Source of the DNA: Chloroflexota bacterium
GTDB lineage: Bacteria; Chloroflexota; Anaerolineae; Anaerolineales; Villigracilaceae
Assembly: GCA_016223135.1 (NCBI GenBank)
Contig: JACRPQ010000004.1
Location: 868,001 to 932,000, forward strand
Direction of reading: 5' to 3'
Length of the DNA stretch: 64,000 bases
Shown here: positions 1 to 64,000 of the stretch, piece after piece
Numbering within the stretch: the stretch's first letter is position 1
How the letters are laid out: every line of letters starts with the position of its first letter
Translations under genes and position numbers: made by a program
Notes under the pieces: generated by a model
Databases searched by the model: none
Told to the model about the DNA's origin: nothing
Seen by the model: only the letters and a program-made list of their open reading frames with translations

Positions 1-868
1 CAACAGTATTTCGCAGAATTCCGATTCGTTCCACTTCCAATTCCACCACGTCGCCGTGATTCAGCCAGGGACCCTGAAACTTGGTCAGTTCGAGCAAGCA
101 GCCGGTGCCGACCGTTCCCGAACCGATCACGTCGCCGGGGTACAGCATCGTGGAGTCGGATGCGCGGGCGATGAGCTCGCCAAATGACCAGTGCATGTCC
201 TTCCAGTTGCCTCTGGAGAATTCCTTCCCGTTGACGCGCGCAACCATTTCGAGGTCGTACACGCCCGGGCGTCCCGTTGCCTTATCGGCAAGCGCCTCAC
301 GCGTGACGATGAGCGGTCCCAGCGCCGAGGCAAAGTCCTTGCCCTTGGCAGGACCCAGCCCCACCACCATTTCCTTGCGCTGCACGTCGCGGGCAGACCA
401 GTCGTTGAAGATGGTGTAGCCGAAGATGTACTCTTCCGCCTGCTCGGCTTTGATATTTATTCCCGCTTTGCCGATGATTGCTGCGATTTCAAGTTCGTAA
501 TCCATGGCGCGGGTATAGGGCGGGTAGGGAATGACATCTTCGTGACCGAAGATGGCGTTGGGGTTGGTAAAGTAGAAGACCGGGAACTCATACCATTCGG
601 CTGGCACGTCGCGCCCGCGATTTTTGTTGGCGGTTTTGACGTGCTGTTCGAAGGCGTAGCCGTCGCGCAAAGTGAAGGGTTTGAGCGGCGGGAGGAACTT
701 TACCTCGTCGAGCGGCAGGGAATCCTTCGATGCTTTTTTGGCGGCTTCCGCTGCGCCCGCTTCCATGACGGCGTACATGTCGGCAAAGGGCAGGGTGTAG
801 AGTCGGTCTCCGTCCACAAGGGCAGGTTGGGAGGTATGTCGAAGCGTGGAGATGGTGGCGAATTTCAT
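1..868 (-). CDS. Fumarylacetoacetate hydrolase family protein (3' end cut by window edge)
   Basis: The reading frame starts at ATG 868-866 and runs off the left edge, giving 289 residues without a stop. FAH-family enzymes cleave C-C bonds of acyl-pyruvate or acylacetoacetate compounds using a divalent metal. E125-x-E127 and D156 (the NDWSARD segment) have the spacing of the family's metal triad. Gly-rich segments typical of the fold (GSGTVGTG, near residue 263) are present. It lies 101 bp downstream of hpd on the same strand, which suggests homogentisate-route tyrosine degradation, where fumarylacetoacetate would be the substrate. No homogentisate dioxygenase or maleylacetoacetate isomerase is visible here, so the exact substrate is inferred. 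The upstream gap holds a GGAAGTC/AAAGGTC word array. Confidence 0.85.
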   Translation of the reverse strand, partial: MKFATISTLRHTSQPALVDGDRLYTLPFADMYAVMEAGAAEAAKKASKDSLPLDEVKFLPPLKPFTLRDGYAFEQHVKTANKNRGRDVPAEWYEFPVFYFTNPNAIFGHEDVIPYPPYTRAMDYELEIAAIIGKAGINIKAEQAEEYIFGYTIFNDWSARDVQRKEMVVGLGPAKGKDFASALGPLIVTREALADKATGRPGVYDLEMVARVNGKEFSRGNWKDMHWSFGELIARASDSTMLYPGDVIGSGTVGTGCLLELTKFQGPWLNHGDVVELEVERIGILRNTV

Positions 869-881
869 GGTGTGAGTCCAA

Positions 882-957
882 TGTCAAAGGTCGGAAGTCA
901 AAGGTCGGAAGTCACAAGTCGGAAGTCAAAGGTCACAAGTCGGAAGTCGAATGACCT
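882..957. repeat. Word array of GGAAGTC / AAAGGTC / CACAAGTC
   Basis: This short degenerate tandem array of 7-8 bp words fills the junction between hpd and the FAH-family gene. It resembles other word arrays in this window (14290, 19562, 51600, 61262) in architecture, not in sequence. The FAH-family start lies 13 bp beyond it, with no obvious Shine-Dalgarno sequence. Confidence 0.75.
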
Positions 958-969
958 TGGACCTTCGAC

Positions 970-2103
970 TCATAGATTGCCGCGCCGCGCCTGTTCCAGT
1001 TCGATGGATTCGAACAATGCTTTGAAATTGCCCTTGCCGAATCCTTTTGCGCCGTGGCGCTGAATGACTTCGATGAACATGGTCGGGCGGTCCTGGATGG
1101 GGCGGGTGAAGATTTGCAGGAGATAGCCCTCGTCGTCGCGGTCGGCGAGGATGCCGAGCTCCTGAATGGCTTTGTAGTCCTCGTCAATTTTGCCGATGCG
1201 GCCGGGGAGCATTTCGTAGTAGGTATCTGGCACGCGCAGGAATTCCACGCCGCGCTTGCGCAGTTCGCCGACGGTGTGGAGGATGTCGCCGGTGATGAGC
1301 GCGATGTGCTGGACGCCGGGCGTGAGGTAGTAATCGAGGTACTCTTCAATCTGGCTCTTGCGCTTGCCCTCGGCGGGTTCGTTGATGGGGAACTTGACGC
1401 GCCCGTTGCCGTTTTGCATCACCTTCGACATGAGCGCGGAGTATTCGGTGGAGATGTCCTTGTCGTCGAAGTGCAGCAATTGGCGGAAGCCCATCACCTG
1501 ATGATAGAAGTTGACCCAATGGTTCATCTTGCCCAGCTGCACGTTGCCCACCATGTGGTCAATGGCGGCAAGCCCGGTGGACTCGGCTTCGTAGTGGATG
1601 GGTTTATAGGTCGGCGCGAAGACGCCTTTGTAATCGGCGCGGTCCACGAAGACGTGGAGCGTTTCCCCGTAGGTGTAAATGGCAGACGTGCGGTAGATGC
1701 CGAAATCGTCCTTCTCTTCGCGCGGCGCCCAGGCAGATTTGCCGCCGCGGCTGGTGGTTTCCTTCCAGGCTTTTTCCACATCGTCCACGCCCAGGGCAAT
1801 CACCTTGACGCCGTCGCCGTGCACCATGTGATGCGCCGCCAGCGGGCTGGAGGGAGAATAGGGCGCAGAAACAACAAACCGCGCCTGCCCCGATTCGAGA
1901 ACGTACGAAGCAAAGTCGCGGTTGCCGGTTTCCAGTCCCGAGTAGGCGACGGGTTTGAAGCCGAACGCCTTCCACCAGTAGTACATGGCGTGTTTGGCGT
2001 TGCCTACGTAGAAATGAACATGGTCAACGGATTTGATTTGCAGAAAGTCCGCCTCCTCCGTCATGGGGCGGGACGCTTTCGCAGTTTTGGCAGTTACAGC
2101 CAT
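970..2103 (-). CDS. hpd: 4-hydroxyphenylpyruvate dioxygenase
   Basis: The enzyme converts 4-hydroxyphenylpyruvate to homogentisate in tyrosine catabolism, using non-heme iron. The 377-residue protein has the usual family length and two vicinal-oxygen-chelate halves. Predicted iron ligands are H183 (AAIDHMVG), H266 (GVQHIAL) and E345 (MFIEVIQRH). The C-terminal GFGKGNFKALFESIE signature is intact. I chose ATG 2103 because AGGAGG lies just upstream; the open frame extends further but has no better start. A promoter (2172-2200) and the terminator of the preceding gene lie upstream, so hpd probably begins a transcript that continues into the FAH-family gene. Confidence 0.95.
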   Translation of the reverse strand: MAVTAKTAKASRPMTEEADFLQIKSVDHVHFYVGNAKHAMYYWWKAFGFKPVAYSGLETGNRDFASYVLESGQARFVVSAPYSPSSPLAAHHMVHGDGVKVIALGVDDVEKAWKETTSRGGKSAWAPREEKDDFGIYRTSAIYTYGETLHVFVDRADYKGVFAPTYKPIHYEAESTGLAAIDHMVGNVQLGKMNHWVNFYHQVMGFRQLLHFDDKDISTEYSALMSKVMQNGNGRVKFPINEPAEGKRKSQIEEYLDYYLTPGVQHIALITGDILHTVGELRKRGVEFLRVPDTYYEMLPGRIGKIDEDYKAIQELGILADRDDEGYLLQIFTRPIQDRPTMFIEVIQRHGAKGFGKGNFKALFESIELEQARRGNL

Positions 2104-2171
2104 CGAACCTCCTTTGGTCTTGTCCTGAGAGCGGCGGCGAGGCGCCACGCTCGAAGAATTGGTCTGAAAAG

Positions 2172-2200
2172 ATTTTACGACAAAGGAAGTCCGATTGCAA
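2172..2200 (-). promoter_or_regulatory. Candidate sigma-70 promoter of hpd
   Basis: On the minus strand TTGCAA (2200-2195) and TAAAAT (2177-2172) are separated by 17 bp, about 70 bp upstream of the hpd start and just past the ybaK-like gene's terminator. Placement and spacing fit; it is a sequence match only. Confidence 0.5.
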
Positions 2201-2201
2201 A

Positions 2202-2241
2202 TAAAAAAAGCCCCTAAAGGTTTCAAAGACCTTCAGGGGTT
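2202..2241 (-). terminator. Intrinsic terminator of the ybaK-like gene
   Basis: Read on the minus strand, AACCCCTGAAGGT pairs with ACCTTTAGGGG around a short loop and is followed by GCTTTTTTTATT. It starts 8 bp after the stop of the ybaK-like gene and separates it from hpd. Confidence 0.85.
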
Positions 2242-2248
2242 GGCGCAA

Positions 2249-2722
2249 TCACTTTACCCTCACGACCCTTGCGCCTGTCATCTTTTGCAAGTCGGCAGTC
2301 TTTAGTTCGAAGATGGCGTTTGGCGTCCCTGCCGCCGCCCACACGGTCTGATATTGCAGGAAGTCCTCGTCGAGGTATGTTTCCATCTTCTGCACGTGAC
2401 CGATGGGCGGTACGCCGCCAATGGCGAAGCCCGTCACTGTGCGCACGAAATCCGCGTCGGCGCGGACGATGGGTTCGCCCGCGTACTCGGCGATGCGTTT
2501 CTCGTCCACGCGGTTCGCGCCGCTGGTCAGAACCAGAATCGGTTTGCCCGATTCCTTTCCCTTGAAAATCAGCGACTTGACGATTTGACCAAGTTCACAG
2601 CCGGCGCGTTCGGCGGCTTCCTGCGCGGTGCGCGTGGACTCGGCGTGTTCGATGACGGTGTAGTCATAGCCGAGCGAGCGAAGGATATCTTGAATTTTTT
2701 GGGCGGATGGGGAGAGGGGCAT
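2249..2722 (-). CDS. YbaK/EbsC-family aminoacyl-tRNA deacylase
   Basis: The 157-residue protein has the YbaK/ProX fold that hydrolyses mischarged tRNAs such as Cys- or Ala-tRNA(Pro). The QIVKSLIFKG segment contains the conserved catalytic lysine (about residue 49), followed by the family pattern LVLTSGANRVDEKRI and the GGVPPIGH loop. The start at 2722 matches homolog length. Longer starts would translate the tandem repeat immediately upstream as a YTCIPVYL peptide repeat, which is an artefact. The start codon touches the repeat and has no Shine-Dalgarno sequence. A good terminator follows the gene. Exact tRNA specificity cannot be told. Confidence 0.88.
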   Translation of the reverse strand: MPLSPSAQKIQDILRSLGYDYTVIEHAESTRTAQEAAERAGCELGQIVKSLIFKGKESGKPILVLTSGANRVDEKRIAEYAGEPIVRADADFVRTVTGFAIGGVPPIGHVQKMETYLDEDFLQYQTVWAAAGTPNAIFELKTADLQKMTGARVVRVK

Positions 2723-2794
2723 AGGTAAGTGATGAAGAAGGGGGAGGGAATAGGTACATAGGTAAGTGATGAAGAAGGGGGAGGGAATAGGTAC
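2721..2794. repeat. Two perfect 37-bp tandem copies
   Basis: The 37-bp unit beginning ATAGGTAAGTGATGAAGAAG occurs at 2721-2757 and 2758-2794. The first copy overlaps two bases of the ybaK-like start codon. The unit ends in AGGTAC, which leads directly into the 8-bp array. Confidence 0.9.
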
Positions 2795-2946
2795 ATAGGT
2801 ACACAGGTATACAGGTACACAGGTACACAGGTATACAGGTATACAGGTATACAGGTATACAGGTACACAGGTACACAGGTATACAGGTATACAAGTACAC
2901 ACGTACATACTTGTGTACCTGTGTACGTGTCTACGTGTGTACGTCT
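2790..2946. repeat. GGTAYACA 8-bp tandem array with inverted end
   Basis: About 13 copies of GGTATACA or GGTACACA run to about 2897. They are followed by a degenerate stretch in the opposite orientation (TTGTGTACCTGTGTACGTG, 2911-2929) that can pair back onto the array. It fills the divergent region between the ybaK-like gene and the methyltransferase, so the promoters of both must be near or inside it. Confidence 0.85.
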
Positions 2947-2974
2947 TGTTGATTATATCAAGTAGAATTGCGCC

Positions 2975-3670
2975 ATGACCGATACACAGAGACAAATCTA
3001 CCAAACCGACGGTGACCGCTACGAAGCATTGATTGCCCGCGAAGATTATCAAGGCAACATCCTCAGAGCGTTGGAGGAGATTATCGCCCCCGACGGCTTG
3101 GACATCCTCGACCTTGGCGCAGGGACGGGACGCCTTGCCGTGATGCTTGCGCCGCGCGCCAAATCCATGCGGGCGTTCGATGTCTCGGAGGAGATGTTAC
3201 GCGTTTGCCGCCAGCGGCTCGAGGCAAGCGGTCTCTCGAACTGGAAAGTGGAAATTGCCGATCACCGTCAATTACCAGTTGCCAATCACTCTGCCGATCT
3301 CGCCGTCTCCGGTTGGAGCGTGTCGTATCTCGCCGTTTGGAATCCCGACTCGTGGCGGGCGGAGTTGGAGAAATGGCTGGGCGAGATGAAACGCGTCTTG
3401 AGACCGAACAGCCCTATCGTCCTGTTTGAATCGCTTGGCACGGGGAACGAGTCGCCGCTGCGATTGGAACACCTGCAAAATTTCTATCGCTGGCTCGATG
3501 AGACTGGCTTTCAAAGCAAGTGGATTCGCACCGATTACAAATTTGAATCCCTCGAAGAAGCCGATGAGTTATCCCGCTTTTTCTTTGGGGATGACTTGGG
3601 CAACATGGTGAGAAGAAAGAATTGGATAGTTTTGCCCGAATGTACAGGCGTGTGGTGGCTGAAGGTCTGA
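2975..3670 (+). CDS. Class I SAM-dependent methyltransferase
   Basis: The 231-residue protein has a Rossmann-fold methyltransferase core. Motif I DILDLGAGTG lies at residues 43-52, an acidic FDVSEEML follows at the end of strand 2, and EMKRVLRPN is the post-motif III pattern. No specific substrate domain is visible, so the target (small molecule or other) is unknown. There is no strong ribosome binding site. Bases 3270-3293 within the gene read as an ATTACCAGTTGCCAATCAC word similar to the 61262 array, but homolog length suggests no insertion. The gene is transcribed away from the 8-bp array and convergent with the NUDIX gene, their stops being adjacent. Confidence 0.85.
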   Translation: MTDTQRQIYQTDGDRYEALIAREDYQGNILRALEEIIAPDGLDILDLGAGTGRLAVMLAPRAKSMRAFDVSEEMLRVCRQRLEASGLSNWKVEIADHRQLPVANHSADLAVSGWSVSYLAVWNPDSWRAELEKWLGEMKRVLRPNSPIVLFESLGTGNESPLRLEHLQNFYRWLDETGFQSKWIRTDYKFESLEEADELSRFFFGDDLGNMVRRKNWIVLPECTGVWWLKV

Positions 3671-4135
3671 TTACCGCACGAACGCTTCTTTTTGATTCGC
3701 CAGCGTATCGAGAATCCGCTCTTTGTGCCGCCCGAGCATCTCCAATCCCTCGACTTCATCCAGCGTGAAATAGCCATAGGCGGTTGTTTCATCGCTCAAG
3801 CCTAATTCACCGCCTAGCGCTTCCGCCTCGAAGTGCAGGACGATGATGTGCGCCTTGTTCCCATCGGGATAGACAGCAAGTTGATCGGGGTGACTATAGA
3901 CGCCGACCAGCCGCTTCACACGGACGCTCAAGCCGGTTTCCTCCCAAACTTCCCTTTCACACGCCTCAGCCACCGATTCGCCCGCTTCCACGCCGCCGCC
4001 CGGCAGGCACCATTGACCGTTGTCCTGCCGCCGCGTGAGCAGGATGCGTCCGTGTTCGTCGAAGATGGCGGCGGAACAGCCGAGACGGAGTTTGCCTTGT
4101 TTGGCGATGCGCTCGCCGTAGATGATTTGGGTCAT
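3671..4135 (-). CDS. NUDIX hydrolase
   Basis: The 154-residue protein has a complete Nudix box (about residues 47-69, G-x5-E-x7-REVWEETGL), which binds Mg2+ to cleave nucleoside diphosphate-linked compounds. The order LLTRRQDNGQWCLPGGGVE is typical of MutT/ADP-ribose pyrophosphatase-like members. Substrate is unknown. ATG 4135 is preferred; a GTG five codons upstream (4150) is possible. The last codon abuts the convergent methyltransferase end. Upstream lies a CTCTCACTCAGGGAGAGGCG palindrome. Confidence 0.88.
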   Translation of the reverse strand: MTQIIYGERIAKQGKLRLGCSAAIFDEHGRILLTRRQDNGQWCLPGGGVEAGESVAEACEREVWEETGLSVRVKRLVGVYSHPDQLAVYPDGNKAHIIVLHFEAEALGGELGLSDETTAYGYFTLDEVEGLEMLGRHKERILDTLANQKEAFVR

Positions 4136-4142
4136 GGGTTTC

Positions 4143-4181
4143 GCCCTCACCCCTTTCGCCTCTCACTCAGGGAGAGGCGCA
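4143..4181. repeat. CTCTC...GAGAGG intergenic palindrome
   Basis: CCTCTCACTCAGGGAGAGG between the pirin and NUDIX genes belongs to a loose family of CCCTCACCCC / CTCTCCC..GGGAGAGG hairpins, also seen at 11480-11525, 18358-18384 and 57806-57837. It may act as a weak terminator for the pirin gene. Confidence 0.55.
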
Positions 4182-5027
4182 TCATTCCTTGATAAACGTC
4201 CCGTCGCGGAGTTCTTTCAGGGTCTGTTGAATCTCTTCGATGGTATTCATCACGAACGGACCGTAGGGGACGATGGGTTCCTTGAACGGCGCGCCCGCCA
4301 TGAGCATGAAGCGGACGGGGTGATTTTCGGTTTTTATGGCAATGTGGTCGCCGTCGCTGAATTTGATCATTTTCACGGCGTCAATGGTTTCGCCGGAGAA
4401 AACTCCCTCGCCTTGGAAGACGTAGGCGATGAGGGTGTGTCCGCTGGGGATGGGGAAAAGCCATTCGGCGCCGGGATCAAGTTCCACGTCCATGTAAAGA
4501 GGCGAGGCGGCGATGTCCCGCACGGGACCGGTCACATCGTCCACCGTCCCAGCCACCACGCGGATGCGGATGCCGTCGTTTTCGTAGGTGGGGATGATGT
4601 CGGCGGTCACTTCGCGATAACGCGGCGTGGACATTTTGAGATGCGAGGGCAGGTTAACCCATAGTTGGAAGCCGTAAATATTGCCGTTGTGACTGCGGCG
4701 GGGCATTTCCTCGTGCAGAATGCCGCGCCCGGCGCTCATCCACTGCACGTCGCCGGGACCGATGAGGCTGGCGTTGCCAAGGCTGTCGCGGTGATAGGTT
4801 GCGCCTTCGAGCATGTAGGTGACGGTTTCGATGCCGCGATGCGGGTGCATGGGGAAGCCGCGCAGGGGTCCTTCGAGGGGGTCGTTGAAGGCGAAATGAT
4901 CGAAGAGCAGGAAGGGGTCGAATTCGTTGCTGACGCGCGGCGCAATGGAGCGCAGCAAGCGCACGCCTGCGCCTTCGATGGCAATTTGAGGTGGGATGAT
5001 TTTGGAGACGGTTCTGAGTTGGTTCAT
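4182..5027 (-). CDS. Pirin family protein
   Basis: The 281-residue bicupin protein has the N-terminal pirin signature: H61 and H63 in FPMHPHRGIETVTYMLEG, with H105 and E107 in SAGRGILHEE as the predicted metal ligands. A C-terminal pirin_C domain (VPYGPFVMNT) follows. Pirins include quercetin-2,3-dioxygenases and transcription cofactors; the role here is unknown. ATG 5027 matches homolog starts; the 34 extra upstream codons of the open frame are encoded by a dispersed repeat (5062-5142). Confidence 0.9.
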   Translation of the reverse strand: MNQLRTVSKIIPPQIAIEGAGVRLLRSIAPRVSNEFDPFLLFDHFAFNDPLEGPLRGFPMHPHRGIETVTYMLEGATYHRDSLGNASLIGPGDVQWMSAGRGILHEEMPRRSHNGNIYGFQLWVNLPSHLKMSTPRYREVTADIIPTYENDGIRIRVVAGTVDDVTGPVRDIAASPLYMDVELDPGAEWLFPIPSGHTLIAYVFQGEGVFSGETIDAVKMIKFSDGDHIAIKTENHPVRFMLMAGAPFKEPIVPYGPFVMNTIEEIQQTLKELRDGTFIKE

Positions 5028-5061
5028 GTGCAGATGGACGAGACGGGCAGGGGGAATATTA

Positions 5062-5142
5062 CTGCTGAACCGTCCCGAAGGCGCTTGAGAGAGCGGTTTC
5101 GAGGGCAAATTAGCCTTCGGGACGCGCATCCCGACCTGACGT
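5062..5142 (-). repeat. Dispersed palindromic repeat, family A (truncated copy)
   Basis: On the minus strand this starts TTAACGTCAGGTCGGGAT and contains inner arms CGTCCCGAAGGCT and GCCTTCGGGACG. It matches the fuller copy at 8507-8612 but lacks the 3' outer arm. The TAA stop of the DUF4230 gene is part of the repeat. Confidence 0.8.
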
Positions 5143-5849
5143 TAATTTACCTGCGGAGGGAGCGGCGCCGGCGGGTTTTCTGTGTTGGAGGAGGTTTCCA
5201 TCTGTAGGAAGCGAACTTGGGGAGTGAAGCGCGTATTCACCAGCCTCGGCAGCAACGCCTCGTTCAGCCGGTTTTCGATGCGTTTTTCGGCGTCTGCCAG
5301 CATATCGAGTTTGGAGGCTTTGTCGTGTGCAAGGGCGGCGAGTTCCTGCATGGCGGCTTCGAGGTCTTTTTTTGTCACCCAGTTGATCAGCCCGGAGGTG
5401 ACGTTTTTCTCGACATTCAGCGGCTCCACCGAGAGGACTTCGGCATGCGGCAGTTGCAGAAGGATTTGTCCCGGCTGGAGGAAACCGCCGCGGTGGACTT
5501 CGACGTTGAAGCCTTTTTGCAGGTCAAAGCCGATTTTGGCTCGATAGACGCCGCGCAGATGAATATGCTTGACACTTCCCAGCAGGGTGTTGCTGACTTC
5601 GTACTCCACGTCGAAATCCTGTTCAATCATTGCCAGCTGCAAAATTTCATTGGTGCGCTTGTAAATGATTTTCTGGTTGATGGTCACCTGCGGCGTCAGC
5701 CCCAAGGTGTTTTTGACCGTTGCCGCCAGTTCTTTGGCGAGCGAAAGCGTCTTGTTGGGGAAATAAACGAAGAACAACCACGCTGCTGCGCCGAAGATGA
5801 TAAGAAAGAAAGTGAGAATACTGATAACGATAATGGTTGTATCGCTCAT
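5142..5849 (-). CDS. DUF4230 domain protein, membrane anchored
   Basis: The 235-residue protein has one N-terminal transmembrane helix (about residues 5-30) and then an extracytoplasmic DUF4230-type domain, beginning with a conserved KIIYKRTNEILQLA-like stretch and continuing to about residue 200. A proline-rich tail (NPPAPLPPQVN) ends the protein. The family has no assigned function. The stop codon is supplied by a family A repeat, so the last residues may be repeat-derived. Confidence 0.75.
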   Translation of the reverse strand: MSDTTIIVISILTFFLIIFGAAAWLFFVYFPNKTLSLAKELAATVKNTLGLTPQVTINQKIIYKRTNEILQLAMIEQDFDVEYEVSNTLLGSVKHIHLRGVYRAKIGFDLQKGFNVEVHRGGFLQPGQILLQLPHAEVLSVEPLNVEKNVTSGLINWVTKKDLEAAMQELAALAHDKASKLDMLADAEKRIENRLNEALLPRLVNTRFTPQVRFLQMETSSNTENPPAPLPPQVN

Positions 5850-5922
5850 GAGGTTGTGCCTGTGCGAAAGTTGAAGCGGTTAGCGGCGTCTGTCAACGCG
5901 AGAATATCTTCTGCTTTGCGCG

Positions 5923-6213
5923 TCATTCGATTTGGCGGACAGTGACGGCTTTGAAGGGGTGTTTGAGAGTTTGTATCAGCCGTTGAAATATCCCGGAGGG
6001 CAGACTCTGTTCGAGCCATGCTTGCCGCGCTTCGGCGCTTTCCCATTCGGCAATTTCGATGATTTTATCGGGGTCGTCAATGACTTCGTAGCGGGTGAAG
6101 CCCAGGAAGCCGGGCGCGTTGCGTCGTTTTTCGTGCAGGTCCGCCAGGGCTTTGAGCAATTTACCCCGTTGACCGGGTTGGGCTTCCATTTCAATAATGG
6201 TTTTTGTGGTCAT
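5923..6213 (-). CDS. Antibiotic biosynthesis monooxygenase (ABM)-domain protein
   Basis: The 96-residue protein has the dimeric alpha-beta barrel pattern of ABM/YgiN-like proteins (TIIEMEAQPGQRGKLLKAL, then PGFLGFTRYEVIDDP and EWESAEARQAWL). Members include quinol monooxygenases and heme-degrading enzymes; the specific activity is unknown. ATG 6213 follows AAGGAG with good spacing. It lies 22 bp downstream of the DUF6295 gene on the same strand and is likely co-transcribed with it and the hydrolase. Confidence 0.8.
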   Translation of the reverse strand: MTTKTIIEMEAQPGQRGKLLKALADLHEKRRNAPGFLGFTRYEVIDDPDKIIEIAEWESAEARQAWLEQSLPSGIFQRLIQTLKHPFKAVTVRQIE

Positions 6214-6235
6214 GGCTGCTCCTTGGGAGGAGGCT

Positions 6236-6508
6236 TCAGCGGCGCGGGATGTGACCGCCTGCTTCCGCCTGATCGAGGACATTCAGAATGGTTTGAACGA
6301 GGGCGCGCGCGGCGCTTTCGCTGAGTTCGACGGCGACGCGGGCGGAGGGACCGAGCGATTCGTTGACGAAGTCAATGTTCAAGGCGTGCTCATAAGGGGC
6401 GTCGAAGGGATGGTCGTAGGAGACGTTGGCGCCCTCCAGTTTGAACCAGCCGCCTGTCCCCTTGCCGCTGCCTTCGATTTTTACTTTTTCGACGATCATG
6501 GTGCACAT
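6236..6508 (-). CDS. DUF6295 family protein
   Basis: The 90-residue protein starts MCTMIVEKVKIEGSGKG and contains NVSYDHPFDAPYEHALNIDFVNE, which I recognise as the DUF6295 pattern. No function is assigned. GGAGT precedes ATG 6508. It sits 11 bp after the dienelactone hydrolase gene, so the three genes 7290-5923 look like one transcript. The hydrolase/ABM context hints at small-molecule catabolism, by inference only. Confidence 0.75.
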   Translation of the reverse strand: MCTMIVEKVKIEGSGKGTGGWFKLEGANVSYDHPFDAPYEHALNIDFVNESLGPSARVAVELSESAARALVQTILNVLDQAEAGGHIPRR

Positions 6509-6519
6509 GAAAACTCCTT

Positions 6520-7290
6520 TCAGGCGTTTGCCCGGCTGGATAAGTGCTTTTCCAAAAACGCAAAGACTTTTTTCCAGCCGTCCATTGCCTGTTCCTGGCG
6601 GTAGGCTTTGTAGATGTAGTAGAAGAAGCCGTGCCCGGCGCCATCGTAGCGGTGAAATTCGTAGTCCTTGCCATATTTCTTCAACTCGGCTTCGTGCTGG
6701 TCAACCTGCTCCGGGCTGGGGCTGGTATCGTCGTTGCCGAACAAGCCGAGGATGGGACATGGGAGGTCTTTGGTGTAGTCAATCGGCGCGACGGGGCGTT
6801 TATCATTCAACGCCTCAGGCGGCATGACCACATTGCCGCCCCAGCAGTCCACAATGGCATCGAACCCCGGCACACGACACGCGGCGAGGTAGGCATGTCT
6901 GCCGCCGGAGCATGTTCCAAAAATTCCCACTTTGCCGTTGATGTAAGGGAGCGAGCGCAGATATTTCATTGCCCCTGCCAGGTCGTCCACTGCCTGGTCG
7001 TCTGGCACGCCGCCATCCGCGCGGATTTTGGCGGCAACATCTTCGGGCGTGCCATGTCCGGCGCGAAAATACAAATTGGGCGTAAGTGTGGCGTAGCCGT
7101 GAAGCGCAAACTTGAAGGTGGTCTCGCGGTACCATTCGTCCCAGCCGGGCATGTGGTGTGCCAGCACCAGCCCGGGGAAAGGACCTCTGCCAAGCGGGCG
7201 GGCAAAGAAGGCGTTGATCCAGTCGCCGTTGGCGCCGGGCAGGGCGACCGTCTCTGCGAGGATGCCCTCGTATTGGTCAGTGGTGTACAT
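6520..7290 (-). CDS. Dienelactone hydrolase family protein
   Basis: The 256-residue alpha/beta hydrolase has the dienelactone-hydrolase nucleophile motif with cysteine, IFGTCSGGRHA (C127). An Asp in LFGNDDTSP (about 187) and H220 in DGAGHGFF complete the triad. Such enzymes hydrolyse lactones or esters; substrate is unknown. ATG 7290 has a GGAG-like site upstream. The start overlaps the 3' end of the P-loop gene by 14 bp on the same strand, implying translational coupling. Confidence 0.88.
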   Translation of the reverse strand: MYTTDQYEGILAETVALPGANGDWINAFFARPLGRGPFPGLVLAHHMPGWDEWYRETTFKFALHGYATLTPNLYFRAGHGTPEDVAAKIRADGGVPDDQAVDDLAGAMKYLRSLPYINGKVGIFGTCSGGRHAYLAACRVPGFDAIVDCWGGNVVMPPEALNDKRPVAPIDYTKDLPCPILGLFGNDDTSPSPEQVDQHEAELKKYGKDYEFHRYDGAGHGFFYYIYKAYRQEQAMDGWKKVFAFLEKHLSSRANA

Positions 7291-7894
7291 CGGTTTCTCC
7301 TCTGAGTTGGGTTGTTCGTTCAAGGACTGCTTGTACACTTTGATTGTAGTCCAAAGTTTCGTGTGCGACGTTCAATTCGAGAACTTGATGGGGAGAGACG
7401 CCGGCGAGCCATTCATCCAAAAAGGATTCGAACAGGGCGGTGTCTTCGGCGCGGGCGAGGTTAATGCGCTTCCTTCTGGACATTCTGCCTGTTACTGTTT
7501 CCTCATCCGCTCTCAAGCGGACGATGAGTTCGGGAGGCGGCAGGCACGCGCGGGCGAAGGCGTAGAAGCGTCGGCAGAGATCAAATTCCTTTTGGCTGAG
7601 CAGGTTTCGGCGGAGAAAGAGGCGGGTGAAACCGTGAAAGTCGAGATCGAGTCCGCCGTCCATCAATCCCGTTTTGGAAGCGGCGCGGAGTTCGCGTTCT
7701 TGTTCGGCGCGCAGGAGCAGATAGTCCATCTGGTTGGCAAAGAGATAACGGCTGTCTTCCTTTGCCATTGCCTGAAAGGGGCGCTCGGCGTGCTGTTCGA
7801 GGGCGGTTTGAAAAAGTCCTGTTCGGGCAAGCGCCTGCACGAGCGATGTTTTGCCCACGCCGCTGGAGCCGACGACAACGACGAGTTTGTTCAT
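7277..7894 (-). CDS. P-loop kinase-like protein (deoxynucleoside kinase-like)
   Basis: The 205-residue protein begins with a Walker A motif GSSGVGKTS (residues 9-17). DGGLDLDFHGF and ELIVRLRADEETVTGRM follow, an arrangement seen in deoxynucleoside kinase/AAA-type small kinases. Arg-rich RMSRRKR could be the lid. The substrate cannot be named. It heads the cluster that continues into the dienelactone hydrolase, DUF6295 and ABM genes. Confidence 0.65.
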   Translation of the reverse strand: MNKLVVVVGSSGVGKTSLVQALARTGLFQTALEQHAERPFQAMAKEDSRYLFANQMDYLLLRAEQERELRAASKTGLMDGGLDLDFHGFTRLFLRRNLLSQKEFDLCRRFYAFARACLPPPELIVRLRADEETVTGRMSRRKRINLARAEDTALFESFLDEWLAGVSPHQVLELNVAHETLDYNQSVQAVLERTTQLRGETDVHH

Positions 7895-7983
7895 GTTTTC
7901 TACAGATTGTAAATCAAAACCGCTTCGCGTGATGCTGCAAAGACTCTTGCTTTTTGGTTGTGATAGAATGGCTTTGAAGATTT

Positions 7984-8454
7984 ATGAGCGAACCGCTTGT
8001 TATCACTTCTGACGATCCGATATTGGAGTCGCTGAATTTCAAGCCTTATCGCAGTAAGGTGGAAAGACGGGTGATTCCTTTTTTGCCTGAGCCGGGCGAC
8101 CCGCAAACGCTCGAAGTGAAAACCCGCTGGGGCGCCGTGCTGACCGCCAAGCCCGGTTACTTTCTCATCAGCGAAGTGGATACGCCCAACGATTACTGGC
8201 CCATTGACCCTCATATTTTCGAAGCGAGTTATAAGATTACGCGCCCCGGTTATTGCATCAAAAGCGCAGTGACGCTGCTGGCGCCGCTCACCGATTTGAC
8301 AGGCGGCGACCCTGACCGTTTGGTGACGGTGGTCTCGCTGGAGGGGGCGGAGACGGTGCGGGCAGGGGATTTTTATCTGGCAAAGGGGGTGAAGGGTGAA
8401 ATTTGGCCCTACCCGAAGAAGAAAGTGGAAGCCGTGATGACGCCTGCCGAGTGA
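7984..8454 (+). CDS. Hypothetical protein, 156 aa
   Basis: I do not recognise the family. The protein is soluble, with no signal or membrane segment. It has a central segment KPGYFLISEVDTPNDYWPI and a repeated IFEASYKITRPGYC pattern, which recalls small proteins that fit a PGDY(I/L)V..VD..WPV pattern. It is divergent from the P-loop gene 89 bp away and is followed immediately by a strong terminator that overlaps its stop, so it is a single-gene unit. Confidence 0.7.
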   Translation: MSEPLVITSDDPILESLNFKPYRSKVERRVIPFLPEPGDPQTLEVKTRWGAVLTAKPGYFLISEVDTPNDYWPIDPHIFEASYKITRPGYCIKSAVTLLAPLTDLTGGDPDRLVTVVSLEGAETVRAGDFYLAKGVKGEIWPYPKKKVEAVMTPAE

Positions 8455-8474
8455 CCCGGCAGGCGTTTTTTTTT
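8441..8474 (+). terminator. Intrinsic terminator overlapping the stop codon
   Basis: CGCCTGCCG and CGGCAGGCG form a perfect 9-bp stem with a 7-base loop, followed by nine T. The left arm lies inside the last codons of the 156-aa gene. Confidence 0.92.
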
Positions 8475-8506
8475 GGGGGGATTTTCTGCTCGGAATTTCT
8501 TTGTGT

Positions 8507-8612
8507 AACGTCAGTTCGGGATAAGCGTCCCGAAGGCTGATTCTGTCCTCGAATCCGCTGCGTCAAAAGCCTTCGGGACGATTCAAAAGCCTTATCCCGA
8601 ATTCAGGTTTGT
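8507..8612 (+). repeat. Dispersed palindromic repeat, family A (most complete copy)
   Basis: TAACGTCAGTTCGGGATAAG starts the element and CTTATCCCGAATTCAGGT ends it, giving outer arms TTCGGGATAAG/CTTATCCCGAA. Inner arms are CGTCCCGAAGGCT and AGCCTTCGGGACG. Related copies are at 5062-5142 and 16166-16431 (interrupted); a 3' fragment is at 36167-36190. The rest of the 8475-8666 gap shows nothing else. Confidence 0.88.
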
Positions 8613-8666
8613 GTACTTCGTGCCCTTCGTGGTTACTGACCTTTTTGCAGTGTAGAGGTCATTGCT

Positions 8667-9341
8667 TTATGGCGCAGTGGAAACATCCCACCAGCGGGAG
8701 AGGTGTTGGCGCGGACGGTTGGGCTGGTCGGCGTAGTGGGAGATGTCGTTGAAGAGCATGAGGCGGGCGCGGGCTGGGTCTTTGAAGTCGAGGATATTGA
8801 GGCAGGCAGGCGCCTGGTCGAGGCGGTCGCGGTAGCCGCGCACGTCAAAACCGAGCAGACTGCTGATGAGCAGGCGGAGGGTGGCTTTGTGCGAGACGAC
8901 GAGGACGTTCCTGTCCTTATGGCTGACGACAATCTCACGGATGACCGGCAAAGCGCGCGCCAGCACGCTGATGCCCGATTCGCCCTCAGCGGGGGCAAAG
9001 GTGAAGGGGTCAGATTCCCAGTTGAGGTATTCCTCGGGGAAGCGTTCCTCTACTTCGCGGCGGGAGAGTCCCTCCCAATGACCGTGACTGATCTCGCGCA
9101 GTCCGTCGCACGGGATGGGAGTCAGTCCGTGCGGTTTGGCGAGTATGACGGCGGTTTCCATTGTTCTATCCAATGGGCTGGTATAGACGGCGTGAATGTC
9201 ATCGTCGGCGAGGCGTTCTGCCAGGTATTGCACTTGGGCACGTCCCTCGTCGGAGAGGTGAATGTTGGCAGCGCCGGAGAAACGGTCTTCGGCGGAGAGC
9301 GGCGTTGCGCCGTGACGGACAAGGTAGAGGCGGGTGGTCAT
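8667..9341 (-). CDS. Histidine phosphatase family protein (phosphoglycerate mutase-like)
   Basis: The 224-residue protein has the RHG motif at residues 9-11 (LVRHGATPLS) with catalytic H10. ISHGHWEGLSRREVEERFP and the second histidine in VVSHKATLRLLI complete the catalytic core. Close family members act on alpha-ribazole phosphate, phosphoserine or broad phosphate esters; the substrate is not determined. It follows the lipoprotein hydrolase gene by 4 bp on the same strand, so they are probably one transcript. Confidence 0.9.
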   Translation of the reverse strand: MTTRLYLVRHGATPLSAEDRFSGAANIHLSDEGRAQVQYLAERLADDDIHAVYTSPLDRTMETAVILAKPHGLTPIPCDGLREISHGHWEGLSRREVEERFPEEYLNWESDPFTFAPAEGESGISVLARALPVIREIVVSHKDRNVLVVSHKATLRLLISSLLGFDVRGYRDRLDQAPACLNILDFKDPARARLMLFNDISHYADQPNRPRQHLSRWWDVSTAP

Positions 9342-9345
9342 GTGC

Positions 9346-10431
9346 TTATTTTACATAACGATCGAAGAATTCAATCGTCCTTTGCATGGCAGTGCTGAAG
9401 GAGTTCGAGATGTTGTGATTGTCGCCCTCGTAGGTGTAGAGTTCCACGTATTGCCCGGCGGCGAGCATTTGGTAGAAGAGAGTCTCGGAAAAGGCAACCG
9501 GCACGTCGGTATCGGCGGTGCCGTGATGCAATTGGATGGGACCGGAGATTTCGCTCAGATATGAATTGGCGGAGATGGCGTTCCAAAATTCGGGGTTTGT
9601 TTCGGGCGAGCCGTATTGCTGTACAAAGGTGGTGCGCCAGGAACCGGGGCGGGGCATGGAATCGGGGGAGGCGGCAGGTCCGCGGCGCCAGTTGTAGAGC
9701 AGGTCGGGATAGGAGGCGACGACGCCCGCCCAGATGACGCCGGCTTTGATGTCGGGAGAGATGACCATGGAGCGCAGGGTGATGTAGCCGCCCATGGAAT
9801 GTCCCCACATGCCGATGCGGTTTGGGTCGGCGTCGGGGTAACGTTTTACCGAGGCGACGGCGTTAAGCACGTCTATGGTGTAGTCGGGGTTGCTGTAGGC
9901 GCCTCTTGCCTGACCTTCGGACTGGTCGTGCCCGCGATAATCGGAGCGGAAGACGATGTAGCCGCTGCGGGCGATGAGGTCCACATAGGCGACGTAGCGT
10001 TCGGTGGTGCGATAGACCTGCGGCGGGATGTAGCCGTGGTTGAAGACGATGACGGGCCAGCCGCTGGGAGGTTTTTCACCGTTGGGAACGGTCATGAGGG
10101 CGTAGATTTTCAGTCCTTCGGAAAGATAGGAAACGTAGTAGCGCCGGTAATTCACGCCAGGGTCGAGTTCGCGCTCGATGACGATGTCACTGCCGGGGTA
10201 GGAGCGGGCGCGCATCGCTTCGATTTCCAGCGGATGCGGCGTGGGAGTGGGGGTGGGGAGGGGAGTAGATGTTGGAGCGGCGGTATCGGTGGGAAGAGGC
10301 AGCGAGGAGGCAAAGGCTGTGGGAGGCGGGTCAGCCGTCGGCGCGGAGGGCGAAGCGGCGGATGTCCCACAGGCGGAGAGGAACAGAGCGAGGAGAAGAG
10401 TCGCGCGGAAATAAAGTTTGGTCTTGTCCAT
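9346..10431 (-). CDS. Secreted alpha/beta hydrolase lipoprotein (S9/prolyl-oligopeptidase-like)
   Basis: The 361-residue protein has a lipoprotein signal peptide with a lipobox LSAC (C21) and then a Pro/Thr-rich linker to about residue 75. The hydrolase domain shows FNHGYIPP (oxyanion region), nucleophile elbow GHSMGGY, acid in HGTADTDVP and a final histidine in EGDNHNIS. It would act as an extracytoplasmic esterase or peptidase. ATG 10431 is supported by the signal peptide; the upstream open frame is antisense to the PAP2 gene's end. The start codon lies in the loop of a perfect 12-bp hairpin. Confidence 0.85.
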   Translation of the reverse strand: MDKTKLYFRATLLLALFLSACGTSAASPSAPTADPPPTAFASSLPLPTDTAAPTSTPLPTPTPTPHPLEIEAMRARSYPGSDIVIERELDPGVNYRRYYVSYLSEGLKIYALMTVPNGEKPPSGWPVIVFNHGYIPPQVYRTTERYVAYVDLIARSGYIVFRSDYRGHDQSEGQARGAYSNPDYTIDVLNAVASVKRYPDADPNRIGMWGHSMGGYITLRSMVISPDIKAGVIWAGVVASYPDLLYNWRRGPAASPDSMPRPGSWRTTFVQQYGSPETNPEFWNAISANSYLSEISGPIQLHHGTADTDVPVAFSETLFYQMLAAGQYVELYTYEGDNHNISNSFSTAMQRTIEFFDRYVK

Positions 10432-10451
10432 TCCGTTTAGACAAGACCAAA
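10417..10451 (-). promoter_or_regulatory. Perfect hairpin enclosing the lipoprotein gene start
   Basis: TTTGGTCTTGTC (10417-10428) and GACAAGACCAAA (10440-10451) are perfect inverted repeats around an 11-base loop that holds the ATG and the weak AACGGA ribosome site. The structure could gate translation. It is a sequence observation; function is inferred. Confidence 0.5.
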
Positions 10452-10495
10452 GCCCTGAATATTTCCCTGCCTTGCGGAGTGGACGTTGGAGACCA

Positions 10496-11464
10496 TTACG
10501 CTTCGGTTTCCGCCAGTTTTGTCTTGATGAAGACCCAGGGGGCAAGGAAGGTTGCCCAGAAGGTGGCGAGACCGTAGCGGATGTAGCGCAGGATGTAGCC
10601 CAGAGTGGATGCGTCAGGGGCGAGGGCGGCGAAGGCGAGGTCGAGACCAAAGTAGAGGACGAGCAAGCCGATGATGCCAAGCAGGTAGCGGGTGATGCGT
10701 TTGACCCAGGGTCCCTGCGCGGAGAAGCGGGCATAGCGGCGCATGAGGACGTAGCCAGCGTATGTGCCGAAGACGGCGCCGCCCAGGGTGATGAACTGGT
10801 AGATGTTGCGGGCTTCGGCGGCATAGCTGCTCCATTCGACGGGGTCGGGCGTGTTGGCGATGAGGGCGCGGATGATGAAACCAGTGACGACCATGAGCAG
10901 GGAGCAGAGGAAGCCCAGCCCGATTTGAGCAAAGAGGGTCATGCCAGCCAGCCAGTCGCGGACAGGTTTTGCCCAGCGGGCAAACGCCCAGAGCATGGTG
11001 AAGCCGATGAGCCAGCCGAAGAGCGTATCCTGCGGGAAGTGAACGCCGAGGTAGAGGCGCGAGAAAGCGATGAAGAAGACGACGATGCCAATGAGCCAGC
11101 GCACCCAGTTCTGTTTGACCTGAGTGATGAGATAGCCGCCGACGGCAAGCGAATCGCTGGCATGGGAGGAAGGGATGCCGTAGGATGTTTCAGCGCTTAA
11201 GGCTTTGACTCCGCCCAGCCAGTAGGGGCGCGGCTGGTGAAAAAGAAGTTTGAAGGAGGATGAGATGAAGTCGGTGTAGATGAGCAGAAGCAAGGCGCGG
11301 ATGCCGATGCGCCGATCCACCGCCCAGTAGAGGAAGGGAACGAGCAGGAGGTAGAACTCGATGCGCCCGAGGAAGGTGAAGCCGTTCATGACACCGTCGA
11401 GGGCGGGGCTGAAGGTCTGCAATGCTTGGATGAAGCGAATGCCGAGTTGGTAGATGGGTTCCAT
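10496..11464 (-). CDS. PAP2-family membrane phosphatase
   Basis: The 322-residue polytopic protein has the three acid-phosphatase motifs: K-x6-RP (KLLFHQPRP), PSSHA (in place of PSGH) and SRLYLGVHFPQD with the catalytic histidine. About eight membrane segments are predicted. Such enzymes dephosphorylate lipid phosphates such as undecaprenyl pyrophosphate or phosphatidic acid. ATG 11464 has AAGGAG eight bases upstream. Its substrate cannot be read from sequence. Confidence 0.9.
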   Translation of the reverse strand: MEPIYQLGIRFIQALQTFSPALDGVMNGFTFLGRIEFYLLLVPFLYWAVDRRIGIRALLLLIYTDFISSSFKLLFHQPRPYWLGGVKALSAETSYGIPSSHASDSLAVGGYLITQVKQNWVRWLIGIVVFFIAFSRLYLGVHFPQDTLFGWLIGFTMLWAFARWAKPVRDWLAGMTLFAQIGLGFLCSLLMVVTGFIIRALIANTPDPVEWSSYAAEARNIYQFITLGGAVFGTYAGYVLMRRYARFSAQGPWVKRITRYLLGIIGLLVLYFGLDLAFAALAPDASTLGYILRYIRYGLATFWATFLAPWVFIKTKLAETEA

Positions 11465-11479
11465 GGTGTTCTCCTTTTC

Positions 11480-11525
11480 ATCGCTCTTCTCTTGCTGGGA
11501 GAGGGGCTGGGGTGAGGGTGAAAAG
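11480..11525. repeat. CTCTTCTC...GGGAGAGGGG intergenic hairpin
   Basis: TTCTCTTGCTGGGAGAG followed by GGCTGGGGTGAGGGTGAAAAGCG lies in the divergent gap between the PAP2 and ECF genes. It belongs to the CTCTCCC/GGGAGAG hairpin family noted at 4143. A second short hairpin (AAGACCTTTAGGGTCT) follows at about 11561. Nothing coding is seen in the gap. Confidence 0.45.
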
Positions 11526-11652
11526 CGCTGCTGACGGCAATTTTTCGAACAGGGCAAATAAAGACCTTTAGGGTCTGCGGTTGCAAAGGGCTGAGCAATT
11601 GCAAATATAGTATAAACCAGAAAAGCAAGCGGGTTATCAGACGGCACTTTTT

Positions 11653-11679
11653 TTGCCGCCGCTGTTTCTGTTTTATAAT
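11653..11679 (+). promoter_or_regulatory. Candidate promoter of the ECF transporter operon
   Basis: A perfect TATAAT at 11674-11679 sits 28 bp before the ecfA ATG, with TTGCCG as a weak -35 at 11653 (15-bp spacing). No known riboswitch motif was recognised in the 240-bp gap that could identify the transported vitamin. Confidence 0.5.
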
Positions 11680-11707
11680 TTGCGCATCTCTGTTATTGGA
11701 AACTGTG

Positions 11708-13321
11708 ATGCCCAATCCCCCCCTTGTTATCGAAAACCTATCCTTCCGTTACCGCGACCGCCAGGAGACGGCGATTCGCAACATTTCCTTTGAAGCGCAG
11801 CCGGGCGAGGTGTTGTTGATTGCCGGCGCCAGCGGCTGCGGCAAGACGACTCTCATCCGCTGTATCAACGGTTTGATTCCGCGTTCCTACAAAGGGGAAA
11901 TGACGGGTTCCGTCCGCGTCTTTGGCGAGGACACTTCGACATGGAAACTCGCGCAAATCTCACAAAAAATCGGAACGGTTCTGCAGGACCCCGAACGGCA
12001 AATCCTCGGCACGAAGGTGCTGAACGAGGTCGCTTTTGGGTTGGAAAATCTGGGGCTTCCGCGCGATGAGATTTTGGAGCGCGTGGATGAGGCGCTCAGG
12101 CTCTTGAAAATTTTCCACCTGCGGGAGCGGGAAACCTTCACGCTCTCTGGCGGGGAGAAGCAAAAGGTGGCGCTGGCGGGAGTGCTGGCAATGCGCCCGT
12201 CCATTTTGCTGTTGGATGAGCCGCTGGCAAGCCTCGATCCTGCCTCGGCGCTGGACGCCTTGGACACCGCACGCTTCCTCGCCGACCAGGGCATGACCAT
12301 TCTGATGGTGGAGCATCGCGTGGAGGATGTTTTGCGAATCCAGCCGGAGCGGGTCATGTTCATGAGCGGCGGCGAGATTCGTTACCTTGGGAGTCTTTCG
12401 GGGTTATCCAAAGTGGTGAACTACCGCGAAGTCAAACTCCGCGCCGAAGAGATCGTCGAACGCGCTAGGCAGGATCCGCCTCCAGCGGAGATAAGGATTC
12501 TTCCGGGGGCGGCAGGCAAAGGGGAGTCTGAAGCGCTGGTCAAGTTCGAGGATGTCGCCTTTGGGTATGAGTCGGATGTCGAGGTCCTGCATGGCATCAA
12601 TCTCGAGATCCGGCGCGGCGACGTGATCGCGGTGCTGGGTCCGAACGGCGCAGGCAAGACGACTTTCGTCAAACACGCCATCGGTTTGCTCAAGCCGAAG
12701 AGGGGGCGTGTGCTGGTCAACGGGCGCGACACACGCGAATCCAGCGTGGCGCAGATTGCCAGCACGCTGGGGTATGTGTTTCAAAGCCCAAGTCATATGT
12801 TGTTTGCGCCGACGGTGCGCGAGGAGTTGTCGTTCGGTCCCAAAAACCTTCGTCATTCGGAGGAACAAATCGAACAGGAGGTGAAAGAGGCGCTGAGAAT
12901 TGTGAACCTTTCCGATAAGGAGCAAGACCCTCCGCTGGCGCTTTCTTTTGGCCAGCAGAAGCGCGTGAGCATTGCGGCAATCCTGGCGATGCAGTCGCGC
13001 ATCCTGGTGATGGACGAACCGACCGCCGGGCAGGATTATCAGAATTACATGAACTTCATGGATTCGATCCTGCAGCTGCCCTCCTTTGAGGCGATCCTGT
13101 TCATCACCCACGATGTTGACCTGGCGGTGATCTACGCCAACCGCGTGTTGATCGTGAATGATGGGAGACTGATTGCCGACGGGAAGCCGCAAGACGTACT
13201 GCGCGACTTCGACCAACTCAAAGCCAACCGCCTCGTGCCGACCTCATTGCTGGCTCTCAACCTCGAACATTTCCCCGCGACGGGCCGCTTCATGAAGGCG
13301 GAGGCGCTGGCGCATATCTGA
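11708..13321 (+). CDS. ECF transporter ATPase, two fused ABC domains
   Basis: The 537-residue protein carries both EcfA-type nucleotide-binding domains in tandem. Domain 1 has Walker A GASGCGKTT (about residues 40-48), signature LSGGEKQ and Walker B LLLDEPL. Domain 2 has Walker A GPNGAGKTT, a signature written SFGQQKR, and VMDEPTAG. It powers vitamin or metal uptake with the adjacent S and T components. ATG 11708 is preferred over 11696. Usually EcfA1 and EcfA2 are separate genes; the fusion is common in some phyla. Confidence 0.92.
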   Translation: MPNPPLVIENLSFRYRDRQETAIRNISFEAQPGEVLLIAGASGCGKTTLIRCINGLIPRSYKGEMTGSVRVFGEDTSTWKLAQISQKIGTVLQDPERQILGTKVLNEVAFGLENLGLPRDEILERVDEALRLLKIFHLRERETFTLSGGEKQKVALAGVLAMRPSILLLDEPLASLDPASALDALDTARFLADQGMTILMVEHRVEDVLRIQPERVMFMSGGEIRYLGSLSGLSKVVNYREVKLRAEEIVERARQDPPPAEIRILPGAAGKGESEALVKFEDVAFGYESDVEVLHGINLEIRRGDVIAVLGPNGAGKTTFVKHAIGLLKPKRGRVLVNGRDTRESSVAQIASTLGYVFQSPSHMLFAPTVREELSFGPKNLRHSEEQIEQEVKEALRIVNLSDKEQDPPLALSFGQQKRVSIAAILAMQSRILVMDEPTAGQDYQNYMNFMDSILQLPSFEAILFITHDVDLAVIYANRVLIVNDGRLIADGKPQDVLRDFDQLKANRLVPTSLLALNLEHFPATGRFMKAEALAHI

Positions 13322-13341
13322 TTTCAAAAGAGGAGAAGAAA

Positions 13342-14283
13342 ATGGACAAGAATTTTCGCAGTGTTCTCTATTCTCTGGTCGGGATTCTCGCCCTGATGCT
13401 GTTTCTGATTCTGTTCCTGGGGAACGTGCTTGGGCTATCCCGCTTCCAGACCGACCAAGCCACACTGGGTTTGCGTCTGGGCTTTATGTTCATCGGCTTG
13501 CTGGCGGTGTATGTGGTCTATAGCGTTACCAAAGACAGCCCCGCGTGGGAAGTAGGCACCCGCCAGGTGGTGTGGATGGCAATCGGCGCGGCGCTTTACG
13601 CTGTATTCTCCTGGTTTTTCAACGTCACTGTGTTTGTTGTGCCGTCGCTCAGCCAGGTTGCCTTACGTCCCGCGATTGCAATCCCGATGTTCTTTGGATA
13701 TGCGTTCGGTCCGGTGGTGGGTTTCTTCACCGGCATTGTCGGCAATACATTTGGCGACGCCATTTCCGGCTTTGGTCTGTATCCTCAGTGGAGTGTTGGG
13801 AACGGATTGATCGGCTTTATCGCCGGAATCCCCGCCTTGTTTGCCGACCGCAAGCGCAGCATGGATACCGTCCTGTGGGTGGGAGGCGTGCTGACCGTAC
13901 TGGCGACCGTCGTCTACTTCCTGAACCGCGACCAAACCAACATGATGTTTTTTGATCCCGCCAACAACGTTTTCGGCGACCAGCCCATTGCGTTGACCGC
14001 CGGCATCTCCGTGCTGATTGGCTTTGTGCTGGTGCTGATCGTCCGCTTTGCGTTTGGGAAGAACGTTGATATTGCCGCCGCTGTGACGTGGGGCATGCTC
14101 GGCAACCTCATCGGCATCGGCTATGCCGCCATTTCCGATATATGGATCAACGGCTATAGTTTTGCCGCCGCCATTGTGGGCGAGTTCCTGCCCGCGGCTG
14201 GACCGAACCTGATCTTTGCCGCTATTCTCGTGCCTTTGCTTGTCGTCGCTTATTCGGCTGTGCAGAGACAGTCGGGAAGATAA
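13342..14283 (+). CDS. ECF transporter substrate-capture (S) component
   Basis: The 313-residue membrane protein has about seven to eight hydrophobic segments. It contains AIAIPMFFGYAFGPVVGFFTGIVGNTFGDAISGFG, split here as the GYAFGP and GNTFGDA motifs common in S components. AGAGGAGAAG precedes the ATG. It lies between the ATPase and T genes (20-bp and 84-bp gaps), forming a complete group I-type ECF cassette. The vitamin or ion bound cannot be assigned from sequence. Confidence 0.85.
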   Translation: MDKNFRSVLYSLVGILALMLFLILFLGNVLGLSRFQTDQATLGLRLGFMFIGLLAVYVVYSVTKDSPAWEVGTRQVVWMAIGAALYAVFSWFFNVTVFVVPSLSQVALRPAIAIPMFFGYAFGPVVGFFTGIVGNTFGDAISGFGLYPQWSVGNGLIGFIAGIPALFADRKRSMDTVLWVGGVLTVLATVVYFLNRDQTNMMFFDPANNVFGDQPIALTAGISVLIGFVLVLIVRFAFGKNVDIAAAVTWGMLGNLIGIGYAAISDIWINGYSFAAAIVGEFLPAAGPNLIFAAILVPLLVVAYSAVQRQSGR

Positions 14284-14289
14284 TTGTAA

Positions 14290-14366
14290 GCAGTGGTCAG
14301 TGATCAGTTTCCCTGGTCACTGACCACTCACTGATAACTGATCACTGATAACTGATAACTGGTCAC
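14290..14366. repeat. GATCAGTG / CTGATAACTG word array
   Basis: Variants of GTCAGTGATCAG and ACTGATAACTGATCAC fill the entire gap between the S and T component genes. Both orientations are present, so it can fold on itself. It ends GGTCACC directly before the ecfT ATG and leaves no Shine-Dalgarno sequence. Related arrays lie at 40632, 51600 and 52083. Confidence 0.85.
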
Positions 14367-14367
14367 C

Positions 14368-15243
14368 ATGCTCATTCCCTGGCGTTATCGAAAACGCGAA
14401 AACTCTTTCATCCAAAGCTTTGACCCGCGTGCCTGGCTGATTTTTTATATTTGCTTTCTTTTTTCGGCGCTGGCGTTCTGGGACATGCGTTTCCTGCTTC
14501 CATTTTTCGCCGCTGCGCTTTTTGTTTTATTCACTTCGGGGGTCAAGTGGCATGAAATTCGCCGCGCTTTCCTTTTTATTGTAGGGTTCGTGTTCTTCTT
14601 TGCCATGCTGACATTTCTAACCGGGCGCGGCGGCGTCGAGCATTACACGGAAGAACATCTCATACATCGTTTCCAGGCTTCGTTCTCAATTCTGGGTTGG
14701 GTTCCGACCCTGGATATTACGGTGGAAAGGGTGGTTTACGCCCTCAGTCAGTTTTTGCGCGTGGGCAGCATGGCAATCATGACCATCCTGATTCCCTATT
14801 CGCTCAACCCCGCCTTGTATGGCATCACCTTCAAGGGACTTGGTCTCAACGACAAATTCGCCTACGCCATGGATCTGACCATGCGCTTCATCCCGACCTT
14901 TGCCCGCGACTTCCAACTGACAGTGGATGCCCAGCGGGCGCGCGGCTATGAACTCGAGAAATTCAGCGGCGGGCTTATCGAACAAGTCCGCAAGATGGGA
15001 CCGATTTTTGTGCCGGTCGTCATCCACGCCATCATCGGCAGTGAAGACATCATTGACGCGATGGATTTGCGCGCCTTTGGCGTCGGTCCGCGCACGTGGA
15101 TTGACGTGTTGGAGCGCAAACAACGCGACCGCATCCTGATTGGGTTTGGTGTGGCGCTTCTCGTCCTTTCTCTTGCTTTGGGGATATTCGGCTACGGCGG
15201 CTTCTGGGTTCCTGAAACCTTTTTGCGGCTGGCAGGCGGTTAA
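14368..15243 (+). CDS. ecfT: ECF transporter transmembrane (T) component
   Basis: The 291-residue membrane protein has four to five hydrophobic segments. The cytoplasmic coupling region includes the EcfT hallmark ARGYELE (about residue 191) and a second Ala-Arg-Gly-like segment DLRAFGVGPR. It links the fused ATPase to the S component. The start follows the word array without a ribosome site, so translation may depend on coupling with the upstream gene. A strong bidirectional terminator ends the operon. Confidence 0.92.
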   Translation: MLIPWRYRKRENSFIQSFDPRAWLIFYICFLFSALAFWDMRFLLPFFAAALFVLFTSGVKWHEIRRAFLFIVGFVFFFAMLTFLTGRGGVEHYTEEHLIHRFQASFSILGWVPTLDITVERVVYALSQFLRVGSMAIMTILIPYSLNPALYGITFKGLGLNDKFAYAMDLTMRFIPTFARDFQLTVDAQRARGYELEKFSGGLIEQVRKMGPIFVPVVIHAIIGSEDIIDAMDLRAFGVGPRTWIDVLERKQRDRILIGFGVALLVLSLALGIFGYGGFWVPETFLRLAGG

Positions 15244-15246
15244 ATC

Positions 15247-15277
15247 AAAAAGCGACGCTGAGCAGCGTCGCTTTTTT
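15247..15277. terminator. Bidirectional intrinsic terminator
   Basis: AGCGACGCTG and CAGCGTCGCT pair perfectly around AG, with A-runs on the left and T-runs on the right. It serves ecfT (plus) and the convergent DUF1684 gene (minus). Confidence 0.92.
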
Positions 15278-15291
15278 CATGAATAGAGGGG

Positions 15292-16116
15292 CTAATGATG
15301 CCCACTGTATCTTTCCCCCGCCTCAATGCGGACATTCAGGCGGTTCTCCTGCGGCGGGAAGGTGCAGGTGGCGTAATCGGTGAAAGCGCAGGGCGGGTTG
15401 TAGGCTTTGTTGAAATCCAGGAACACTTTGCCGTTGTCGTGCGCGTCGGTGTAGTGATAACGTCCCGAAGGATAGGTCGTATCGCCGTTGGTTAAATCCA
15501 TGAACTGAATGTAGAGGCGGTGGTCGGGCAACTCGCTTGCGACCAATTCGTAGGTCTGACCGTTCAGTTCGAAAGTGACATAGCCTTCCACCCGTTCGTC
15601 CAGGATGGCGCCCAGGATGTCGGGCATTTTGACGATGCGGGGCGTATCATAGCGGATGTAGTTAGCGGGGATGCGAAATTCCTCGTTGACCGGATACCAC
15701 TCACGGGGCGGAAAGGTGCGGCGTTCTTCCCGTGTGTTGTCCCACAAACGGATGCCCACTCCTTTTGAGCGGCGCACCACCACCATCCGCATCTCGTTGA
15801 AGGTGATGAAACTTGGCACATCTTCCTGGTCGGCATCCAGCAGGGCGGATTTTGTCACCGTGCCGTTGACTTCGACCGGCAGGTTTCCCTCCACCTGAAG
15901 CGTGACGTTGCTGCCGTCGAACTCGAAAGTCCCCAGTCGTTTGGGCGCGCGGGCGGGTAGGCGAATGTCGCAATCGGGGTCAGAGCCGATGATATTTTCG
16001 CCCTTCCGAAGCCAAAACAGTCCTGCCAGCGCCAGCCAGCTGTTTTCGCGGCGCAGGTTGGCGTCCACTTCCTTGCGCCATTTGAGAACGTTATTGATGT
16101 ATTCTTCGTTTGGCAT
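15292..16116 (-). CDS. DUF1684 domain protein
   Basis: The 274-residue soluble protein shows the DUF1684 pattern: an N-terminal WRKEVDANLRRENSWLALAGLFWL, a central GQTYELVA region, and the signature FNKAYNPPCAFTDYATC, PPQENRLNVRIEAGE near the end. No catalytic role is established for the family. It has its own unit: the start has only repeats upstream and the stop faces the shared terminator. Confidence 0.88.
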   Translation of the reverse strand: MPNEEYINNVLKWRKEVDANLRRENSWLALAGLFWLRKGENIIGSDPDCDIRLPARAPKRLGTFEFDGSNVTLQVEGNLPVEVNGTVTKSALLDADQEDVPSFITFNEMRMVVVRRSKGVGIRLWDNTREERRTFPPREWYPVNEEFRIPANYIRYDTPRIVKMPDILGAILDERVEGYVTFELNGQTYELVASELPDHRLYIQFMDLTNGDTTYPSGRYHYTDAHDNGKVFLDFNKAYNPPCAFTDYATCTFPPQENRLNVRIEAGERYSGHH

Positions 16117-16165
16117 GGCGTGATTATACCGTTCTCGTGAAAAATTCGATTTGCAATTTTGTAAC

Positions 16166-16431
16166 TAACGTCAGTTCGGGATCACCGTCCCGAAGGCTGA
16201 TTTTTTCCTGAAACGACCGCCTCAAAAGCCTTCGGGACGGTTATGGCGTTCTCAAAGTCTGGATGCGAGCCTTCTTTGTACACGGATTTCGCGGAATGAA
16301 CGGATTTCTTTCCGTTTTTTACGGAGAATTCCATATCATCCGTGCGATCCGTGTACAAAAATTGATTCCGTCAAGCGATAATGAGAAAGCCATACGGGAC
16401 GGTGCAAATGCCTTATTCTGAATTCAGGTAA
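16166..16431 (+). repeat. Family A palindromic repeat interrupted by a MITE
   Basis: The family A left part (TAACGTCAGTTCGGGAT, then CGTCCCGAAGGCT and AGCCTTCGGGACGGT) ends at 16241. The right end, GCAAATGCCTTATTCTGAATTCAGG, resumes at 16404. The 153-bp element between them interrupts the repeat. The gap 16117-16483 contains no gene. Confidence 0.88.
16242..16394 (+). mobile_element. Miniature inverted-repeat element (153 bp), copy 1
   Basis: Terminal repeats TATGGCGTTCTCA and TGAGAAAGCCATA bound the element. Inner arms TTTGTACACGGAT and ATCCGTGTACAAA make most of it one long hairpin. CGGGACGGT occurs directly before (16233-16241) and after it (16395-16403), a 9-bp target duplication. A near-identical inverted copy lies at 54910-55062. 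It has no coding capacity and needs a transposase supplied elsewhere. Confidence 0.9.
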
Positions 16432-16483
16432 CCCGCCTTATGGCGACAACGCCGGGAAAATCAAGTTTGGCTCATTCCGCCGT

Positions 16484-17002
16484 CTACAGCCACGCCCATG
16501 CCATCCATGTGACCAGCATGACGCTGCCAATGGCGACGCGCGCCCCGAACGCCCAGCCCCAGCCAATCATGTAGGCTTTGGTGGATTTAAGCGCGTCTGC
16601 CCGGTTTTTCAAGCGGTACAACTCTGCCAGGAACAATCCCAACGGCGCGGCAATCAGCCCCACCAGCGGCGTGAAGAAGATACTGACGACGATGCCTGCC
16701 GCAAACGCCAAAAGGATCGAACTCCACGGAACGAATTGGTCGCGCATCTTCTTGGCGATGATGATGTTGTCCACGATGTTGCCGGCGATCATCAACAATG
16801 TGATGAAGGCGAATGCCGCCCAGTTCCAGCCGCTCATCCTGCCTGCGGCGGCTTGAAGGAGGGCATAGACCAGCGTTGCCAGCCACATCACCGTCAGCCC
16901 GGGGAAGACCGGCACAATTAACCCAACCAATCCAACGAGCAGGACGAAGAGGGTCGTGGTTTCAAGCGCAACTTGCAGAAAGAACGTCAGCCAATCGGGC
17001 AT
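16484..17002 (-). CDS. DUF456 family membrane protein
   Basis: The 172-residue protein is largely hydrophobic with about five helices and Gly-rich segments (LVGLVGLIVPVFPG, PLVGLIAAPLGLFLAELYR) typical of DUF456, a family of unknown function. It lies downstream of serS on the same strand after a perfect palindrome. Confidence 0.82.
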   Translation of the reverse strand: MPDWLTFFLQVALETTTLFVLLVGLVGLIVPVFPGLTVMWLATLVYALLQAAAGRMSGWNWAAFAFITLLMIAGNIVDNIIIAKKMRDQFVPWSSILLAFAAGIVVSIFFTPLVGLIAAPLGLFLAELYRLKNRADALKSTKAYMIGWGWAFGARVAIGSVMLVTWMAWAWL

Positions 17003-17015
17003 GTGAATTCCTTAT

Positions 17016-17046
17016 AGAGTTCGGAAGTCTTCAAGACTTCCGAACT
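17016..17046. repeat. Perfect 31-bp palindrome with one-base centre
   Basis: GAGTTCGGAAGTCTT, a single C, then AAGACTTCCGAACTC. It sits between serS and the DUF456 gene and could fold in RNA from either strand, but it lacks a T-run. The word GACTTCCGAA recurs inside smc at 38771. Confidence 0.85.
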
Positions 17047-17050
17047 CCCG

Positions 17051-18325
17051 TTATTGTGGATTGATGACATCCACGCCGCCCATCCACGGACGGAGAACTT
17101 CCGGCACGACAATCGAGCCATCTGCCCGCTGATTGTTTTCCATCACGGCAATCAGGGTGCGCGGTAGTCCCAGCCCGGAGCCGTTCAGGGTGTGGACGAA
17201 GCGCGCCTTGCCGCCGTCGGCAGGGCGGTACTTTATATTCGCGCGGCGCGCCTGAAAGTCGCGCACATTGGAGACCGATGACACTTCCAGCCATTCCTGA
17301 CAGCCCGCCGCCCAGACTTCGATGTCGTAGGTGATGGCGGAACCGAAGCCCAGGTCGGCGGTGCATAGTTGTTTTACGCGATAGGTCAGCCCCAGTGCGG
17401 CGCAGGTGGCTTCGGCGTCTGCGCGCATCTTTTCCAGCAGGGCATCGGACTCTTCGGGTTTGGCATACATGTACATTTCCACCTTGTCGAACTGATGCCC
17501 GCGCTTGATGCCGCGCACGTCACGCCCGGCGCTCATTTTTTCACGGCGGAAGCAGGGGGTGTATCCCGTATAGAGCAGGGGGAGTTTTGCTTCTTCGAGG
17601 ATTTCGTCCATGTGCAGACCGGTCAGCGGCACTTCGGCGGTCGGCACGAAGTACAACTCCTCCTCATGATCTTTGTAGAGGTTGTCGGCAAATTTGGGCA
17701 GTTGACCGGCGCCAAAGACCGTTTCGCGCTTCACCATGAACGGCAGGTACTGCTCGGTGTACCCCTGGCGGATGTGCAGGTCGAGCATGAAAGCAATCAG
17801 GGCGCGCTGCAGGCGGGCGCCGGCTCCGCTCAGGACGTAAAACCGCGAGCCGGTGATTTTGGTGCCGCGTTCGAAGTCAATGATGCCAAGGGCGGGTCCC
17901 AAGTCCCAATGCGCTTTGGGTTCGAAATCGAATTTTGGCAGTTCGCCCACCGTTTTGATGACGATATTATCGTCTTCCGATGCGCCGATCGGCGTGCGTT
18001 CATCCGGGACGTTGGGCAGGGCGCTGGTCAAGGCGGTCAACTCCGCTTCGACCTCCGCCACTTCTTTATCCAGCGCGGCGATTCGGTCCCCGACCTCGCG
18101 CATGGCGGCGATTTTCTTTTCGCGCTCCGCCGCGTCTTTCATTTTCCCGATTTCCTTCGAGACGGCGTTTCGCTCCGCCTTCAACTGCTCCACTTCGGTG
18201 AGCAGGGCGCGGCGTTTTTCGTCCAGTTTGAGGATGTCGTCCACGGGAGAGGCATCCATCTGGCGGTTTTTGAGGGATGTGCGAATCAGGTCGGGATTTT
18301 CGCGGATGAGATTGATGTCTAACAT
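17051..18325 (-). CDS. serS: Seryl-tRNA synthetase
   Basis: The 424-residue class II synthetase charges tRNA-Ser. The N-terminal tRNA-binding coiled coil (about residues 28-105) is rich in K/E heptads. The catalytic domain has motif 2 ([17 protein letters not shown]) and motif 3 ([18 protein letters not shown]). ATG 18325 follows GGAGGT with six-base spacing. A T-box leader with its own promoter precedes the gene, so uncharged tRNA-Ser probably controls readthrough. Confidence 0.97.
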
Positions 18326-18357
18326 TGTTGCACCTCCATGTGCGTCCTCGCTTCTGT

Positions 18358-18384
18358 CCTCTCCCGGCGGGAGAGGGAGAAGCA
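18358..18384. repeat. CTCTCCCGGCGGGAGAG hairpin
   Basis: The palindrome CCTCTCCCGGCGGGAGAGG lies between the T-box terminator and the serS start. It belongs to the hairpin family seen at 4143, 11480 and 57806. Confidence 0.6.
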
Positions 18385-18394
18385 AGGAAATAGA

Positions 18395-18680
18395 ATACGC
18401 CCCCGGTCCTTGCAGGACGAGGGGGCGTCTCGTGGTGCCACCTGCTTTCACCCCCTTCCGCCTTCGTCACCTTCCTCCATTTTCTCCGAAAATGAGGGAA
18501 GGCCGGGATGGGGGTCTCGGAATCGCGTTATCGGGCGAACCCGTCCCTCTTACGTACGGCAAAATTTATTTTGCGTACCCTGCGAGGGAAAGAGGCAGAG
18601 GGGATTTCATTCGCTGGCGGGTCACTTCACACTGACCAGTGACTCTCTGAACCGTTGCCGAACTACTTGTCTCTGCGCTT
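18395..18680 (-). ncRNA. T-box riboswitch of serS
   Basis: The minus-strand leader has the T-box sequence AGGTGGCACCACG (18443-18431), in which GGTGGCACC matches the NCCA-binding bulge region. It is followed by a GC-rich terminator (ACGCCCCC...GGGGGCGT, 18428-18396). Upstream, Stem I can be drawn with CAGAG/CTCTG at its base and a GTGAAATCC segment; TCC there is a possible serine specifier, though AGC in CCAGCG is an alternative. The leader length (about 285 nt) fits the class. Exact stem boundaries are approximate. Confidence 0.88.
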
Positions 18681-18687
18681 GGAGGTG

Positions 18688-18715
18688 ATTATATGCAGAG
18701 AAGGGGAGATGTCAA
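18688..18715 (-). promoter_or_regulatory. serS promoter
   Basis: Consensus TTGACA (18715-18710) and TATAAT (18693-18688) are 16 bp apart on the minus strand. Transcription would start near 18681, at the beginning of the T-box leader. Confidence 0.85.
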
Positions 18716-18858
18716 GCGAATTTTTTACCGGAGAGCACCCCCGAAAAAGATTCGGGGAGTGAAGGCTTGGGGAGGCGGAGCAGTTTTCGGGTCGGCAGGA
18801 AGCGGGTTTTTTATCCGATAAATTAAGTTGTGGTATATTTTGTCCAGGAGCATTCACT

Positions 18859-19536
18859 ATGAACGAGCGTATCCTGATCATCGAAGACGACCAGCAGATT
18901 TTGAAGCTGTTGCAGCGCGGTCTAACGTATGAGGGTTATACCGTGGATACTGCCACCGACGGGCGCATGGGGTTGATTTTGGCGCGCGACCATACACCCG
19001 ACCTTGTGATTTTGGATTGGATGCTGCCCGGCATGGATGGGTTGGAGGTGTGCCATCGCCTGCGCACCGGCGGCTCGATCCCGATTTTGATGTTGACCGC
19101 CAAGGATACCGTGCAGGATCGCATTCAGGGGCTGGACGCCGGCGCAGACGATTATTTGGTCAAGCCGTTCAACCTGGACGAGTTGCTCGCGCGGGTGCGG
19201 GCGTTACTGCGGCGCACTCAGCCGGAACGTATTCCCGTTTTGAAGTTTGCCGATTTGTCGCTGGATACAGGTTCACGGCAGGCGCAGCGCGGCGACCGCA
19301 CCATTTCACTGACCGCCAAGGAATATGAATTGCTCGAATTGTTCCTGCGGCATCCCAAGCAGGTTTTGACGCGCGAGGTGATTTTCGACCGTGTATGGGG
19401 TTATGACTTTGGCGGCGAGAGTAATGTGCTTGAAGTGTACATCCGTTACCTGCGCCAAAAACTGGAGGGCGAAGGAGAACCGCGTTTGATTCATACCGTG
19501 CGCGGCGTGGGATATGTATTGCGCGAAAATCCCTGA
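18859..19536 (+). CDS. OmpR-family response regulator
   Basis: The 225-residue protein has a receiver domain (residues 1-120) with the phosphoacceptor D53 in VILDWMLPG, acidic D9/D10 and K in LVKPF. A winged-helix DNA-binding domain (about 130-225) shows [12 protein letters not shown] and [14 protein letters not shown] precedes the ATG, and TATATT at 18834 is a possible -10. The cognate sensor kinase follows after a word array. Confidence 0.95.
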
Positions 19537-19561
19537 TTGCAGCAGGCGACTCTCCAAGTTG

Positions 19562-19625
19562 GCAATCGCAAATCGCAAATCGAAAATCGCAAATCAAAAA
19601 TCGTAAATCGCAAATCGTAAATCCG
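19562..19625. repeat. CAAATCG / AAAATCG word array
   Basis: At least seven copies of 7-8 bp words such as GCAAATCG and GTAAATC fill the gap between the response regulator and kinase genes. The array ends at the kinase ATG with no Shine-Dalgarno sequence. Similar words occur in frame inside recJ and the DUF4062 gene. Confidence 0.88.
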
Positions 19626-19626
19626 C

Positions 19627-20994
19627 ATGTCTCTCACCAAGCGCCTGACAATTCTGTATTCATTGCTTTTGGGCGCGATTTTGCTTATCTTCGGCGCAGC
19701 GGTCTTTTGGCTGGTGAATACCATTCTGCTTAGTCAGGTGGATGACCGTCTGACAGCGGCGGCTGGGGAGTTCATCGCCTTGTCTGGCGCAACCAGCCTG
19801 AAGGAAGTCAGGTTCAAGAATGCGCCCGAAAACATGGATACCGATGTGAATGTGCAGGTGTGGGGGATGAACAATGACTTGCAGGATTATTGGGGTCCGC
19901 TGGGGAACTCGGCGGTGGCGCTGGACCCCGCCAATACCCGCACAGACCGTACCCGCTTTCGGGAGGTTATGCGCGATGGCAGGCTGCTGCGTGTCCTTTC
20001 GGTGCCGCTGGGGTATGGGGGCAGGCAGGTGGCGGTGATGCAAGTGGCAGCGCCGCTGGATTTCATTCAAGCGGCGCGCAATTATTTACTTTATGTAATA
20101 TTTGTAGTCTGGTTGTACGGCGTCCTGCTGGTGGGATTCGTCTTGTGGCTCACGCTGGGACGCGCGCTCGAACCGCTCAAGGTCATTGTCGAAACCGCCG
20201 AACAAATCAACCGCGCCGACGATCTCTCGCGGCGCATCCCGCTGCAAGGTTCCGAGGTGGATGAAATCGGAAGCCTGATCCACACTTTCAACCGCACGCT
20301 CGAACGCCTCGAAACGCTGTTCACCTCTCAGCAGCGCTTTTTGGCGGATGTCAGCCACGAACTGCGTACGCCGCTGACGGTCATCAAGGGCAACGTGGAC
20401 CTCATGCGCCGAATGCGGCGCTTCGATGACGAGTCGCTGACCAGCATTGATCAGGAAGCGGGGCGGCTCACGCGCTTAGTCGGCGGCTTATTGATGCTGG
20501 CGCAGGCGGAATCGGGCAATCTGCCGTTGAATTTTCATCCGGTGGAATTGGATTTGTTGATGACCGAAGTGTTTCAGGAAATGCACATCATTGCGGGGGG
20601 CAAGGTGCGCGTGCATCTGACCGAGATTGACCAGTTGCAGGTCAATGGCGACCGTGACCGGCTGAAGCAGGTGCTGATTAATTTGGTGGCGAATGCGATT
20701 CAATACACCCCCCAGGGCGGAGATGTGTTCCTCAGCCTGTCGAAAGTGGGCGACCAGGCGCGCATCATTTGTCAGGACACCGGTCCCGGCATCCCCGCCG
20801 AGGACCTGCCTCACATCTTCGAGCGTTTCTACCGCGCTGAAAAGTCGCGCACACGCGGTAAAGCGACCGGCTTTGGGCTGGGGCTTTCCATCACCAAGTG
20901 GATTGTGGAACACCATAACGGACGTATCGAAGTCGCCTCGAAAGAGGGACAAGGCACTGCGTTCGTAATTTATTTGCCCCTACTCAATCCCTAA
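19627..20994 (+). CDS. Sensor histidine kinase
   Basis: The 455-residue kinase has two membrane helices (about 8-35 and 152-178) flanking a sensor loop of about 115 residues, then a HAMP domain and the phosphoacceptor H244 in FLADVSHELRTPL. The ATPase domain has N box NLVANAIQY, G1 DTGPGIPAED and G2 GFGLGLSI. The periplasmic loop is unlike a named sensor domain, so the stimulus is unknown. It pairs with the upstream regulator. Its 3' end overlaps the convergent transglycosylase by 15 bp. Confidence 0.93.
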   Translation: MSLTKRLTILYSLLLGAILLIFGAAVFWLVNTILLSQVDDRLTAAAGEFIALSGATSLKEVRFKNAPENMDTDVNVQVWGMNNDLQDYWGPLGNSAVALDPANTRTDRTRFREVMRDGRLLRVLSVPLGYGGRQVAVMQVAAPLDFIQAARNYLLYVIFVVWLYGVLLVGFVLWLTLGRALEPLKVIVETAEQINRADDLSRRIPLQGSEVDEIGSLIHTFNRTLERLETLFTSQQRFLADVSHELRTPLTVIKGNVDLMRRMRRFDDESLTSIDQEAGRLTRLVGGLLMLAQAESGNLPLNFHPVELDLLMTEVFQEMHIIAGGKVRVHLTEIDQLQVNGDRDRLKQVLINLVANAIQYTPQGGDVFLSLSKVGDQARIICQDTGPGIPAEDLPHIFERFYRAEKSRTRGKATGFGLGLSITKWIVEHHNGRIEVASKEGQGTAFVIYLPLLNP

Positions 20995-21669
20995 CCTGCG
21001 GCTTGCCTGCCTGCATAACCCTGCGCCATACCTGCGATACCATTCATCTAATTTGGGGCTGGAGACTGCCCCGCTGCGCGCATCCTCATAGATGGGCGCG
21101 CCATAAGAGACGTATCTCAGCGTCTGCGCCGACCACGTCCACTCGCCGCGCGTGATGACGCCAATGCCGCCGTTGTATCCCGCCAGCGCCAAACGGATAT
21201 TCCCGCCCGAAGCGTTCAGCGAACGCGCCAGGTAATCGAGCCCGCGCCGGGCATTGACCTCGGGCTGGTAGGGGTTTTCGTCCGCCTGAAAGTGAAACGG
21301 CATGACCTGAAACAGTCCCATCGCGCCGGCGCTGGAGCGGGCAAAAGGGTCCCCGCAGGATTCGATTTGCATGATTACGGCGACCAGGTTCGGGTCCAGA
21401 GAAGAAGCGCCTGCCCAGCGCAGGATGTCGCGTGACCAGTATTGGACTTCCCGTGTGAAGATGGGGGAGAGGCTTGTTGAGGTCGTCTGCGTGGATGGTG
21501 AAGCCGCCGAAATGGGAAAGGGCGTGTTGAGGGAGAGTGCCGTGATGAAGCAGGTAATCACCAGCACGGCAAAAAGCGGCAATGTTGAAAGAGACAAACA
21601 GCCGCCTCCATGTTGTTGGGGTGCGGCTGTTTGCCGAGATTCGGGTGTGGAGGTGCGAGCGCGGGGCAT
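20980..21669 (-). CDS. Lytic transglycosylase (SLT domain)
   Basis: The 229-residue protein has an N-terminal signal-anchor helix (about residues 27-48) and a Ser/Thr-rich linker. The SLT fold follows: catalytic E103 in MQIESCGDPFARSS, then GAMGLFQVMP and LALAGYNGG. It would cleave the glycan strand of peptidoglycan outside the membrane. The start has AGGAA about 11 bases upstream. Confidence 0.88.
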   Translation of the reverse strand: MPRARTSTPESRQTAAPQQHGGGCLSLSTLPLFAVLVITCFITALSLNTPFPISAASPSTQTTSTSLSPIFTREVQYWSRDILRWAGASSLDPNLVAVIMQIESCGDPFARSSAGAMGLFQVMPFHFQADENPYQPEVNARRGLDYLARSLNASGGNIRLALAGYNGGIGVITRGEWTWSAQTLRYVSYGAPIYEDARSGAVSSPKLDEWYRRYGAGLCRQASRRLGIE

Positions 21670-21756
21670 GGGTCAGGTTCCTCAAATCAGGTTTGGAAAC
21701 CCGAGCTCGAAAAGAGTTCGGTTGAATGTAGCGCCTGCTGCGGCGGCGGAAGATGG

Positions 21757-22479
21757 TCAGGCGTCGTAGGCGCGGTCGCCCTCCGATTGACCGTAAGACA
21801 GGTTGTGATACGTCGGTTCTGGACGGGAGAAGGATGCCTGCTGTGTCGGTTTGGCGGCTGGACGGAAAGTGCCGCTGGACGGCGTCTGCACCGGGCGGTT
21901 GATGCTCGACGCGGGGCGGTAGTTGGATTGAGCCGCCGGCTTGGGGGCGTTGGTGTAGGCGCGCCGCTCGTCAGTGCTGAACAGGCGGTCTCCTGCAATC
22001 GAGAACGTGCCAATCAGCAAAACGCGGATAAGCAAAATCATCACCGCTACAAAAACCGGCACCACCTTCGTCATGGTTGTGGCGCTGAGCACGGCGCTGC
22101 CGCTGGCGCTGGTGTGACTGACGATGGCAACCGAGACGCCCCACCAAGTCAACGAGGCGTTCATCACCGCCGCCAGCAGCCACGCGCCAAACAGGTACCA
22201 GACCTCGGCAGGTTCATCGCGTCCCTGCTCGGGGGTGAAGATGCGGGCAATGCCGGCAAAGTCAATGCCGCAGAAGGCAACCGCCAGAATACTTGCCCAG
22301 CGCATGCCGGCGAACTTTAAATCGCCCAGCACGTCGAGCAGGGCAAACTGCGTGGTGCTGAAATTGAAAATCTCGAACGCCAGCAGTGCGCCCAAAATCA
22401 TGCCGCCCCAGGCGGCGCCTCGTTTCAAACGACGCCCCCCAAAGACCGCCCCCAGGATGTTTTTTCGATACGCAGTCAT
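21757..22479 (-). CDS. Membrane protein of unknown function behind a LexA-like box
   Basis: I do not recognise the family. The 240-residue protein has about five hydrophobic segments up to residue 155. A polar, Pro/Ser/Gln-rich cytoplasmic or external tail of about 85 residues follows (VQTPSSGTFRPAAKPTQQ). ATG 22479 has AGGAGG with good spacing. The promoter carries a Gram-positive-type LexA motif, suggesting damage induction. No other SOS gene is adjacent. Confidence 0.7.
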   Translation of the reverse strand: MTAYRKNILGAVFGGRRLKRGAAWGGMILGALLAFEIFNFSTTQFALLDVLGDLKFAGMRWASILAVAFCGIDFAGIARIFTPEQGRDEPAEVWYLFGAWLLAAVMNASLTWWGVSVAIVSHTSASGSAVLSATTMTKVVPVFVAVMILLIRVLLIGTFSIAGDRLFSTDERRAYTNAPKPAAQSNYRPASSINRPVQTPSSGTFRPAAKPTQQASFSRPEPTYHNLSYGQSEGDRAYDA

Positions 22480-22516
22480 TTCAACCTCCTTTGTTGAAAA
22501 GGACACATTAAGACTG

Positions 22517-22545
22517 ATTTTAGAACACTTGTTCTATATTGTCAA
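22517..22545 (-). promoter_or_regulatory. Strong promoter with embedded LexA-type operator
   Basis: TTGACA (22545-22540) and TAAAAT (22522-22517) are 17 bp apart on the minus strand. Between them lies AGAACAAGTGTTCT (22535-22522), which fits GAACRNRYGTTC, the LexA box of Gram-positive bacteria. Its placement between -35 and -10 would block transcription. Confidence 0.7.
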
Positions 22546-22590
22546 GCAAAAAATAAGAGCGCAGTGCGCTCCGGACAAGACTGCTTGAAC

Positions 22591-23511
22591 TCAGGCAATT
22601 CTTCGACGTTCGCGGCGGTAAAGCGCCCGCGCGATCTGCGCCGCCAGGCGGGCGTTGTTGAGCAGCAGCGCCAGATTTGCCCGCAGGGATTTGCCCCCGC
22701 TCAACTCGGCGATGCGCTGAAGCAGATAGGGCGTGACCCCTTTGCCGTGGATACCTGTTTTCTGCGCTTCCTGGATTGCCTTTTCAATCAGCGGTTCCAT
22801 TTCGGACCTCGGAACTGCTTCCGCTTCGGGGAGCGGGTTCGCCACGAGGACCGCGCTCTGCAGTCCCGCCTCCCAGTGTGTTCTGGCAAATTCGACGATT
22901 TCCTCCGGGCTGTTTGCCCTTGCGCTTACCTCCAAGCCGCTTTCACGCGAGTAGAAGGCGGGAAAGTGATCGGTCTGGTAGCCGATTACCGGCACGCTCA
23001 TTGTTTCGAGATATTCCAGCGTGGCGGGCAAATCCAAAATCGCTTTTGCCCCCGCGCAGACCACAATCATCGGAATGGATGCCAGAGCCTGCAAATCGGC
23101 GGAAATGTCGAACGGGGCATCGCGGTGTACGCCGCCAATCCCGCCGGTAGCGAAGACCTGAATGCCGGCATGTTTGCACGCCAGCATCGTCCCAGCGACG
23201 GTGGTCCCGCCGCAGGCTTGTTTGGTCATTACCGCCGCAAAATCGCGCGGACCAACTTTATAGGGCTGTTTTTCGTTTGCCAGTCTTTCGAGCTCCGCAG
23301 CGCTCATGCCCACGTGCAGCGCGCCGTCCAGAAAGCCGATGGTGGCAGGCGTTGCGCCTTCCTCGCGGACGGCGCGCTCCATGTCCTGCGCCAGTTGCAG
23401 GTTTTGCGGGCGCGGAAGTCCGTGCGTGAGGACGGTGGATTCAAGCGCGACGAGGGGGGCGTGTTCCTTGAGCGCGCGTTTCACTTCCTGCGGCGAGATG
23501 AAGCGTTTCAT
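22591..23511 (-). CDS. psuG: Pseudouridine-5'-phosphate glycosidase
   Basis: The 306-residue enzyme cleaves pseudouridine 5'-phosphate to uracil and ribose 5-phosphate. It shows the family signatures VALESTVLTHGLP (with E24), GFLDGALHVG, KACGG-like KQACGGTTVAGTM and GKGVTPYLL. No pseudouridine kinase (psuK) is next to it, although the two are often linked. ATG 23511 is one base away from the stop of the upstream membrane-protein gene, which implies coupling. Confidence 0.95.
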   Translation of the reverse strand: MKRFISPQEVKRALKEHAPLVALESTVLTHGLPRPQNLQLAQDMERAVREEGATPATIGFLDGALHVGMSAAELERLANEKQPYKVGPRDFAAVMTKQACGGTTVAGTMLACKHAGIQVFATGGIGGVHRDAPFDISADLQALASIPMIVVCAGAKAILDLPATLEYLETMSVPVIGYQTDHFPAFYSRESGLEVSARANSPEEIVEFARTHWEAGLQSAVLVANPLPEAEAVPRSEMEPLIEKAIQEAQKTGIHGKGVTPYLLQRIAELSGGKSLRANLALLLNNARLAAQIARALYRRERRRIA

Positions 23512-23512
23512 G

Positions 23513-25297
23513 TTAATTCCCAACCCAGTGAGCGCTAAGATTGTCAATGAACTTGACAGCGTTCACGAGATTCTCCGGCACCTGTTCGTTTTTTGCCCGC
23601 AGAAACTCGATTGTTTCCTGAATGTGATTCCGATAAGCGAGCAGCAAGGCTTTGATTTGATGGTCATGGCTGGGCGCTTTTTGCCCGGCTTCCTCCTTTT
23701 CGTTCTGGAAGCTTTGGAAAACCTCTTCCAATATTTCTTTCATTTCATCCGCAGAGGATGGCTGTGCGTCTTTTTTTTCTTCTTCCTCTTCTTCTTCAGG
23801 TTCTGGAGTCCCTTTGGGCGTTGTTTCCTCTTTCTTCTGTTCCGCTTTGGCTTTCTTTGACGGTTTCGCGGCGGCAGTGATTTGTTCGAAGGAGCCGAGC
23901 GGCACTTTGGCGATGAGTTCTTTCATCTTTTCGAACGTTGCCTCTTTGTTTACCTTTTTCATGGCATCTTCGCTGCCGTCTTTCATGTTTTTCTGCGTTT
24001 GCTCCCATGCCTCCAAATGTTTTTGGGGAATAGTTTCAGCCGGCACTTCCCAAGTGCCGACGCCAATCCAATGTAACTCCACGCCGCTTTCGTTTGCCTG
24101 TGCGGTGAAGTCTTCTGCAAAACGTGCAAACAGGTCCTTGATTTGGGGACGCGGGAAGAACGGCGGCGGCGGCTTGATGTCTTTTCGTTCCAGTTCCTCG
24201 CCTGCACGGGTGAGTTCCTGAATTTCGCGGAAGATGGTTTCTTCGCGCTGGCGGGCTTTTTCGACCTCCGGCGCTCCGATGCTTGCCAGGTATTCGGTCA
24301 GTTTGTGCAGATTCATGAAATCGCCCAACCGCTTGCGAATTAATTCGGTCATCGTAACGCGCCAGAGAGGAGCAAAGGTGGAAGAGTGTTCCAATTCCGG
24401 CGTCACGCGCGAGGCGGCTTTATATACCAGATCCTCGACAGCCTTAGGAAGGAACGGATAGGGGTTTTCGTCGGTTGGCTGAGGGTTATCTCCGCGAAAT
24501 ACGCTGAACATGAATCGAACATCGGTGGCAGTGACGGGAATGCCGTCCAGGCTTCGGCTTTCCACCGGCTTTGAGTTGTCATCCTGACCGCGCAATTCGA
24601 TGAAATGGTCACGCAGGTCGAATGCCTGGCGGAAGCGCTCGAAGCCGTCCAGCGTTGCTTTGCCGCCCGGTTCCTTGCCTGTCGGTCCGATGACATGCGG
24701 TGTGCCGTCGGCGCGCTCGAACAGCGCTACAGAGTCCAGGGCAACCACCACTTTGGCAGGTCCGCCAATCAGGTAGGCGGGTGAGGAGCGGCTTTCCTCG
24801 TCAACCTCTCCCTCCCGGATGTGAATGACGAGGTCAGTGCCTCCCAGCGCCACACTGGAGACAAACCTTCGTGCCACGCTGACATCTTCGAGCTCGAAAA
24901 TATCTGCCAGGTACAGGGCGGCGGCATGAAGGGCGATGAAGAAGGGCGCAAGAAAAACAGGGATGTACTGCAAAATTCGCGCATCGGTCAGGACCAGGAA
25001 GAGGAACCTTCCAAACTCGTTGGTGGCGGTTTGCAATTGCAAGGCTGTGCTGGTTTCGCTGAGCAGGACATTGAAAACCTTCCTTATTTGCTCTGCCCAC
25101 ACGGCTGGAGGATAATAATACAGGCTGATGGCAATGCCGCTGAGGAGGAACAAGACCGTGAGGTAAGCCCTGCGGCGGGCGGCTCTTGCCGGGCTCAGGT
25201 CGAATATGCGATTGAGCAGAGCATCCCGCAGGCGGGCGAATAACTCGCCAAACAGGCGGCGCTCCCTTTGCAGGGCGGTTTGGGCGGGGGTGTTCAT
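23513..25297 (-). CDS. Large membrane protein paired with the SPFH-like gene, unknown function
   Basis: The 594-residue protein has two hydrophobic regions near the N terminus (about residues 40-60 and 95-125), then a long soluble part. It contains LGGTDLVIHIREGEVDEE and an ADGTPHVIGPTG-like segment, with an acidic Glu/Lys-rich stretch near residue 510 (PEPEEEEEEEKKD). The general plan resembles its upstream neighbour: N-terminal helices, a mid SPFH-like region, C-terminal coiled coil. Its start overlaps that gene's stop by four bases (ATGA). Function is unknown. Confidence 0.7.
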   Translation of the reverse strand: MNTPAQTALQRERRLFGELFARLRDALLNRIFDLSPARAARRRAYLTVLFLLSGIAISLYYYPPAVWAEQIRKVFNVLLSETSTALQLQTATNEFGRFLFLVLTDARILQYIPVFLAPFFIALHAAALYLADIFELEDVSVARRFVSSVALGGTDLVIHIREGEVDEESRSSPAYLIGGPAKVVVALDSVALFERADGTPHVIGPTGKEPGGKATLDGFERFRQAFDLRDHFIELRGQDDNSKPVESRSLDGIPVTATDVRFMFSVFRGDNPQPTDENPYPFLPKAVEDLVYKAASRVTPELEHSSTFAPLWRVTMTELIRKRLGDFMNLHKLTEYLASIGAPEVEKARQREETIFREIQELTRAGEELERKDIKPPPPFFPRPQIKDLFARFAEDFTAQANESGVELHWIGVGTWEVPAETIPQKHLEAWEQTQKNMKDGSEDAMKKVNKEATFEKMKELIAKVPLGSFEQITAAAKPSKKAKAEQKKEETTPKGTPEPEEEEEEEKKDAQPSSADEMKEILEEVFQSFQNEKEEAGQKAPSHDHQIKALLLAYRNHIQETIEFLRAKNEQVPENLVNAVKFIDNLSAHWVGN

Positions 25298-26907
25298 TCT
25301 TCTTCCTCCACCCACCGCAGAATGTCACCCAATTTTTCTATCTCTTCTTTCATCTGTTCGCGCAAGTTATCGTCGGTGAGGATGATGGCTCGCGTGCGGA
25401 GCAGGAGCGCTTTGAGCGCTTCTTTGGCGTCGGGGGGCTGCCGGCGCAGGATGTCGGTGCTTAGGCGGTCTGCGTATTGGCGATAGGCTCTTTCGTGCGC
25501 GGCAGTCTTGATGACATCCTGCTGGCGTTTGATTCGCGCTTCCTCGTCTTTTGCGTTTTTGAGCCAGGATGTTGCCCATTTTTCTATAATCGTTTTTTCG
25601 ATTTTCTCGTTGAATCGAATTTTTCCAACCGATACAGAATCAACAACAAGTCCGCGGGCTTTGAGAAGATGGTATTCCTGACTTGGGGTACTGCCTTGTG
25701 TGAGCCTGCCATGGTCGTCCAGCACCGGCACCTGCGGGTATTTGAGGCGCATCTCAACCATTGCGTTGATGACCTGCAGGGCAGTTCCCTTTTGGGGCTC
25801 GCGTTTCGCCAAGGGACCTGCTGCAACGGGCGCGGCTTGGCGAACGGCGGACTGTCTGGTGGCTCCTTCCACTTGATGAATAGCTTGCAACAGTATCTTA
25901 TTGACCTCGCGAAGCAGTTGCGCCATAAAATCCCCAAGCCTGCGATGATCCTGGGATACCAAAACAGGTTCGGTGAGCGGATCAATTTCCTCCTCAGCAG
26001 GCTGAGGGGGCTGGGGAGGCGGCATGGGGATGTCGTATTTGGGATCGAAAAAGTCATCCAGGGTGAACTTGGCGGCATATTCACGCCACACATCCACGGC
26101 AAGGACGCCGGGCAATTCGTTCCATCTCATCTTGCGGAGGGACAATTCGTTGGTTGCGTTAATCCCTTCTCCCAGAAGTGCCTTGCGGATGGCGTCCTTG
26201 TCCTTCTTCTCGTTTTCCTTTGCCGTCTTTGTAATGCCGGTTCGAAACCCAAATCTCGAGCCGGGTTTGCCCTCACGGGGATAGCCAGTATCCACGCGGA
26301 ACCTGACCGTGATGATGGGAACGACCTCAATGCCATCCCGTGTCAGCGCTTTGACTTTTCTCCTGTTTTCGTCCTTGCTGAATTCTCCCGTCTCTGCGAA
26401 TGGGTCTTCATCCTCCCTCGGTCCCACGGTATCCACCTGGTAGTGCAAATCTACTGTGCTGAGGATTTTTTCGCCGTTATCGAGAAAGTAGACACCGGGT
26501 CCAAGAACCTGTTTGATTTTGGTTGCTGTGTACGTCACTGCCGCGCTGGCTGAATCGAGCCAGACGACGCCGGGACCTTTTTTATTTTCCTCCCCTTCTT
26601 TTTTGATTTGCTGTCCGTTTCGTATGAATATGGCAGGTCCGTGTGCTCCGAACAGATAGGTCAACAGGCGGTCGAAGATTTTTTGCCGGTCGCGGAAGGT
26701 TTGCACCGGCAGGACAAATTGGGAGAAAAACGCCAGCCAGAGGACCAGCAGCAGCGGGAATACAAGCAGCAGGTCAAATAGAACTTCCTGAACATGGGCT
26801 TTCAATCCCCCCATGCGTTGGATTTGCCAGCCGTAAAAGAGGAGCAGGAAGACCAGCCATCCCACAATGTAGAGCCAGGGGCGTTTGGTCAAAGGAGTAT
26901 TGTCCAT
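25294..26907 (-). CDS. SPFH/band-7-like membrane protein, unknown function
   Basis: The 537-residue protein has two N-terminal membrane helices (about residues 10-32 and 45-70). A region with band-7-like features follows: GPGVYFLDNGEKILSTVDLHYQVDT, then VKALTRDGIEVVPIITVRFRVDT, where the pattern TRDGIEV.. is typical of stomatin/HflK folds. A Lys/Glu-rich helical segment lies near the end. Such proteins scaffold membrane complexes. The assignment is by pattern, not proof. It heads the unit with the 594-aa protein and psuG. Confidence 0.6.
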   Translation of the reverse strand: MDNTPLTKRPWLYIVGWLVFLLLFYGWQIQRMGGLKAHVQEVLFDLLLVFPLLLVLWLAFFSQFVLPVQTFRDRQKIFDRLLTYLFGAHGPAIFIRNGQQIKKEGEENKKGPGVVWLDSASAAVTYTATKIKQVLGPGVYFLDNGEKILSTVDLHYQVDTVGPREDEDPFAETGEFSKDENRRKVKALTRDGIEVVPIITVRFRVDTGYPREGKPGSRFGFRTGITKTAKENEKKDKDAIRKALLGEGINATNELSLRKMRWNELPGVLAVDVWREYAAKFTLDDFFDPKYDIPMPPPQPPQPAEEEIDPLTEPVLVSQDHRRLGDFMAQLLREVNKILLQAIHQVEGATRQSAVRQAAPVAAGPLAKREPQKGTALQVINAMVEMRLKYPQVPVLDDHGRLTQGSTPSQEYHLLKARGLVVDSVSVGKIRFNEKIEKTIIEKWATSWLKNAKDEEARIKRQQDVIKTAAHERAYRQYADRLSTDILRRQPPDAKEALKALLLRTRAIILTDDNLREQMKEEIEKLGDILRWVEEEE

Positions 26908-26968
26908 GCGGTTCGATTGTAAAACAAAAGCATTCATTTCGCCAACAGCCGAGAGGTAAAATCAGCCC

Positions 26969-27622
26969 ATGCTTACCCTTGAGTTTCACTGTCACACCAT
27001 TTTCTCGCAAGATTCTCTGCTGACTCCGCAAAAACTGATTGAAATCTGCCGCCGCAGGGGCATTGACCGGGTGGTGATCACTGACCACAACACGATTGCG
27101 GGAGCGCTGGCGGCTCAAAAATTGGACCCGCAGCGGGTCATTGTGGGGGAGGAGATTATGACGACGCAGGGGGAACTTCTTGCCGCGTTTGTGAGCGAGG
27201 AGGTGCCGCCGTCTCTCTCACCGCAGGAGACGATTCGCCGCTTGAGGGAACAGGGAGCGTTTATCAGTGTGTCGCATCCCTTTGACCGTCTGCGGAGGGG
27301 CGCCTGGCGGGAGGATGACTTGCTCGAAATCCTGCCGCAGGTGGATGCCATCGAGGTGTTCAACTCGCGGTGCATGGATCCGCGCTTCAACAGCGAGGCG
27401 CAGGCATTTGCCCGGCGGCATGGTGTGACAGGGACAGTCGGGTCGGACGCGCACGCGGCGTTTGAGGTGGGGCGAAGCGTCCTTTTGGTGGAGCCGTTCG
27501 AGGGTCCGGATGGGATGCGGAAAGTCCTGCCCTCGGCGCTTCCGAAGACCAGATTGTCGCCGTTGTGGGTGCATTTCCTGTCCCGTTATGCAGTTCTTTA
27601 TAAGGCGTGGATGGAGTCTTGA
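26969..27622 (+). CDS. PHP-domain phosphoesterase
   Basis: The 217-residue protein has the four PHP motifs: FHCHT (H7, H9), VITDHNT, SHPFDRLRRG and GSDAHA. These bind two or three metals to hydrolyse phosphate esters. Members of this size often act on small phosphorylated molecules or oligoribonucleotides; the substrate is unknown. The SHPFDRL segment is normal for the family and not a repeat insertion. Confidence 0.88.
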   Translation: MLTLEFHCHTIFSQDSLLTPQKLIEICRRRGIDRVVITDHNTIAGALAAQKLDPQRVIVGEEIMTTQGELLAAFVSEEVPPSLSPQETIRRLREQGAFISVSHPFDRLRRGAWREDDLLEILPQVDAIEVFNSRCMDPRFNSEAQAFARRHGVTGTVGSDAHAAFEVGRSVLLVEPFEGPDGMRKVLPSALPKTRLSPLWVHFLSRYAVLYKAWMES

Positions 27623-27647
27623 CAGTGTTTTTCAGGCGTGATAATCT
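27619..27647 (+). promoter_or_regulatory. Candidate promoter of the cold-shock gene
   Basis: TTGACA (27619-27624) and TAATCT (27642-27647) with 17-bp spacing overlap the stop of the PHP gene. The resulting leader of about 70 nt holds a strong hairpin. Confidence 0.6.
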
Positions 27648-27659
27648 TGCAGGCATCGT

Positions 27660-27702
27660 GCCCGCCTTGCGGCGCGATGGCGCCAGGCGCGGGCAAAATT
27701 TT
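27660..27702 (+). promoter_or_regulatory. GC-rich leader hairpin with following T-run, upstream of csp
   Basis: GCCCGC...GGCGC pairs with GGCGCC...GCGGGC (27660-27694) and is followed by AAAATTTTTT. The shape is that of a terminator or attenuator placed 20 bp before the cold-shock ribosome site. It may give cold- or structure-dependent expression, which is inference. Confidence 0.5.
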
Positions 27703-27723
27703 TTCTCAGCAGGAGATTGAAAG

Positions 27724-27936
27724 ATGTCAGAACGTATTGTCGGAACCGTGAAGTGGTTCAATGCCACGAAGGGTTATGGTTTCATCGGTCGCGAGGACGG
27801 CGAGGATGTGTTCGTGCACTTCAGCGCCATTCAGACGGATGGATACCGCAAGTTGGTCGCCGACCAGAAAGTGGAGTTTTCTGTGGAGGAAGGTCCCAAG
27901 GGGTTGCAAGCCGCCAACGTGGTACCCCTCTCGTAA
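27724..27936 (+). CDS. Cold-shock domain protein
   Basis: The 70-residue single-domain protein binds single-stranded nucleic acid. RNP1 is KGYGFIG and RNP2 is VFVHFSAI. The C-terminal part ([14 protein letters not shown]) is standard. CAGGAG precedes the ATG. A leader hairpin lies upstream and an intrinsic terminator follows, so it is monocistronic. Confidence 0.95.
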
Positions 27937-27968
27937 GACCTAGCCTACGGCTTAAGTTTTGCGAACCG

Positions 27969-28001
27969 ACAGAGTCGCTGTGAAGCGGCTCTGTTTTTTT
28001 T
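27969..28001 (+). terminator. Intrinsic terminator of the cold-shock gene
   Basis: ACAGAGTCGCT and AGCGGCTCTGT pair around GTGA, followed by an uninterrupted T-run. Confidence 0.9.
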
Positions 28002-28209
28002 ATTAGAAAAAAGATGAGTTATGAACCACGCTCTCCGCGCCTTTGCGATGAGTTTTAGCAGCGGCAAGCATGACTTTGGTAGGATAACCAAATTTCAATT
28101 TTGTAATTCTTTGATGATGTTTGACATTTGTTTTGTGAATCTTTTTCTTCCATAATAAATTTGGGTTAAGAGCACATAACTTTTCGATAAGAAAAACGAC
28201 TACTAAGCG
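28002..28209. other. AT-rich region upstream of the redox operon, no gene
   Basis: This stretch is clearly more AT-rich than its surroundings. TTGACA at 28121 could be a -35 element, but no well-placed -10 was found (CATAAT at 28151 is too far). No repeat or riboswitch was recognised. It is the best place to look for the operon promoter. Confidence 0.5.
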
Positions 28210-28476
28210 ATGACATTCTTTGGACTTCTCCGACGTGATGCAGATCGGCATACGGTTCTCGCTTCGGGACATGTAGTGCCTGATTCCGCGCGTTGTGTGC
28301 AGTGCGGAATTTGTTCGTACAATTGCCCTGTCGGGATTGATGTGCGCGCCCATGCTTGGCGGGGCGAACCCGTCGTGCATAGTCAGTGCCTGACGTGCGG
28401 CGAGTGTGTGGCGCGCTGTCCGCGCGGGGTGTTGAGGTTCGAAAAGACCGATTTGTTTGCAGGGAGGAAATCATGA
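28210..28476 (+). CDS. 2x[4Fe-4S] ferredoxin-like protein
   Basis: The 88-residue protein has two cluster motifs, CVQCGICSYNCPVG and CLTCGECVARCPRG, each CxxCxxCxxxCP. It would carry electrons in the cytoplasm. The start has no clear ribosome site. The stop overlaps the start of the FAD oxidoreductase (ATGA), so the two are tightly coupled. It is likely the soluble electron donor or acceptor of the membrane cytochrome system encoded next. Confidence 0.88.
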   Translation: MTFFGLLRRDADRHTVLASGHVVPDSARCVQCGICSYNCPVGIDVRAHAWRGEPVVHSQCLTCGECVARCPRGVLRFEKTDLFAGRKS

Positions 28477-29771
28477 GGTATGTGATTATCGGTTCGGGCG
28501 TGGCGGGCATCGCCGCGATTGAAGCGATCCGTTCGCTGGATCGGGAGGGGGAGGTCGTTATGATTGGCGATGACCCGTATGGCTTTTATTCGCGTCCCGG
28601 TCTGGCGTATTATTTGACCGGCGAATTGCATGATAAGGCGCTCTTCCCCCGCACTGCTGCGGCGTATCGTAAGATGAATTTTCGTTACGTCAAGGACAGG
28701 GTGCAAAAAATTCTGCGCGAAGCGCACACTCTTGAAATGGAGGGCGGAACTTCGCTCTCTTATGACCGTTTGTTGTTGGCAGTGGGCGCGCAGGCAGCGC
28801 CAATGAAAGCGCCCGGCGCCGACCTGGATGGCGTTCTGAAACTCGATCATCTGGAAGATGCGAAAAAGATTTTGAAGCACGCCCGGCGCGGCAGGACAGC
28901 GGTGGTGGTGGGCGGCGGCATTACCGCGCTTGAAATGGTGGAAGGATTTCTTGCGCGCGGCGTGAGGGTTCACTATTTATTGCGCGGGGACCGCTACTGG
29001 AGCAATGTGCTGGATGAGCAGGAATCGCGCATTGTCGAACACCGCCTTCAGGAGGATGGAGTGCGGCTGCACTTCCACTCGGAGATTGCGGAAATTCTCG
29101 GCAAAAAAGGACGCGTCAGCGGCGTTCGCTTGGTGGACGGAAAGACGCTTGCCTGCGACATGGTGGCGTATGCAATTGGAGTTCGTCCGCGGCTCGAGCT
29201 GGCGAAGCAGTGCGGGTTGGAGATTGATCGAGGCATTTTGGTCAACGAGTATTTGCAGACCAACGATCCTGCCATTTATGCGGCTGGAGATGTGGCGCAG
29301 GTCTATGATCCCGCCACGGGACAATCCGTTTTGGATAGTTTGTGGGGACCGGCGCGTCAGCAGGGATACGCGGCTGGGTTGAACATGGGGGGAAAACGCA
29401 CCGCCTACCGCAAGGCGGTTTCGTTCAATGTGACCCGCCTGGCGGGATTGACCACCACGATTATCGGCATGGTGGGAAGCGGACGCGATGACGATTTGGT
29501 CGGCATTGCGCGTGGCGATAGCGAAACCTGGCGTCACCTGCCGGAAGCCATCGTTGCGCAGACGGGGTTCGAAGTGAACCGCTTGCGGCTGCTGGTGGGC
29601 GAGCGGACGCTGCTTGGCGCGGTGGTGATGGGAGACCAGAAACTTTCCTTCCCGCTTGAAAAAATCATTTCGGACGGGGTGGATATTTCGCCGATACGGG
29701 AGAAACTGCTGACGCCGCAGGCAAGAGTGGGCGATGTGATTGCAGATTTTTGGCTGGAAAAGAACGCTTAA
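28473..29771 (+). CDS. NAD(P)/FAD-dependent oxidoreductase
   Basis: The 432-residue flavoprotein has an N-terminal FAD-binding GSGVAGIAAIEAI, a second dinucleotide fold VVVGGGITALEMVEG (NAD(P)H) and the FAD-contacting YAAGDVAQ. The architecture matches the nitrite-reductase/rubredoxin-reductase-type FAD_NAD reductases. AGGGAGGAAATC precedes ATG 28473. It probably passes electrons between NAD(P)H and the ferredoxin or cytochrome b; direction is unknown. Confidence 0.9.
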   Translation: MRYVIIGSGVAGIAAIEAIRSLDREGEVVMIGDDPYGFYSRPGLAYYLTGELHDKALFPRTAAAYRKMNFRYVKDRVQKILREAHTLEMEGGTSLSYDRLLLAVGAQAAPMKAPGADLDGVLKLDHLEDAKKILKHARRGRTAVVVGGGITALEMVEGFLARGVRVHYLLRGDRYWSNVLDEQESRIVEHRLQEDGVRLHFHSEIAEILGKKGRVSGVRLVDGKTLACDMVAYAIGVRPRLELAKQCGLEIDRGILVNEYLQTNDPAIYAAGDVAQVYDPATGQSVLDSLWGPARQQGYAAGLNMGGKRTAYRKAVSFNVTRLAGLTTTIIGMVGSGRDDDLVGIARGDSETWRHLPEAIVAQTGFEVNRLRLLVGERTLLGAVVMGDQKLSFPLEKIISDGVDISPIREKLLTPQARVGDVIADFWLEKNA

Positions 29772-29782
29772 CAGGAGGTCTC

Positions 29783-30337
29783 ATGCTGCGAGGCAACAAG
29801 GAACTTTGGGTGGCTTTTCTGACCATGCTATTGATTACGGCGATCTATGGGGTGGTGGTGATGTACACACGCGAAATTCCGCCGGCGAGCGAGGTATTCG
29901 GTCACGGCATGGGGATTGTCGGTTTTATTCTCATGCTGATGACAGAGACTCTGTACAGTCTGCGCAAACGCAGCCGCAGCGTGCGCTGGGGGAGAATGTC
30001 TTTTTGGCTCAAGTTTCATATTTTCACCGGCTTGGTGGGTCCTTACATGGTTTTGCTGCATTCCTCCTGGAAGTTCAACGGCCTTGCCGGTGCAACGACC
30101 TTATTGACAATGATTATTGTGGTGAGCGGCTTTGTCGGTCGTTATATTTTCACCCGCATTCCGCGCACCATGGACGGCTTGGAGATTGAAGGGACACTTT
30201 CACAGGAGGCGCTCAAACAAGCGCGGCGTTTGCTGGCGCTCTGGCACGCCGTTCACATTCCGATTGGTATGGCGTTGTTTGTCTCCGCATTTGTTCACAT
30301 TGGCGCGGCTTTATATTATGCGACGTTCTTAAAGTGA
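29783..30337 (+). CDS. Membrane b-type cytochrome-like protein
   Basis: The 184-residue protein has four to five hydrophobic helices. Paired histidines suited to heme b are seen in LKFHIFTG with LLHSSW, and in LWHAVHIP with FVHIGA. The layout resembles cytochrome b561/ferric-reductase-like proteins. AGGAGG precedes ATG 29783, 11 bp after the flavoprotein. It is the expected membrane link between the flavoprotein/ferredoxin pair and the multiheme cytochromes. Heme ligation is inferred. Confidence 0.7.
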   Translation: MLRGNKELWVAFLTMLLITAIYGVVVMYTREIPPASEVFGHGMGIVGFILMLMTETLYSLRKRSRSVRWGRMSFWLKFHIFTGLVGPYMVLLHSSWKFNGLAGATTLLTMIIVVSGFVGRYIFTRIPRTMDGLEIEGTLSQEALKQARRLLALWHAVHIPIGMALFVSAFVHIGAALYYATFLK

Positions 30338-30351
30338 CCAGAGAGAGTGTT

Positions 30352-30443
30352 TAACCACGGATGAACACAGATAAATTGGATTCAAAAGCGATTGCGTCGC
30401 GAGTTTCATCAACAATGTTCATCCGTCTTTATCGGTGGTGAAT
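30352..30443. repeat. Palindromic element AACCACGGATGAAC...GTTCATCCGT..GGTGGT
   Basis: TTAACCACGGATGAACA near 30352 and GTTCATCCGTCTTTATCGGTGGTGAA (30416-30441, arms inexact) form an imperfect long hairpin in the gap before the first multiheme gene. A single copy of this form is seen here; it resembles family C in layout, not in sequence. Confidence 0.6.
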
Positions 30444-30468
30444 TGCCTAAAGGAAAGGAGTGAGGAGA

Positions 30469-32664
30469 ATGCGAAGCGCCCGCCTGGGTTGTTTTACGTT
30501 TACTGGTATTTTTGCCGCCCTGATCACGGCGCTTGCCATTGTGGGCTTTGCCGTTGCCAGCGGTGGGCAAATGTTCAGCCCGGGAGCATTGAATGCCGTT
30601 GCCGGAGATGTGCTGGGCGGCGTTCATTCTCACGCGGAAATTGCCGGCGCTTGCAGCGCCTGTCATGTTGCTCCTTGGGAGGCGCAGACGATGCAGGATC
30701 GCTGCGTGGTCTGCCATCAGGATGTCGCGCTCCAGATGCAGGATGTGATGACCCCGCATGGACGCATGTACGCCATTGACCCGGCAGTGGAGTGCCGCGC
30801 CTGTCACCCCGAACACCGCGGCGAGACGGCGTCGCTCACCGAAATCGAAGGGTGGAAGTACCCGCACCAACTCTCCAGCTATTTCTTGACGGCGCATCAA
30901 TTCAAGGCGGAAAACGACCCGTTCCAATGTGCGGATTGCCATGGGAACGATGTAACAACGTTCGACGAAAATACCTGTAAGACGTGTCACGGTCAGCGCG
31001 ATCAGGCGTTCATGGTGGATCATCTCCTTGCCTATGGAGAGTCGTGCCTGAACTGTCACAACGGCTACGACAGCATGGTCACCGATTTCACGCATGACGC
31101 TTTCTCATTCAAATTGACCGGTCAACATGCTCAAGCGGCATGTGTGGATTGCCATCGCGGCGCTCACAGCCTTGTGGAATTTAGAATGACCGGGCAGGAT
31201 TGCGCCTCCTGCCATCTGGCTGACGATCCGCATGAAGGATTGCTGGGGAATGATTGCGCCTCCTGCCATACGCCCGAGGGCTGGCGCCCCTCCCAATTCG
31301 ATCACACCCGATCAGCCTTCAAACTCGGAGAAGCGCACGCCAAGGTTGCCTGTCAGGCATGTCACAGCGACCTTCTCTTCAAAGGCACGCCTTCGGATTG
31401 TTTCTCCTGTCATGCTCAGGATGACCCCCATGAAGGGGCGCTGGGGACGAACTGCGCCTCCTGCCACAAGGCGACCACCTGGCAGGATGTCACGTTTGAC
31501 CATTCGCAAACGACATTTGCGCTGGTGGGCGGGCATGTGAATGTTGCCTGCTCCAAATGCCATACCGATTTGACTTTCAAGAATACGCCCACCGCCTGTG
31601 TGTCCTGTCATGTGGATGTTCACCAGGGGCAGATGGGCATGGACTGCGCCAAGTGTCATAATCCCTTCGACTGGAAGGATGTGCATTTCGATCACAGCCA
31701 GACGGGTTTCCAATTGGTTGGCGCTCACCAGGGAGCCGCCTGCTCCTCCTGCCATGCCAACGGACGATTCAAGGGGACGCCTTCCAACTGTTTTGCCTGT
31801 CACTCTGCGGATGACAAGCATAACGGTCAATTCGGCACGGATTGTGCCGCCTGCCATAACCCGTCCTCCTGGAAGGACGTGAATTTCGACCACAGCCGCA
31901 CGGGCTTCCCGCTTTCCGGCGCGCACGGCGGTGTGCCGTGTACCGCCTGCCATGTGAACGGCAAGTACAAAGGTACACCGCGAGAGTGCGTGGCTTGTCA
32001 CGCCGCCGACGACGCTCATAACGGACAGTTCGGCACGGTCTGTTCCGCTTGTCATAACACCAACAGTTGGAAGAACGCCACCTTCGATCACAGCAAGACG
32101 GGTTTCCCGCTCACTGGCTCGCATTCGGGCGTGGCGTGCAAGAATTGTCATTCCAATGGTGTGTTCAAAGGGACGCCATCGAACTGTTATGCCTGTCACT
32201 CCGGTCGGGATAAGCACAACGGGCAGTTCGGCACGGATTGCGGCTCGTGCCATAAGCCCACCCGCTGGTCGGACGTGAACTTTAACCACAACAATACCGG
32301 CTTCCCTCTCAACGGCAAGCACGCGGGAGTACAATGCAAGGCATGTCATTCCAACGGCTATAAAGGCACGCCTTCCAACTGTTATGCCTGTCATGCCTCG
32401 AAGGACAAACACAATGGTCAATTCGGCACCGATTGCGGTTCCTGTCACTCGCCCAATGGATGGGGCAACGCTTCCTTCAACCACAACCAGACCGGTTTCC
32501 CGCTCGAAGGGAAACATGCCAAAGTGGAATGCAAGAAGTGTCACCAAAACGGAGTATATAAAGGCACACCCAGCCAGTGTGTGGCATGTCATCAAGATAA
32601 GCACAACGGCGAGAAAGGCACCGATTGTGCGGCATGCCACTCGCCAAAGGGCTGGGGCAACTGA
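30469..32664 (+). CDS. Giant multiheme c-type cytochrome, 30 CXXCH motifs
   Basis: The 731-residue protein has one N-terminal hydrophobic helix (about residues 8-30) that acts as signal or membrane anchor. I count 30 CXXCH heme-binding motifs. The first six lie in an N-terminal module of about 200 residues. The rest form eight consecutive units of about 65 residues, three hemes each, of pattern FDHSxTGFPLxGxH..CxxCH..KGTPxxCxxCH..HNGQFGTDCxxCH. Extra conserved histidines (FDH, GxH, DxH) could be distal ligands. GAGGAG precedes ATG 30469. It would form a long exported heme wire. Confidence 0.93.
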   Translation: MRSARLGCFTFTGIFAALITALAIVGFAVASGGQMFSPGALNAVAGDVLGGVHSHAEIAGACSACHVAPWEAQTMQDRCVVCHQDVALQMQDVMTPHGRMYAIDPAVECRACHPEHRGETASLTEIEGWKYPHQLSSYFLTAHQFKAENDPFQCADCHGNDVTTFDENTCKTCHGQRDQAFMVDHLLAYGESCLNCHNGYDSMVTDFTHDAFSFKLTGQHAQAACVDCHRGAHSLVEFRMTGQDCASCHLADDPHEGLLGNDCASCHTPEGWRPSQFDHTRSAFKLGEAHAKVACQACHSDLLFKGTPSDCFSCHAQDDPHEGALGTNCASCHKATTWQDVTFDHSQTTFALVGGHVNVACSKCHTDLTFKNTPTACVSCHVDVHQGQMGMDCAKCHNPFDWKDVHFDHSQTGFQLVGAHQGAACSSCHANGRFKGTPSNCFACHSADDKHNGQFGTDCAACHNPSSWKDVNFDHSRTGFPLSGAHGGVPCTACHVNGKYKGTPRECVACHAADDAHNGQFGTVCSACHNTNSWKNATFDHSKTGFPLTGSHSGVACKNCHSNGVFKGTPSNCYACHSGRDKHNGQFGTDCGSCHKPTRWSDVNFNHNNTGFPLNGKHAGVQCKACHSNGYKGTPSNCYACHASKDKHNGQFGTDCGSCHSPNGWGNASFNHNQTGFPLEGKHAKVECKKCHQNGVYKGTPSQCVACHQDKHNGEKGTDCAACHSPKGWGN

Positions 32665-32699
32665 CCTGTAGAGGCTTCCAATCGCTCTGCTGCAAGGAT

Positions 32700-32815
32700 A
32701 GGCTGGCGCTCGCTTTCAAATGGGACGCTGAAAAACGCAGATAAACGCAGAAAAAAACAACTTAAATCAGCGTTCATCTGCGTCCCAAAACAAAAGTGTC
32801 GGGTGGCTAGACTCT
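32700..32815 (-). repeat. Dispersed repeat family C, copy 1
   Basis: Read on the minus strand it contains TTTTGGGACGCAGATGAACG and ends GCGTTTTTCAGCGTCCCA, giving terminal arms TGGGACGC/GCGTCCCA. Other copies lie at 35973-36160 and 49465-49555. It separates the two multiheme genes. Confidence 0.85.
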
Positions 32816-32861
32816 GTTTACACAAAACAACTTCAAACCATAAATCAGCCTGGGAGGGCAA

Positions 32862-34247
32862 ATGCGAACCACAAGTCGTTTAGGTTGTTTGTCTGGCGTA
32901 GGGATGATTGCCGCGCTTATCACCACGCTGGTGATTGCCGGCTATGCCTACGCGCGAGGCGGAGTGCTGTATAACCCCGGCCCGTTGAACGCGCAAAGCG
33001 GAGAGACGCTCGGCGGCGTCACTTCCCACGCCGAGACGGACGGTAACTGCAAAGCCTGTCACACCGCGCCATGGGAATCAGCCCGCATGGAGGACCGCTG
33101 TGTGACCTGCCATGAAGGGATTGCCGTACAAATGAAGGATGCGGCAACCCTGCACGGCTCGCTGTTGATCGACCAACCGGATCTGAGCTGCCGCTTTTGC
33201 CACCCCGAACATCGCGGTCCCAACGCCAGCCTGACGGAGTTGAACGGCGTCTCCTTCCCGCATGAGGCGGTGGGATTCTCCTTGAAAGGGCACCAGTTCA
33301 AGGTCACGCGCGAAGCGTTCGTTTGTTCCGATTGTCATGCCGACGACATTTCCAGATTCGATCCGCAAACTTGCGACACCTGTCACCGTCAAACCGACCT
33401 CGGCTTCATGACGGCGCACGTCCTGTCGTTTGGGTCGTCATGCCTCGCTTGCCATGACGGCGTGGACAGCCTCGTGAGCAGTTTCAATCATGACGCCTTT
33501 CCCTTCAAATTGAGCGGAAAACACGCCGGCGTAAACTGCGTCAAATGCCATGTGGACGCCCGCCGCCTGGAAGACTTTGCCGCCGCCCCGCAGGATTGCT
33601 ATGCCTGTCATTCTGCCGACGAGCCGCATGAAGGACGCTTCGGGCGGGACTGCGCCGCCTGTCACTCGGTGGACGGCTGGACGCCCGCCTTGTTTGACCA
33701 CAATCTCTCCGCCTTCAAATTGGAAGGCGAACACGCGGAAGTGCGCTGTGAACAATGCCATGTAAATAACGTGTACAAAGGCACACCCTCCGACTGCTAT
33801 TCCTGTCACCGCCAGGATGACGAACACAACGGTCAATTCGGCACGGACTGCGCCGCCTGCCATAACCCCTCGGATTGGGAGGATGCCACCTTTGACCACA
33901 GCCGCAGCAACTTCCCGCTGACCGGCGCGCATGTGAACGTGGCTTGCGAGCGCTGTCATACCGGCGGGCAGTTCAAGGGGCTGAACGCCGCGTGCGTGAG
34001 TTGTCACAGCGATCCGCAGTTCCATGCCGGCATGTTTGGTTTGGATTGCGCCGCGTGCCATTCCACCGCGAATTGGTTTGCGCGCTATAACGGTCCGCAT
34101 CCGGGCATCGCCGACGAAGGCGGCAGTGGTGTCAACCACGGCGGTACATCCTGCCGCACTTGTCACACACAGAACCTGCGTACTGCAACCTGCACCGCTT
34201 GCCACAGCAGCAATAACCCTGGTGGCGAAGGCGGCGGTGACGATTAA
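32862..34247 (+). CDS. Multiheme c-type cytochrome, 17 CXXCH motifs
   Basis: The 461-residue protein is a paralogue of the upstream cytochrome. It has the same N-terminal helix (LGCLSGVGMIAALITTLVIAG) and the same six-heme N-terminal module, then three of the 65-residue three-heme units and two extra CXXCH motifs near the C terminus, 17 in all. The tail after the last heme is Gly-rich. GGGAGGG precedes the ATG. Together with the 30-heme protein it likely faces outward and takes electrons from the cytochrome b. Acceptors are unknown. Confidence 0.92.
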   Translation: MRTTSRLGCLSGVGMIAALITTLVIAGYAYARGGVLYNPGPLNAQSGETLGGVTSHAETDGNCKACHTAPWESARMEDRCVTCHEGIAVQMKDAATLHGSLLIDQPDLSCRFCHPEHRGPNASLTELNGVSFPHEAVGFSLKGHQFKVTREAFVCSDCHADDISRFDPQTCDTCHRQTDLGFMTAHVLSFGSSCLACHDGVDSLVSSFNHDAFPFKLSGKHAGVNCVKCHVDARRLEDFAAAPQDCYACHSADEPHEGRFGRDCAACHSVDGWTPALFDHNLSAFKLEGEHAEVRCEQCHVNNVYKGTPSDCYSCHRQDDEHNGQFGTDCAACHNPSDWEDATFDHSRSNFPLTGAHVNVACERCHTGGQFKGLNAACVSCHSDPQFHAGMFGLDCAACHSTANWFARYNGPHPGIADEGGSGVNHGGTSCRTCHTQNLRTATCTACHSSNNPGGEGGGDD

Positions 34248-34263
34248 CACTGACGATACCGAT

Positions 34264-35988
34264 ATGAATACCATCACCTTCTCTTCTCGTCGTTCGCCCG
34301 TCTATAGCCGCAATGGCATTGTTGCCACGTCCCAGCCGCTTGCCACCGCCGCCGGGCTTGAAATCCTTGCCAGGGGAGGCAATGCCGCCGACGCCGCCGT
34401 CGCTGCGGGCGCCGCGCTCAACGTGACCGAACCCACCTCCACCGGGATTGGCGGGGACATGTTTGCCCTCTACTACTCTGCGGATACGGGACAAGTGACC
34501 GCCCTCAACGGTTCAGGACGCGCCCCCTCCGCCCTGACGCTTGACCGGCTAAAGAACGAAGGACTCCTCGCTGAAGCCTTGCCTCCGTTCCATCCGCATA
34601 CGGTCACTGTCCCTGGCGCGTGCGCGGGCTGGTGTGACCTCATTGCCAGGCATGGCTCGCTTTCCCTCTCCGAAATTCTTGCACCCGCGATTCGACTCGC
34701 CGACGAAGGCTTTCCCGTCGCGCCGCTCACGGCTTACTATTGGGCGCGCGGCGCAGCGCGTCAACTCGCCTCTGCCCCGAACGGACACGAACTCACCATC
34801 AACGGACGTGCGCCGAAGGCAGGCGAAATCTTCCGCAACCCCGGCTTGGCGCGGACGTTCAAACTCGTGGCGGAGCGGGGCGCTGCCGGGTTTTACCAAG
34901 GTCCAATTGCAGAAGCAATTGTCGGCGTATTGAAAGAAGCGGGCGGCTGTATGACGATGGACGACCTCGCCTCGCACGTATCCACGTGGGAGGCGCCCAT
35001 CTCGGTTGATTATCGCGGGCTGCGCGTGTATGAATGTCCGCCCAACGGACAGGGCATCACCGCGCTCATCGCCTTGAATCTGCTCGAAGGCTTTGACCTT
35101 GCTTCTCTGGAGGCAACCTCTCCCGAAAAAATGCACCTGATGATTGAAGCGCTGCGGCTCGCCTTTGCCGATGCGCGCTGGTACGTTGCCGACCCACAGT
35201 TTTTCAATGTGCCTGTGAGGGAGTTGTTGTCGAAAGAGTATGCCGCCGAACGCCGCAAATTGATCGACCCGCAGCGCGCCACTGTTGACCCAAAACGCGG
35301 CGCGCCCGTTGCCTCTTCCAATACCGTCTATCTCAGCGTGGTGGATAAATGGGGCAATGCCTGCTCGTTCATCAACAGCAACTACATGGGCTTTGGCACG
35401 GGCATTGTCCCCAAAGGCTGGGGCTTCACCTTGCAAAATCGCGGACACAACTTCAGCCTCGACCCCAATCATCCCAACTGCCTCGCCCCGCGCAAACGAC
35501 CGTATCACACCATCATCCCTGCGATGGTGACTCGCCTCCCCTCTCCCGACGATGGTCGAGTAGGCGGCGGGTTTCGATACGCAGAGAACGCTACTCAACC
35601 ATCGCCGCCGTATCGAGACCAGGGCGAATCATTGTACGCCTCCTACGGCGTCATGGGCGGATTCATGCAGCCGCAGGGGCATGTCCAAGTCCTTTCTGCC
35701 CTGTACGATGCGGGGTTCGACCCTCAATCAGCGCTCGACCTGCCGCGCTTTTGCATTGACGTGGACGAAGCCGGCGGGCGCGTTGCCATCGAGGAGTGCA
35801 TGCCAAAAGCGACACTGGACGCCCTGCAAAAGATGGGACATCCCGTGTATGAAGTGACAGGGTATGAGCGCGCGTTGTTTGGGCGCGGTCAGGTCATTCT
35901 GCGTGATCCAGAGACGGGCGTGCTGTGCGGCGGGAGCGATCCGCGTGCGGATGGGTGCGCGATGACCCTTGTTTTGGGACGCAGATGA
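34264..35988 (+). CDS. ggt: Gamma-glutamyltransferase family protein with in-frame repeat insert
   Basis: The 574-residue protein is an Ntn hydrolase. The predicted nucleophile is T354 in SSNTVYLSVVD. Upstream N-domain motifs (GGNAADAAVAAG, GIGGDMF, PPNGQGITALI) and the C-terminal GVMGGFMQPQGHVQV are intact. It has no signal peptide. Residues about 430-453 are encoded by a 70-bp palindromic element (35551-35620), seemingly extra relative to the family. ATG 34264 lies 16 bp after the cytochrome stop. Its role in glutathione or gamma-glutamyl metabolism is presumed; it may be unrelated to the redox operon. Confidence 0.88.
   Translation: MNTITFSSRRSPVYSRNGIVATSQPLATAAGLEILARGGNAADAAVAAGAALNVTEPTSTGIGGDMFALYYSADTGQVTALNGSGRAPSALTLDRLKNEGLLAEALPPFHPHTVTVPGACAGWCDLIARHGSLSLSEILAPAIRLADEGFPVAPLTAYYWARGAARQLASAPNGHELTINGRAPKAGEIFRNPGLARTFKLVAERGAAGFYQGPIAEAIVGVLKEAGGCMTMDDLASHVSTWEAPISVDYRGLRVYECPPNGQGITALIALNLLEGFDLASLEATSPEKMHLMIEALRLAFADARWYVADPQFFNVPVRELLSKEYAAERRKLIDPQRATVDPKRGAPVASSNTVYLSVVDKWGNACSFINSNYMGFGTGIVPKGWGFTLQNRGHNFSLDPNHPNCLAPRKRPYHTIIPAMVTRLPSPDDGRVGGGFRYAENATQPSPPYRDQGESLYASYGVMGGFMQPQGHVQVLSALYDAGFDPQSALDLPRFCIDVDEAGGRVAIEECMPKATLDALQKMGHPVYEVTGYERALFGRGQVILRDPETGVLCGGSDPRADGCAMTLVLGRR
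35551..35620 (+). repeat. In-frame palindromic element inside ggt
   Basis: GATGGTCGAGTAG pairs with CTACTCAACCATC, and GGTTTCGATACG with CGTATCGAGACC, so arms are interlaced. The motif GGTTGAGTAG...GTATCGAAACC is a widespread REP-like sequence in other phyla. The reading frame is kept. Confidence 0.85.
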
Positions 35989-36160
35989 ACGCTGATTTAC
36001 GCTGATTTAACTCACCTTACGCGGTAGCGCGAGATTTATCTCGCGTTTTCGGGCGACATTTATGCCGCCCTACGAAGGAACTGCGTAAGGTGAGTGATTT
36101 AAGTTTTTTTCTACGTTTATCTGCGTTTTTCAGCGTCCCATTTGAAACGGTCAGGTCGCT
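35973..36160 (+). repeat. Dispersed repeat family C, copy 2, split by a MITE
   Basis: TTTTGGGACGCAGATGAACG starts the element inside the last codons of ggt and GTTTTTCAGCGTCCCA ends it. The middle is interrupted by an 84-bp insertion at 36011-36094. A 3' fragment of family A (TTATCCCGAATT, 36167-36190) follows. No gene lies in the 35989-36229 gap. Confidence 0.88.
36011..36094 (+). mobile_element. Miniature inverted-repeat element (84 bp)
   Basis: Perfect 12-bp terminal repeats CTCACCTTACGC and GCGTAAGGTGAG bound the element. TGATTTAA (36003-36010) is repeated directly after it (36095-36102) as an 8-bp target duplication. Inside, GCGCGAGATTTATCTCGCG makes a second hairpin. It has no coding capacity. 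Confidence 0.9.
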
Positions 36161-36229
36161 AGGAACCGTTTATCCCGAATTGAGGTTACATAACTTTACT
36201 CGTGATACAATTCTGCCCGCTCAATCGGT

Positions 36230-36946
36230 ATGACACAAGATGCTGCATTTCACGAGTACGAATCCGCTGCTGACTTAAGCCGGCGATTGAATCTGCCCTT
36301 CTCAAATTTGTCCCTGCTGACGCGCGCTCTCACGCATCGTTCCTACGTGAACGAAAATCCGACCGTTCAGGAGGACAACGAGCGCCTCGAATTCCTCGGT
36401 GATGCCGTGCTGGATTTCATCGTGGGCGCATGGGCATATAACCGCTTCCCCGAAATGCCCGAGGGGGATTTGACGAAAATCCGCTCTGCCGTCGTCCGCA
36501 ATGATCAGTTGGCAAACTTCGCCCGCCGCCTCGACTTGGGACGCGCCCTTCGTCTGGGACGCGGCGAAGTCTCCTCTGGTGGAAGTGCGCGAGATACCCT
36601 GCTGGGTTCGGCGTTCGAGGCGCTGATCGGCGCGTTATACCTGGATGCAGGCTTGGAGGCAGTCGAGGCGTTCGTCAATCCGATTCTGGACGACATCCAG
36701 AATTACATCCTCGATGAAATCCAGGACCCGAAAAGCCGTTTGCAGGAATGGGCGCAGGCGGAAAAACTGGGAACGCCGCAGTATGTGACCGTCTCGGCAA
36801 AGGGACCCGACCACGCCAAAGAGTTCGAGGTGGAGGTGCGCATCCAAGGCGTGACCTATGGCAGGGGGCGCGGCTCCAGCAAGGGAATTGCCGCCCGTAT
36901 CGCTGCCCAAACCGCCCTCGAAGCGCTTGGCATCACCTTCAAATAA
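36230..36946 (+). CDS. rnc: Ribonuclease III
   Basis: The 238-residue double-strand-specific RNase has the catalytic signature ERLEFLGDAV (residues 51-60), a second acidic cluster around LGSAFEALIGALYLD, and a C-terminal dsRNA-binding domain (about 165-236) ending AARIAAQTALEAL. It processes rRNA and mRNA. It is followed by a word array and smc, a common bacterial arrangement. Confidence 0.96.
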   Translation: MTQDAAFHEYESAADLSRRLNLPFSNLSLLTRALTHRSYVNENPTVQEDNERLEFLGDAVLDFIVGAWAYNRFPEMPEGDLTKIRSAVVRNDQLANFARRLDLGRALRLGRGEVSSGGSARDTLLGSAFEALIGALYLDAGLEAVEAFVNPILDDIQNYILDEIQDPKSRLQEWAQAEKLGTPQYVTVSAKGPDHAKEFEVEVRIQGVTYGRGRGSSKGIAARIAAQTALEALGITFK

Positions 36947-36956
36947 ACGGAAAACC

Positions 36957-37000
36957 GCTCACCTTCAATCTCAAATCTTCAATCTCAAATCTCTGATCAT
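36957..37000. repeat. CTTCAATCTCAAATCT word array
   Basis: Variants of TCAATCTCAAATCT fill the gap between rnc and smc. They end just before the smc start, which lacks a Shine-Dalgarno sequence. Confidence 0.8.
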
Positions 37001-37008
37001 AAACCACC

Positions 37009-40000
37009 ATGCCTCTTCGTCTTAAATCACTGGAACTTCAAGGTTACAAAACGTTCGCATCGAAAACCACGTTCGAGTTTGCCAGCGGAATCACCGCCAT
37101 CGTCGGACCGAACGGGTCGGGGAAGTCGAACATTGCCGATGCTCTGCGCTGGGTGCTGGGCGAACAGTCTTATTCGCTTTTGCGCGGCAAAAAAACCGAA
37201 GACATGATCTTCAACGGCTCGGAACACCGCGCCCGCGCCAGCATGGCTTCGGCGCATATTGTGTTCGACAATTCCAACGGCTGGCTGCCTGTGGATTTCA
37301 CCGAAGTTGCCATGACCCGCCGCGCCTATCGTGACGGTCACAACGAGTATTTGCTGAACGACCAGCCGGTGCGCCTGCGCGACCTGAACGAACTGCTCTC
37401 CGCCGCCGGCTTAGCAGACCGCACCTACACCATCATGGGGCAGGGATTGGTGGACGCTTCGCTGGCGCTCAAAGCCGAGGAACGCCGCAAATTGTTCGAG
37501 GAGGCGGCGGGCGTGGGGTTATATCGCTCGCGCCGCGAGGAAGCCTTGAAACGGCTCGAAACCACCCAGCGCAACCTCGAGCGCGTGCTGGACATCATGT
37601 CTGAACTGGAGCCGCGCCTGCGCAGTTTGGAACGGCAGGCGAAACGCGCCTCGGAATATGCCCGCGCCCAGGCGGATTTGAAAGTGATTTTGCGCGAATG
37701 GTACGGCTATCACTGGCACAAGGCGCAGCAGGAACTGACTGCCTCACGCGAGGCGGTTCGCGCCCAGGAAGCGCGTGTCCAGGAGGCGCGTGAAGAACAC
37801 GCAAGGGCGCAGGCGGAATACAACGCCTTTCGCGAGCGGCTTTCGGGATTTCGGGCGCAGTTGAACGCCTGGCATCGCCAATCCGCTGAACTTCACAGTC
37901 AGCGCGAGGAGATTAGCCGGGAATTGGCGGTGCTCGAAGAACGCCGCCGCGCCCTGCTTTCCCTGCAAACCTCGGCGCTTGCCGAGGGGGAACGTCTCTC
38001 GGATGAAGAACGCCTGGCGCAGGAACGTCTTCTCGAGGCAGAGCAGGAAATTACACGCCTCCAGGCGGAGTACGAAGAGGCGCAGAGACAGTACGAAGAA
38101 GTTCAACGAATCCTGCAAGAGCGCCAGTCGGAGCGCGCCTTGTTGGAAGAGCAATTGCGCGCTGCGCGCGAGCGGATCGAAACCCGGAACGCCCAGCGCG
38201 CCGAAGCGCAGGCACGGTTGGACGAGTTGAAACAGCGTCTCGAAACGCTCGCTGCGAAAATTGAAGCGGCAAACCAGACGGTGGAAACAGCGGAACGTCT
38301 GGCGCGCCAAGCCGGCGAACAATACGAGGCAGCGCAATCCAAACGAGACGAATTGGAAGCGCAGTTACGCCAGGCGGAAGAAATCGAACAGAAGAGCAAG
38401 CAGGAAGTGGAAAGACTCGAGAACGAACGGCGCGCCAACAGCGAGAAGGGCGCCAGCCTGCTTGCCGCGCATACCCGCGTGACTGCCCAGTTGGAAGTTC
38501 TCGAACAGGCGGAACAGTCGCTGGCGGGATATGCCGAGGGGGCGCGCTTCCTGCTCGAAGCCGCCCGCCAGATGAAATTGCGCGGCGCGCGCGGCGCCTT
38601 GAGCGCGGCGCTCGATGTACCCGCAGAACTCGAAACCGCCATCGCCGCCGCCCTGGGCGATACGCTTGACGCAGTTCTCCTCGATGGGAATGAGATCGAA
38701 GACGCCTTGCAATTGCTTGAGTCGAATGAAGCAGGGCGGGCGGTGTTGCTGCCGGTTCATCAGGATTCGCAGACTTCCGAAGTCTTTAAGGCTTCGGAAA
38801 TCTATGATGCAATTGGTGTTGCCTCGGAATTGGTCCATGCGCCGGAAGAACTGCGCCCGGCGGTGAGACTGATTCTCGGTCAGACCTTGATTGTGCGGGA
38901 TCGCGCCGCGGCGCGCCAGTTGGTTCGAGACCTGCCGCCTCACGCTCGGGTTGTGACATTGCGCGGCGAGGTCTTCCGCGGCGACGGCTTGATCATCGCC
39001 GGGAAATCCGCTTCTCGCGAAACGTCCGCCCTGAGCCGTCCGCGTCAGAAACGGGAGTTGACCGAAGCCCTGACCGTCTTGAACGGGCAGATCGAAGCGT
39101 TGAACCGCGAAGCCGAGGCGCTTTCCGAAAGGCTGCGGGAAGCGCAGCGCAACTGGCTGGAGGCGGCGGAGGCGGCGCGCCGGGCGCGCGTCAGCGTGGG
39201 GGAGGCGGAGGAATTGGAGAAGCAGGCTGGGTTGGAGTCCGAAGCGAAGCGGCGGGAGTTGGAGTGGCAGAAGAGTCAGCTCGTCCAGTTGAAGGCGGAG
39301 GCGGCGGAGGCGGAATCCCTCCAAAAAAGTTTGACGGAGACGCTTTCGCGCGTCGAAGCGGAACTGGCGAAGGCGGACGAGGAAGGCAAGGAGATTTCCG
39401 CCCGTTTGAGCGGCATGGATTTGGCGGAAGTGCAGGGGCAGGTTTCGTACTGGGCGACGCGGGCTGCTGTGGCGGAACGCGCGTTGGCGGATGCGCTGGC
39501 GAGGCGGGAGGAGCGGGCGCGCGAGGCGGGGCGCTTCGAGACGCGGCGCTCTGAAATGTCGTCCCGTTTGGAAGAGGCGGCTGCTTTGCTCGCCGAATTG
39601 GATGTTCGAAAAGCCGGTCTGCACGAACGCGAGAGTGTGCTGCGGGAACAAATTGAGGCGTTGAACGTGGAGATGAGCCCTGCCGAGCGGGAGTTGGAGA
39701 CGGCGGAGGCAGAGGAAGCGCGCTTGCAGGAGATGGAGGCGAATGCTCAACGTGCGCTGGCGACCGCCGAAAGACTGCATGGTCAGGTGCAGTTGGAGCA
39801 GTTGCGCAAGCAGGAGGCGCTGGATAATCTGCGTCAGAAGATTATGGACGATTTTGGTTTAGTGATGTTCGAGTACGCGGAGGATGTTTCGGGACCTGTG
39901 CCGCTGCCGTTCGAGGGGATGGTGGAAGAATTGCCCGTTGTGGCGGAGGTTTCCGCCGATTTGGAGGCGCAATTGATTCGCCAGCGGACGCAGGTGCGGC

Positions 40001-40626
40001 GCATGGGACCGATCAACCCGGAGGCGAAGCAGGAGTATGACCGCGAATCGGAGCGGTACACGTTCATGAAGGCGCAGGTGGAGGATTTGCGGAAGGCGGA
40101 GGAGGATCTGCGCAAGGTGATTGCCGAGTTGGACGAGTTGACGCGGCAGGAATTTGCGAAGACGTTCGATGCGGTGGATAAGCAATTCCGCGCGATGTTT
40201 ACGCGGTTGTTCGGAGGCGGTTCGGCGCGTCTTTCGTTGACCGATCCGGATAATCTGGTGGAGACAGGCATTGAAATCGAGACGCGCCTGCCGGGACGCC
40301 GCGAACAGTCGCTGGCGCTGCTTTCGGGTGGCGAGCGCAGTCTGACGGCGGTGGCGCTGGTGTTTGCGCTGTTGAAGGTTTCGCCGACGCCGCTGTGTGT
40401 GATGGATGAGGTGGATGCGATGCTCGATGAGGCAAACGTGGGACGCTTCCGTGACCTGCTGGTGGAGTTGAGTCAGGATACGCAGTTCATCATCATCACG
40501 CATAACCGCAACACGGTGCAGGCGGCGGATGTGATTTACGGCGTAACGATGGGACGCGATTCGGCAAGTCAGGTCATCAGCCTGCGGCTGGATCAGGTGA
40601 CGGATGAGATGTTGAAGAGGGGGTAG
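37009..40626 (+). CDS. smc: Chromosome segregation protein SMC, with in-frame palindrome in the hinge
   Basis: The 1205-residue protein is of usual SMC length. Walker A is GPNGSGKSN (about residue 33). Two long coiled coils (about 165-500 and 690-1040) surround the hinge. The C-terminal head has the ABC signature LLSGGERSLTAVAL and Walker B CVMDEVDAMLDE. It condenses DNA in the SMC-ScpAB complex. Inside the hinge, residues about 586-602 (DSQTSEVFKASEIYDA) are encoded by an imperfect palindrome (38771-38803). The start lies after a word array. Confidence 0.97.
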   Translation: MPLRLKSLELQGYKTFASKTTFEFASGITAIVGPNGSGKSNIADALRWVLGEQSYSLLRGKKTEDMIFNGSEHRARASMASAHIVFDNSNGWLPVDFTEVAMTRRAYRDGHNEYLLNDQPVRLRDLNELLSAAGLADRTYTIMGQGLVDASLALKAEERRKLFEEAAGVGLYRSRREEALKRLETTQRNLERVLDIMSELEPRLRSLERQAKRASEYARAQADLKVILREWYGYHWHKAQQELTASREAVRAQEARVQEAREEHARAQAEYNAFRERLSGFRAQLNAWHRQSAELHSQREEISRELAVLEERRRALLSLQTSALAEGERLSDEERLAQERLLEAEQEITRLQAEYEEAQRQYEEVQRILQERQSERALLEEQLRAARERIETRNAQRAEAQARLDELKQRLETLAAKIEAANQTVETAERLARQAGEQYEAAQSKRDELEAQLRQAEEIEQKSKQEVERLENERRANSEKGASLLAAHTRVTAQLEVLEQAEQSLAGYAEGARFLLEAARQMKLRGARGALSAALDVPAELETAIAAALGDTLDAVLLDGNEIEDALQLLESNEAGRAVLLPVHQDSQTSEVFKASEIYDAIGVASELVHAPEELRPAVRLILGQTLIVRDRAAARQLVRDLPPHARVVTLRGEVFRGDGLIIAGKSASRETSALSRPRQKRELTEALTVLNGQIEALNREAEALSERLREAQRNWLEAAEAARRARVSVGEAEELEKQAGLESEAKRRELEWQKSQLVQLKAEAAEAESLQKSLTETLSRVEAELAKADEEGKEISARLSGMDLAEVQGQVSYWATRAAVAERALADALARREERAREAGRFETRRSEMSSRLEEAAALLAELDVRKAGLHERESVLREQIEALNVEMSPAERELETAEAEEARLQEMEANAQRALATAERLHGQVQLEQLRKQEALDNLRQKIMDDFGLVMFEYAEDVSGPVPLPFEGMVEELPVVAEVSADLEAQLIRQRTQVRRMGPINPEAKQEYDRESERYTFMKAQVEDLRKAEEDLRKVIAELDELTRQEFAKTFDAVDKQFRAMFTRLFGGGSARLSLTDPDNLVETGIEIETRLPGRREQSLALLSGGERSLTAVALVFALLKVSPTPLCVMDEVDAMLDEANVGRFRDLLVELSQDTQFIIITHNRNTVQAADVIYGVTMGRDSASQVISLRLDQVTDEMLKRG
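38771..38803 (+). repeat. In-frame palindrome inside the smc hinge
   Basis: AGACTTCCGAAG (38771-38782) pairs with CTTCGGAAATCT (38792-38803) with one mismatch. The word GACTTCCGAA is shared with the perfect palindrome at 17016-17046. Confidence 0.75.
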
Positions 40627-40631
40627 GGCAG

Positions 40632-40660
40632 GGGCAGTGAACAGTGAGCAGTAAGCAGGG
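40632..40660. repeat. Short CAGTGAACAGTGAGCAG word array
   Basis: CAGTGAACAGTGAGCAGTAAGCAGG follows the smc stop. It is a minimal relative of the GATCAGTG arrays elsewhere in the window. Confidence 0.6.
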
Positions 40661-40674
40661 GCATTGATGGGTTG

Positions 40675-40713
40675 AAAAAAAATCGCCCGGCTCGTGAGAG
40701 CGCGGGCGATTTC
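40675..40713 (-). terminator. Intrinsic terminator of the parvulin gene, possibly bidirectional
   Basis: ATCGCCCG(GCTC) and (GAGCG)CGGGCGAT pair around GTGA. On the minus strand a run of eight T follows. The convergent smc gene may also use it. Confidence 0.88.
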
Positions 40714-40727
40714 TGTTTCATGTGTGT

Positions 40728-42029
40728 TTATTGCGGAATGGGCTGGAAATCAGGCATGGGCGGGATGTGCTGCTTCCAGGTATCGTAGGTGGTGATTTGG
40801 GCGGCGTTCTTTGCCGCGTTGAGCCATTCCGTAAAGGCATTTTCACGGTTGCGTTCCAATTGGTCGGGTGTAAGCGGCAGTTTTTGTCTGTCCAACACTT
40901 GGATGATGTGATAGCCAAACTGTGTTTTGACCGGCTCGCCAATTTCGCCAACCGGCTGGCTGAAGGCGGCGTTCTCGAATTCAGCCACCATCACGCCTCT
41001 GCCGAACCAGCCCAGGTCGCCGCCTTGAGCGCCGGAGCCGGTGTCTTTGGAAAATTCCTTGGCAAGGCGGGCGAAGTCGGAACCGTTTCGGAGGAGTTGA
41101 ATGATGGCGACCGCTTCTCCCTCGCTATTAACGAGAATGTGCCGCGCCCAAACCTGTTCTTCCGAGGTGGGGAGGTCAGCGGCGAGGGCTTCCTGGAGTT
41201 TTTGGCGCAGGAGGTTGTTGCGGTACACATCGCGCAGGGTCGCTTCGCTGACGCCGTAGCCTTTGAACCGCTCTACGGTGTCGGTGTATTGAGTCTGGAA
41301 GCCTTCCAGCGTGTAGGGTGTGGCGGTGGGCGGAATGTCTTCCGGCACGAAGGTGGGGGTGGGACGTCCGGCGGGGGTTTCGGTGGGAGTCGCTGTGGCG
41401 GACGGGTCAGGTGTGAAGGTCGGTTCGGGGGTGGAGGTGGGAGCTGTCGTTGGGGTGGGGGTGTGGGGATAGAGAGTCAACTGCTCGGAAGTGAGAGTCG
41501 GGTACTCAAAGGGCGTGGGGGTGATGGTGGGGGTGGGGGTTCCATCCGGGAAGAAGTTGTAGGCTTCCCGAATCGCTTTTTCCACTTCCTCATCGGAGAC
41601 GGTGATGCCGCGTTTTTCCGCTTCCTGGCGGATGAGCGCCTCGTCAATCAACTGGTCAATGACCAGTTGCCCGACCGCTTCGGGGGACTGCAGGTAATAA
41701 CTGATTTGCTGGAGCTGCTGCGACATGTCCATGCCGAAGGTTTGCTGGTAGAACTGGTACTGCTGATAGATGTTGACCAGGTTCACCCGCTGGAGTTGGA
41801 CGCGCTCCTGAAACTGTTTGATGGAGATTTTTTCGCCGTTGACTTCGACCGCTGGCTTTTGCAGCTGCAGGTAGTTGATATCGAGCAAACCGTAGCCAAT
41901 CAAGCCGGCAACGACGACAATCATGGCGATTGCCACGGTGCGAACGATGGTCACCTGGCGGCGTTCGCGTTCGAGACGGGCAACGTGTTTTTTGGTGAGG
42001 AGTTTGGGGTTCTTTTCCTGATTTGACAT
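40728..42029 (-). CDS. Peptidyl-prolyl isomerase, SurA/PrsA-like parvulin
   Basis: The 433-residue exported chaperone has an N-terminal membrane anchor (about residues 27-48). A SurA-type N domain (about 55-170) follows, with a long Thr/Pro-rich linker (TPTPTTAPTSTPEPTF) inside, and a parvulin domain near 290-390 (ARHILVNS, GGDLGWFGRGVM, VKTQFGYHIIQV). It helps fold exported proteins. ATG 42029 is inferred from the anchor position. The linker is far longer than in classical PrsA. It stands downstream of rpsR. Confidence 0.9.
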   Translation of the reverse strand: MSNQEKNPKLLTKKHVARLERERRQVTIVRTVAIAMIVVVAGLIGYGLLDINYLQLQKPAVEVNGEKISIKQFQERVQLQRVNLVNIYQQYQFYQQTFGMDMSQQLQQISYYLQSPEAVGQLVIDQLIDEALIRQEAEKRGITVSDEEVEKAIREAYNFFPDGTPTPTITPTPFEYPTLTSEQLTLYPHTPTPTTAPTSTPEPTFTPDPSATATPTETPAGRPTPTFVPEDIPPTATPYTLEGFQTQYTDTVERFKGYGVSEATLRDVYRNNLLRQKLQEALAADLPTSEEQVWARHILVNSEGEAVAIIQLLRNGSDFARLAKEFSKDTGSGAQGGDLGWFGRGVMVAEFENAAFSQPVGEIGEPVKTQFGYHIIQVLDRQKLPLTPDQLERNRENAFTEWLNAAKNAAQITTYDTWKQHIPPMPDFQPIPQ

Positions 42030-42052
42030 GATGAATGCTCCAAAATGAAAAT

Positions 42053-42099
42053 GCGGGACATGGAAACCCACGCCTTGTGGTGGGCGTCTCATGCCCCGC
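42053..42099 (-). terminator. Terminator of the rpsF-ssb-rpsR operon
   Basis: On the minus strand GCGGGGCATG and CATGTCCCGC form the outer stem, with GCCCACC and the complementary GGCGTGGG inside. ATTTTCATTTT follows. It lies 18 bp after the rpsR stop. Confidence 0.6.
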
Positions 42100-42116
42100 G
42101 CGCTGGTCAGTTGCGA

Positions 42117-42404
42117 TTAGCGCATTTCTTCGGCATGTTTGCCGGTGAAGGGAAGCAATGCAATCTGGCGGGCTTGTTTGATTGCCGTTGCAATGGCGCG
42201 CTGGTGTTTGGCGCAGGCGCCGGTCTGCCGCCGCGGGCGGATGGAACCTTCCTCTGTGATGTATTTCCTGAGCAGGTCCACTTTTTTATAGTCAATCGTC
42301 AGGGTTTTGTCGGCGCAAAACTGGCAGAACTTGGGCTTGGCAAAGAAGCGCGCCCCGCCCTGTGTCTGTTGCTGCGCATCGGGTGTTCTTTTATCGTCAG
42401 CCAT
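42117..42404 (-). CDS. rpsR: Ribosomal protein S18
   Basis: The 95-residue protein is of normal S18 length. The S18 core [19 protein letters not shown] with [30 protein letters not shown] is complete. A Cys pair near the N-terminus (FCQFC) and the C/H in GACAKH could bind zinc, as in the zinc form of S18. It ends the rpsF-ssb-rpsR operon, 19 bp after ssb. Confidence 0.96.
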
Positions 42405-42423
42405 TTCTTACTCCGCTTGAAAT

Positions 42424-42840
42424 CTAGAAAGGAAACTCTTCTTCGTCGGTGGTTTCCGCAGAACCTTCTGTTGCGGGGACATCGGCGTTATTGTTGTTAT
42501 GGTCGCGGCGTTCGCCAAGCATCATCATTTCGCTGGCAACCACCTCGACGCTGGTGTGCTTGACGCCTTCTTTGTCGTCCCAGCGGCGGGTTTGCAGGCG
42601 TCCTTCCACATAAACCTGCTGACCCTTTGCAAGATATTGTTTGCAAATTTCCGCCAGGTTGCCCCAGGCAACCACGTTGAACCATTCCGTCTCATTGTGA
42701 CGTTCGCCGTCTGCCGAATTCCAGGCGCGGCTGACCGCCACAGTGAAGGTGGTCACTGGCTTACCCGAAGGCGTGTAGCGCATTTCGGGGTCCTTGCCCA
42801 AGTGACCAATGATCTGGACTTTGTTCAATCCTCGGCTCAT
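42424..42840 (-). CDS. ssb: Single-stranded DNA-binding protein
   Basis: The 138-residue protein has an OB fold: RGLNKVQIIGHLGKDPEMR, then FTVAVSRAWNS and GQQVYVEGRLQTRRWDDKEG. The acidic tip DEEEFPF at the C terminus recruits repair proteins. It lies between rpsF and rpsR as in most bacteria. Confidence 0.96.
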   Translation of the reverse strand: MSRGLNKVQIIGHLGKDPEMRYTPSGKPVTTFTVAVSRAWNSADGERHNETEWFNVVAWGNLAEICKQYLAKGQQVYVEGRLQTRRWDDKEGVKHTSVEVVASEMMMLGERRDHNNNNADVPATEGSAETTDEEEFPF

Positions 42841-42890
42841 ACTGAAAACTCCTTGCTGTCGCCAGACCGTTCAACGATTTGGCAGAAACA

Positions 42891-43172
42891 CTATATAGCC
42901 GTCAGCATGTGACGGAGCACCGGCTCAAGGTAGCGGATGTTCCGCTCCAGTTCGCTGGTGGACTTGGGGTCGAGCGTGACGTTCATCAGAACGTACTGAC
43001 CTTCGGTCTGCTTGCGGATGGGGTAGGCAAGTCTGCGACGTCCCCAGACCTCGGTCTTATCCACGCTGCCGCCTGCTTCTCCAATCCAGCCTTGGACGCG
43101 TTCCAGAGCGCTTTTAAACGCCGTCTCGTCCAGCTCGGGCTGGAAGATGCAGATCAACTCGTATTTGCGCAT
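42891..43172 (-). CDS. rpsF: Ribosomal protein S6
   Basis: The 93-residue protein has the S6 pattern RKYELICIFQPELDE, WGRRRLAYPIRKQTEGQYVLMNV and RYLEPVLRHMLTAI. The Glu-rich C-terminal tail found in enterobacterial S6 is absent. It heads the rpsF-ssb-rpsR operon; GGAGG precedes the ATG. Confidence 0.96.
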   Translation of the reverse strand: MRKYELICIFQPELDETAFKSALERVQGWIGEAGGSVDKTEVWGRRRLAYPIRKQTEGQYVLMNVTLDPKSTSELERNIRYLEPVLRHMLTAI

Positions 43173-43198
43173 GAGGGGTTCCTCCTTTCCTTGGGATG

Positions 43199-43230
43199 GC
43201 TCCCGTTCAGTCCGTAGGTCCGCCGGGAGC
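43199..43230 (-). promoter_or_regulatory. Leader hairpin upstream of rpsF (possible S6:S18 binding site)
   Basis: GCTCCCG and CGGGAGC pair around a loop containing GGACC and GGACTGAA in the rpsF leader. Many bacteria bind S6:S18 at a structure here to repress the operon. The CCG-type bulge is not clear enough for a firm call. Confidence 0.4.
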
Positions 43231-43331
43231 GGAAAGGCACGTAATATGACGTACCTGTGAAAGCGGGCGAAAGTGTATCATAAATCGCTGAAATGGGGAG
43301 GGTATAATGGGCAGCGGAGTATAATCATTCC

Positions 43332-43748
43332 ATGAGCAGGCGCTATCAGGCAATCGAGCAAATTTGTAAGAAATATGGCATCAAGGCGCTGTATGTTTTT
43401 GGCAGCCGCGGCAAGGAATTGTTCGAAGCCATCCAGGACGACAGCCTTTCCCTTTCCGCTTCGCAAAGCGACCTTGATATTGGCGTTTTGACTCATTCTC
43501 CCTTTTCCATTGACGATAAAGTCAACATGACGTTTGACCTCGAAACATTGTTCGGGAACGCCAAAGTGGATTTATTTGTTTTGCAGGAGGTGGACGCGTT
43601 TCTGGCGGCAAATATCATTCGCGGCGAACGGGTCTATGCCGAGGATCCATACCTTGCCGATGAGTATGAACTGTTTGTTCTGCGCCGTGCCGGGGATTTG
43701 GCTGAACTGGAGCGCCAGCGTATTGCGGCGATTTTGCAGGAGGGATAG
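43332..43748 (+). CDS. mntA: MntA-type nucleotidyltransferase antitoxin
   Basis: The 138-residue minimal nucleotidyltransferase has LYVFGSRGK and the metal pair SDLDIGV. About fifteen residues (ELFEAIQDDSLSLSAS) separate the GSRG and SDLDI parts, longer than usual. MntA antitoxins AMPylate the HepT toxin. The HepT gene follows 5 bp later. Confidence 0.9.
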   Translation: MSRRYQAIEQICKKYGIKALYVFGSRGKELFEAIQDDSLSLSASQSDLDIGVLTHSPFSIDDKVNMTFDLETLFGNAKVDLFVLQEVDAFLAANIIRGERVYAEDPYLADEYELFVLRRAGDLAELERQRIAAILQEG

Positions 43749-43753
43749 GGCAG

Positions 43754-44212
43754 ATGGTTGCAGGAAAAATCTCCAAACGTGTCGCAGCAGACAGGCTGGG
43801 ATGGGTGAAGCGGATGGTGGGTGAAATTCGCGCTCTGCCCTTAAACTCAAAAACAGATTTTCTGCAGGACAGCCGTAATATATGGACGGCAGAATCCTGT
43901 TTGCGGCGCGCTTTGGAAGCCATTTTTGATCTGGGTAGGCATATCGCCGCAAAAGGCTTCGGCGAGGCTGTTACCGAATATAAGGAAATTGCCTCTGTAT
44001 TACATCGGCAGAACGTTATCTCCAGTGACGACCTGCTGCTTATGCAAAAGTTGGCGGGGTATCGAAATCGTCTCGTGCATTTTTATCATGATGTCGGTGA
44101 GGAAGAATTGTTCGAAATTTGCTCTTCCCGCCTGGGGGATGTCGAGCGACTGGCAGAGGTTCTACGCCGCTGGCTCTCAACAAATCCGAATCTTATGGAT
44201 GAAACCTTGTAA
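43754..44212 (+). CDS. hepT: HepT-type RNase toxin
   Basis: The 152-residue DUF86/HepT HEPN protein has the catalytic RX4HXY motif, R-NRLV-H-F-Y in GYRNRLVHFYHDV, which is also the site the antitoxin modifies. FLQDSRNIWTAESCLRRALEAIFDLG is the typical N-terminal helix region. Together with mntA it forms a complete toxin-antitoxin module, transcribed from its own site. Confidence 0.9.
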   Translation: MVAGKISKRVAADRLGWVKRMVGEIRALPLNSKTDFLQDSRNIWTAESCLRRALEAIFDLGRHIAAKGFGEAVTEYKEIASVLHRQNVISSDDLLLMQKLAGYRNRLVHFYHDVGEEELFEICSSRLGDVERLAEVLRRWLSTNPNLMDETL

Positions 44213-44338
44213 ACCGTGTTCCGGGATGATCTTTTGCTCATGCTGGGAATTGTTCGACGATTTTAGCGCTTGATAATCCTTCTGAGAAAATTTCAAGTGG
44301 TTCCATTACATCGCATCGCAAATTTGCATAAAAGGAAA

Positions 44339-45691
44339 ATGATGTTTGACCTCCCCGATAACGAAATCCTGCCTCTTTCGAAAGAACATATCTTTTGGAC
44401 CTGGTCGGCGCAAGCCACGGTGAATCCCATCCCGGTCAAGCGCGCAAAGGGCGTGTACTTTTGGGATGTGGACGGCAAGCGTTACCTCGATTTCAACTCG
44501 ATGACGATGTGCGTCAACATCGGTCACGGCGACGAGCGCATCATCCGCGCCATGCAGGAACAGGCGGCGGAACTGCCCTACGCCGCGCCGGGCATGACCA
44601 CCAAAATCCGCGCACTGGCGGGCAATGCAGTAGCGGATGTCACCCCGCAGCGCGCCTTGACGAAGGTCTTGTTTACCCTCGGCGGAGCAGACGCCAACGA
44701 AAATGCCATCAAACTGGCGCGTGGTTACACCGGACGGCACAAGATTCTCGCCCGCTACCGCTCCTATCATGGCGCGACGGCCGGCGCAATGGCAGCCACC
44801 GGCGACCCGCGCCGCGTCGCTTGGGAACCGAATTTGATGAGCGGCGTCGTTCATTTCCTTGACCCTTACCGCTACCGCTCCACCTTTCACCGCACCAATC
44901 CCGATATTTCCGAAGAGGAATTTGCCCGCGATTACGTCAATCACCTCGAGGAAATCATCCAATACGAGGGTCCAGAGACCATCGCGGCAATCCTCATGGA
45001 GTCGGTCACCGGCACCAACGGCATCATCATCCCGCCGCAGGGATACATGCAGGGCGTGCGCGCCTTGTGCGATAAATACGGCATCGTCATGATTGCGGAT
45101 GAGGTGATGAGCGGCTTCGGGCGCACGGGGAAGTGGTTTGCCGTCGAGCATTGGGATGTGGTGCCAGACATCATAACGATGGCAAAGGGGCTGACCTCCG
45201 CGTATGCGCCGCTGGGAGCGGTGGCAATGAAGCCGGAGATTGCCGCGGCGTTCAACGAAACGCCCTTCGAAAGCGGGCTGACGTACACTTCCCACCCGGT
45301 CTCGCTGGCGGCGGCGGTGGCGAACATCCAAGCCATGAGGGAGGATAAAGTCGTCGAGCACGCGGCAGGCATGGGTCCCGTTTTGAAGCGGATGCTGTCC
45401 GATTTAGGAGAGGCGCATCCTTCAGTAGGCGATGTCCGTTCGATTGGTTTGTTCGGCATCATCGAATTGGTCAAGAACCGCAGGACGAAAGAGCCGATGG
45501 CGCCGTGGAACGGCTCTTCGCCCGAAATGACCGCCCTGCGGAAATATTGCCTCGACAATGGCTTGTTCCTGTACACCCACTGGCATACGGTGTTAATTAT
45601 CCCTCCGTTGATTATCACCGAAGAGCAGCTGCAGGAGGGCTTCGAGATACTCGATAAAGCGCTGGAAATTACGGATAGGGCGGCACAATGA
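44339..45691 (+). CDS. Class III pyridoxal-phosphate aminotransferase
   Basis: The 450-residue enzyme has the class III pattern: IMIADEVMSGFGRTG with the PLP-binding aspartate (written VMIADEV here), and the Schiff-base lysine in ITMAKGLTSAYAPLGA. It resembles taurine- or omega-amino acid-pyruvate aminotransferases; the amino donor is unknown. Two successive ATG codons (44339, 44342) follow AAAGGA. The next gene overlaps by four bases. Confidence 0.9.
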   Translation: MMFDLPDNEILPLSKEHIFWTWSAQATVNPIPVKRAKGVYFWDVDGKRYLDFNSMTMCVNIGHGDERIIRAMQEQAAELPYAAPGMTTKIRALAGNAVADVTPQRALTKVLFTLGGADANENAIKLARGYTGRHKILARYRSYHGATAGAMAATGDPRRVAWEPNLMSGVVHFLDPYRYRSTFHRTNPDISEEEFARDYVNHLEEIIQYEGPETIAAILMESVTGTNGIIIPPQGYMQGVRALCDKYGIVMIADEVMSGFGRTGKWFAVEHWDVVPDIITMAKGLTSAYAPLGAVAMKPEIAAAFNETPFESGLTYTSHPVSLAAAVANIQAMREDKVVEHAAGMGPVLKRMLSDLGEAHPSVGDVRSIGLFGIIELVKNRRTKEPMAPWNGSSPEMTALRKYCLDNGLFLYTHWHTVLIIPPLIITEEQLQEGFEILDKALEITDRAAQ

Positions 45692-46515
45692 CAGAGAGTA
45701 AACCTTCTCAAGACAGCAACGTGATGGCGGCAATCATTTTGGGGGCGTTGTCCATCGTGGGTATTCTGGTGATTTTTTTCTCCGTCCGCGCTGCTTCGCA
45801 ACGCCCGCCAGAAATTACGCCCACCGCCACCCGCTTCCGTTTCCTTTACATCGGCACCGAACCCGGCTTTTCCACAATAACGCCGCAGCCAACTGCTACT
45901 CGAATTGTTTTTGAACAACCGACGACTTCTTTTCGTCCCACCTCCAGATCGCCTTTGGGCGCTCCGACCGCCACGACTGTGCCGTTTTCGCCGGGAGGGG
46001 GCGGTTCGTTTTTCCCGCCGCAGCCTTCTCCCACTCGTTCGGTTTCACAGCCGCCTGCCCCAACAGAGCCTTCCTTTGCGACCAAACCGCCTTCGTCTTT
46101 GTTCACCCCCACTTTTACGCCGACCATCGCTTCGGTGCTGGCAAAGTATGACGACACCTATTACGCCATCCTCTACGACGGCGAATGGACCAGCCAGACC
46201 AACGTGACGGGTGCTTATCAAAATACCCTGCACATCTCTTTTACCATCGAAAATTATGCCTTGTTCACGTTCGTAGGTCAGCAGGTGATTTTGACCTATC
46301 AGGCGGGTCCCAGTTTGGGGACGATTCGCATTGACCTGGACGGCATGGAGTTCGAGGTCAGCCAAGCCAGCCCGCAGACGCAACTGGTGGACTGGACTTC
46401 CCCCATCCTCATCATGGGCACGCATGACTTAATTGTCGAGCATTTGAGCGGCGGTTCGGTGAATATTGACTCGATTACCATCCCCGATGTCCGCACGGCT
46501 ACTCCCACTCCATAA
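45688..46515 (+). CDS. Anchored protein with Pro/Thr linker and C-terminal beta domain
   Basis: I do not recognise the family. The 275-residue protein has one N-terminal helix (about residues 13-33), a long Thr/Pro/Ser-rich stretch (40-150) and a C-terminal beta-rich segment (150-270), probably carbohydrate-binding-like by composition. It would be anchored with its C-terminal part outside. ATGA overlap couples it to the aminotransferase. It overlaps recJ by 17 bp at the convergent end. Confidence 0.65.
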   Translation: MTESKPSQDSNVMAAIILGALSIVGILVIFFSVRAASQRPPEITPTATRFRFLYIGTEPGFSTITPQPTATRIVFEQPTTSFRPTSRSPLGAPTATTVPFSPGGGGSFFPPQPSPTRSVSQPPAPTEPSFATKPPSSLFTPTFTPTIASVLAKYDDTYYAILYDGEWTSQTNVTGAYQNTLHISFTIENYALFTFVGQQVILTYQAGPSLGTIRIDLDGMEFEVSQASPQTQLVDWTSPILIMGTHDLIVEHLSGGSVNIDSITIPDVRTATPTP

Positions 46516-48772
46516 GGCGTTGAATATCCGCTTTGGCGAAGTAGGCGCGATAGGCGGCGGTTTCCTCCAGGATGCCCTTCACTGCGACATATAACTCCTT
46601 TTGGAGATACTGATTCGCCTCGCCGTTTCCTCGGGTTAGGACCAGCGCATCATCCCCGCCGGAAACTGCGAGGTGACCCCCAGCCGCCAGCCACTCCAAG
46701 CCGATTCGCACGGCGCTTTCGCGCGCCGCCATGGCGGCGGCAAGTTCCTGCAGGTTGACCTTTCCCCGTCGTTGATTCAACACATACTTGCACAACCCCG
46801 CCAGATGGGTGAGGAATTCATCCGGCTTTTCCGCCGGCGGCGCAACGGCGAAGACAAAGACAATTCTCGGTTGAACGATTTCCAGCGCACGGCGCAGGTC
46901 GGCGGGGGAGGGGGGCGTGGTATAGATGGAGAACTCTTCCGCTGGGCGCAGCTCAAAGCGCGGAACGCCGGCGGCTCGGTCGGGTCCCTCTGCCCAAATG
47001 AGGGTGGAGGGCTGCAGGTTCAACAGGGATGGCTGCAGGCGCATATCACGCACTTCCAATTTGGGTTTGTGAATTTCGATGGGCTTTTCTTCGGCGAGGC
47101 GATATTCCTCGAACGTCAGGCTGACCTGTCTCTGCCCGCGATAGGCAGAGGCGCGCAGCGAATAGGCGATGTCGAATTTTGCGCCGGCTGCCGGTAGTTC
47201 CTCTCCCGCGCCGCCCCACCAGAGCAGGCTTTGGGTATGTCCTGCTTCGTCTTCCACCGTCAGCCGCAGGTGTTCTTTCGTCTTGCCGATTTCCTGGGCT
47301 GATTTCAACGTAACGCCGCGTGTTGCCAGGGTGAGTTCGGGGTTGCCGGCGCCAAAGGGGGCGAGCCGTTCGATGGCGTCGGCGAGGGAAAGGCTGATTT
47401 CGTCGAGACCCAGCCAGGCGTCGATTTGAAGCGTTGGCTCTTCGCGGACGAGGCTGCCGAGCTGCTGTTCGACGGCTTTGCCCAGGCCGCGGCGGAAGGC
47501 AGTCAGGTTTTCCTTTTGAAGCGACAATCCCGCCGCCATGGGATGACCGCCAAAGCCGAGCAGCAGGTCTTTCTGGGTGGCGATGGCTTCGGTGATGTGC
47601 AGCCCCTCCACCGAGCGGGCGGAGCCGCGCAGAATGCCGTCTTCGGATTCGGTGAGGAGCAGGGCAGGTTTGTGGTAGCGCTCCACGAGGCGGTTGGCAA
47701 CAATGCCCACTACGCCGCCGGGCCAGTTGGGATGCGCCAGGATGATGACAGGTTCGCTCAAGAGCGCCGGGTTTTCGCGCAGCTGCGCCTCCGCCGCTTG
47801 GGTGACCTGGCTGGTGAGCAAACGGCGTTGAGCGTTCAGCCCCTCGATTTGCGCGGCAAGGACACGGACACGCGATGGGTTGTTGGTGGTCAGCAATTCG
47901 ACTGCGGGGTTGGCGTCGCTGAGGCGTCCGAGCGCGTTGAGGCGCGGGGCAAACGTGAAGCCGATGGTTTCCTCGGTGAGGGTTTCGAGACTCGCGCCCG
48001 ACAGTTCCGCCATGATTTTCAAACCCAGGCGGGTGGTGGCGCGAAGTCGTTGAATCCCTTTTTGGGCGAGGGTGCGGGTTTCACCACGAAGCAGGGCGAC
48101 ATCGGCAATGAGACCAAGGGCGACGAGGTCTAATAAATTTTCGATTTCAGATTTACGATTTTCGATTAATAGAGCTTCTGCTAATTTGTACGCAACTCCA
48201 ACTCCTGCTAAATTTGCAAGAGGATGATCTGCTGGCAATAATTTAGGATTGATAATGGCTTTTGCGTTGGGAAGAGTCTCATCAAGATCATGATGATCGG
48301 TGACGACCACATCCACGCCGCGCGAGTTGGCGTACTCAATGGCTGTGTGTGCGGTGATGCCGGTGTCGCAGGTGAGGAGCAGGTTGACGCCGCCATCCAA
48401 AAATGATTTGAGACTCTCGATATGAACGCCGTGACTCTCTTTGCCGCGAATGGGGATGTAATACGTTACATCTGCGCCGATGGCGCGCAGGGTTTGGACG
48501 AGCAGAGCGGTGGCGGTCTGTCCGTCCACGTCGAAGTCGCCCCAGACGCCGATGCGCTGCCTGTTGCGGATAGCCAAGTGGATGAGGTCGGCTGCTTGTT
48601 CGATTTCGGGAAACGGCGTGGATGGCGTTTTTTCGGGATGGAGAAACGCCTCCGCTTCTTCGGGACGGCTGATCCCGCGTCGGAGGAGAGTCTGCGCGAG
48701 GAGGGGAGGCAGGTTCAGGTCCGCGAAGGAAGCGGGGATGTCAATTGGTTGAGGGTCGAGCCAGCGGGTCAT
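46499..48772 (-). CDS. recJ: Single-stranded-DNA exonuclease RecJ, with in-frame word array
   Basis: The 757-residue protein has the DHH domain (GDFDVDGQTA, VVVTDHHDLDE), the DHHA1 region (GGHPMAAG-like LGFGGHPMAAGLS) and an OB-type domain, then a C-terminal extension of about 160 residues common in RecJ from this class. Residues about 202-212 (LLIENRKSEIENLL) are encoded by an AAAATCG-like word array (48136-48170) and look inserted. RecJ degrades 5' ended single strands in repair. Confidence 0.95.
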   Translation of the reverse strand: MTRWLDPQPIDIPASFADLNLPPLLAQTLLRRGISRPEEAEAFLHPEKTPSTPFPEIEQAADLIHLAIRNRQRIGVWGDFDVDGQTATALLVQTLRAIGADVTYYIPIRGKESHGVHIESLKSFLDGGVNLLLTCDTGITAHTAIEYANSRGVDVVVTDHHDLDETLPNAKAIINPKLLPADHPLANLAGVGVAYKLAEALLIENRKSEIENLLDLVALGLIADVALLRGETRTLAQKGIQRLRATTRLGLKIMAELSGASLETLTEETIGFTFAPRLNALGRLSDANPAVELLTTNNPSRVRVLAAQIEGLNAQRRLLTSQVTQAAEAQLRENPALLSEPVIILAHPNWPGGVVGIVANRLVERYHKPALLLTESEDGILRGSARSVEGLHITEAIATQKDLLLGFGGHPMAAGLSLQKENLTAFRRGLGKAVEQQLGSLVREEPTLQIDAWLGLDEISLSLADAIERLAPFGAGNPELTLATRGVTLKSAQEIGKTKEHLRLTVEDEAGHTQSLLWWGGAGEELPAAGAKFDIAYSLRASAYRGQRQVSLTFEEYRLAEEKPIEIHKPKLEVRDMRLQPSLLNLQPSTLIWAEGPDRAAGVPRFELRPAEEFSIYTTPPSPADLRRALEIVQPRIVFVFAVAPPAEKPDEFLTHLAGLCKYVLNQRRGKVNLQELAAAMAARESAVRIGLEWLAAGGHLAVSGGDDALVLTRGNGEANQYLQKELYVAVKGILEETAAYRAYFAKADIQRLMEWE
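48136..48170 (-). repeat. In-frame word array inside recJ
   Basis: On the minus strand, words TTAATCGAAAATCG, TAAATCTGAAATCG and AAAATT match the CAAATCG array at 19562. It encodes LIENRKSEIENLL. Confidence 0.7.
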
Positions 48773-48830
48773 TCCGTAAGTATCAAGGTTCAGGTTTCAA
48801 GTGTCAAGTGAATTGACGACATGAAAAGCG

Positions 48831-49046
48831 TCACTCTGATGGAGTTTCTTTCCCGCTCGGTGGAAAAAAGATGTCCTCGATTTTCATTCCAAACAATTTT
48901 GCGATTTTGAATGCCAGGGGAAGGCTGGGGTCATATTTCTCCGTTTCGATGGCGTTAATTGTCTGTCGCGAGACGTTGAGTTTTTCTGCAAGGTCGGCTT
49001 GCGACCAGTTGTGTTCGGCGCGCAGGACCTTGAGTTTGTTTTTCAT
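48831..49046 (-). CDS. XRE-family helix-turn-helix regulator
   Basis: The 71-residue protein is a single HTH domain: LRAEHNWSQADLAEKLNVSRQTINAIE with a DIFF ending, typical of small repressors in YgzD-like pairs. AGGAGG precedes ATG 49046. Its start overlaps the stop of a small membrane-protein gene, so the two are translated together. It may act on the dyad at 49768-49798, by inference. Confidence 0.9.
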   Translation of the reverse strand: MKNKLKVLRAEHNWSQADLAEKLNVSRQTINAIETEKYDPSLPLAFKIAKLFGMKIEDIFFPPSGKETPSE

Positions 49047-49432
49047 TGATACCTCCTGGTGAAGTAGCCAAGGCTCAAGCCCCAAAGCGCAAACATCATC
49101 GGAAGGACCCAGATCGTGGGGAAGTCGGGAAAACCAACATTTTCGAGGAAGCCATAGCTGAATGTGATCAAGCCGGTGGCGATGGCTGAAAACGCCACGG
49201 CTTGAAGTTGAATTCGCTGAATCAATTCGTCGCTATCCTGCATGGCGCGCAGGATGGCAGCGACTACAAAGACGATTGGGATGACGGGAGCAAGCGCGAG
49301 GATGATTTGTACGGTTCTTGAAAGTTCCAGTCTTTTGAGCAGAGATGTTGTGAGAATAAGAACCAACACGTATGCACCCATTGAGAGGGTGAATTCCCTG
49401 TAATATCGTTTCAAGACCTGTTTTTGATTCAT
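49043..49432 (-). CDS. Small membrane protein paired with the XRE regulator
   Basis: The 129-residue protein has four predicted helices (about 17-32, 40-62, 80-98, 104-122). I do not recognise the family, though pairs of a small HTH regulator with a polytopic protein of this kind are common in Firmicutes and Chloroflexota. ATG 49432 follows a pyrimidine-rich stretch with GAAAGGAAAAG. The upstream open frame passes through a family C repeat and is not used. Confidence 0.7.
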   Translation of the reverse strand: MNQKQVLKRYYREFTLSMGAYVLVLILTTSLLKRLELSRTVQIILALAPVIPIVFVVAAILRAMQDSDELIQRIQLQAVAFSAIATGLITFSYGFLENVGFPDFPTIWVLPMMFALWGLSLGYFTRRYQ

Positions 49433-49464
49433 TGAGCTTTTCCTTTCTGAAGTTTTCCTAGCCA

Positions 49465-49555
49465 CCCGACACTTTTGTTTTGGGACGCAGATGAACGCTG
49501 ATTTACGCTGAGTTAAGTTGTTTTTCAGCGTCCCACTTGAAACTGTCAGGTCGCT
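49465..49555 (+). repeat. Dispersed repeat family C, copy 3
   Basis: Starts at CCACCCGACACTTTTG, continues TTTTGGGACGCAGATGAACG, and ends TCAGCGTCCCACTTG. It shares flanks (CACCCGACACTTTTG and TGTCAGGTCGCT) with the other copies, so the unit is larger than the palindrome. Confidence 0.85.
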
Positions 49556-49559
49556 GGAT

Positions 49560-49721
49560 TTACTGCTTGCTTGGGTTGCTGCGAGAGGCAAGTGCCCCAA
49601 TGGCAGCTCCAATGGCGACGCCTATGCCGATGCCCATGACAATGTTGTTCAGCGCCACGCCAAGCGCCGCGCCGACTCCTATTCCGATTGCAACGAATGC
49701 CCCTGTGGTTAGCCGGTTCAT
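49560..49721 (-). CDS. Small glycine-zipper membrane protein
   Basis: The 53-residue protein is mostly one or two Gly/Ala-rich hydrophobic helices with GxxxG repeats (AIGIGVGAALGVALNN, then VAIGAAIGALA). Such proteins often insert in membranes or act as toxins or stress proteins; the role is unknown. AAGGAG precedes ATG 49721. It has a strong promoter with a dyad. Confidence 0.65.
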   Translation of the reverse strand: MNRLTTGAFVAIGIGVGAALGVALNNIVMGIGIGVAIGAAIGALASRSNPSKQ

Positions 49722-49761
49722 GTTTACTCCTTTTGTGTGTAAAGTGTGCTTTACTTTTTCC

Positions 49762-49790
49762 AGTATAAAATATCCTTGACTAAATGTCAA
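49762..49790 (-). promoter_or_regulatory. Promoter of the glycine-zipper gene
   Basis: On the minus strand TTGACA (49790-49785) and TATACT (49767-49762) are 17 bp apart. A 13-bp dyad covers the -35 region. Confidence 0.8.
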
Positions 49791-49798
49791 GGATATTT
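49768..49798. promoter_or_regulatory. Perfect dyad operator over the -35 box
   Basis: AAATATCCTTGAC and GTCAAGGATATTT are perfect 13-bp inverted repeats separated by five bases. The dyad includes the -35 of the glycine-zipper gene, the classic position for repressor binding. It lacks a T-run terminator pattern for its orientation. Confidence 0.75.
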
Positions 49799-49910
49799 GA
49801 CTTAAACTTCGGTGCCGTACAAGAGTCGAATCCTCAACGCTAATGAGACGGATTGCGCGGATTTTCTCGGAAAAACATCAGCATCATCCGCGTTGGATGT
49901 ATGGTAGAAA

Positions 49911-50053
49911 ATGCTCTGTTGCAATCATCAAAAAAATCTGCGTAGTTTGCGCGCTCTTGCGCAAACCCGGCGGTAGAGACCGCCGAGTACGCTCGGAAAA
50001 ATCCTTGCAACAGAGCGATTTACCATGCCTATCTCATGTTTGCAACAGAGCAT
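49911..50053. repeat. Palindromic element ATGCTCTGTTGCAA...TTGCAACAGAGCAT
   Basis: Perfect 14-bp arms enclose internal hairpins (CGGCGGTAGAGACCGCCG; TTTGCGCGC..GCGCAAA) and a second inner copy of TTGCAACAGAGC at 50004. No target duplication was found. The 49800-50211 gap contains no convincing gene. Confidence 0.7.
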
Positions 50054-50095
50054 ATTTTTCCCAATTATGCTGACAAAACCAGTGCGGTATCTGTC

Positions 50096-50206
50096 ATGCC
50101 CGCACGGACGTGAACGTCCGTGCTATTCGTACAAAGTCCCGCTTTGGCGGGACTAGTCCGCTTGAGCGGACTTGGCAGAAATAGCACGGGGGGTAATCCC
50201 CGTGCG
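50096..50206. repeat. Dispersed palindromic family E, copy 1
   Basis: GCACGGACGTGAACGTCCGTGC, GTCCCGC..GCGGGAC, CTAGTCCGCTTGAGCGGACTT and GCACGGGG..CCCCGTGC are consecutive hairpins. A related copy is at 54786-54895. Confidence 0.75.
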
Positions 50207-50211
50207 GCGCT

Positions 50212-51591
50212 TTATTGTTGCAGCGGCTCGAATCTCGCGGTGAAGTGACGCAGCAGTTCGGGGGCGTAGGTGAATTTGTAGCCGTGCACTTCAGCGGCGC
50301 GGGATTTGATTTTTGCCAGCGTTTCCACCACATAGTCCAAGTGGCTTTGCGTGTACGTGCGGCGCGGGATGGCGAGGCGCAGCAGTTCGAGTTTGGGATA
50401 GACCATCTGCCCCGTGTCGGGGTCGGGGTAGGCGAACATGACCGAGCCGATTTCCACGCCGCGGATGCCGCCTTCGCGATACAGTTCAACGGCGAGCGCT
50501 TGCGCGGGGAATTCGTGTTGCGGAATATGCGGGAGAACCGCGCCGGCATTGACATACACTCCGTGTCCGCCGGGGGGCTGGATGGTGGGGATGCCCGCCT
50601 CGTTGAGTCGCTGCGCCAGATACGCCGTTTGCGCGACGCGGTAGGAGAGATAGGTTTCATCCAAGCCTTCGTAGAGACCCACCGCCATCGCGTCGAGGTC
50701 GCGCCCGGCGAGACCGCCGTAGGTGGGGAAGCCCTCGCGCAGAATCAATTCGTTCTTGATGTCTTGGAATAATTTTTCATCGTTCACGCACAGCAAACCG
50801 CCGATGTTGACGATGGCGTCCTTCTTCGCGGACATGCACATGCCGTCTGCCAGCGCGAACATCTCGCGGGCGATGTCTTTGACGGAGCGATGCCTGTAGC
50901 CGGGTTCCCGCTGCTGGATGAAGTAGCAGTTTTCGGCGTAGCGCGCCGCGTCTATGAAGAACGGGATTCCCGCCTCGTGGTAGGCATCGGCAACCGCTCT
51001 GAGATTTTCCATCGAGACGGGCTGTCCGCCGCCGGCGTTGTTGGTGACGGTAATCATGCCGAAGGGAATGTTTTCGCGCCCGTGCTGTGCGATGAAGGCT
51101 TTGAGTTTGGCGATGTCCACATTCCCCTTGAAGGGATGGGGGTTGACGGGGTCGGCGGCTTCGTCAATGACGAGGTTCGCGGGACGCCCGCCGCGGGCGC
51201 GGATGTTGGCGTCGGTGGTGTCGAAGTGCATGTTGCTCGGCACATATTGAGCGGGCTTGACCAGACACGCCGCCAGGATGTTCTCTGCCGCGCGTCCCTG
51301 ATGCGCCGGGACGAAATACTTGAAGCCGAAGATGTCTTCCACGGCGGCTTTGAGGCGGTGGAACGAGCGCGCGCCGGCGTACGATTCGTCTCCGCGCATG
51401 AGCGCCGCCCACTGTTCCTGACTCATCGCGCCGGTGCCGGAGTCGGTCAGCAGGTCAATGAAAATATCTTCGGCTTTGAGGGCGAAGAGGTTGTAGCCCG
51501 CTTCTTTGAGCGCGGTTTCGCGCGCCTCGCGGGAAATCAGGCGGATGGGTTCGGTCACTTTGATGCGGAAGGGTTCGGGGGGATAGTACAT
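50212..51591 (-). CDS. tnaA: Tryptophanase (beta-eliminating lyase family)
   Basis: The 459-residue PLP enzyme splits tryptophan to indole, pyruvate and ammonia, or tyrosine to phenol if it is the sister tyrosine phenol-lyase. The PLP lysine is K257 in [21 protein letters not shown] and [10 protein letters not shown] match tryptophanase more than tyrosine phenol-lyase, while the N terminus ([10 protein letters not shown]) resembles the latter. I favour tryptophanase. GGAG precedes ATG 51591. A word array fills the upstream gap; no TnaC-like leader peptide was identified. Confidence 0.88.
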
Positions 51592-51599
51592 AAAGTCTC

Positions 51600-51700
51600 C
51601 AGTGGTTGGTGGTGAGTGGTGAGTGGGCAGTGATCAGTGGTCAGTTATCAGTGATCAGTGGTCAGTGATCAGTTATCAGTGATCAGTGGTGGGTAGTCAG
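51600..51700. repeat. GATCAGTG / TTATCAGTG word array
   Basis: Variants of CAGTGATCAGTGGTCAG, TTATCAGTGATC and GGTGAGTGGTGAGTG fill the gap between the CcbP-like gene and tnaA. The first copies begin right at the stop codon of the CcbP-like gene. Confidence 0.85.
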
Positions 51701-51701
51701 T

Positions 51702-52073
51702 TTAGAACTGATACCCTCTGGCTTTCCAATATTGCCAATCTTCGACGGCTTGCCTGGTTTCCTTGCTGGCTTTCAACGGCTTCAATTGCGCCAGCGGAAC
51801 GCCCATTTTGCGTCCCCTCCATTCGATGCGGACGAAGAAGTCGCCGCCGAGATTTTCGTCCGCGTCAATGAGTTCGAGAACGGCGACTTTCTCGCCTGTG
51901 CGAAGCGGGGAGACGTTCATCTCTTCGATGCATTCCGCTTCAAATGGACAGGCGAGATTGTCTTGCAGGTAGGTCAGCCAGCCAACCATCACTTCTTCAC
52001 TGCCGTAAGCGTCCACGGTCACTTCGTTGGCAATGCGTTCTTCGCGGGCTTTGTTTTCGGGGATGCGTTTCAT
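51702..52073 (-). CDS. CcbP-like calcium-binding protein
   Basis: The 123-residue acidic protein matches the CcbP family in order and motifs: NEVTVDAYGSEEVMVGWLTYLQDN, CPFEAECI, SPLRTGEKVAVLEL, IEWRGRKMGVPLAQLKPL and EDWQYWKARGYQF. CcbP-type proteins bind Ca2+ in cyanobacteria. A cellular role here is unknown. It lies 34 bp after the DUF4062 gene, with a word array in the gap, and may be in the same transcript. Confidence 0.8.
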   Translation of the reverse strand: MKRIPENKAREERIANEVTVDAYGSEEVMVGWLTYLQDNLACPFEAECIEEMNVSPLRTGEKVAVLELIDADENLGGDFFVRIEWRGRKMGVPLAQLKPLKASKETRQAVEDWQYWKARGYQF

Positions 52074-52082
52074 CGCGCCTCA

Positions 52083-52131
52083 CTGATCACTGCTTACTGC
52101 TTACTGATCACTGCTTACTGATCACTGCCTC
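52083..52131. repeat. CTGATCACTGCTTA word array overlapping a gene end
   Basis: Variants of CAGTGATCAGTAAG span from before the CcbP-like start into the 3' end of the DUF4062 gene. The last residues of that protein (AVISKQ) and its stop are encoded by the array. Confidence 0.85.
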
Positions 52132-54603
52132 AATCTCCTCCAGCAGTTCCTGCGCTTTTTGCAAACGGGGCGATTTCAGGCGCGTATAAATCTCGACGGC
52201 GCGGCGGGAGAGGGTGAGTGCCTCTTGTAAGTCGAAATTCAATTTCGACTTACTTTGCATGAGCAGGGCTTTGGCGAGGCGGTGACAATTGCTGGCAATC
52301 AACTCCTGCCGCCCGACTTTTTCTGCCAGCGCGAGCGCCTCGCGGGCGAGCCCTTCGGCTTCGCTCAGGAGAGGCGCCTCGTCTTCCGCCAACTCTGCGC
52401 GGTCGAGAGCGAGTTCCGCCAGGTTGCCTGTGATATAGGCGATGCCTTCCTGATAATTGACTTTCTTCGCAATGCACAGGGCTTCGCGGTAGTCGCGCTC
52501 GGCGGCGGCGTAGTCTTTGTTTGCGCGTTCCGCGCCCGCCAGGTCGTTCAGCGCAATGGCGACATCGTCGCTTTCGGGGGAGAGGGAGCGCCAGATTTCC
52601 AGTGCTTCGCGGTAGGCGGCGATGGCGGCAGGGTAGTCTTTATTCAATTTGTGACCGAGTCCACGCAGGCGGATGGCAATCGCCTTATTGCGCGGCGTGC
52701 TTTCCCGCCAGTGTTCGGCGGCGCGGGCGGCGCAGGACAGCACAAGGTCGGGTTGGCTGCGGAGGGAGTACACCCAACCCGCTTGATACGCCCGCCAGCC
52801 CGCGTTCTCTTTATCGTCGGCGGCGAGGGCGCGCGCTTCGGCTTGCTCGGAGAGCCAGAGTGCGTCATCCCATCTGCCTGTGAAATCGAGAAATCGAAAG
52901 AGTTGGTCGCAGACCGCTTGCAGGCGGTCGTTGTCGCCCGTCAGCAGGCGCGGCAGGGCGGCGGAGAGGAAATCCCATTCGGCGTCCAGCGTGGGGAATT
53001 TTTCATAGTCCTTGCTTCCGCCGCCGTATTGCATCGCAAGGGCGTAGGCGCGGTCGGCGAGGGCGTCGCCCGTCTGCGCTACGGCTTTGGGGCGGCGCGC
53101 CCGGATGAAGGTCGCGGCGAGGGGCGGGAGGAAATAGGTCTGAGATTGGAGATCGGAGATGAGGATGGAGCGGTCGGTCAGGTCTTCCAGCGCGGTCTCG
53201 GCGGCGCGCTCGGGCAGGCGCTGCCCTGAGCCTGTCGAAGGGGCGGTCATCTGCGCAATCCACTCCAGTTTGGCGGGCAGGCTGAAATACGTCAACGCGG
53301 CGAGGACTTTGGTCTCGTCGGGGGTGAAAGTCTCCAGCAGGTCGCCGAAGATGTACTCGAGCGGGTCGTTGCCTTTGGGGGCTTTGTCAATGAAGGCGCA
53401 GGCATCGGCGATGGTGCGGCACTGCGAGCCTTCGCGCCCCAACTGTCCCGCGATCCAGCGGATGAGGAGCGGGTTGCCCTGCGTGATTTCGTACAGGTCT
53501 TCGCGCTCCTTTTGCGAAGCGCGGGCGAGGCGTGGATATTTTTTGGCGAGTTCGTCAATCAGTCCCAGGGCTTCGTTCTTGGCGAGGCGGTCAAGGCGCA
53601 CGATGCGCGCGTCCACGTCCGCGCGGCGGCGGGAGGTGACGATGGCTTTGTTCCCTTCGGGCAGGCGCGAGAGGAATTGGAACAGGCGCGTTCTTTCCTC
53701 TTCCGGGAGCGTCTCAAGGTTATCGAATACGATCAATGCTTTCTTTCCTGCCAGCGCGAGACGCAGTTCATTGGGACGCGACTCGGGCGCGAGTCTTTCG
53801 AGACCTTCCACGCCCAATTCCCTGCCCAGTTCGTCCAGCATGGCGAGGTAGGCGGGACGGGTAAAGTCGGTGAGAGGTTTTTCGCCTTCCGGGGTCAGTT
53901 CGCGCACTTTGGCGGTGATGAAGATTTTGCGCTCGAAGAGTTCGGCGGGCGCCTCGTGCGCGGCTTTGATGGCGAGGGCGGTCTTGCCGATGCCGCCAGG
54001 TCCGTCAATCAGCGCGCCCCAGGTGCGGGCTTCGGGGGAGAGGGAGGCGGCGATGACGGCGAGTTCCTTTTCGCGCCCGATGAAGAAGTCGAGGCGGGGG
54101 AGGGTGGAGCCAGATTTGCGATTTTCGATTGACGATTGACGATTGAAGTTGATTTGGGAAAGATAACGTCCGACAGATGAAGCGATGTTTTGGGCAAGGT
54201 TATCGGGCGTGGTGAAAAATTCGACGGGCTGCTTTTTGACCTTGCTCAAAAAAACGTCGAGTTTGGCTTTCTTGTCGTGTTCGATGAACTTGGGGGACCA
54301 GGGATAATCTTCGTGGACGATGAAGCCGAAAATCGGCTTGCCCAGGCTTTGCGCGTGATCGAATTCCTGCTCAGTGATGGACGCGCCCGTGCCTTCGGGG
54401 ATGTATCCGTAGCGGTGCGCGTAAATGCCGACGAACAATTCGCACGCTTCGATTTCGTCCAAACACGCTTTGGTGGATTCTTCGGGACGCGCGCCGAAGG
54501 CTTCCATCCAGATGACGTGCAAGCCCAGCTGCTCCAGCGCGTCGTGCGCGGCTTGGCGGTGTTCGATCAGGTCGTTGTAGGTGGAGGAGAGGAAGACTTT
54601 CAT
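52108..54603 (-). CDS. DUF4062-STAND NTPase-TPR protein with four in-frame repeat inserts
   Basis: The 831-residue protein has DUF4062 at residues 1-150 (MKVFLSSTYNDLIEHR), a STAND/NB-ARC-like NTPase with P-loop GPGGIGKTAL (201-210), Walker B LIVFDNLE and sensor region VTSRRRADV, then a winged-helix-like part, and helical TPR repeats to the end. Such proteins act in regulation or antiphage defence. Four stretches are encoded by small repeats: about 151-165 (SSIENRKS), STGSGQR, LLSEAEGLA and SKSKLNFDLQ. The C terminus ISKQ is array-derived. Start chosen by the DUF4062 N terminus. Confidence 0.85.
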   Translation of the reverse strand: MKVFLSSTYNDLIEHRQAAHDALEQLGLHVIWMEAFGARPEESTKACLDEIEACELFVGIYAHRYGYIPEGTGASITEQEFDHAQSLGKPIFGFIVHEDYPWSPKFIEHDKKAKLDVFLSKVKKQPVEFFTTPDNLAQNIASSVGRYLSQINFNRQSSIENRKSGSTLPRLDFFIGREKELAVIAASLSPEARTWGALIDGPGGIGKTALAIKAAHEAPAELFERKIFITAKVRELTPEGEKPLTDFTRPAYLAMLDELGRELGVEGLERLAPESRPNELRLALAGKKALIVFDNLETLPEEERTRLFQFLSRLPEGNKAIVTSRRRADVDARIVRLDRLAKNEALGLIDELAKKYPRLARASQKEREDLYEITQGNPLLIRWIAGQLGREGSQCRTIADACAFIDKAPKGNDPLEYIFGDLLETFTPDETKVLAALTYFSLPAKLEWIAQMTAPSTGSGQRLPERAAETALEDLTDRSILISDLQSQTYFLPPLAATFIRARRPKAVAQTGDALADRAYALAMQYGGGSKDYEKFPTLDAEWDFLSAALPRLLTGDNDRLQAVCDQLFRFLDFTGRWDDALWLSEQAEARALAADDKENAGWRAYQAGWVYSLRSQPDLVLSCAARAAEHWRESTPRNKAIAIRLRGLGHKLNKDYPAAIAAYREALEIWRSLSPESDDVAIALNDLAGAERANKDYAAAERDYREALCIAKKVNYQEGIAYITGNLAELALDRAELAEDEAPLLSEAEGLAREALALAEKVGRQELIASNCHRLAKALLMQSKSKLNFDLQEALTLSRRAVEIYTRLKSPRLQKAQELLEEIEAVISKQ
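52227..52253. repeat. Perfect 27-bp palindrome inside the DUF4062 gene
   Basis: GTAAGTCGAAATT, one C, AATTTCGACTTAC. It encodes the KSKLNFDL-like stretch. It has the same arm-one-base-arm design as 17016-17046. Confidence 0.9.
52349..52371. repeat. In-frame REP-like word inside the DUF4062 gene
   Basis: On the minus strand CTCCTGAGCGAAGCCGAAGGG matches the widespread CCTGAGCGAAGCCGAAGG element. It encodes LLSEAEG. Confidence 0.6.
53210..53241. repeat. In-frame REP-like word inside the DUF4062 gene (CTGAGCCTGTCGAAGG)
   Basis: CCTGAGCCTGTCGAAGGGG with its flank GGGCAGGCGCTGCCC encodes STGSGQR. The CCCTGAGCCTGTCGAAGGG word is known in many bacterial genomes. Confidence 0.75.
54112..54155. repeat. 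In-frame word array inside the DUF4062 gene
   Basis: On the minus strand TCAATCGTCAATCGTCAATC and AAAATCGCAAATC encode FNRQSSIENRKS. The words match the 19562 and recJ arrays. Confidence 0.8.
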
Positions 54604-54709
54604 GGGCTTATCCTTGCGGGGGTCAACCGTCCACGAATATTTCACGAATAAACGAACAGCAGGCTCTCCATTCGGGCACTCGTGGTTTCATTCGCGGATG
54701 GCTTTCTTC

Positions 54710-54772
54710 ATCATGCGCGGCTTGGCGGTGTTCGATCAAGTCGTTGTGGGCGGAACTGAGCAAGACCTTCAT
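54710..54772 (-). pseudogene. Truncated duplicate of the DUF4062 gene 5' end
   Basis: The minus strand reads MKVLLSSAHNDLIEHRQAAHD, nearly identical to the first 21 residues of the neighbouring DUF4062 protein, then diverges (EESHPRMK). About 63 bp are conserved. It is a remnant of a paralogue or a partial duplication and cannot encode a functional protein. Confidence 0.85.
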
Positions 54773-54785
54773 CACCGCCTCGTTG

Positions 54786-54895
54786 GCGTCCGCACGGACG
54801 TTTATGCCCGTTTGGCTTTTACGAAACCGGCTAGTCCGCTTCGAGCGGACTTTGTAATTATAGCCCGGCGGTTCATCGTCGGGCGGGCTATTTTA
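54786..54895. repeat. Dispersed palindromic family E, copy 2
   Basis: Shares GCACGGACGT and CTAGTCCGCTT(C)GAGCGGACTT with the copy at 50096. GCCCGGCGGTT..CGTCGGGCGGGC is a further hairpin. Confidence 0.7.
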
Positions 54896-54909
54896 TTGTC
54901 AATTCCGTT

Positions 54910-55062
54910 TATGGCTTTCTCATTATCGCTTGACGAAATCAATTTTTGTACACGGATCGCACGGATGATACGGAATTCTCCGTGAAAAACGGAAAGAAAT
55001 CCGTTCATTCCGCGAAATCCGTGTACAAAGAAGGCTCGCATCCAGACTTTGAGAAAGCCATA
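54910..55062 (-). mobile_element. Miniature inverted-repeat element (153 bp), copy 2
   Basis: Terminal repeats TATGGCTTTCTCA and TGAGAAAGCCATA bound a near-identical, inverted copy of 16242-16394. CAATTCCGTT directly precedes (54900-54909) and follows (55063-55072) it. No coding capacity. The gap 54604-55148 holds only the pseudogene, this and a family E repeat. Confidence 0.9.
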
Positions 55063-55148
55063 CAATTCCGTTCCCTCGGCATGGAGCGCCTCCGTCTCAA
55101 ACGTGTATAATGAGCCGACAGAACCACAACTCCGCTGGAGGATTTGGA

Positions 55149-56090
55149 ATGACAAAACTTTTCTTTGCCACCGACATTCACGGTTCAGATATTTGCTGGA
55201 GCAAGTTTCTCAATGCGGGGAAGTTCTACGGCGTGGATGTCCTCATCCTCGGCGGCGACATGACCGGCAAGGCGGTTGTGCCGTTTATCCATCAGGGCGG
55301 GAAGAACTACAAAGTCACTTTGCTCGAGCAGGAGTTTCAAATTTCGAACGAGGACGAACTCGCCGATCTGCAAAAGCGCGTCCGCAGCCGTGGCTATTAT
55401 CCCTACCTGACCACCCCTGATGAAATTGCCGAACTCGAAAAAGACCCCGAGCGCGTGCATCAAATCTTTTTGCAGGAAGTGTTGAAGGTCGTCCAGCAGT
55501 GGATGGATTTGGCGGATAAAAAACTGGATGGCACCGGCATGAAGGTCTATTGCTGCCCCGGCAACGATGACATGGACGAGGTGGACGAAATCGTTCGCGC
55601 CAGCCGCAGCGTGATTCACGCCGAGGGACAGGTGATTCCCCTCGACGGCGTCCACGAAATGATCGCCTCCGGCTGGTCGAACCGCACGCCCTGGGATACG
55701 CACCGCGAAGAGGACGAGGACCAACTCAAGGTCCGGTATGAAGCGATGATTTCCCGCCTCAAGGACCCGCGCAACGCCATCTTCAACATCCACGTCCCGC
55801 CCTATAAATCGGGTCTGGACGAAGCGCCCGAACTGGACAAGGACCTGCGTCCCGTGCTGGCAGGGCAGGCGCTCAAACCCGTCGGCTCGACCGCCCTGCG
55901 TAAAGCCATCGAAGAGACCCAGCCCCTGCTCGGCTTGCACGGACACATCCACGAAGGGCGCGGCGCGGCGCGCATCGGCAAGACGCTGTGCATCAACCCC
56001 GGCTCCATGTACGAACAGGGGACTTTACTGGGCGCCATCGTCGTTCTGGGCAACCGCAAAATCGAAAATTACGTGCTGACATCAGGTTAA
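55149..56090 (+). CDS. Metallophosphoesterase
   Basis: The 313-residue protein has the metallophosphoesterase motifs: FATDIHGSD (D9, H11), LILGGDMTG, CPGNDDMD and LHGHIHEG near the end. The substrate is unknown; calcineurin-like enzymes of this size cleave phosphodiesters. GGAGG precedes ATG 55149. The start lies 77 bp after the mobile element. Confidence 0.88.
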   Translation: MTKLFFATDIHGSDICWSKFLNAGKFYGVDVLILGGDMTGKAVVPFIHQGGKNYKVTLLEQEFQISNEDELADLQKRVRSRGYYPYLTTPDEIAELEKDPERVHQIFLQEVLKVVQQWMDLADKKLDGTGMKVYCCPGNDDMDEVDEIVRASRSVIHAEGQVIPLDGVHEMIASGWSNRTPWDTHREEDEDQLKVRYEAMISRLKDPRNAIFNIHVPPYKSGLDEAPELDKDLRPVLAGQALKPVGSTALRKAIEETQPLLGLHGHIHEGRGAARIGKTLCINPGSMYEQGTLLGAIVVLGNRKIENYVLTSG

Positions 56091-56162
56091 CTTTTGCGGG
56101 TATTCCGTGTTACAGCATGTAGCACGTTGAAAACCAATCTCACCTCAAGGAGGAGCGTTCTC

Positions 56163-57791
56163 ATGAGCAACCTGTTTGTCCGTAAGGCGACCGGCCTGGT
56201 GCGTTCGTGGTCGGTCTTTGACGCGTTCGTGTACGCGTTCTTTTCGATCAATCTCATCACGCTCGGCTTGTATAGTTTCAGCCAGATGTATTACTTCGAA
56301 GGCGGAATGATCAATGCCCTGATTATCAGCGCAGTGTTCATCTTCTTCGAGGTCATCGTCTATGCCGGCTTGATTGCCGTCATGCCGCGTTCGGGCGGCG
56401 ATTACGTCTGGCAGAGCCGCATCCTGGGCGGCGCAGTCGGTTTCATCCTGGCGGTGACCGGCTGGTGGTTCATCCTGTGGCTGTGGGTGCCGCTCTACGG
56501 CGACATGTTCCGCCATATCGTGCTGGTGCCCATTCTGGGCATCCTCGGCGCAAAGGACGTTGCCCTGTGGTTCGCCGGCACGGAACACGGCGCATTTATC
56601 GCCTCGCTGATTACCCTCGCTATCGTGAGCGTCTTCATTGCGCTGGGCATGAAGACCTATGCCAAAATCCAGAAATACTCCTTCTATGGCGGCATTCTGG
56701 GGTTGTTCATCGTGATTATCCTCCTGCTCACCGGTTCCAACGCCGCCTTCAAAGCCGGGCTGGACGCCAACGCCACGGCGCTGTTTGGCGCGCAGCCGGG
56801 GGTGTACGATGCCACCGTCGCATTGGGGACGGAAGCGGGAGCGGTCACGCCGTTTGCCGGCGGCGGCTTGAGCCTGGCGGTTTTCCTCGTCCTCCCCTAC
56901 ATGGTCTTCTTCAACCTGTGGCCCAACTGGGGCGCGACCCTTTACGGTGAAGTGCGCGGCGCGACCGACTTCAAACGCAACGTCGCCGGCATGGGCTGGG
57001 CGCTTGGCATCACCACCCTGCTGGCGGTGATACTGCTCTATGCCATCAACCGCACCATCGGCTGGGATTTCTACGTTCAGGCGGGAGCCGCCTGGTGGAA
57101 CTACGTTTGGGGATACACGGAGACGCCTCCGGCTCTACCCGTTTGGCCCTATCCTGCCCTCTTCGCCGCTTTCCTGACCTCCAACCGACTCCTGCAACTC
57201 GTCGTTGTCGTCCTCATGAGCCTGTGGTGGTTCGGCTGGAGCGGCACGGTCTTCCTCTCCTCCACGCGCGTCATCTTCGCCGCCGCCTTCGACCGCCTGC
57301 TCCCCGAAAAAGTCGCCGAAGTGGACGAACGCACCGGCACGCCCATCTACGCCCTGCTGTTGATGGTCATCCCCTCCGTGCTGATTGCCTGGCTGTTCTC
57401 CTACAACATCGCCAACTTCCAGACCCTCACGCTGTGCTCCACCCTCGTCATCGCCGTGACCTATCTCGGCACGACCATCTCCGCCATCGTCCTGCCCTAC
57501 GTCAAACCCGACCTCTACAAAGCCTCGCCCATTGCCAAATACAACGTGCTGGGCATTCCGCTCATCACGGTAGCGGGCGTCATCTTTGGCGGATTCCTCG
57601 TCTTCCTGCTCTATGAGTGGATTTTCGACCCCAACGGCTTGTACGGCATCGGCATTTCCAACACCAGTTCTGTCATCTACATGCTCTCGATGTACGTCCT
57701 TGCCGCTGTCATCTACTTCAGCTTCAAGGCTGCCCGCAAGCGCCAGGGCATTGACATGGACAAAGTCCAGGCGGAAATCCCCGTTGAATAA
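56163..57791 (+). CDS. APC-superfamily amino acid permease
   Basis: The 542-residue protein has 12 or more hydrophobic helices with the APC pattern, for example MPRSGGDYVWQSRILGGAVGF in the helix 2-3 region. It is expected to move amino acids or amines with protons. AAGGAGGAGC precedes ATG 56163. The substrate cannot be named. An intrinsic terminator follows. Confidence 0.9.
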   Translation: MSNLFVRKATGLVRSWSVFDAFVYAFFSINLITLGLYSFSQMYYFEGGMINALIISAVFIFFEVIVYAGLIAVMPRSGGDYVWQSRILGGAVGFILAVTGWWFILWLWVPLYGDMFRHIVLVPILGILGAKDVALWFAGTEHGAFIASLITLAIVSVFIALGMKTYAKIQKYSFYGGILGLFIVIILLLTGSNAAFKAGLDANATALFGAQPGVYDATVALGTEAGAVTPFAGGGLSLAVFLVLPYMVFFNLWPNWGATLYGEVRGATDFKRNVAGMGWALGITTLLAVILLYAINRTIGWDFYVQAGAAWWNYVWGYTETPPALPVWPYPALFAAFLTSNRLLQLVVVVLMSLWWFGWSGTVFLSSTRVIFAAAFDRLLPEKVAEVDERTGTPIYALLLMVIPSVLIAWLFSYNIANFQTLTLCSTLVIAVTYLGTTISAIVLPYVKPDLYKASPIAKYNVLGIPLITVAGVIFGGFLVFLLYEWIFDPNGLYGIGISNTSSVIYMLSMYVLAAVIYFSFKAARKRQGIDMDKVQAEIPVE

Positions 57792-57805
57792 CCGCATCGC
57801 TTCAG

Positions 57806-57848
57806 AACCCTTCTCCCTCCCGGTGGGGGAGAAGGGTTATAATTTTTT
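57806..57848 (+). terminator. Intrinsic terminator of the permease gene
   Basis: AACCCTTCTCCC and GGGGGAGAAGGGTT pair around a small loop, followed by ATAATTTTTT. It belongs to the CTCTCCC/GGGAGAG hairpin family. Confidence 0.85.
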
Positions 57849-57849
57849 C

Positions 57850-58605
57850 ATGCAAACTCTGGAAGAGCTCTTTTGCGAGATGAAGCATCTTGTGGATGCC
57901 GCTGGCGCGCATCAACTTCATCTGCGCGCTTTTGGAGGCTTGGCTGTGCTTGCCCACAGTCAGCCCAACCCCAAACTCTTCCAGCGCGAAGCGCCCGACC
58001 TCGACTTCCTCGTCCCCAAAACCGACCGCCAAAAACTGGAACCCTTCTTCCGCGAAATGGGCTACTCGCCCGACAAACGCTTCAACCTGCTCAACGGCAT
58101 GCGCCGCCAAATCTACTACTACGACCCCTCTCCCAGCCTGCACGTGGACATCCTCATCGGCGACTTCGAAATGTGTCACAAGCTCCCGCTCGATGGACGC
58201 CTCGACCTCGACCCGCTCACCATCCCCCTCGCCGACCTGCTCCTCACCAAGGCGCAAGTCGTCCAACTCAACCGCAAAGACGCCCTCGACATCATTTCCC
58301 TGCTTCTCAACAACGAAGTCGGCGACGAAGCGCAGGGACACATCGGGCTGAACCGCATCGCCTCCCTCTGCGCCCAGGATTGGGGACTCTACAAAACCGT
58401 CACCCTCAACCTTGAGCGCGTCGAAGAACTGCTCGCCGGCGGCGAACTGCCCCTCGCTCCTGCCGAACTCAATTTGCTTGCCAGCCGCATCTCCCGCATC
58501 AAAACTGCCCTCGAAGAAACCCCCAAGACCCTGGCATGGCAAATGCGCGCCAAAGTCGGCACGCGCGTCCGCTGGTACCTCGAAGTGGAAGAGGTGCATC
58601 AGTGA
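57850..58605 (+). CDS. Nucleotidyltransferase-like protein
   Basis: The 251-residue protein has FGGLAVLAHS followed by APDLDFLVPK, a nucleotidyltransferase-fold pattern of the kind seen in AbiEii-like or DUF6036 proteins; PSLHVDILIGDFEM and LLLTKAQVVQLNRKDALDIISLL are consistent with it. ATG 57850 lies just after the permease terminator. The next gene overlaps by GTGA. Substrate is unknown. Confidence 0.7.
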   Translation: MQTLEELFCEMKHLVDAAGAHQLHLRAFGGLAVLAHSQPNPKLFQREAPDLDFLVPKTDRQKLEPFFREMGYSPDKRFNLLNGMRRQIYYYDPSPSLHVDILIGDFEMCHKLPLDGRLDLDPLTIPLADLLLTKAQVVQLNRKDALDIISLLLNNEVGDEAQGHIGLNRIASLCAQDWGLYKTVTLNLERVEELLAGGELPLAPAELNLLASRISRIKTALEETPKTLAWQMRAKVGTRVRWYLEVEEVHQ

Positions 58606-58778
58606 ATCGCAGAATGCGCATCTTGCTGGGATTGCTAATCATCGTCCTCTCCCTCGCTCTATTGATTTGGGGATTCATGCCCCTCGAGCGCGTCACCCGC
58701 ACCCAGCCGATTTCCCCCGCCGACCTGCAGCTCCCCACCCCTTCCTCGCTTCTCATCACGCCGATCACGGTTTCATGA
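58602..58778 (+). CDS. Small single-helix protein, unknown function
   Basis: The 58-residue protein starts with GTG 58602 overlapping the upstream stop (GTGA). It has one transmembrane helix (about residues 6-25) and a short Pro/Thr-rich tail. Its stop overlaps the next start (ATGA). I do not recognise the family. Confidence 0.6.
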   Translation: MNRRMRILLGLLIIVLSLALLIWGFMPLERVTRTQPISPADLQLPTPSSLLITPITVS

Positions 58779-59548
58779 TCCCTTTGCCTTTTCCTCCCCG
58801 CAGCCTTCTCCGCCTCCTGGCGGCGTGGATGGGTTTGACCCTCGCCATCCTCGCCTGCGATGTTTACGCCGGCGCGCCGCCTGCTGAAGCCCCTGCATCC
58901 GAGCCGACGCAAGCCTTGCCTCTCCCTTCTCCAACCAGCGAGGCGCTTATCCCGGTCACCGGTGGAGGAGAAGAATCCACCCCTCTGCCTTCCATCCCTG
59001 AACGCCGCCGGCTGACGTTGGAATTCCCCGCCAAAATCCGCGCCGGCGATTCGGACATCGTCCGCTTGACGCTGGAGGTGGATGACTTGGGTAACATTAC
59101 TCCCACAGCGCAATTCGAGGGGAATGTGGTGACCGGCGAAGTCATTGAAATTCCCAACTTGTACGAAACGCATCACGTCATTGTCGAGGCGAGATTCGAT
59201 ATTGCCGGTCTGCAGGTCTCTCCGCCCGACCTCATCAGCCAGACTCTTGCGCCGGGGCAGTCGCTCAATTTCTATTGGAGCGTCCGCCCGCAGGAGGTGG
59301 GCACCTATCGCGGCACGGTGTGGTTGTATTTGCGGTTTGTGGAAAAAGTCAGCGGAGAAGAAAGCCGAAGAGCCGTATCCGCTCAACCCGTCGAGATTGA
59401 GGCGGTGAATGTGCTGGGGCTGCCCGCCAGCCTCGTTCGAACCGCCGGAGGCATCGGGTCGCTGGTGGGGGCAGTCATCGGCTTTCCGTTTTTTGAAGAC
59501 ATCGTCAAATTTCTCTTTGGGCGTTTGCGCAAGAAATCAAAAATATGA
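58775..59548 (+). CDS. Lipoprotein with C-terminal helix, unknown function
   Basis: The 257-residue protein has a signal peptide with lipobox LAILAC (about residue 28), a Pro/Ser-rich linker to about residue 75, a beta-rich region with RLTLEVDDLGNITP, and a C-terminal hydrophobic helix (about 225-245) followed by a Lys-rich tail (RLRKKSKI). The layout suggests an outward domain between two membrane attachments. It is the third gene of a tightly coupled operon with a nucleotidyltransferase-like protein. Confidence 0.65.
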   Translation: MIPLPFPPRSLLRLLAAWMGLTLAILACDVYAGAPPAEAPASEPTQALPLPSPTSEALIPVTGGGEESTPLPSIPERRRLTLEFPAKIRAGDSDIVRLTLEVDDLGNITPTAQFEGNVVTGEVIEIPNLYETHHVIVEARFDIAGLQVSPPDLISQTLAPGQSLNFYWSVRPQEVGTYRGTVWLYLRFVEKVSGEESRRAVSAQPVEIEAVNVLGLPASLVRTAGGIGSLVGAVIGFPFFEDIVKFLFGRLRKKSKI

Positions 59549-59577
59549 CGAAAATCACCTGAAAAATTGACATGCAT

Positions 59578-59610
59578 TTGACAGGGGGTGATTGTTCTTT
59601 ATGGTACAAT
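59578..59610 (+). promoter_or_regulatory. Candidate promoter of nuoA
   Basis: TACAAT with an extended TATGG (59599-59610) lies 35 bp before nuoA. TTGACA at 59578 is 21 bp upstream of it, longer than ideal. It is the only candidate in the gap. Confidence 0.45.
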
Positions 59611-59644
59611 TTCGCCCATTGTAAGCCTTTTTGCTGGAGAAACT

Positions 59645-59998
59645 ATGAATCCATGGATCTTTGTTGGCTTGTTTTTTGTCGTCGGGTTGTTGATCCCGGT
59701 TGGCGCAATTGGAATTGCGTGGCTGTTGGGACCCAAGAAGCCCAATCCCATCAAGCAGAGCGTCTATGAATGCGGTATCGAGACGGTGGGCGAGAGTTGG
59801 GTGCAGTTCAAGGCGCAGTATTATATTTTTGCGCTGGTATTTCTCGTCTTCGATGTGGAGACCGTTTTCCTTTTCCCGTGGGCGGTCAAACTGGGCGCGC
59901 TGGGATTGTTTGCCGTCATCGAAGGCATTATCTTTGTCCTGATTCTCGTTGCGGGGTTGGTTTATACCTGGCGCAAGGGAATGCTGGAATGGGCGTAA
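59645..59998 (+). CDS. nuoA: NADH-quinone oxidoreductase subunit A
   Basis: The 117-residue membrane subunit has three helices and the loop YECGIETVGESWVQFKAQYYIFALVFLVFDVETVFLFPWA, seen here as YECGIE and FDVETVFLFPWA. It sits at the hinge of complex I near the quinone site. GCTGGAGAAACT precedes the ATG. nuoH follows after a hairpin instead of nuoB. Confidence 0.95.
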   Translation: MNPWIFVGLFFVVGLLIPVGAIGIAWLLGPKKPNPIKQSVYECGIETVGESWVQFKAQYYIFALVFLVFDVETVFLFPWAVKLGALGLFAVIEGIIFVLILVAGLVYTWRKGMLEWA

Positions 59999-60018
59999 AT
60001 CGCATGAAAATCATAGAG

Positions 60019-60052
60019 AAGGCTGATTGGTTCATCCATTCAGCCTTTTCTT
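60019..60052 (+). terminator. Hairpin between nuoA and nuoH
   Basis: AAGGCTGA and TCAGCCTT pair around a 14-base loop with partial inner pairs; TTCTTT follows. It could end part of the nuoA transcripts before nuoH. Confidence 0.6.
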
Positions 60053-60070
60053 TGTGAATAGGAGCGACGC

Positions 60071-61261
60071 ATGAGCTTTTGGAACGATCCCCTCAAAGTT
60101 GCCGCGGACTGGTTGCTGGGCGTTTTCACCGGCTGGGGAATGCCCGAACTTGCCGCAAACATCCTGATTGGTTTCCTCGGCATATTGATCCTGATCTCGC
60201 TTTTGATGGTGTTGGATATTGGTTTGGTCTGGGTCGAGCGCAAGGTGGTGGCGCGGTTTCAGGACCGCATCGGTCCCAACCGCTTGGGTCCGTTCGGCTT
60301 GATCCAGCCATTTGCCGACATCATCAAATTGATGATTAAGGAAGACATCACCCCTGCCGGGGCAGACAAGGTCATCTATAACATTGCGCCGATGCTCTCG
60401 ATGATGTCGGTGTTGATTTTGTGGGCGGTGGTGCCGCTGGCGCCTGCCATCCTGGGCGTGGATTTGAACATCGGCGTGCTGTATATCATTGCTGCCGGTT
60501 CCATCGGCACGCTGTCCATCATCATGGCGGGCTGGGCGTCGAACAACAAGTTTGCCTTGATTGGCGCATTCCGCCAGGTGGCGGTGATGATTTCTTTTGA
60601 AGTGCCGATGCTGGCGACCATGCTCATTCCCACCATTCTCGCAGGCTCGATGGGGACAGCCGCCATCGTCGAAAAACAGGATATTTGGTATGTCCTGCTC
60701 GCGCCGCTGGGCGCGCTGATTTTCCTCATTGCGGCAATTGCCGAGCTGGGACGCGCTCCCTTCGACCTGGCAGAGGGCGAATCGGAACTGGTCTCCGGTT
60801 ACAACATCGAATACTCCGGCATGAAGTTCGGCATGTTCTACGCCGGCGAATTGCTGCACGCCTTCACCTTTGGCGGCTTCTGGGCAATTTTGTTCTTCGG
60901 CGGTTATCGCTTCTTTGGGCTGGAAAAGGTCAGTCCGTTCCTTGCCATTGCCGTGATTTTGTTCAAAGCCTTCATCGGTTACTGGCTCATCATGTGGGTG
61001 CGCTACACCCTGCTCCGCATCCGCATTGACCACATGCTGGCATTCAACTGGAAGTTCCTCACCCCGCTGGCGTTTACCCTCATCATGGTGACTGCTTTGA
61101 TGAACGCGCTGCTTGCCGGCGCTCCAGCCTGGCTGTACATTGCCGGCATGTTCCTCTCGAACATCGTGGTTGCCTGGGGGGCGTTGGAGATTGCGCGTTT
61201 CTACAGCCGCAGGGAGCGCGAGCGGATTGAGGGGAAGCAGGTTGTGGCGGCTGGACATTAA
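60071..61261 (+). CDS. nuoH: NADH-quinone oxidoreductase subunit H
   Basis: The 396-residue membrane subunit has eight or more helices and the quinone-channel motif ERKVVARFQDRIGPNR, then LGPFGLIQPFADIIKL. The acidic loop RAPFDLAEGESELVSGYNIEY is complete. It forms part of the quinone cavity. AGGAGCGACGC precedes the ATG. Confidence 0.97.
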   Translation: MSFWNDPLKVAADWLLGVFTGWGMPELAANILIGFLGILILISLLMVLDIGLVWVERKVVARFQDRIGPNRLGPFGLIQPFADIIKLMIKEDITPAGADKVIYNIAPMLSMMSVLILWAVVPLAPAILGVDLNIGVLYIIAAGSIGTLSIIMAGWASNNKFALIGAFRQVAVMISFEVPMLATMLIPTILAGSMGTAAIVEKQDIWYVLLAPLGALIFLIAAIAELGRAPFDLAEGESELVSGYNIEYSGMKFGMFYAGELLHAFTFGGFWAILFFGGYRFFGLEKVSPFLAIAVILFKAFIGYWLIMWVRYTLLRIRIDHMLAFNWKFLTPLAFTLIMVTALMNALLAGAPAWLYIAGMFLSNIVVAWGALEIARFYSRRERERIEGKQVVAAGH

Positions 61262-61313
61262 GTGGTAATTGGTAAATGGTAATTACCAGTTACCAATTAC
61301 CAACCACCCAAGA
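61262..61313. repeat. GGTAATTGGTAAATGG / AATTACCAGTTACC word array
   Basis: Words GGTAATT and their complements AATTACC face each other (AATTACCAGTTACCAATTACC), so the array folds. It fills the gap between nuoH and nuoJ, where nuoI is usual. Confidence 0.85.
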
Positions 61314-61321
61314 GGTTTTCT

Positions 61322-61849
61322 ATGACTGGCGAACAAATTGTTTTTCTTGTAGTTGCATTTTTTACGCTCGCCGCGGGTTTCATGGTGGTGACGACGCGTA
61401 ACCTTGTCCATGCCGCCTTGTGGCTGGTGGCGGCGTTGTTCGGCGTGGCAGTGACCTACGTGACACTGCACGCGAATTTCCTGGCGGTGGTGCAGGTGGT
61501 GGTCTATATCGGCGCGATTGCCATCCTGTTCATCTTTGCCGTCATGCTCACCCGCCGCGATATGCGCGACCAGGGTCCGCAGATGAACAAGAACTGGTGG
61601 CTCGGCGCGCTGCTGGCGGTGTTGACCTTTGGCGGGCTGTACTTCCTGCTTCAGGGTTGGGAAGGCATGACGAAAACAGCGACCAGTTACCCCGTCAGTT
61701 TTGACGCGATTTCCGAGTTAGGCAGTGCGCTGGTTTCGCCGGTGGGATACGTCCTGCCTTTCGAAGTGGCGTCGGTTCTGCTGGTGGCGGCGCTGGTGGG
61801 CGCGGTCTATGTTGCGTTCAATCCCCGCAATGGGGACACTCGGAAATAG
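61322..61849 (+). CDS. nuoJ: NADH-quinone oxidoreductase subunit J
   Basis: The 175-residue subunit has five helices and the core motif ANFLAVVQVVVYIGAIAILF. It belongs to the proton-translocating membrane arm. The start is 12 bp after GAGGTTTTC. nuoI (the 4Fe-4S subunit) is missing between nuoH and nuoJ. Confidence 0.95.
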   Translation: MTGEQIVFLVVAFFTLAAGFMVVTTRNLVHAALWLVAALFGVAVTYVTLHANFLAVVQVVVYIGAIAILFIFAVMLTRRDMRDQGPQMNKNWWLGALLAVLTFGGLYFLLQGWEGMTKTATSYPVSFDAISELGSALVSPVGYVLPFEVASVLLVAALVGAVYVAFNPRNGDTRK

Positions 61850-61861
61850 GAGACGCGAGAA

Positions 61862-62170
61862 ATGGTTCCACTTTCCTGGTATCTAGTTTTTGCCGCGGCG
61901 CTGTTCAGCATTGGCATGTTTGGCGTGTTGTCGCGGCGCAACGCGGTCGCCATCCTGCTCGGCATCGAATTGATGTTGAATGCGGTGAATATCAACCTTG
62001 CCGCGTTCTGGCGCTACGGCGACGTCCGTTTGATGACGGGGCAGGTGTTCGCCATTATTGTTTTCGCGGTTGCCGCGGCGGAGGTGGCGGTGGGGTTGGC
62101 GCTGGTGATTTCGGTCTATCGCAACCGCCATACCGTTGTGGCGGATGAAATTGACATGTTGAAGTGGTAG
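61862..62170 (+). CDS. nuoK: NADH-quinone oxidoreductase subunit K
   Basis: The 102-residue three-helix subunit has the motif GIELMLNAVNINLAAF with the conserved glutamate in the middle helix, and the second acidic residue in AEVAVGLAL. It sits between nuoJ and nuoL, which is the usual order. Confidence 0.95.
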   Translation: MVPLSWYLVFAAALFSIGMFGVLSRRNAVAILLGIELMLNAVNINLAAFWRYGDVRLMTGQVFAIIVFAVAAAEVAVGLALVISVYRNRHTVVADEIDMLKW

Positions 62171-62178
62171 GGATACAT

Positions 62179-64000
62179 ATGACGACTGAAACATTGATTT
62201 GGTTAATTCCCCTCCCGCCCCTGCTGGCTTTCTTCTTGATTGTGCTGTTCACGAACAAGAGCAAGGCGCTCAGCCACACGATTGGGGTCGGCGCGGCGGC
62301 GCTCTCGTTTATCGGGAGCATGGTGGTCTTTGTCCGCGCGCTGGGAGTGGAGCATTTGGGCGAGTCTCCCTTTGAATCTGCCGTCAACTGGCTGCCGACG
62401 GGCGATACCTGGTTCCGCATCGGTGTGCTGATTGACCCGCTTGGCGCGGCGGTGTTGTTCTTCGTTGCCATCACCATCTTGATGATTTTCCTGTACAGCG
62501 TTGGCTATCACAATTACGGACAGCCCGCCGGCGACCATGACGTGAAGGGTCTGCCGCCTCATGGCGCGACCATCACCGACGAGCACGGACACAAGCACGT
62601 CGTCCCCTCGGTCGAGCCGATGTACTCGCGCTTCTTTGCCTTCCTCGGCTTGTTCGCCTTTGGGATGTACACGCTGGTGGTTTCCGACAATCTGCTCACG
62701 CTCTTCGTCGGCTGGGAAATCATGGGCTTGTGCTCTTACCTGCTGATCGGTTTCTGGTATGGCAAGCCTTCCGCGCGGGATGCGGCGGTCAAAGCCTTCA
62801 TGACCACCCGCATCGGCGACGTGTTCATGCTGTTGGGCATCGCCTTCCTCTACTCGGCGACCGGCACACTGACCTTCCGTGAAATCTTCACCGAAGAGAC
62901 TCTGCACGCGCTCGCTTCGACCCCCGCCTGGTTCGGCATGACCACCTCCGGCTTCATCGCCCTCCTGCTCTTCATCGGCACGGTGGGCAAATCGGCGCAG
63001 TGGCCCCTCCACGTTTGGCTGCCCGACGCGATGGAAGGTCCCACCCCGGTCAGCGCCATGATCCATGCGGCGACGATGGTCTCTGCGGGTGTGTATGCGG
63101 TCATCCGCATGTTCCCGCTGCTCACGGCGGATTACACCGGTCACGGCTTGACAGTCACCATGTCCATCGTGGCGTTCATCGGCGCATTCACGGCGCTCTT
63201 TGCCGCGACCATCGCGGTGGCGCAGAACGACATCAAGCGCGTCCTCGCCTACTCGACCATCTCACAGCTTGGCTACATGATTGCCGCGCTCGGCATCGGC
63301 GCGTATGTGGCGGCGGCGTTCCACCTCATCACGCATGCCTTCTTCAAAGCGCTGCTCTTCCTCGGCTCCGGTTCGGTCATTCACGGCATGGAGCATGGCG
63401 TCTTGCACACGGGCAACCATCACGTGGACCCGCAGGACATGTACAACATGGGTGGTCTGCGCAAGAAGATGCCCATCACCTTCTGGACATTCCTGATCGG
63501 CGGCTTCGCCCTCGCCGGCTTCCCGCTCGTCACGGCGGGCTTCTGGTCGAAGGATGAAATTCTCGCCGACGCTTTCGGTCACGGGCACCTTGCGGTCTTC
63601 GTCACGCTGGCAATCGCCGCCTTCCTGACTGCCTTCTATACCATGCGCCAAATTACCTTGACCTTCCTCGGCGAACCGCGCACGGAAGAAGCGAAACACG
63701 CCCAGGAGACTCCCTGGACGATGACCACTCCGCTCATTGTCCTGGCGTTCTTCGCTGTGACCTATGGCTGGGTCGGCATCCCCGAACATTTCCCCCTCCT
63801 CGGCGGACTCGTCCCGAACTGGTTCCACGAGTTTGTCGGCTCCACATTGGCGGAACACCCCGAAGCGATTGAGTTCAATCCGATCCCATTGTTGACATCC
63901 ATCGGCGTTGCAGGCGGGGGCTTGATTCTCGGCTGGCTGTATTACCGCAATGTCAAATCCGTCAGCGAGGACAAATTCCAAATCCCGCTGCTCAAGAACA
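62179..64000 (+). CDS. nuoL: NADH-quinone oxidoreductase subunit L (cut by right edge)
   Basis: 607 codons are visible and the gene continues past the edge. It shows the antiporter-like core: WEIMGLCSYLLIGF, GKSAQWPLHVWLPDAMEGPTPVSAMIHAATMV (split here as WPLHVWLPDAMEGPTPV and SAMIHAATMV), and the lysine- and histidine-bearing segment QNDIKRVLAYSTISQLGYM. A His-rich loop (ITDEHGHKHVV, near residue 136) extends the usual loop. It pumps protons and carries the lateral helix. AGGGATACAT precedes the ATG. Confidence 0.95.
   Translation, partial: MTTETLIWLIPLPPLLAFFLIVLFTNKSKALSHTIGVGAAALSFIGSMVVFVRALGVEHLGESPFESAVNWLPTGDTWFRIGVLIDPLGAAVLFFVAITILMIFLYSVGYHNYGQPAGDHDVKGLPPHGATITDEHGHKHVVPSVEPMYSRFFAFLGLFAFGMYTLVVSDNLLTLFVGWEIMGLCSYLLIGFWYGKPSARDAAVKAFMTTRIGDVFMLLGIAFLYSATGTLTFREIFTEETLHALASTPAWFGMTTSGFIALLLFIGTVGKSAQWPLHVWLPDAMEGPTPVSAMIHAATMVSAGVYAVIRMFPLLTADYTGHGLTVTMSIVAFIGAFTALFAATIAVAQNDIKRVLAYSTISQLGYMIAALGIGAYVAAAFHLITHAFFKALLFLGSGSVIHGMEHGVLHTGNHHVDPQDMYNMGGLRKKMPITFWTFLIGGFALAGFPLVTAGFWSKDEILADAFGHGHLAVFVTLAIAAFLTAFYTMRQITLTFLGEPRTEEAKHAQETPWTMTTPLIVLAFFAVTYGWVGIPEHFPLLGGLVPNWFHEFVGSTLAEHPEAIEFNPIPLLTSIGVAGGGLILGWLYYRNVKSVSEDKFQIPLLKN

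Follow-up and report, generated by a model that had tools for sequence, protein, structure and literature searches.

Within the window, that is, the whole stretch of 64,000 nucleotides of Chloroflexota DNA that was analysed, five genes encode, in this order, a ferredoxin, a flavoprotein, a small cytochrome b (CYB) and two multiheme cytochromes, MHC1 and MHC2 (Table 1). Open reading frames and CxxCH counts confirm what had been proposed from the sequence alone, namely a ferredoxin, an FAD oxidoreductase, a cytochrome b and 30- and 17-heme cytochromes on one strand, separated by short gaps: the flavoprotein start overlaps the ferredoxin end (ATGA), 11 bp lie between the flavoprotein and CYB, 131 bp (ATG start) or 122 bp (GTG start) between CYB and MHC1, and 197 bp between MHC1 and MHC2. 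There is no porin among the five genes of the operon. The hairpin upstream is a likely 5' boundary of the operon, judging by its sequence; it is a consensus match only, with 12 such sites in the region against 8.4 expected. Both gaps flanking MHC1 hold an imperfect palindrome, and a motif related to the one between MHC1 and MHC2 has seven matches in the window (three of them inside the palindrome; 0.07 expected).

Table 1. Genes and sequence features of the operon and its upstream boundary, in window coordinates
Feature	Coordinates	Strand	Details
Terminator-like hairpin with T tail, 3' of upstream cold-shock gene	27968..27995	+	12-pair stem, 6 GC
Ferredoxin, two [4Fe-4S] clusters, 88 aa	28210..28476	+	Pfam Fer4_7 1.3e-10; 8 Cys, two CxxCxxCxxxCP sets
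FAD/NAD(P)H oxidoreductase (flavoprotein), 432 aa	28473..29771	+	PF07992 8.7e-57
CYB, small membrane cytochrome b, 184 aa, five helices	29783..30337	+	structure model pLDDT 89; six conserved His
Imperfect palindrome, CYB-MHC1 gap	30352..30437	.	16 nt arms 88%, 10 nt arms 90% complementary
MHC1, 30-heme cytochrome	30469 (ATG) or 30460 (GTG)..32664	+	30 CxxCH
Imperfect palindrome, MHC1-MHC2 gap	32721..32787	.	22 nt arms, 82%
MHC2, 17-heme cytochrome, 461 aa, core multiheme protein of the family	32862..34247	+	17 CxxCH

All eight cysteines of the ferredoxin are conserved throughout an alignment of 69 sequences, that of the window among them. The flavoprotein belongs to the pyridine nucleotide-disulfide oxidoreductase superfamily (PF07992, 193.2 bits, cut-off 26.1). 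A CoA-disulfide reductase or other disulfide reductase was rejected, since the redox-active cysteine pair is absent (C228, in 93% of the 69 sequences, is the single conserved Cys column) and the CoA-disulfide model stays far under its cut-off. In the nucleotide fold, the second beta strand ends with residues L170-R171, of which R171 recurs in every one of 69 aligned flavoproteins, counting that of the window; this signature suggests that the enzyme prefers NADPH. The flavoprotein matches the PadH model at 1.4e-53, yet with 182 bits against a cut-off of 475. Its best solved relative is 8c0z_E (5.8e-39), which we take to be the AorC subunit of the Aromatoleum aldehyde oxidoreductase. This closest solved flavoprotein has Glu where that of the operon has Leu, with Arg adjoining, and the cofactor of the Aromatoleum enzyme is NAD, according to the accessible part of PMC10413684.

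The conserved histidines of CYB are 41, 79, 93, 155, 158 and 172, each found in 51 or 52 of the 52 sequences. Two pairs, H79/H93 and H158/H172, have their members 14 residues apart in all 52 sequences and are borne by model helices 72-93 and 141-181; this is the pattern of a two-heme transmembrane cytochrome b. H41 is invariant and H155 present in 51 of 52 sequences, neither being placed firmly in the heme scheme, and the inner loop carries a mean of 5.6 Lys/Arg. No PDB sequence match to CYB was found, and among 84 Foldseek matches of its model at E ≤ 10 none reached 0.001. As the VIA fold list of the model contains both two-heme cytochromes and helical bundles unrelated to them, we base the assignment on the histidines and not on Z scores.

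MHC1 is built from an N-terminal anchor helix, an 8-heme N domain and seven c7-type units of 64-66 aa with three hemes each, adjoining units being 48-71% identical; an extra CxxCH ends the last unit. MHC2 is homologous to it (54% over residues 4-384). No other open frame of at least 40 aa in the window has more than one CxxCH motif, and shuffled versions of these two proteins contain on average 0.43 and 0.18 motifs (maximum 4 in 2000 shuffles each), which rules out chance clustering. The Cytochrome c7 model (PF14522, cut-off 24.8) matches seven stretches of MHC1 (117.8 bits) and five of MHC2 (68.2 bits). The initial impression that no known marker is present stands for the NCBIfam models matched by the two proteins, all far under cut-off (HmcA hexadecaheme NF045713, 34.7 and 28.8 bits against 400; DmsE-type decaheme TIGR03508, 22.6 and 20.4 bits against 192.2), but has to be qualified for PF22113 (MtrC/MtrF-like domains II/IV), whose cut-off of 30 bits is passed by residues 168-348 of MHC1 (37 bits; MHC2, with 25.1, falls below). 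We regard this as a generic multiheme match because a further protein of this genome, with eight hemes, scores 42 bits. The catalytic nitrite reductase family PF02335 had no match in the operon proteins at E ≤ 0.1, a direct search of solved structures with MHC1 returned no relative at E ≤ 0.01, and the names OmcS, OmcE and OmcZ are absent from the 28 matches of the multiheme profile. The MHC2 structure model is too poor (pLDDT 68.6, pTM 0.35) for an informative fold search. The Gly that precedes a hydrophobic stretch at the start of the multiheme proteins raised the idea of a class III, pilin-like leader, which was rejected, there being no Glu5-like residue in the starts listed.

Among 97 multiheme proteins of the family (complete, with at least eight motifs and on the plus strand; the multiheme tree has 99 rows, including MHC1 and MHC2 of the window), heme number ranges from 11 to 47 and changes nearly always in steps of three (modulo 3, 45 counts leave zero, 51 two and 1 one). 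Each of the 97 has at least 1.0 spare histidine per heme. Elsewhere, the genome that holds the window has three cytochrome-c-assembly matches, a PF02335 nitrite reductase gene with an NrfH-like partner (PF03264), prepilin peptidase matches and a protein that passes PF13435 in hmmscan (31.5 bits, cut-off 20.8); a 547 aa protein, whose working label 'spfh' is a guess, had no Pfam match at 1e-5.

Synteny in relatives, on which the sequence-only reading had staked its interpretation, proved extensive. In 400 Chloroflexota genomes (two such samples with agreeing tallies, taken as one set), a multiheme gene adjoins CYB in 25 of the 25 genomes that encode CYB at E ≤ 1e-20, and the remaining 375 yielded a single match to the multiheme N domain, weak and without CYB. 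We also examined the best 79 of 271 CYB relatives at the level of loci, leaving out of the counts one (L183) that overlaps most of another (L182) and the inverted second set of the latter, possibly an assembly fold-back. The order ferredoxin (F), flavoprotein (R), cytochrome b (B), multiheme (m) recurs in the resulting 78 loci closest to CYB, which overlap with the 400-genome sample, so that the counts are not additive. Complete orders comprise 45 FRBm, 17 FRBmm, 2 FRBmmm, 1 FFRBmmm, 1 double FRBm and 1 FRmBm, the last with a multiheme gene inside the set; 11 loci are incomplete at a sequence end (5 Bm, 4 RBm, 1 RBmm and 1 FRB). A cold-shock gene precedes the set in 38 of the 59 loci with room upstream, and this recurrence makes a local oddity or recent import unlikely. 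The 47 heme motifs of the window, thought exceptional at first sight, are surpassed in relatives with 21+47, 18+41 and 21+36+28 hemes (the last ending at a contig end).

One locus (L093) keeps the gene set in a changed order; in genome G011 (L094) the ferredoxin and flavoprotein were not seen beside the CYB-MHC pair, and in G219 (L088) the ferredoxin was not seen and the flavoprotein and MHC are in pieces. Two loci (L099 and L100) have a flavoprotein-ferredoxin-CYB trio with no adjoining multiheme gene, as does L102, where the ferredoxin match is weaker. At L101 the neighbour of a CYB relative and a 7-heme gene is not this flavoprotein but another NAD(P)H reductase, and the b-type unit therefore appears to be exchangeable between NAD(P)H donors. 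CYB is absent from 11 of 24 genomes of the bacterial family to which the window belongs. The metagenome-assembled Chloroflexota genomes that carry the gene set presumably come from sludge, anammox systems, sediments and groundwater, judging by record titles and general knowledge.

The gene set and its order, the heme and cluster motifs, the histidine supply, the anchor helix and the unit structure, as read from the DNA, agree with the electron conduit suspected earlier. Because the order is conserved, CYB has a two-heme b pattern, a spare histidine is available for every heme and the multiheme proteins begin with a membrane helix, we consider it fairly probable that the operon encodes a transmembrane electron conduit, leading from NADPH through flavin, ferredoxin and two b-hemes outward to a membrane-anchored c-heme wire. 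Protein contacts, heme pairing, the use of NADPH, the outward direction and the extracellular acceptor are predicted as follows. Oxidising NAD(P)H, probably in the form of NADPH, the flavoprotein would take up a hydride and split it into single electrons for the two clusters of the ferredoxin, which would deliver them to the inner-side heme of CYB (H79 with H158 or H155). From the heme on the outer side, which H93 and either H172 or H41 would bind, they would move into the 8-heme domain at the start of a multiheme cytochrome that one N-terminal helix may hold at the membrane. The tandem triheme units would carry them to an extracellular acceptor, through the wall of a host that is probably monoderm. 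How long the outer wire is and how much it can carry may be set in each lineage by addition or loss of triheme units and by gene duplication.

The same chain might run inward, from extracellular donors (ferrous iron, minerals or partner cells) through the multiheme proteins and CYB to NADPH. Such wires are reversible in principle; the accessible part of PMC5808234 gives both anodic and cathodic current for Ardenticatena, another member of the Chloroflexota, and in one family with the operon (f25), all four genomes tested bear photosynthetic reaction-centre genes. However, the other 7 of the 11 tested genomes, including that of the window, have no reaction-centre match, and reducing NADP+ from c-hemes against the membrane potential would be costly unless these hemes had very low potentials. 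We regard inward flow as unlikely.

A quinol:multiheme oxidoreductase resembling CbcL or CymA, in which menaquinone is the redox partner of CYB, with the flavoprotein and ferredoxin as a side input, seems quite unlikely as well. CYB has a weak likeness to prokaryotic cytochrome b561 (PF01292; 20.1 bits, under the cut-off of 30.1) that is shared by 21 of 23 members of its family at E ≤ 0.5, and H41 and H155, to which no role is assigned, could serve a quinone. The best-scoring fold match of the CYB model is E. coli superoxide oxidase, an enzyme with quinone as redox partner, but its Z of 8.6 is within noise for helical bundles. Moreover, the ferredoxin and flavoprotein, needless for a quinol route, are kept in every one of the 78 loci whose available sequence leaves room for them and also in the MHC-free trios L099 and L100, although L088 and L094 miss one or both; and a separate multiheme-b561 fusion gene of the genome that holds the window (L192) could be its quinol route. 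We think it very unlikely that, in place of a wire to an external solid, the multiheme cytochromes form a cell-wall reductase, or an electron store, that serves a soluble substrate: parts of the multiheme profile match periplasmic sixteen-heme (7.1e-7) and nine-heme (5e-5) cytochromes among solved structures, and one C-terminal heme may have no fixed second ligand, its partner histidine in MHC2 (H426) being kept in just 14 of 52 sequences, but the histidine supply in 97 of 97 proteins suits electron transfer over catalysis, and a range of 11 to 47 hemes is unlike an enzyme with a fixed site.

For the NADPH-fed conduit, the predicted electron entry is NADPH and ferredoxin, not quinol. As a tentative and broader proposal, which we hold to be possible though somewhat doubtful, the operon may represent a quinone-independent extracellular wire fed by NADPH that is old in Chloroflexota and shared with phototrophs; its reach through a wall without an outer membrane would have been tuned by evolution three hemes at a time, giving chains of 11 to 47 hemes or more, and the large forms would have arisen several times independently. 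The homologues would form a natural series of wires with graded heme number in which length could be tested against conduction, and the small CYB together with the multiheme N domain provides a usable marker for genome annotation.

Several known systems share parts of this design. NOX enzymes have histidines spaced by 14 on two helices, a spacing found in both pairs of CYB (H79/H93 and H158/H172), and NOX and ferric reductases (NOX, FRE) share with the proposed conduit the path from NAD(P)H through flavin and two b-hemes to the outer side. In those enzymes the flavin-NADPH domain is part of the heme-bearing chain, whereas CYB stands alone beside a separate flavoprotein of another family (PF07992), a ferredoxin is added and the acceptor would be a multiheme chain. 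Geobacter poly-c7 cytochromes such as GSU1996 consist of tandem triheme c7-type units in one chain, as do the repeat regions of the MHCs, which in addition begin with an anchor followed by an 8-heme N domain and are bound to the flavoprotein-ferredoxin-CYB gene set. MtrCAB and other porin-cytochrome complexes, unlike the operon, have a porin gene. The quinol routes through CbcL/MtoC, ImcH and CymA likewise offer a membrane entry point to multiheme cytochromes, but CYB is a separate gene with no fused b/c architecture and with cytoplasmic electron input; in the accessible part of one survey (PMC6295460), the counts for Chloroflexi are 0 CymA, 0 CbcL/MtoC/MtrH and 1 ImcH. Wall-crossing cytochromes of Thermincola and Carboxydothermus resemble the MHCs as a multiheme route through a monoderm wall, the membrane step there being assigned to putative quinol-oxidising cytochromes (PMC7829351, as far as accessible). 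The sequence-only reading had supposed the system to be undescribed. This still applies to the operon, in that we recognised no description of it in the open-access library searched, but not to large multiheme cytochromes of Anaerolineales, which are already in print (PMC7399161). By description these resemble the cytochromes of the operon: they come from the same order, no porin complex was found for them, heme number varies among homologues, and motifs are proposed to have come and gone in pairs or multiples. The accessible part of that paper describes neither a triheme unit nor a partner of flavoprotein, ferredoxin or cytochrome b type, and does not use the word operon; the four-gene set described here offers a cytoplasmic partner for such large Chloroflexota multiheme cytochromes.

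All five genes that the sequence-only reading had placed in one operon are present in the window, and the multiheme cytochromes MHC1 and MHC2 carry the claimed 30 and 17 CxxCH motifs; residue shuffles of either protein (2000 each) yielded four such motifs at most.

Features of the operon and its upstream flank in the window
Feature	Position	Strand	Remarks
Ferredoxin gene	28210-28476	+	Present as earlier described
Flavoprotein gene	28473-29771	+	Present as earlier described
Cytochrome b (CYB) gene	29783-30337	+	Present as earlier described
MHC1 gene	30469 (ATG) or 30460 (GTG) to 32664	+	30 CxxCH motifs
MHC2 gene	32862-34247	+	17 CxxCH motifs
Terminator-like hairpin	27968-27995		3' of upstream cold-shock gene (PF00313)

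Synteny in related genomes, which the same reading had proposed to examine, proved widespread. A search of 400 Chloroflexota genomes, the window's own among them, returned CYB matches in 59, including 25 at E ≤ 1e-20, and CYB and multiheme genes are neighbours in all 25 of these (window counted). The first 253 residues of MHC2, used as a query for its N-terminal 8-heme part (N domain), matched in 26 of 400 genomes, namely the same 25 and, weakly, G005 (E 7.3e-5). The ferredoxin and flavoprotein genes also adjoin the pair in the 25 genomes, except in G011 (L094), where neither was seen beside it, and G219 (L088), which has no ferredoxin match there and fragmented flavoprotein and multiheme genes; gene order is altered in G311 (L093), and the ferredoxin of G387 was read from the equal contig L147. 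Within the organism's own family (Villigracilaceae), CYB is found in 13 of the 24 listed genomes. G332, a member of the same genus, has no CYB. Its locus keeps the cold-shock gene in place, together with the PHP gene (PF02811) and the gene for a 547-aa protein, but none of the five operon proteins was found before the locus stops 1.2 kb downstream.

A CYB profile run against named genomes gave 271 relatives; the 79 best-scoring loci were retained and one duplicate among them was removed. Among these best 78 loci, the order ferredoxin, flavoprotein, CYB, multiheme gene (FRBm) occurs in 45, FRBmm in 17, FRBmmm in two, and FFRBmmm and FRmBm in one each; one locus has two full sets and 11 are incomplete at the sequence end. 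Two or more complete multiheme genes are present in 22 of the 78. The loci are annotated as Chloroflexota taxa, some under doubtful genus names, such as Herpetosiphon and Brevefilum, both genera of this phylum. Of the six genomes of family f25, five carry the set with a 15-heme protein and one is incomplete at the sequence end; photosynthetic reaction-centre genes were found in all four f25 genomes tested and in none of seven other genomes tested, including the window's own. Two facing sets lie within one contig (L182/L183), possibly through assembly fold-back.

The PHP-domain and cold-shock genes (window 26969-27936) keep their upstream place in 26 of 55 and 38 of 59 relatives, respectively. 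The gap between CYB and the multiheme gene is at most 45 bases in 74 of the 76 cases measured in relatives versus 131 in the window, so the longer gaps of this operon look like later insertions. Both contain imperfect palindromes, and the palindromic motif of the MHC1-MHC2 gap has seven matches across the window where chance would give 0.07. Copies outside this gap lie at window 35978-36137 and 49484-49501.

Common to MHC1 and MHC2 are a hydrophobic stretch at the N terminus, modelled for MHC2 as helix 12-32, an 8-heme N domain and, after it, c7-type units (repeated triheme modules). Each of the eight spare histidines of the N domain is kept in 50-52 of 52 sequences. MHC1 has seven motif-defined units of 64-66 residues that each hold three hemes plus three additional histidines; adjacent units are 48-71% identical and the last carries an added CxxCH. 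The 97 complete relatives have 11 to 47 hemes, at ∼ 23 residues and 1.0 to 1.35 spare histidines per heme, and the heme count modulo 3 is zero in 45, two in 51 and one in a single case (raw rows, kinship ignored). One single cysteine beyond the heme motifs is present in 83 of the 97 and, among the starts listed, comes almost always from an N-terminal LGC-type motif. This LGC stands before the anchor helix, after a short leader, in 85 of 97 family members (C9 of MHC2, window 32886-32888); the Gly-Cys stands too near the protein start to be a lipobox. The open-ended frame of L078 has 56 hemes. Single operons hold 21, 36 and 28 heme motifs at L181:10634-17286, where the contig end cuts the last gene, and 21 and 47 at L119:10566-15898.

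In the N-domain tree (99 rows), MHC1 clusters with 30-, 30- and 41-heme proteins, and possession of at least 23 hemes, the state of 16 rows, requires nine changes, at least five of them forced by well-supported branches, which indicates that long versions have been gained or lost several times. The Pfam model of MtrC/MtrF domain II/IV gives MHC1 37 bits (cut-off 30) and MHC2 25.1, below the cut-off; we do not rely on the MHC1 match because a different 8-heme protein of the same genome scores 42 bits.

CYB has six conserved histidines, H155 in 51 of 52 sequences and the other five in all 52. Its structure model (pLDDT 89) has helices at 6-29, 38-63, 72-93, 100-124 and 141-181. The helix 2-3 loop averages 5.6 Lys/Arg versus 0.90 and 0.96 in the two opposite-side loops, and the helix 4-5 loop 3.1 Lys/Arg and 3.6 acidic residues; this spread puts H79 and H158/H155 on the cytoplasmic side and H93, H172 and H41 on the outer side. 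The two His pairs, with a spacing of 14 residues, follow the layout classical for two-heme transmembrane cytochromes. Fold comparison, which gave E. coli superoxide oxidase (Z 8.6) and a list in which b6f, NOX and NarI are intermixed with unrelated bundles such as talin, is compatible, if weakly, with the two-heme reading; Foldseek returned nothing for the CYB model at E ≤ 0.001. L098, L099, L100 and L102, from other Chloroflexota families, encode the flavoprotein together with a cytochrome b of 320-334 aa but have no multiheme gene alongside; a ferredoxin lies between the two in L099 and L100, with a weak match in L102. At L101:6152-9700, a CYB relative and a 7-heme cytochrome adjoin an FAD/NAD/2Fe-2S reductase, an alternative donor to this kind of cytochrome pair.

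All eight cysteines of the ferredoxin are kept in 69 of 69 sequences, window included. The flavoprotein belongs to PF07992, and its nearest PDB entry is 8c0z_E, the flavin subunit of an aldehyde oxidoreductase from Aromatoleum. In two alignments, the solved relatives carry Glu in place of this family's Leu170, after which the family has Arg171. Position 170 is L, M, I or F and R171 is kept in all 69 sequences; R171 also occurs in every one of the 16 more remote loci where the segment aligned, including the loci L098, L099, L100 and L102 that have no multiheme gene alongside. Glutathione reductase bears its NADPH signature at this site, a hydrophobic residue and then Arg, and this match suggests NADPH as the probable cofactor. 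The flavoprotein frame has a stop inside this segment in L082 and is in pieces in L088.

Motifs, gene order and topology of the proposed conduit are evident at the sequence level; we infer its protein contacts, cofactor and direction of flow as follows. Electrons would pass from NADPH to the FAD of the flavoprotein and on to the ferredoxin, then to the inner and outer hemes b of CYB, and from there through the 8-heme N domain and the triheme units to an external acceptor. Outward flow is favoured since electrons would then move down the redox gradient and the electrical one alike. The operon could act as a valve for surplus reductant or as an alternative respiration.

The window's own genome has other multiheme genes at L193, L194 and L195. 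These encode 10- and 9-heme proteins, a cytochrome c552 nitrite reductase accompanied by an NrfH-like partner, and a pentaheme protein whose gene adjoins one of the molybdopterin family, an arrangement that resembles ACIII. The genome also has three COX1-type and three cytochrome c assembly matches. At L192:7751-11954, a gene that joins a 7-heme protein to a b561 domain (PF01292, 77.6 bits) adjoins one for an 8-heme protein (PF11783), possibly a separate quinol-type entry to multiheme cytochromes. With its COX1-type, nitrite reductase/NrfH-like, pentaheme/molybdopterin and multiheme-b561 genes, the organism looks like a respiring one.

The operon is real, widespread and functionally coherent, and among the papers listed by searches of an open-access library none was recognised as a description of it. 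Anaerolineales are reported to have several large multiheme cytochromes with heme number varying among homologues, and no porin complex or Gram-negative envelope (PMC7399161). Another study names Chloroflexota as one of the groups with many secreted multiheme proteins (PMC11495043), and a third shows electrode activity for Ardenticatena, in which the richest cytochrome carries seven hemes (PMC5808234). The earlier suggestion of an undescribed system thus stands for the operon as such, apparently undescribed as far as the open-access library searched goes, but not for its parts and general idea, which are already known.
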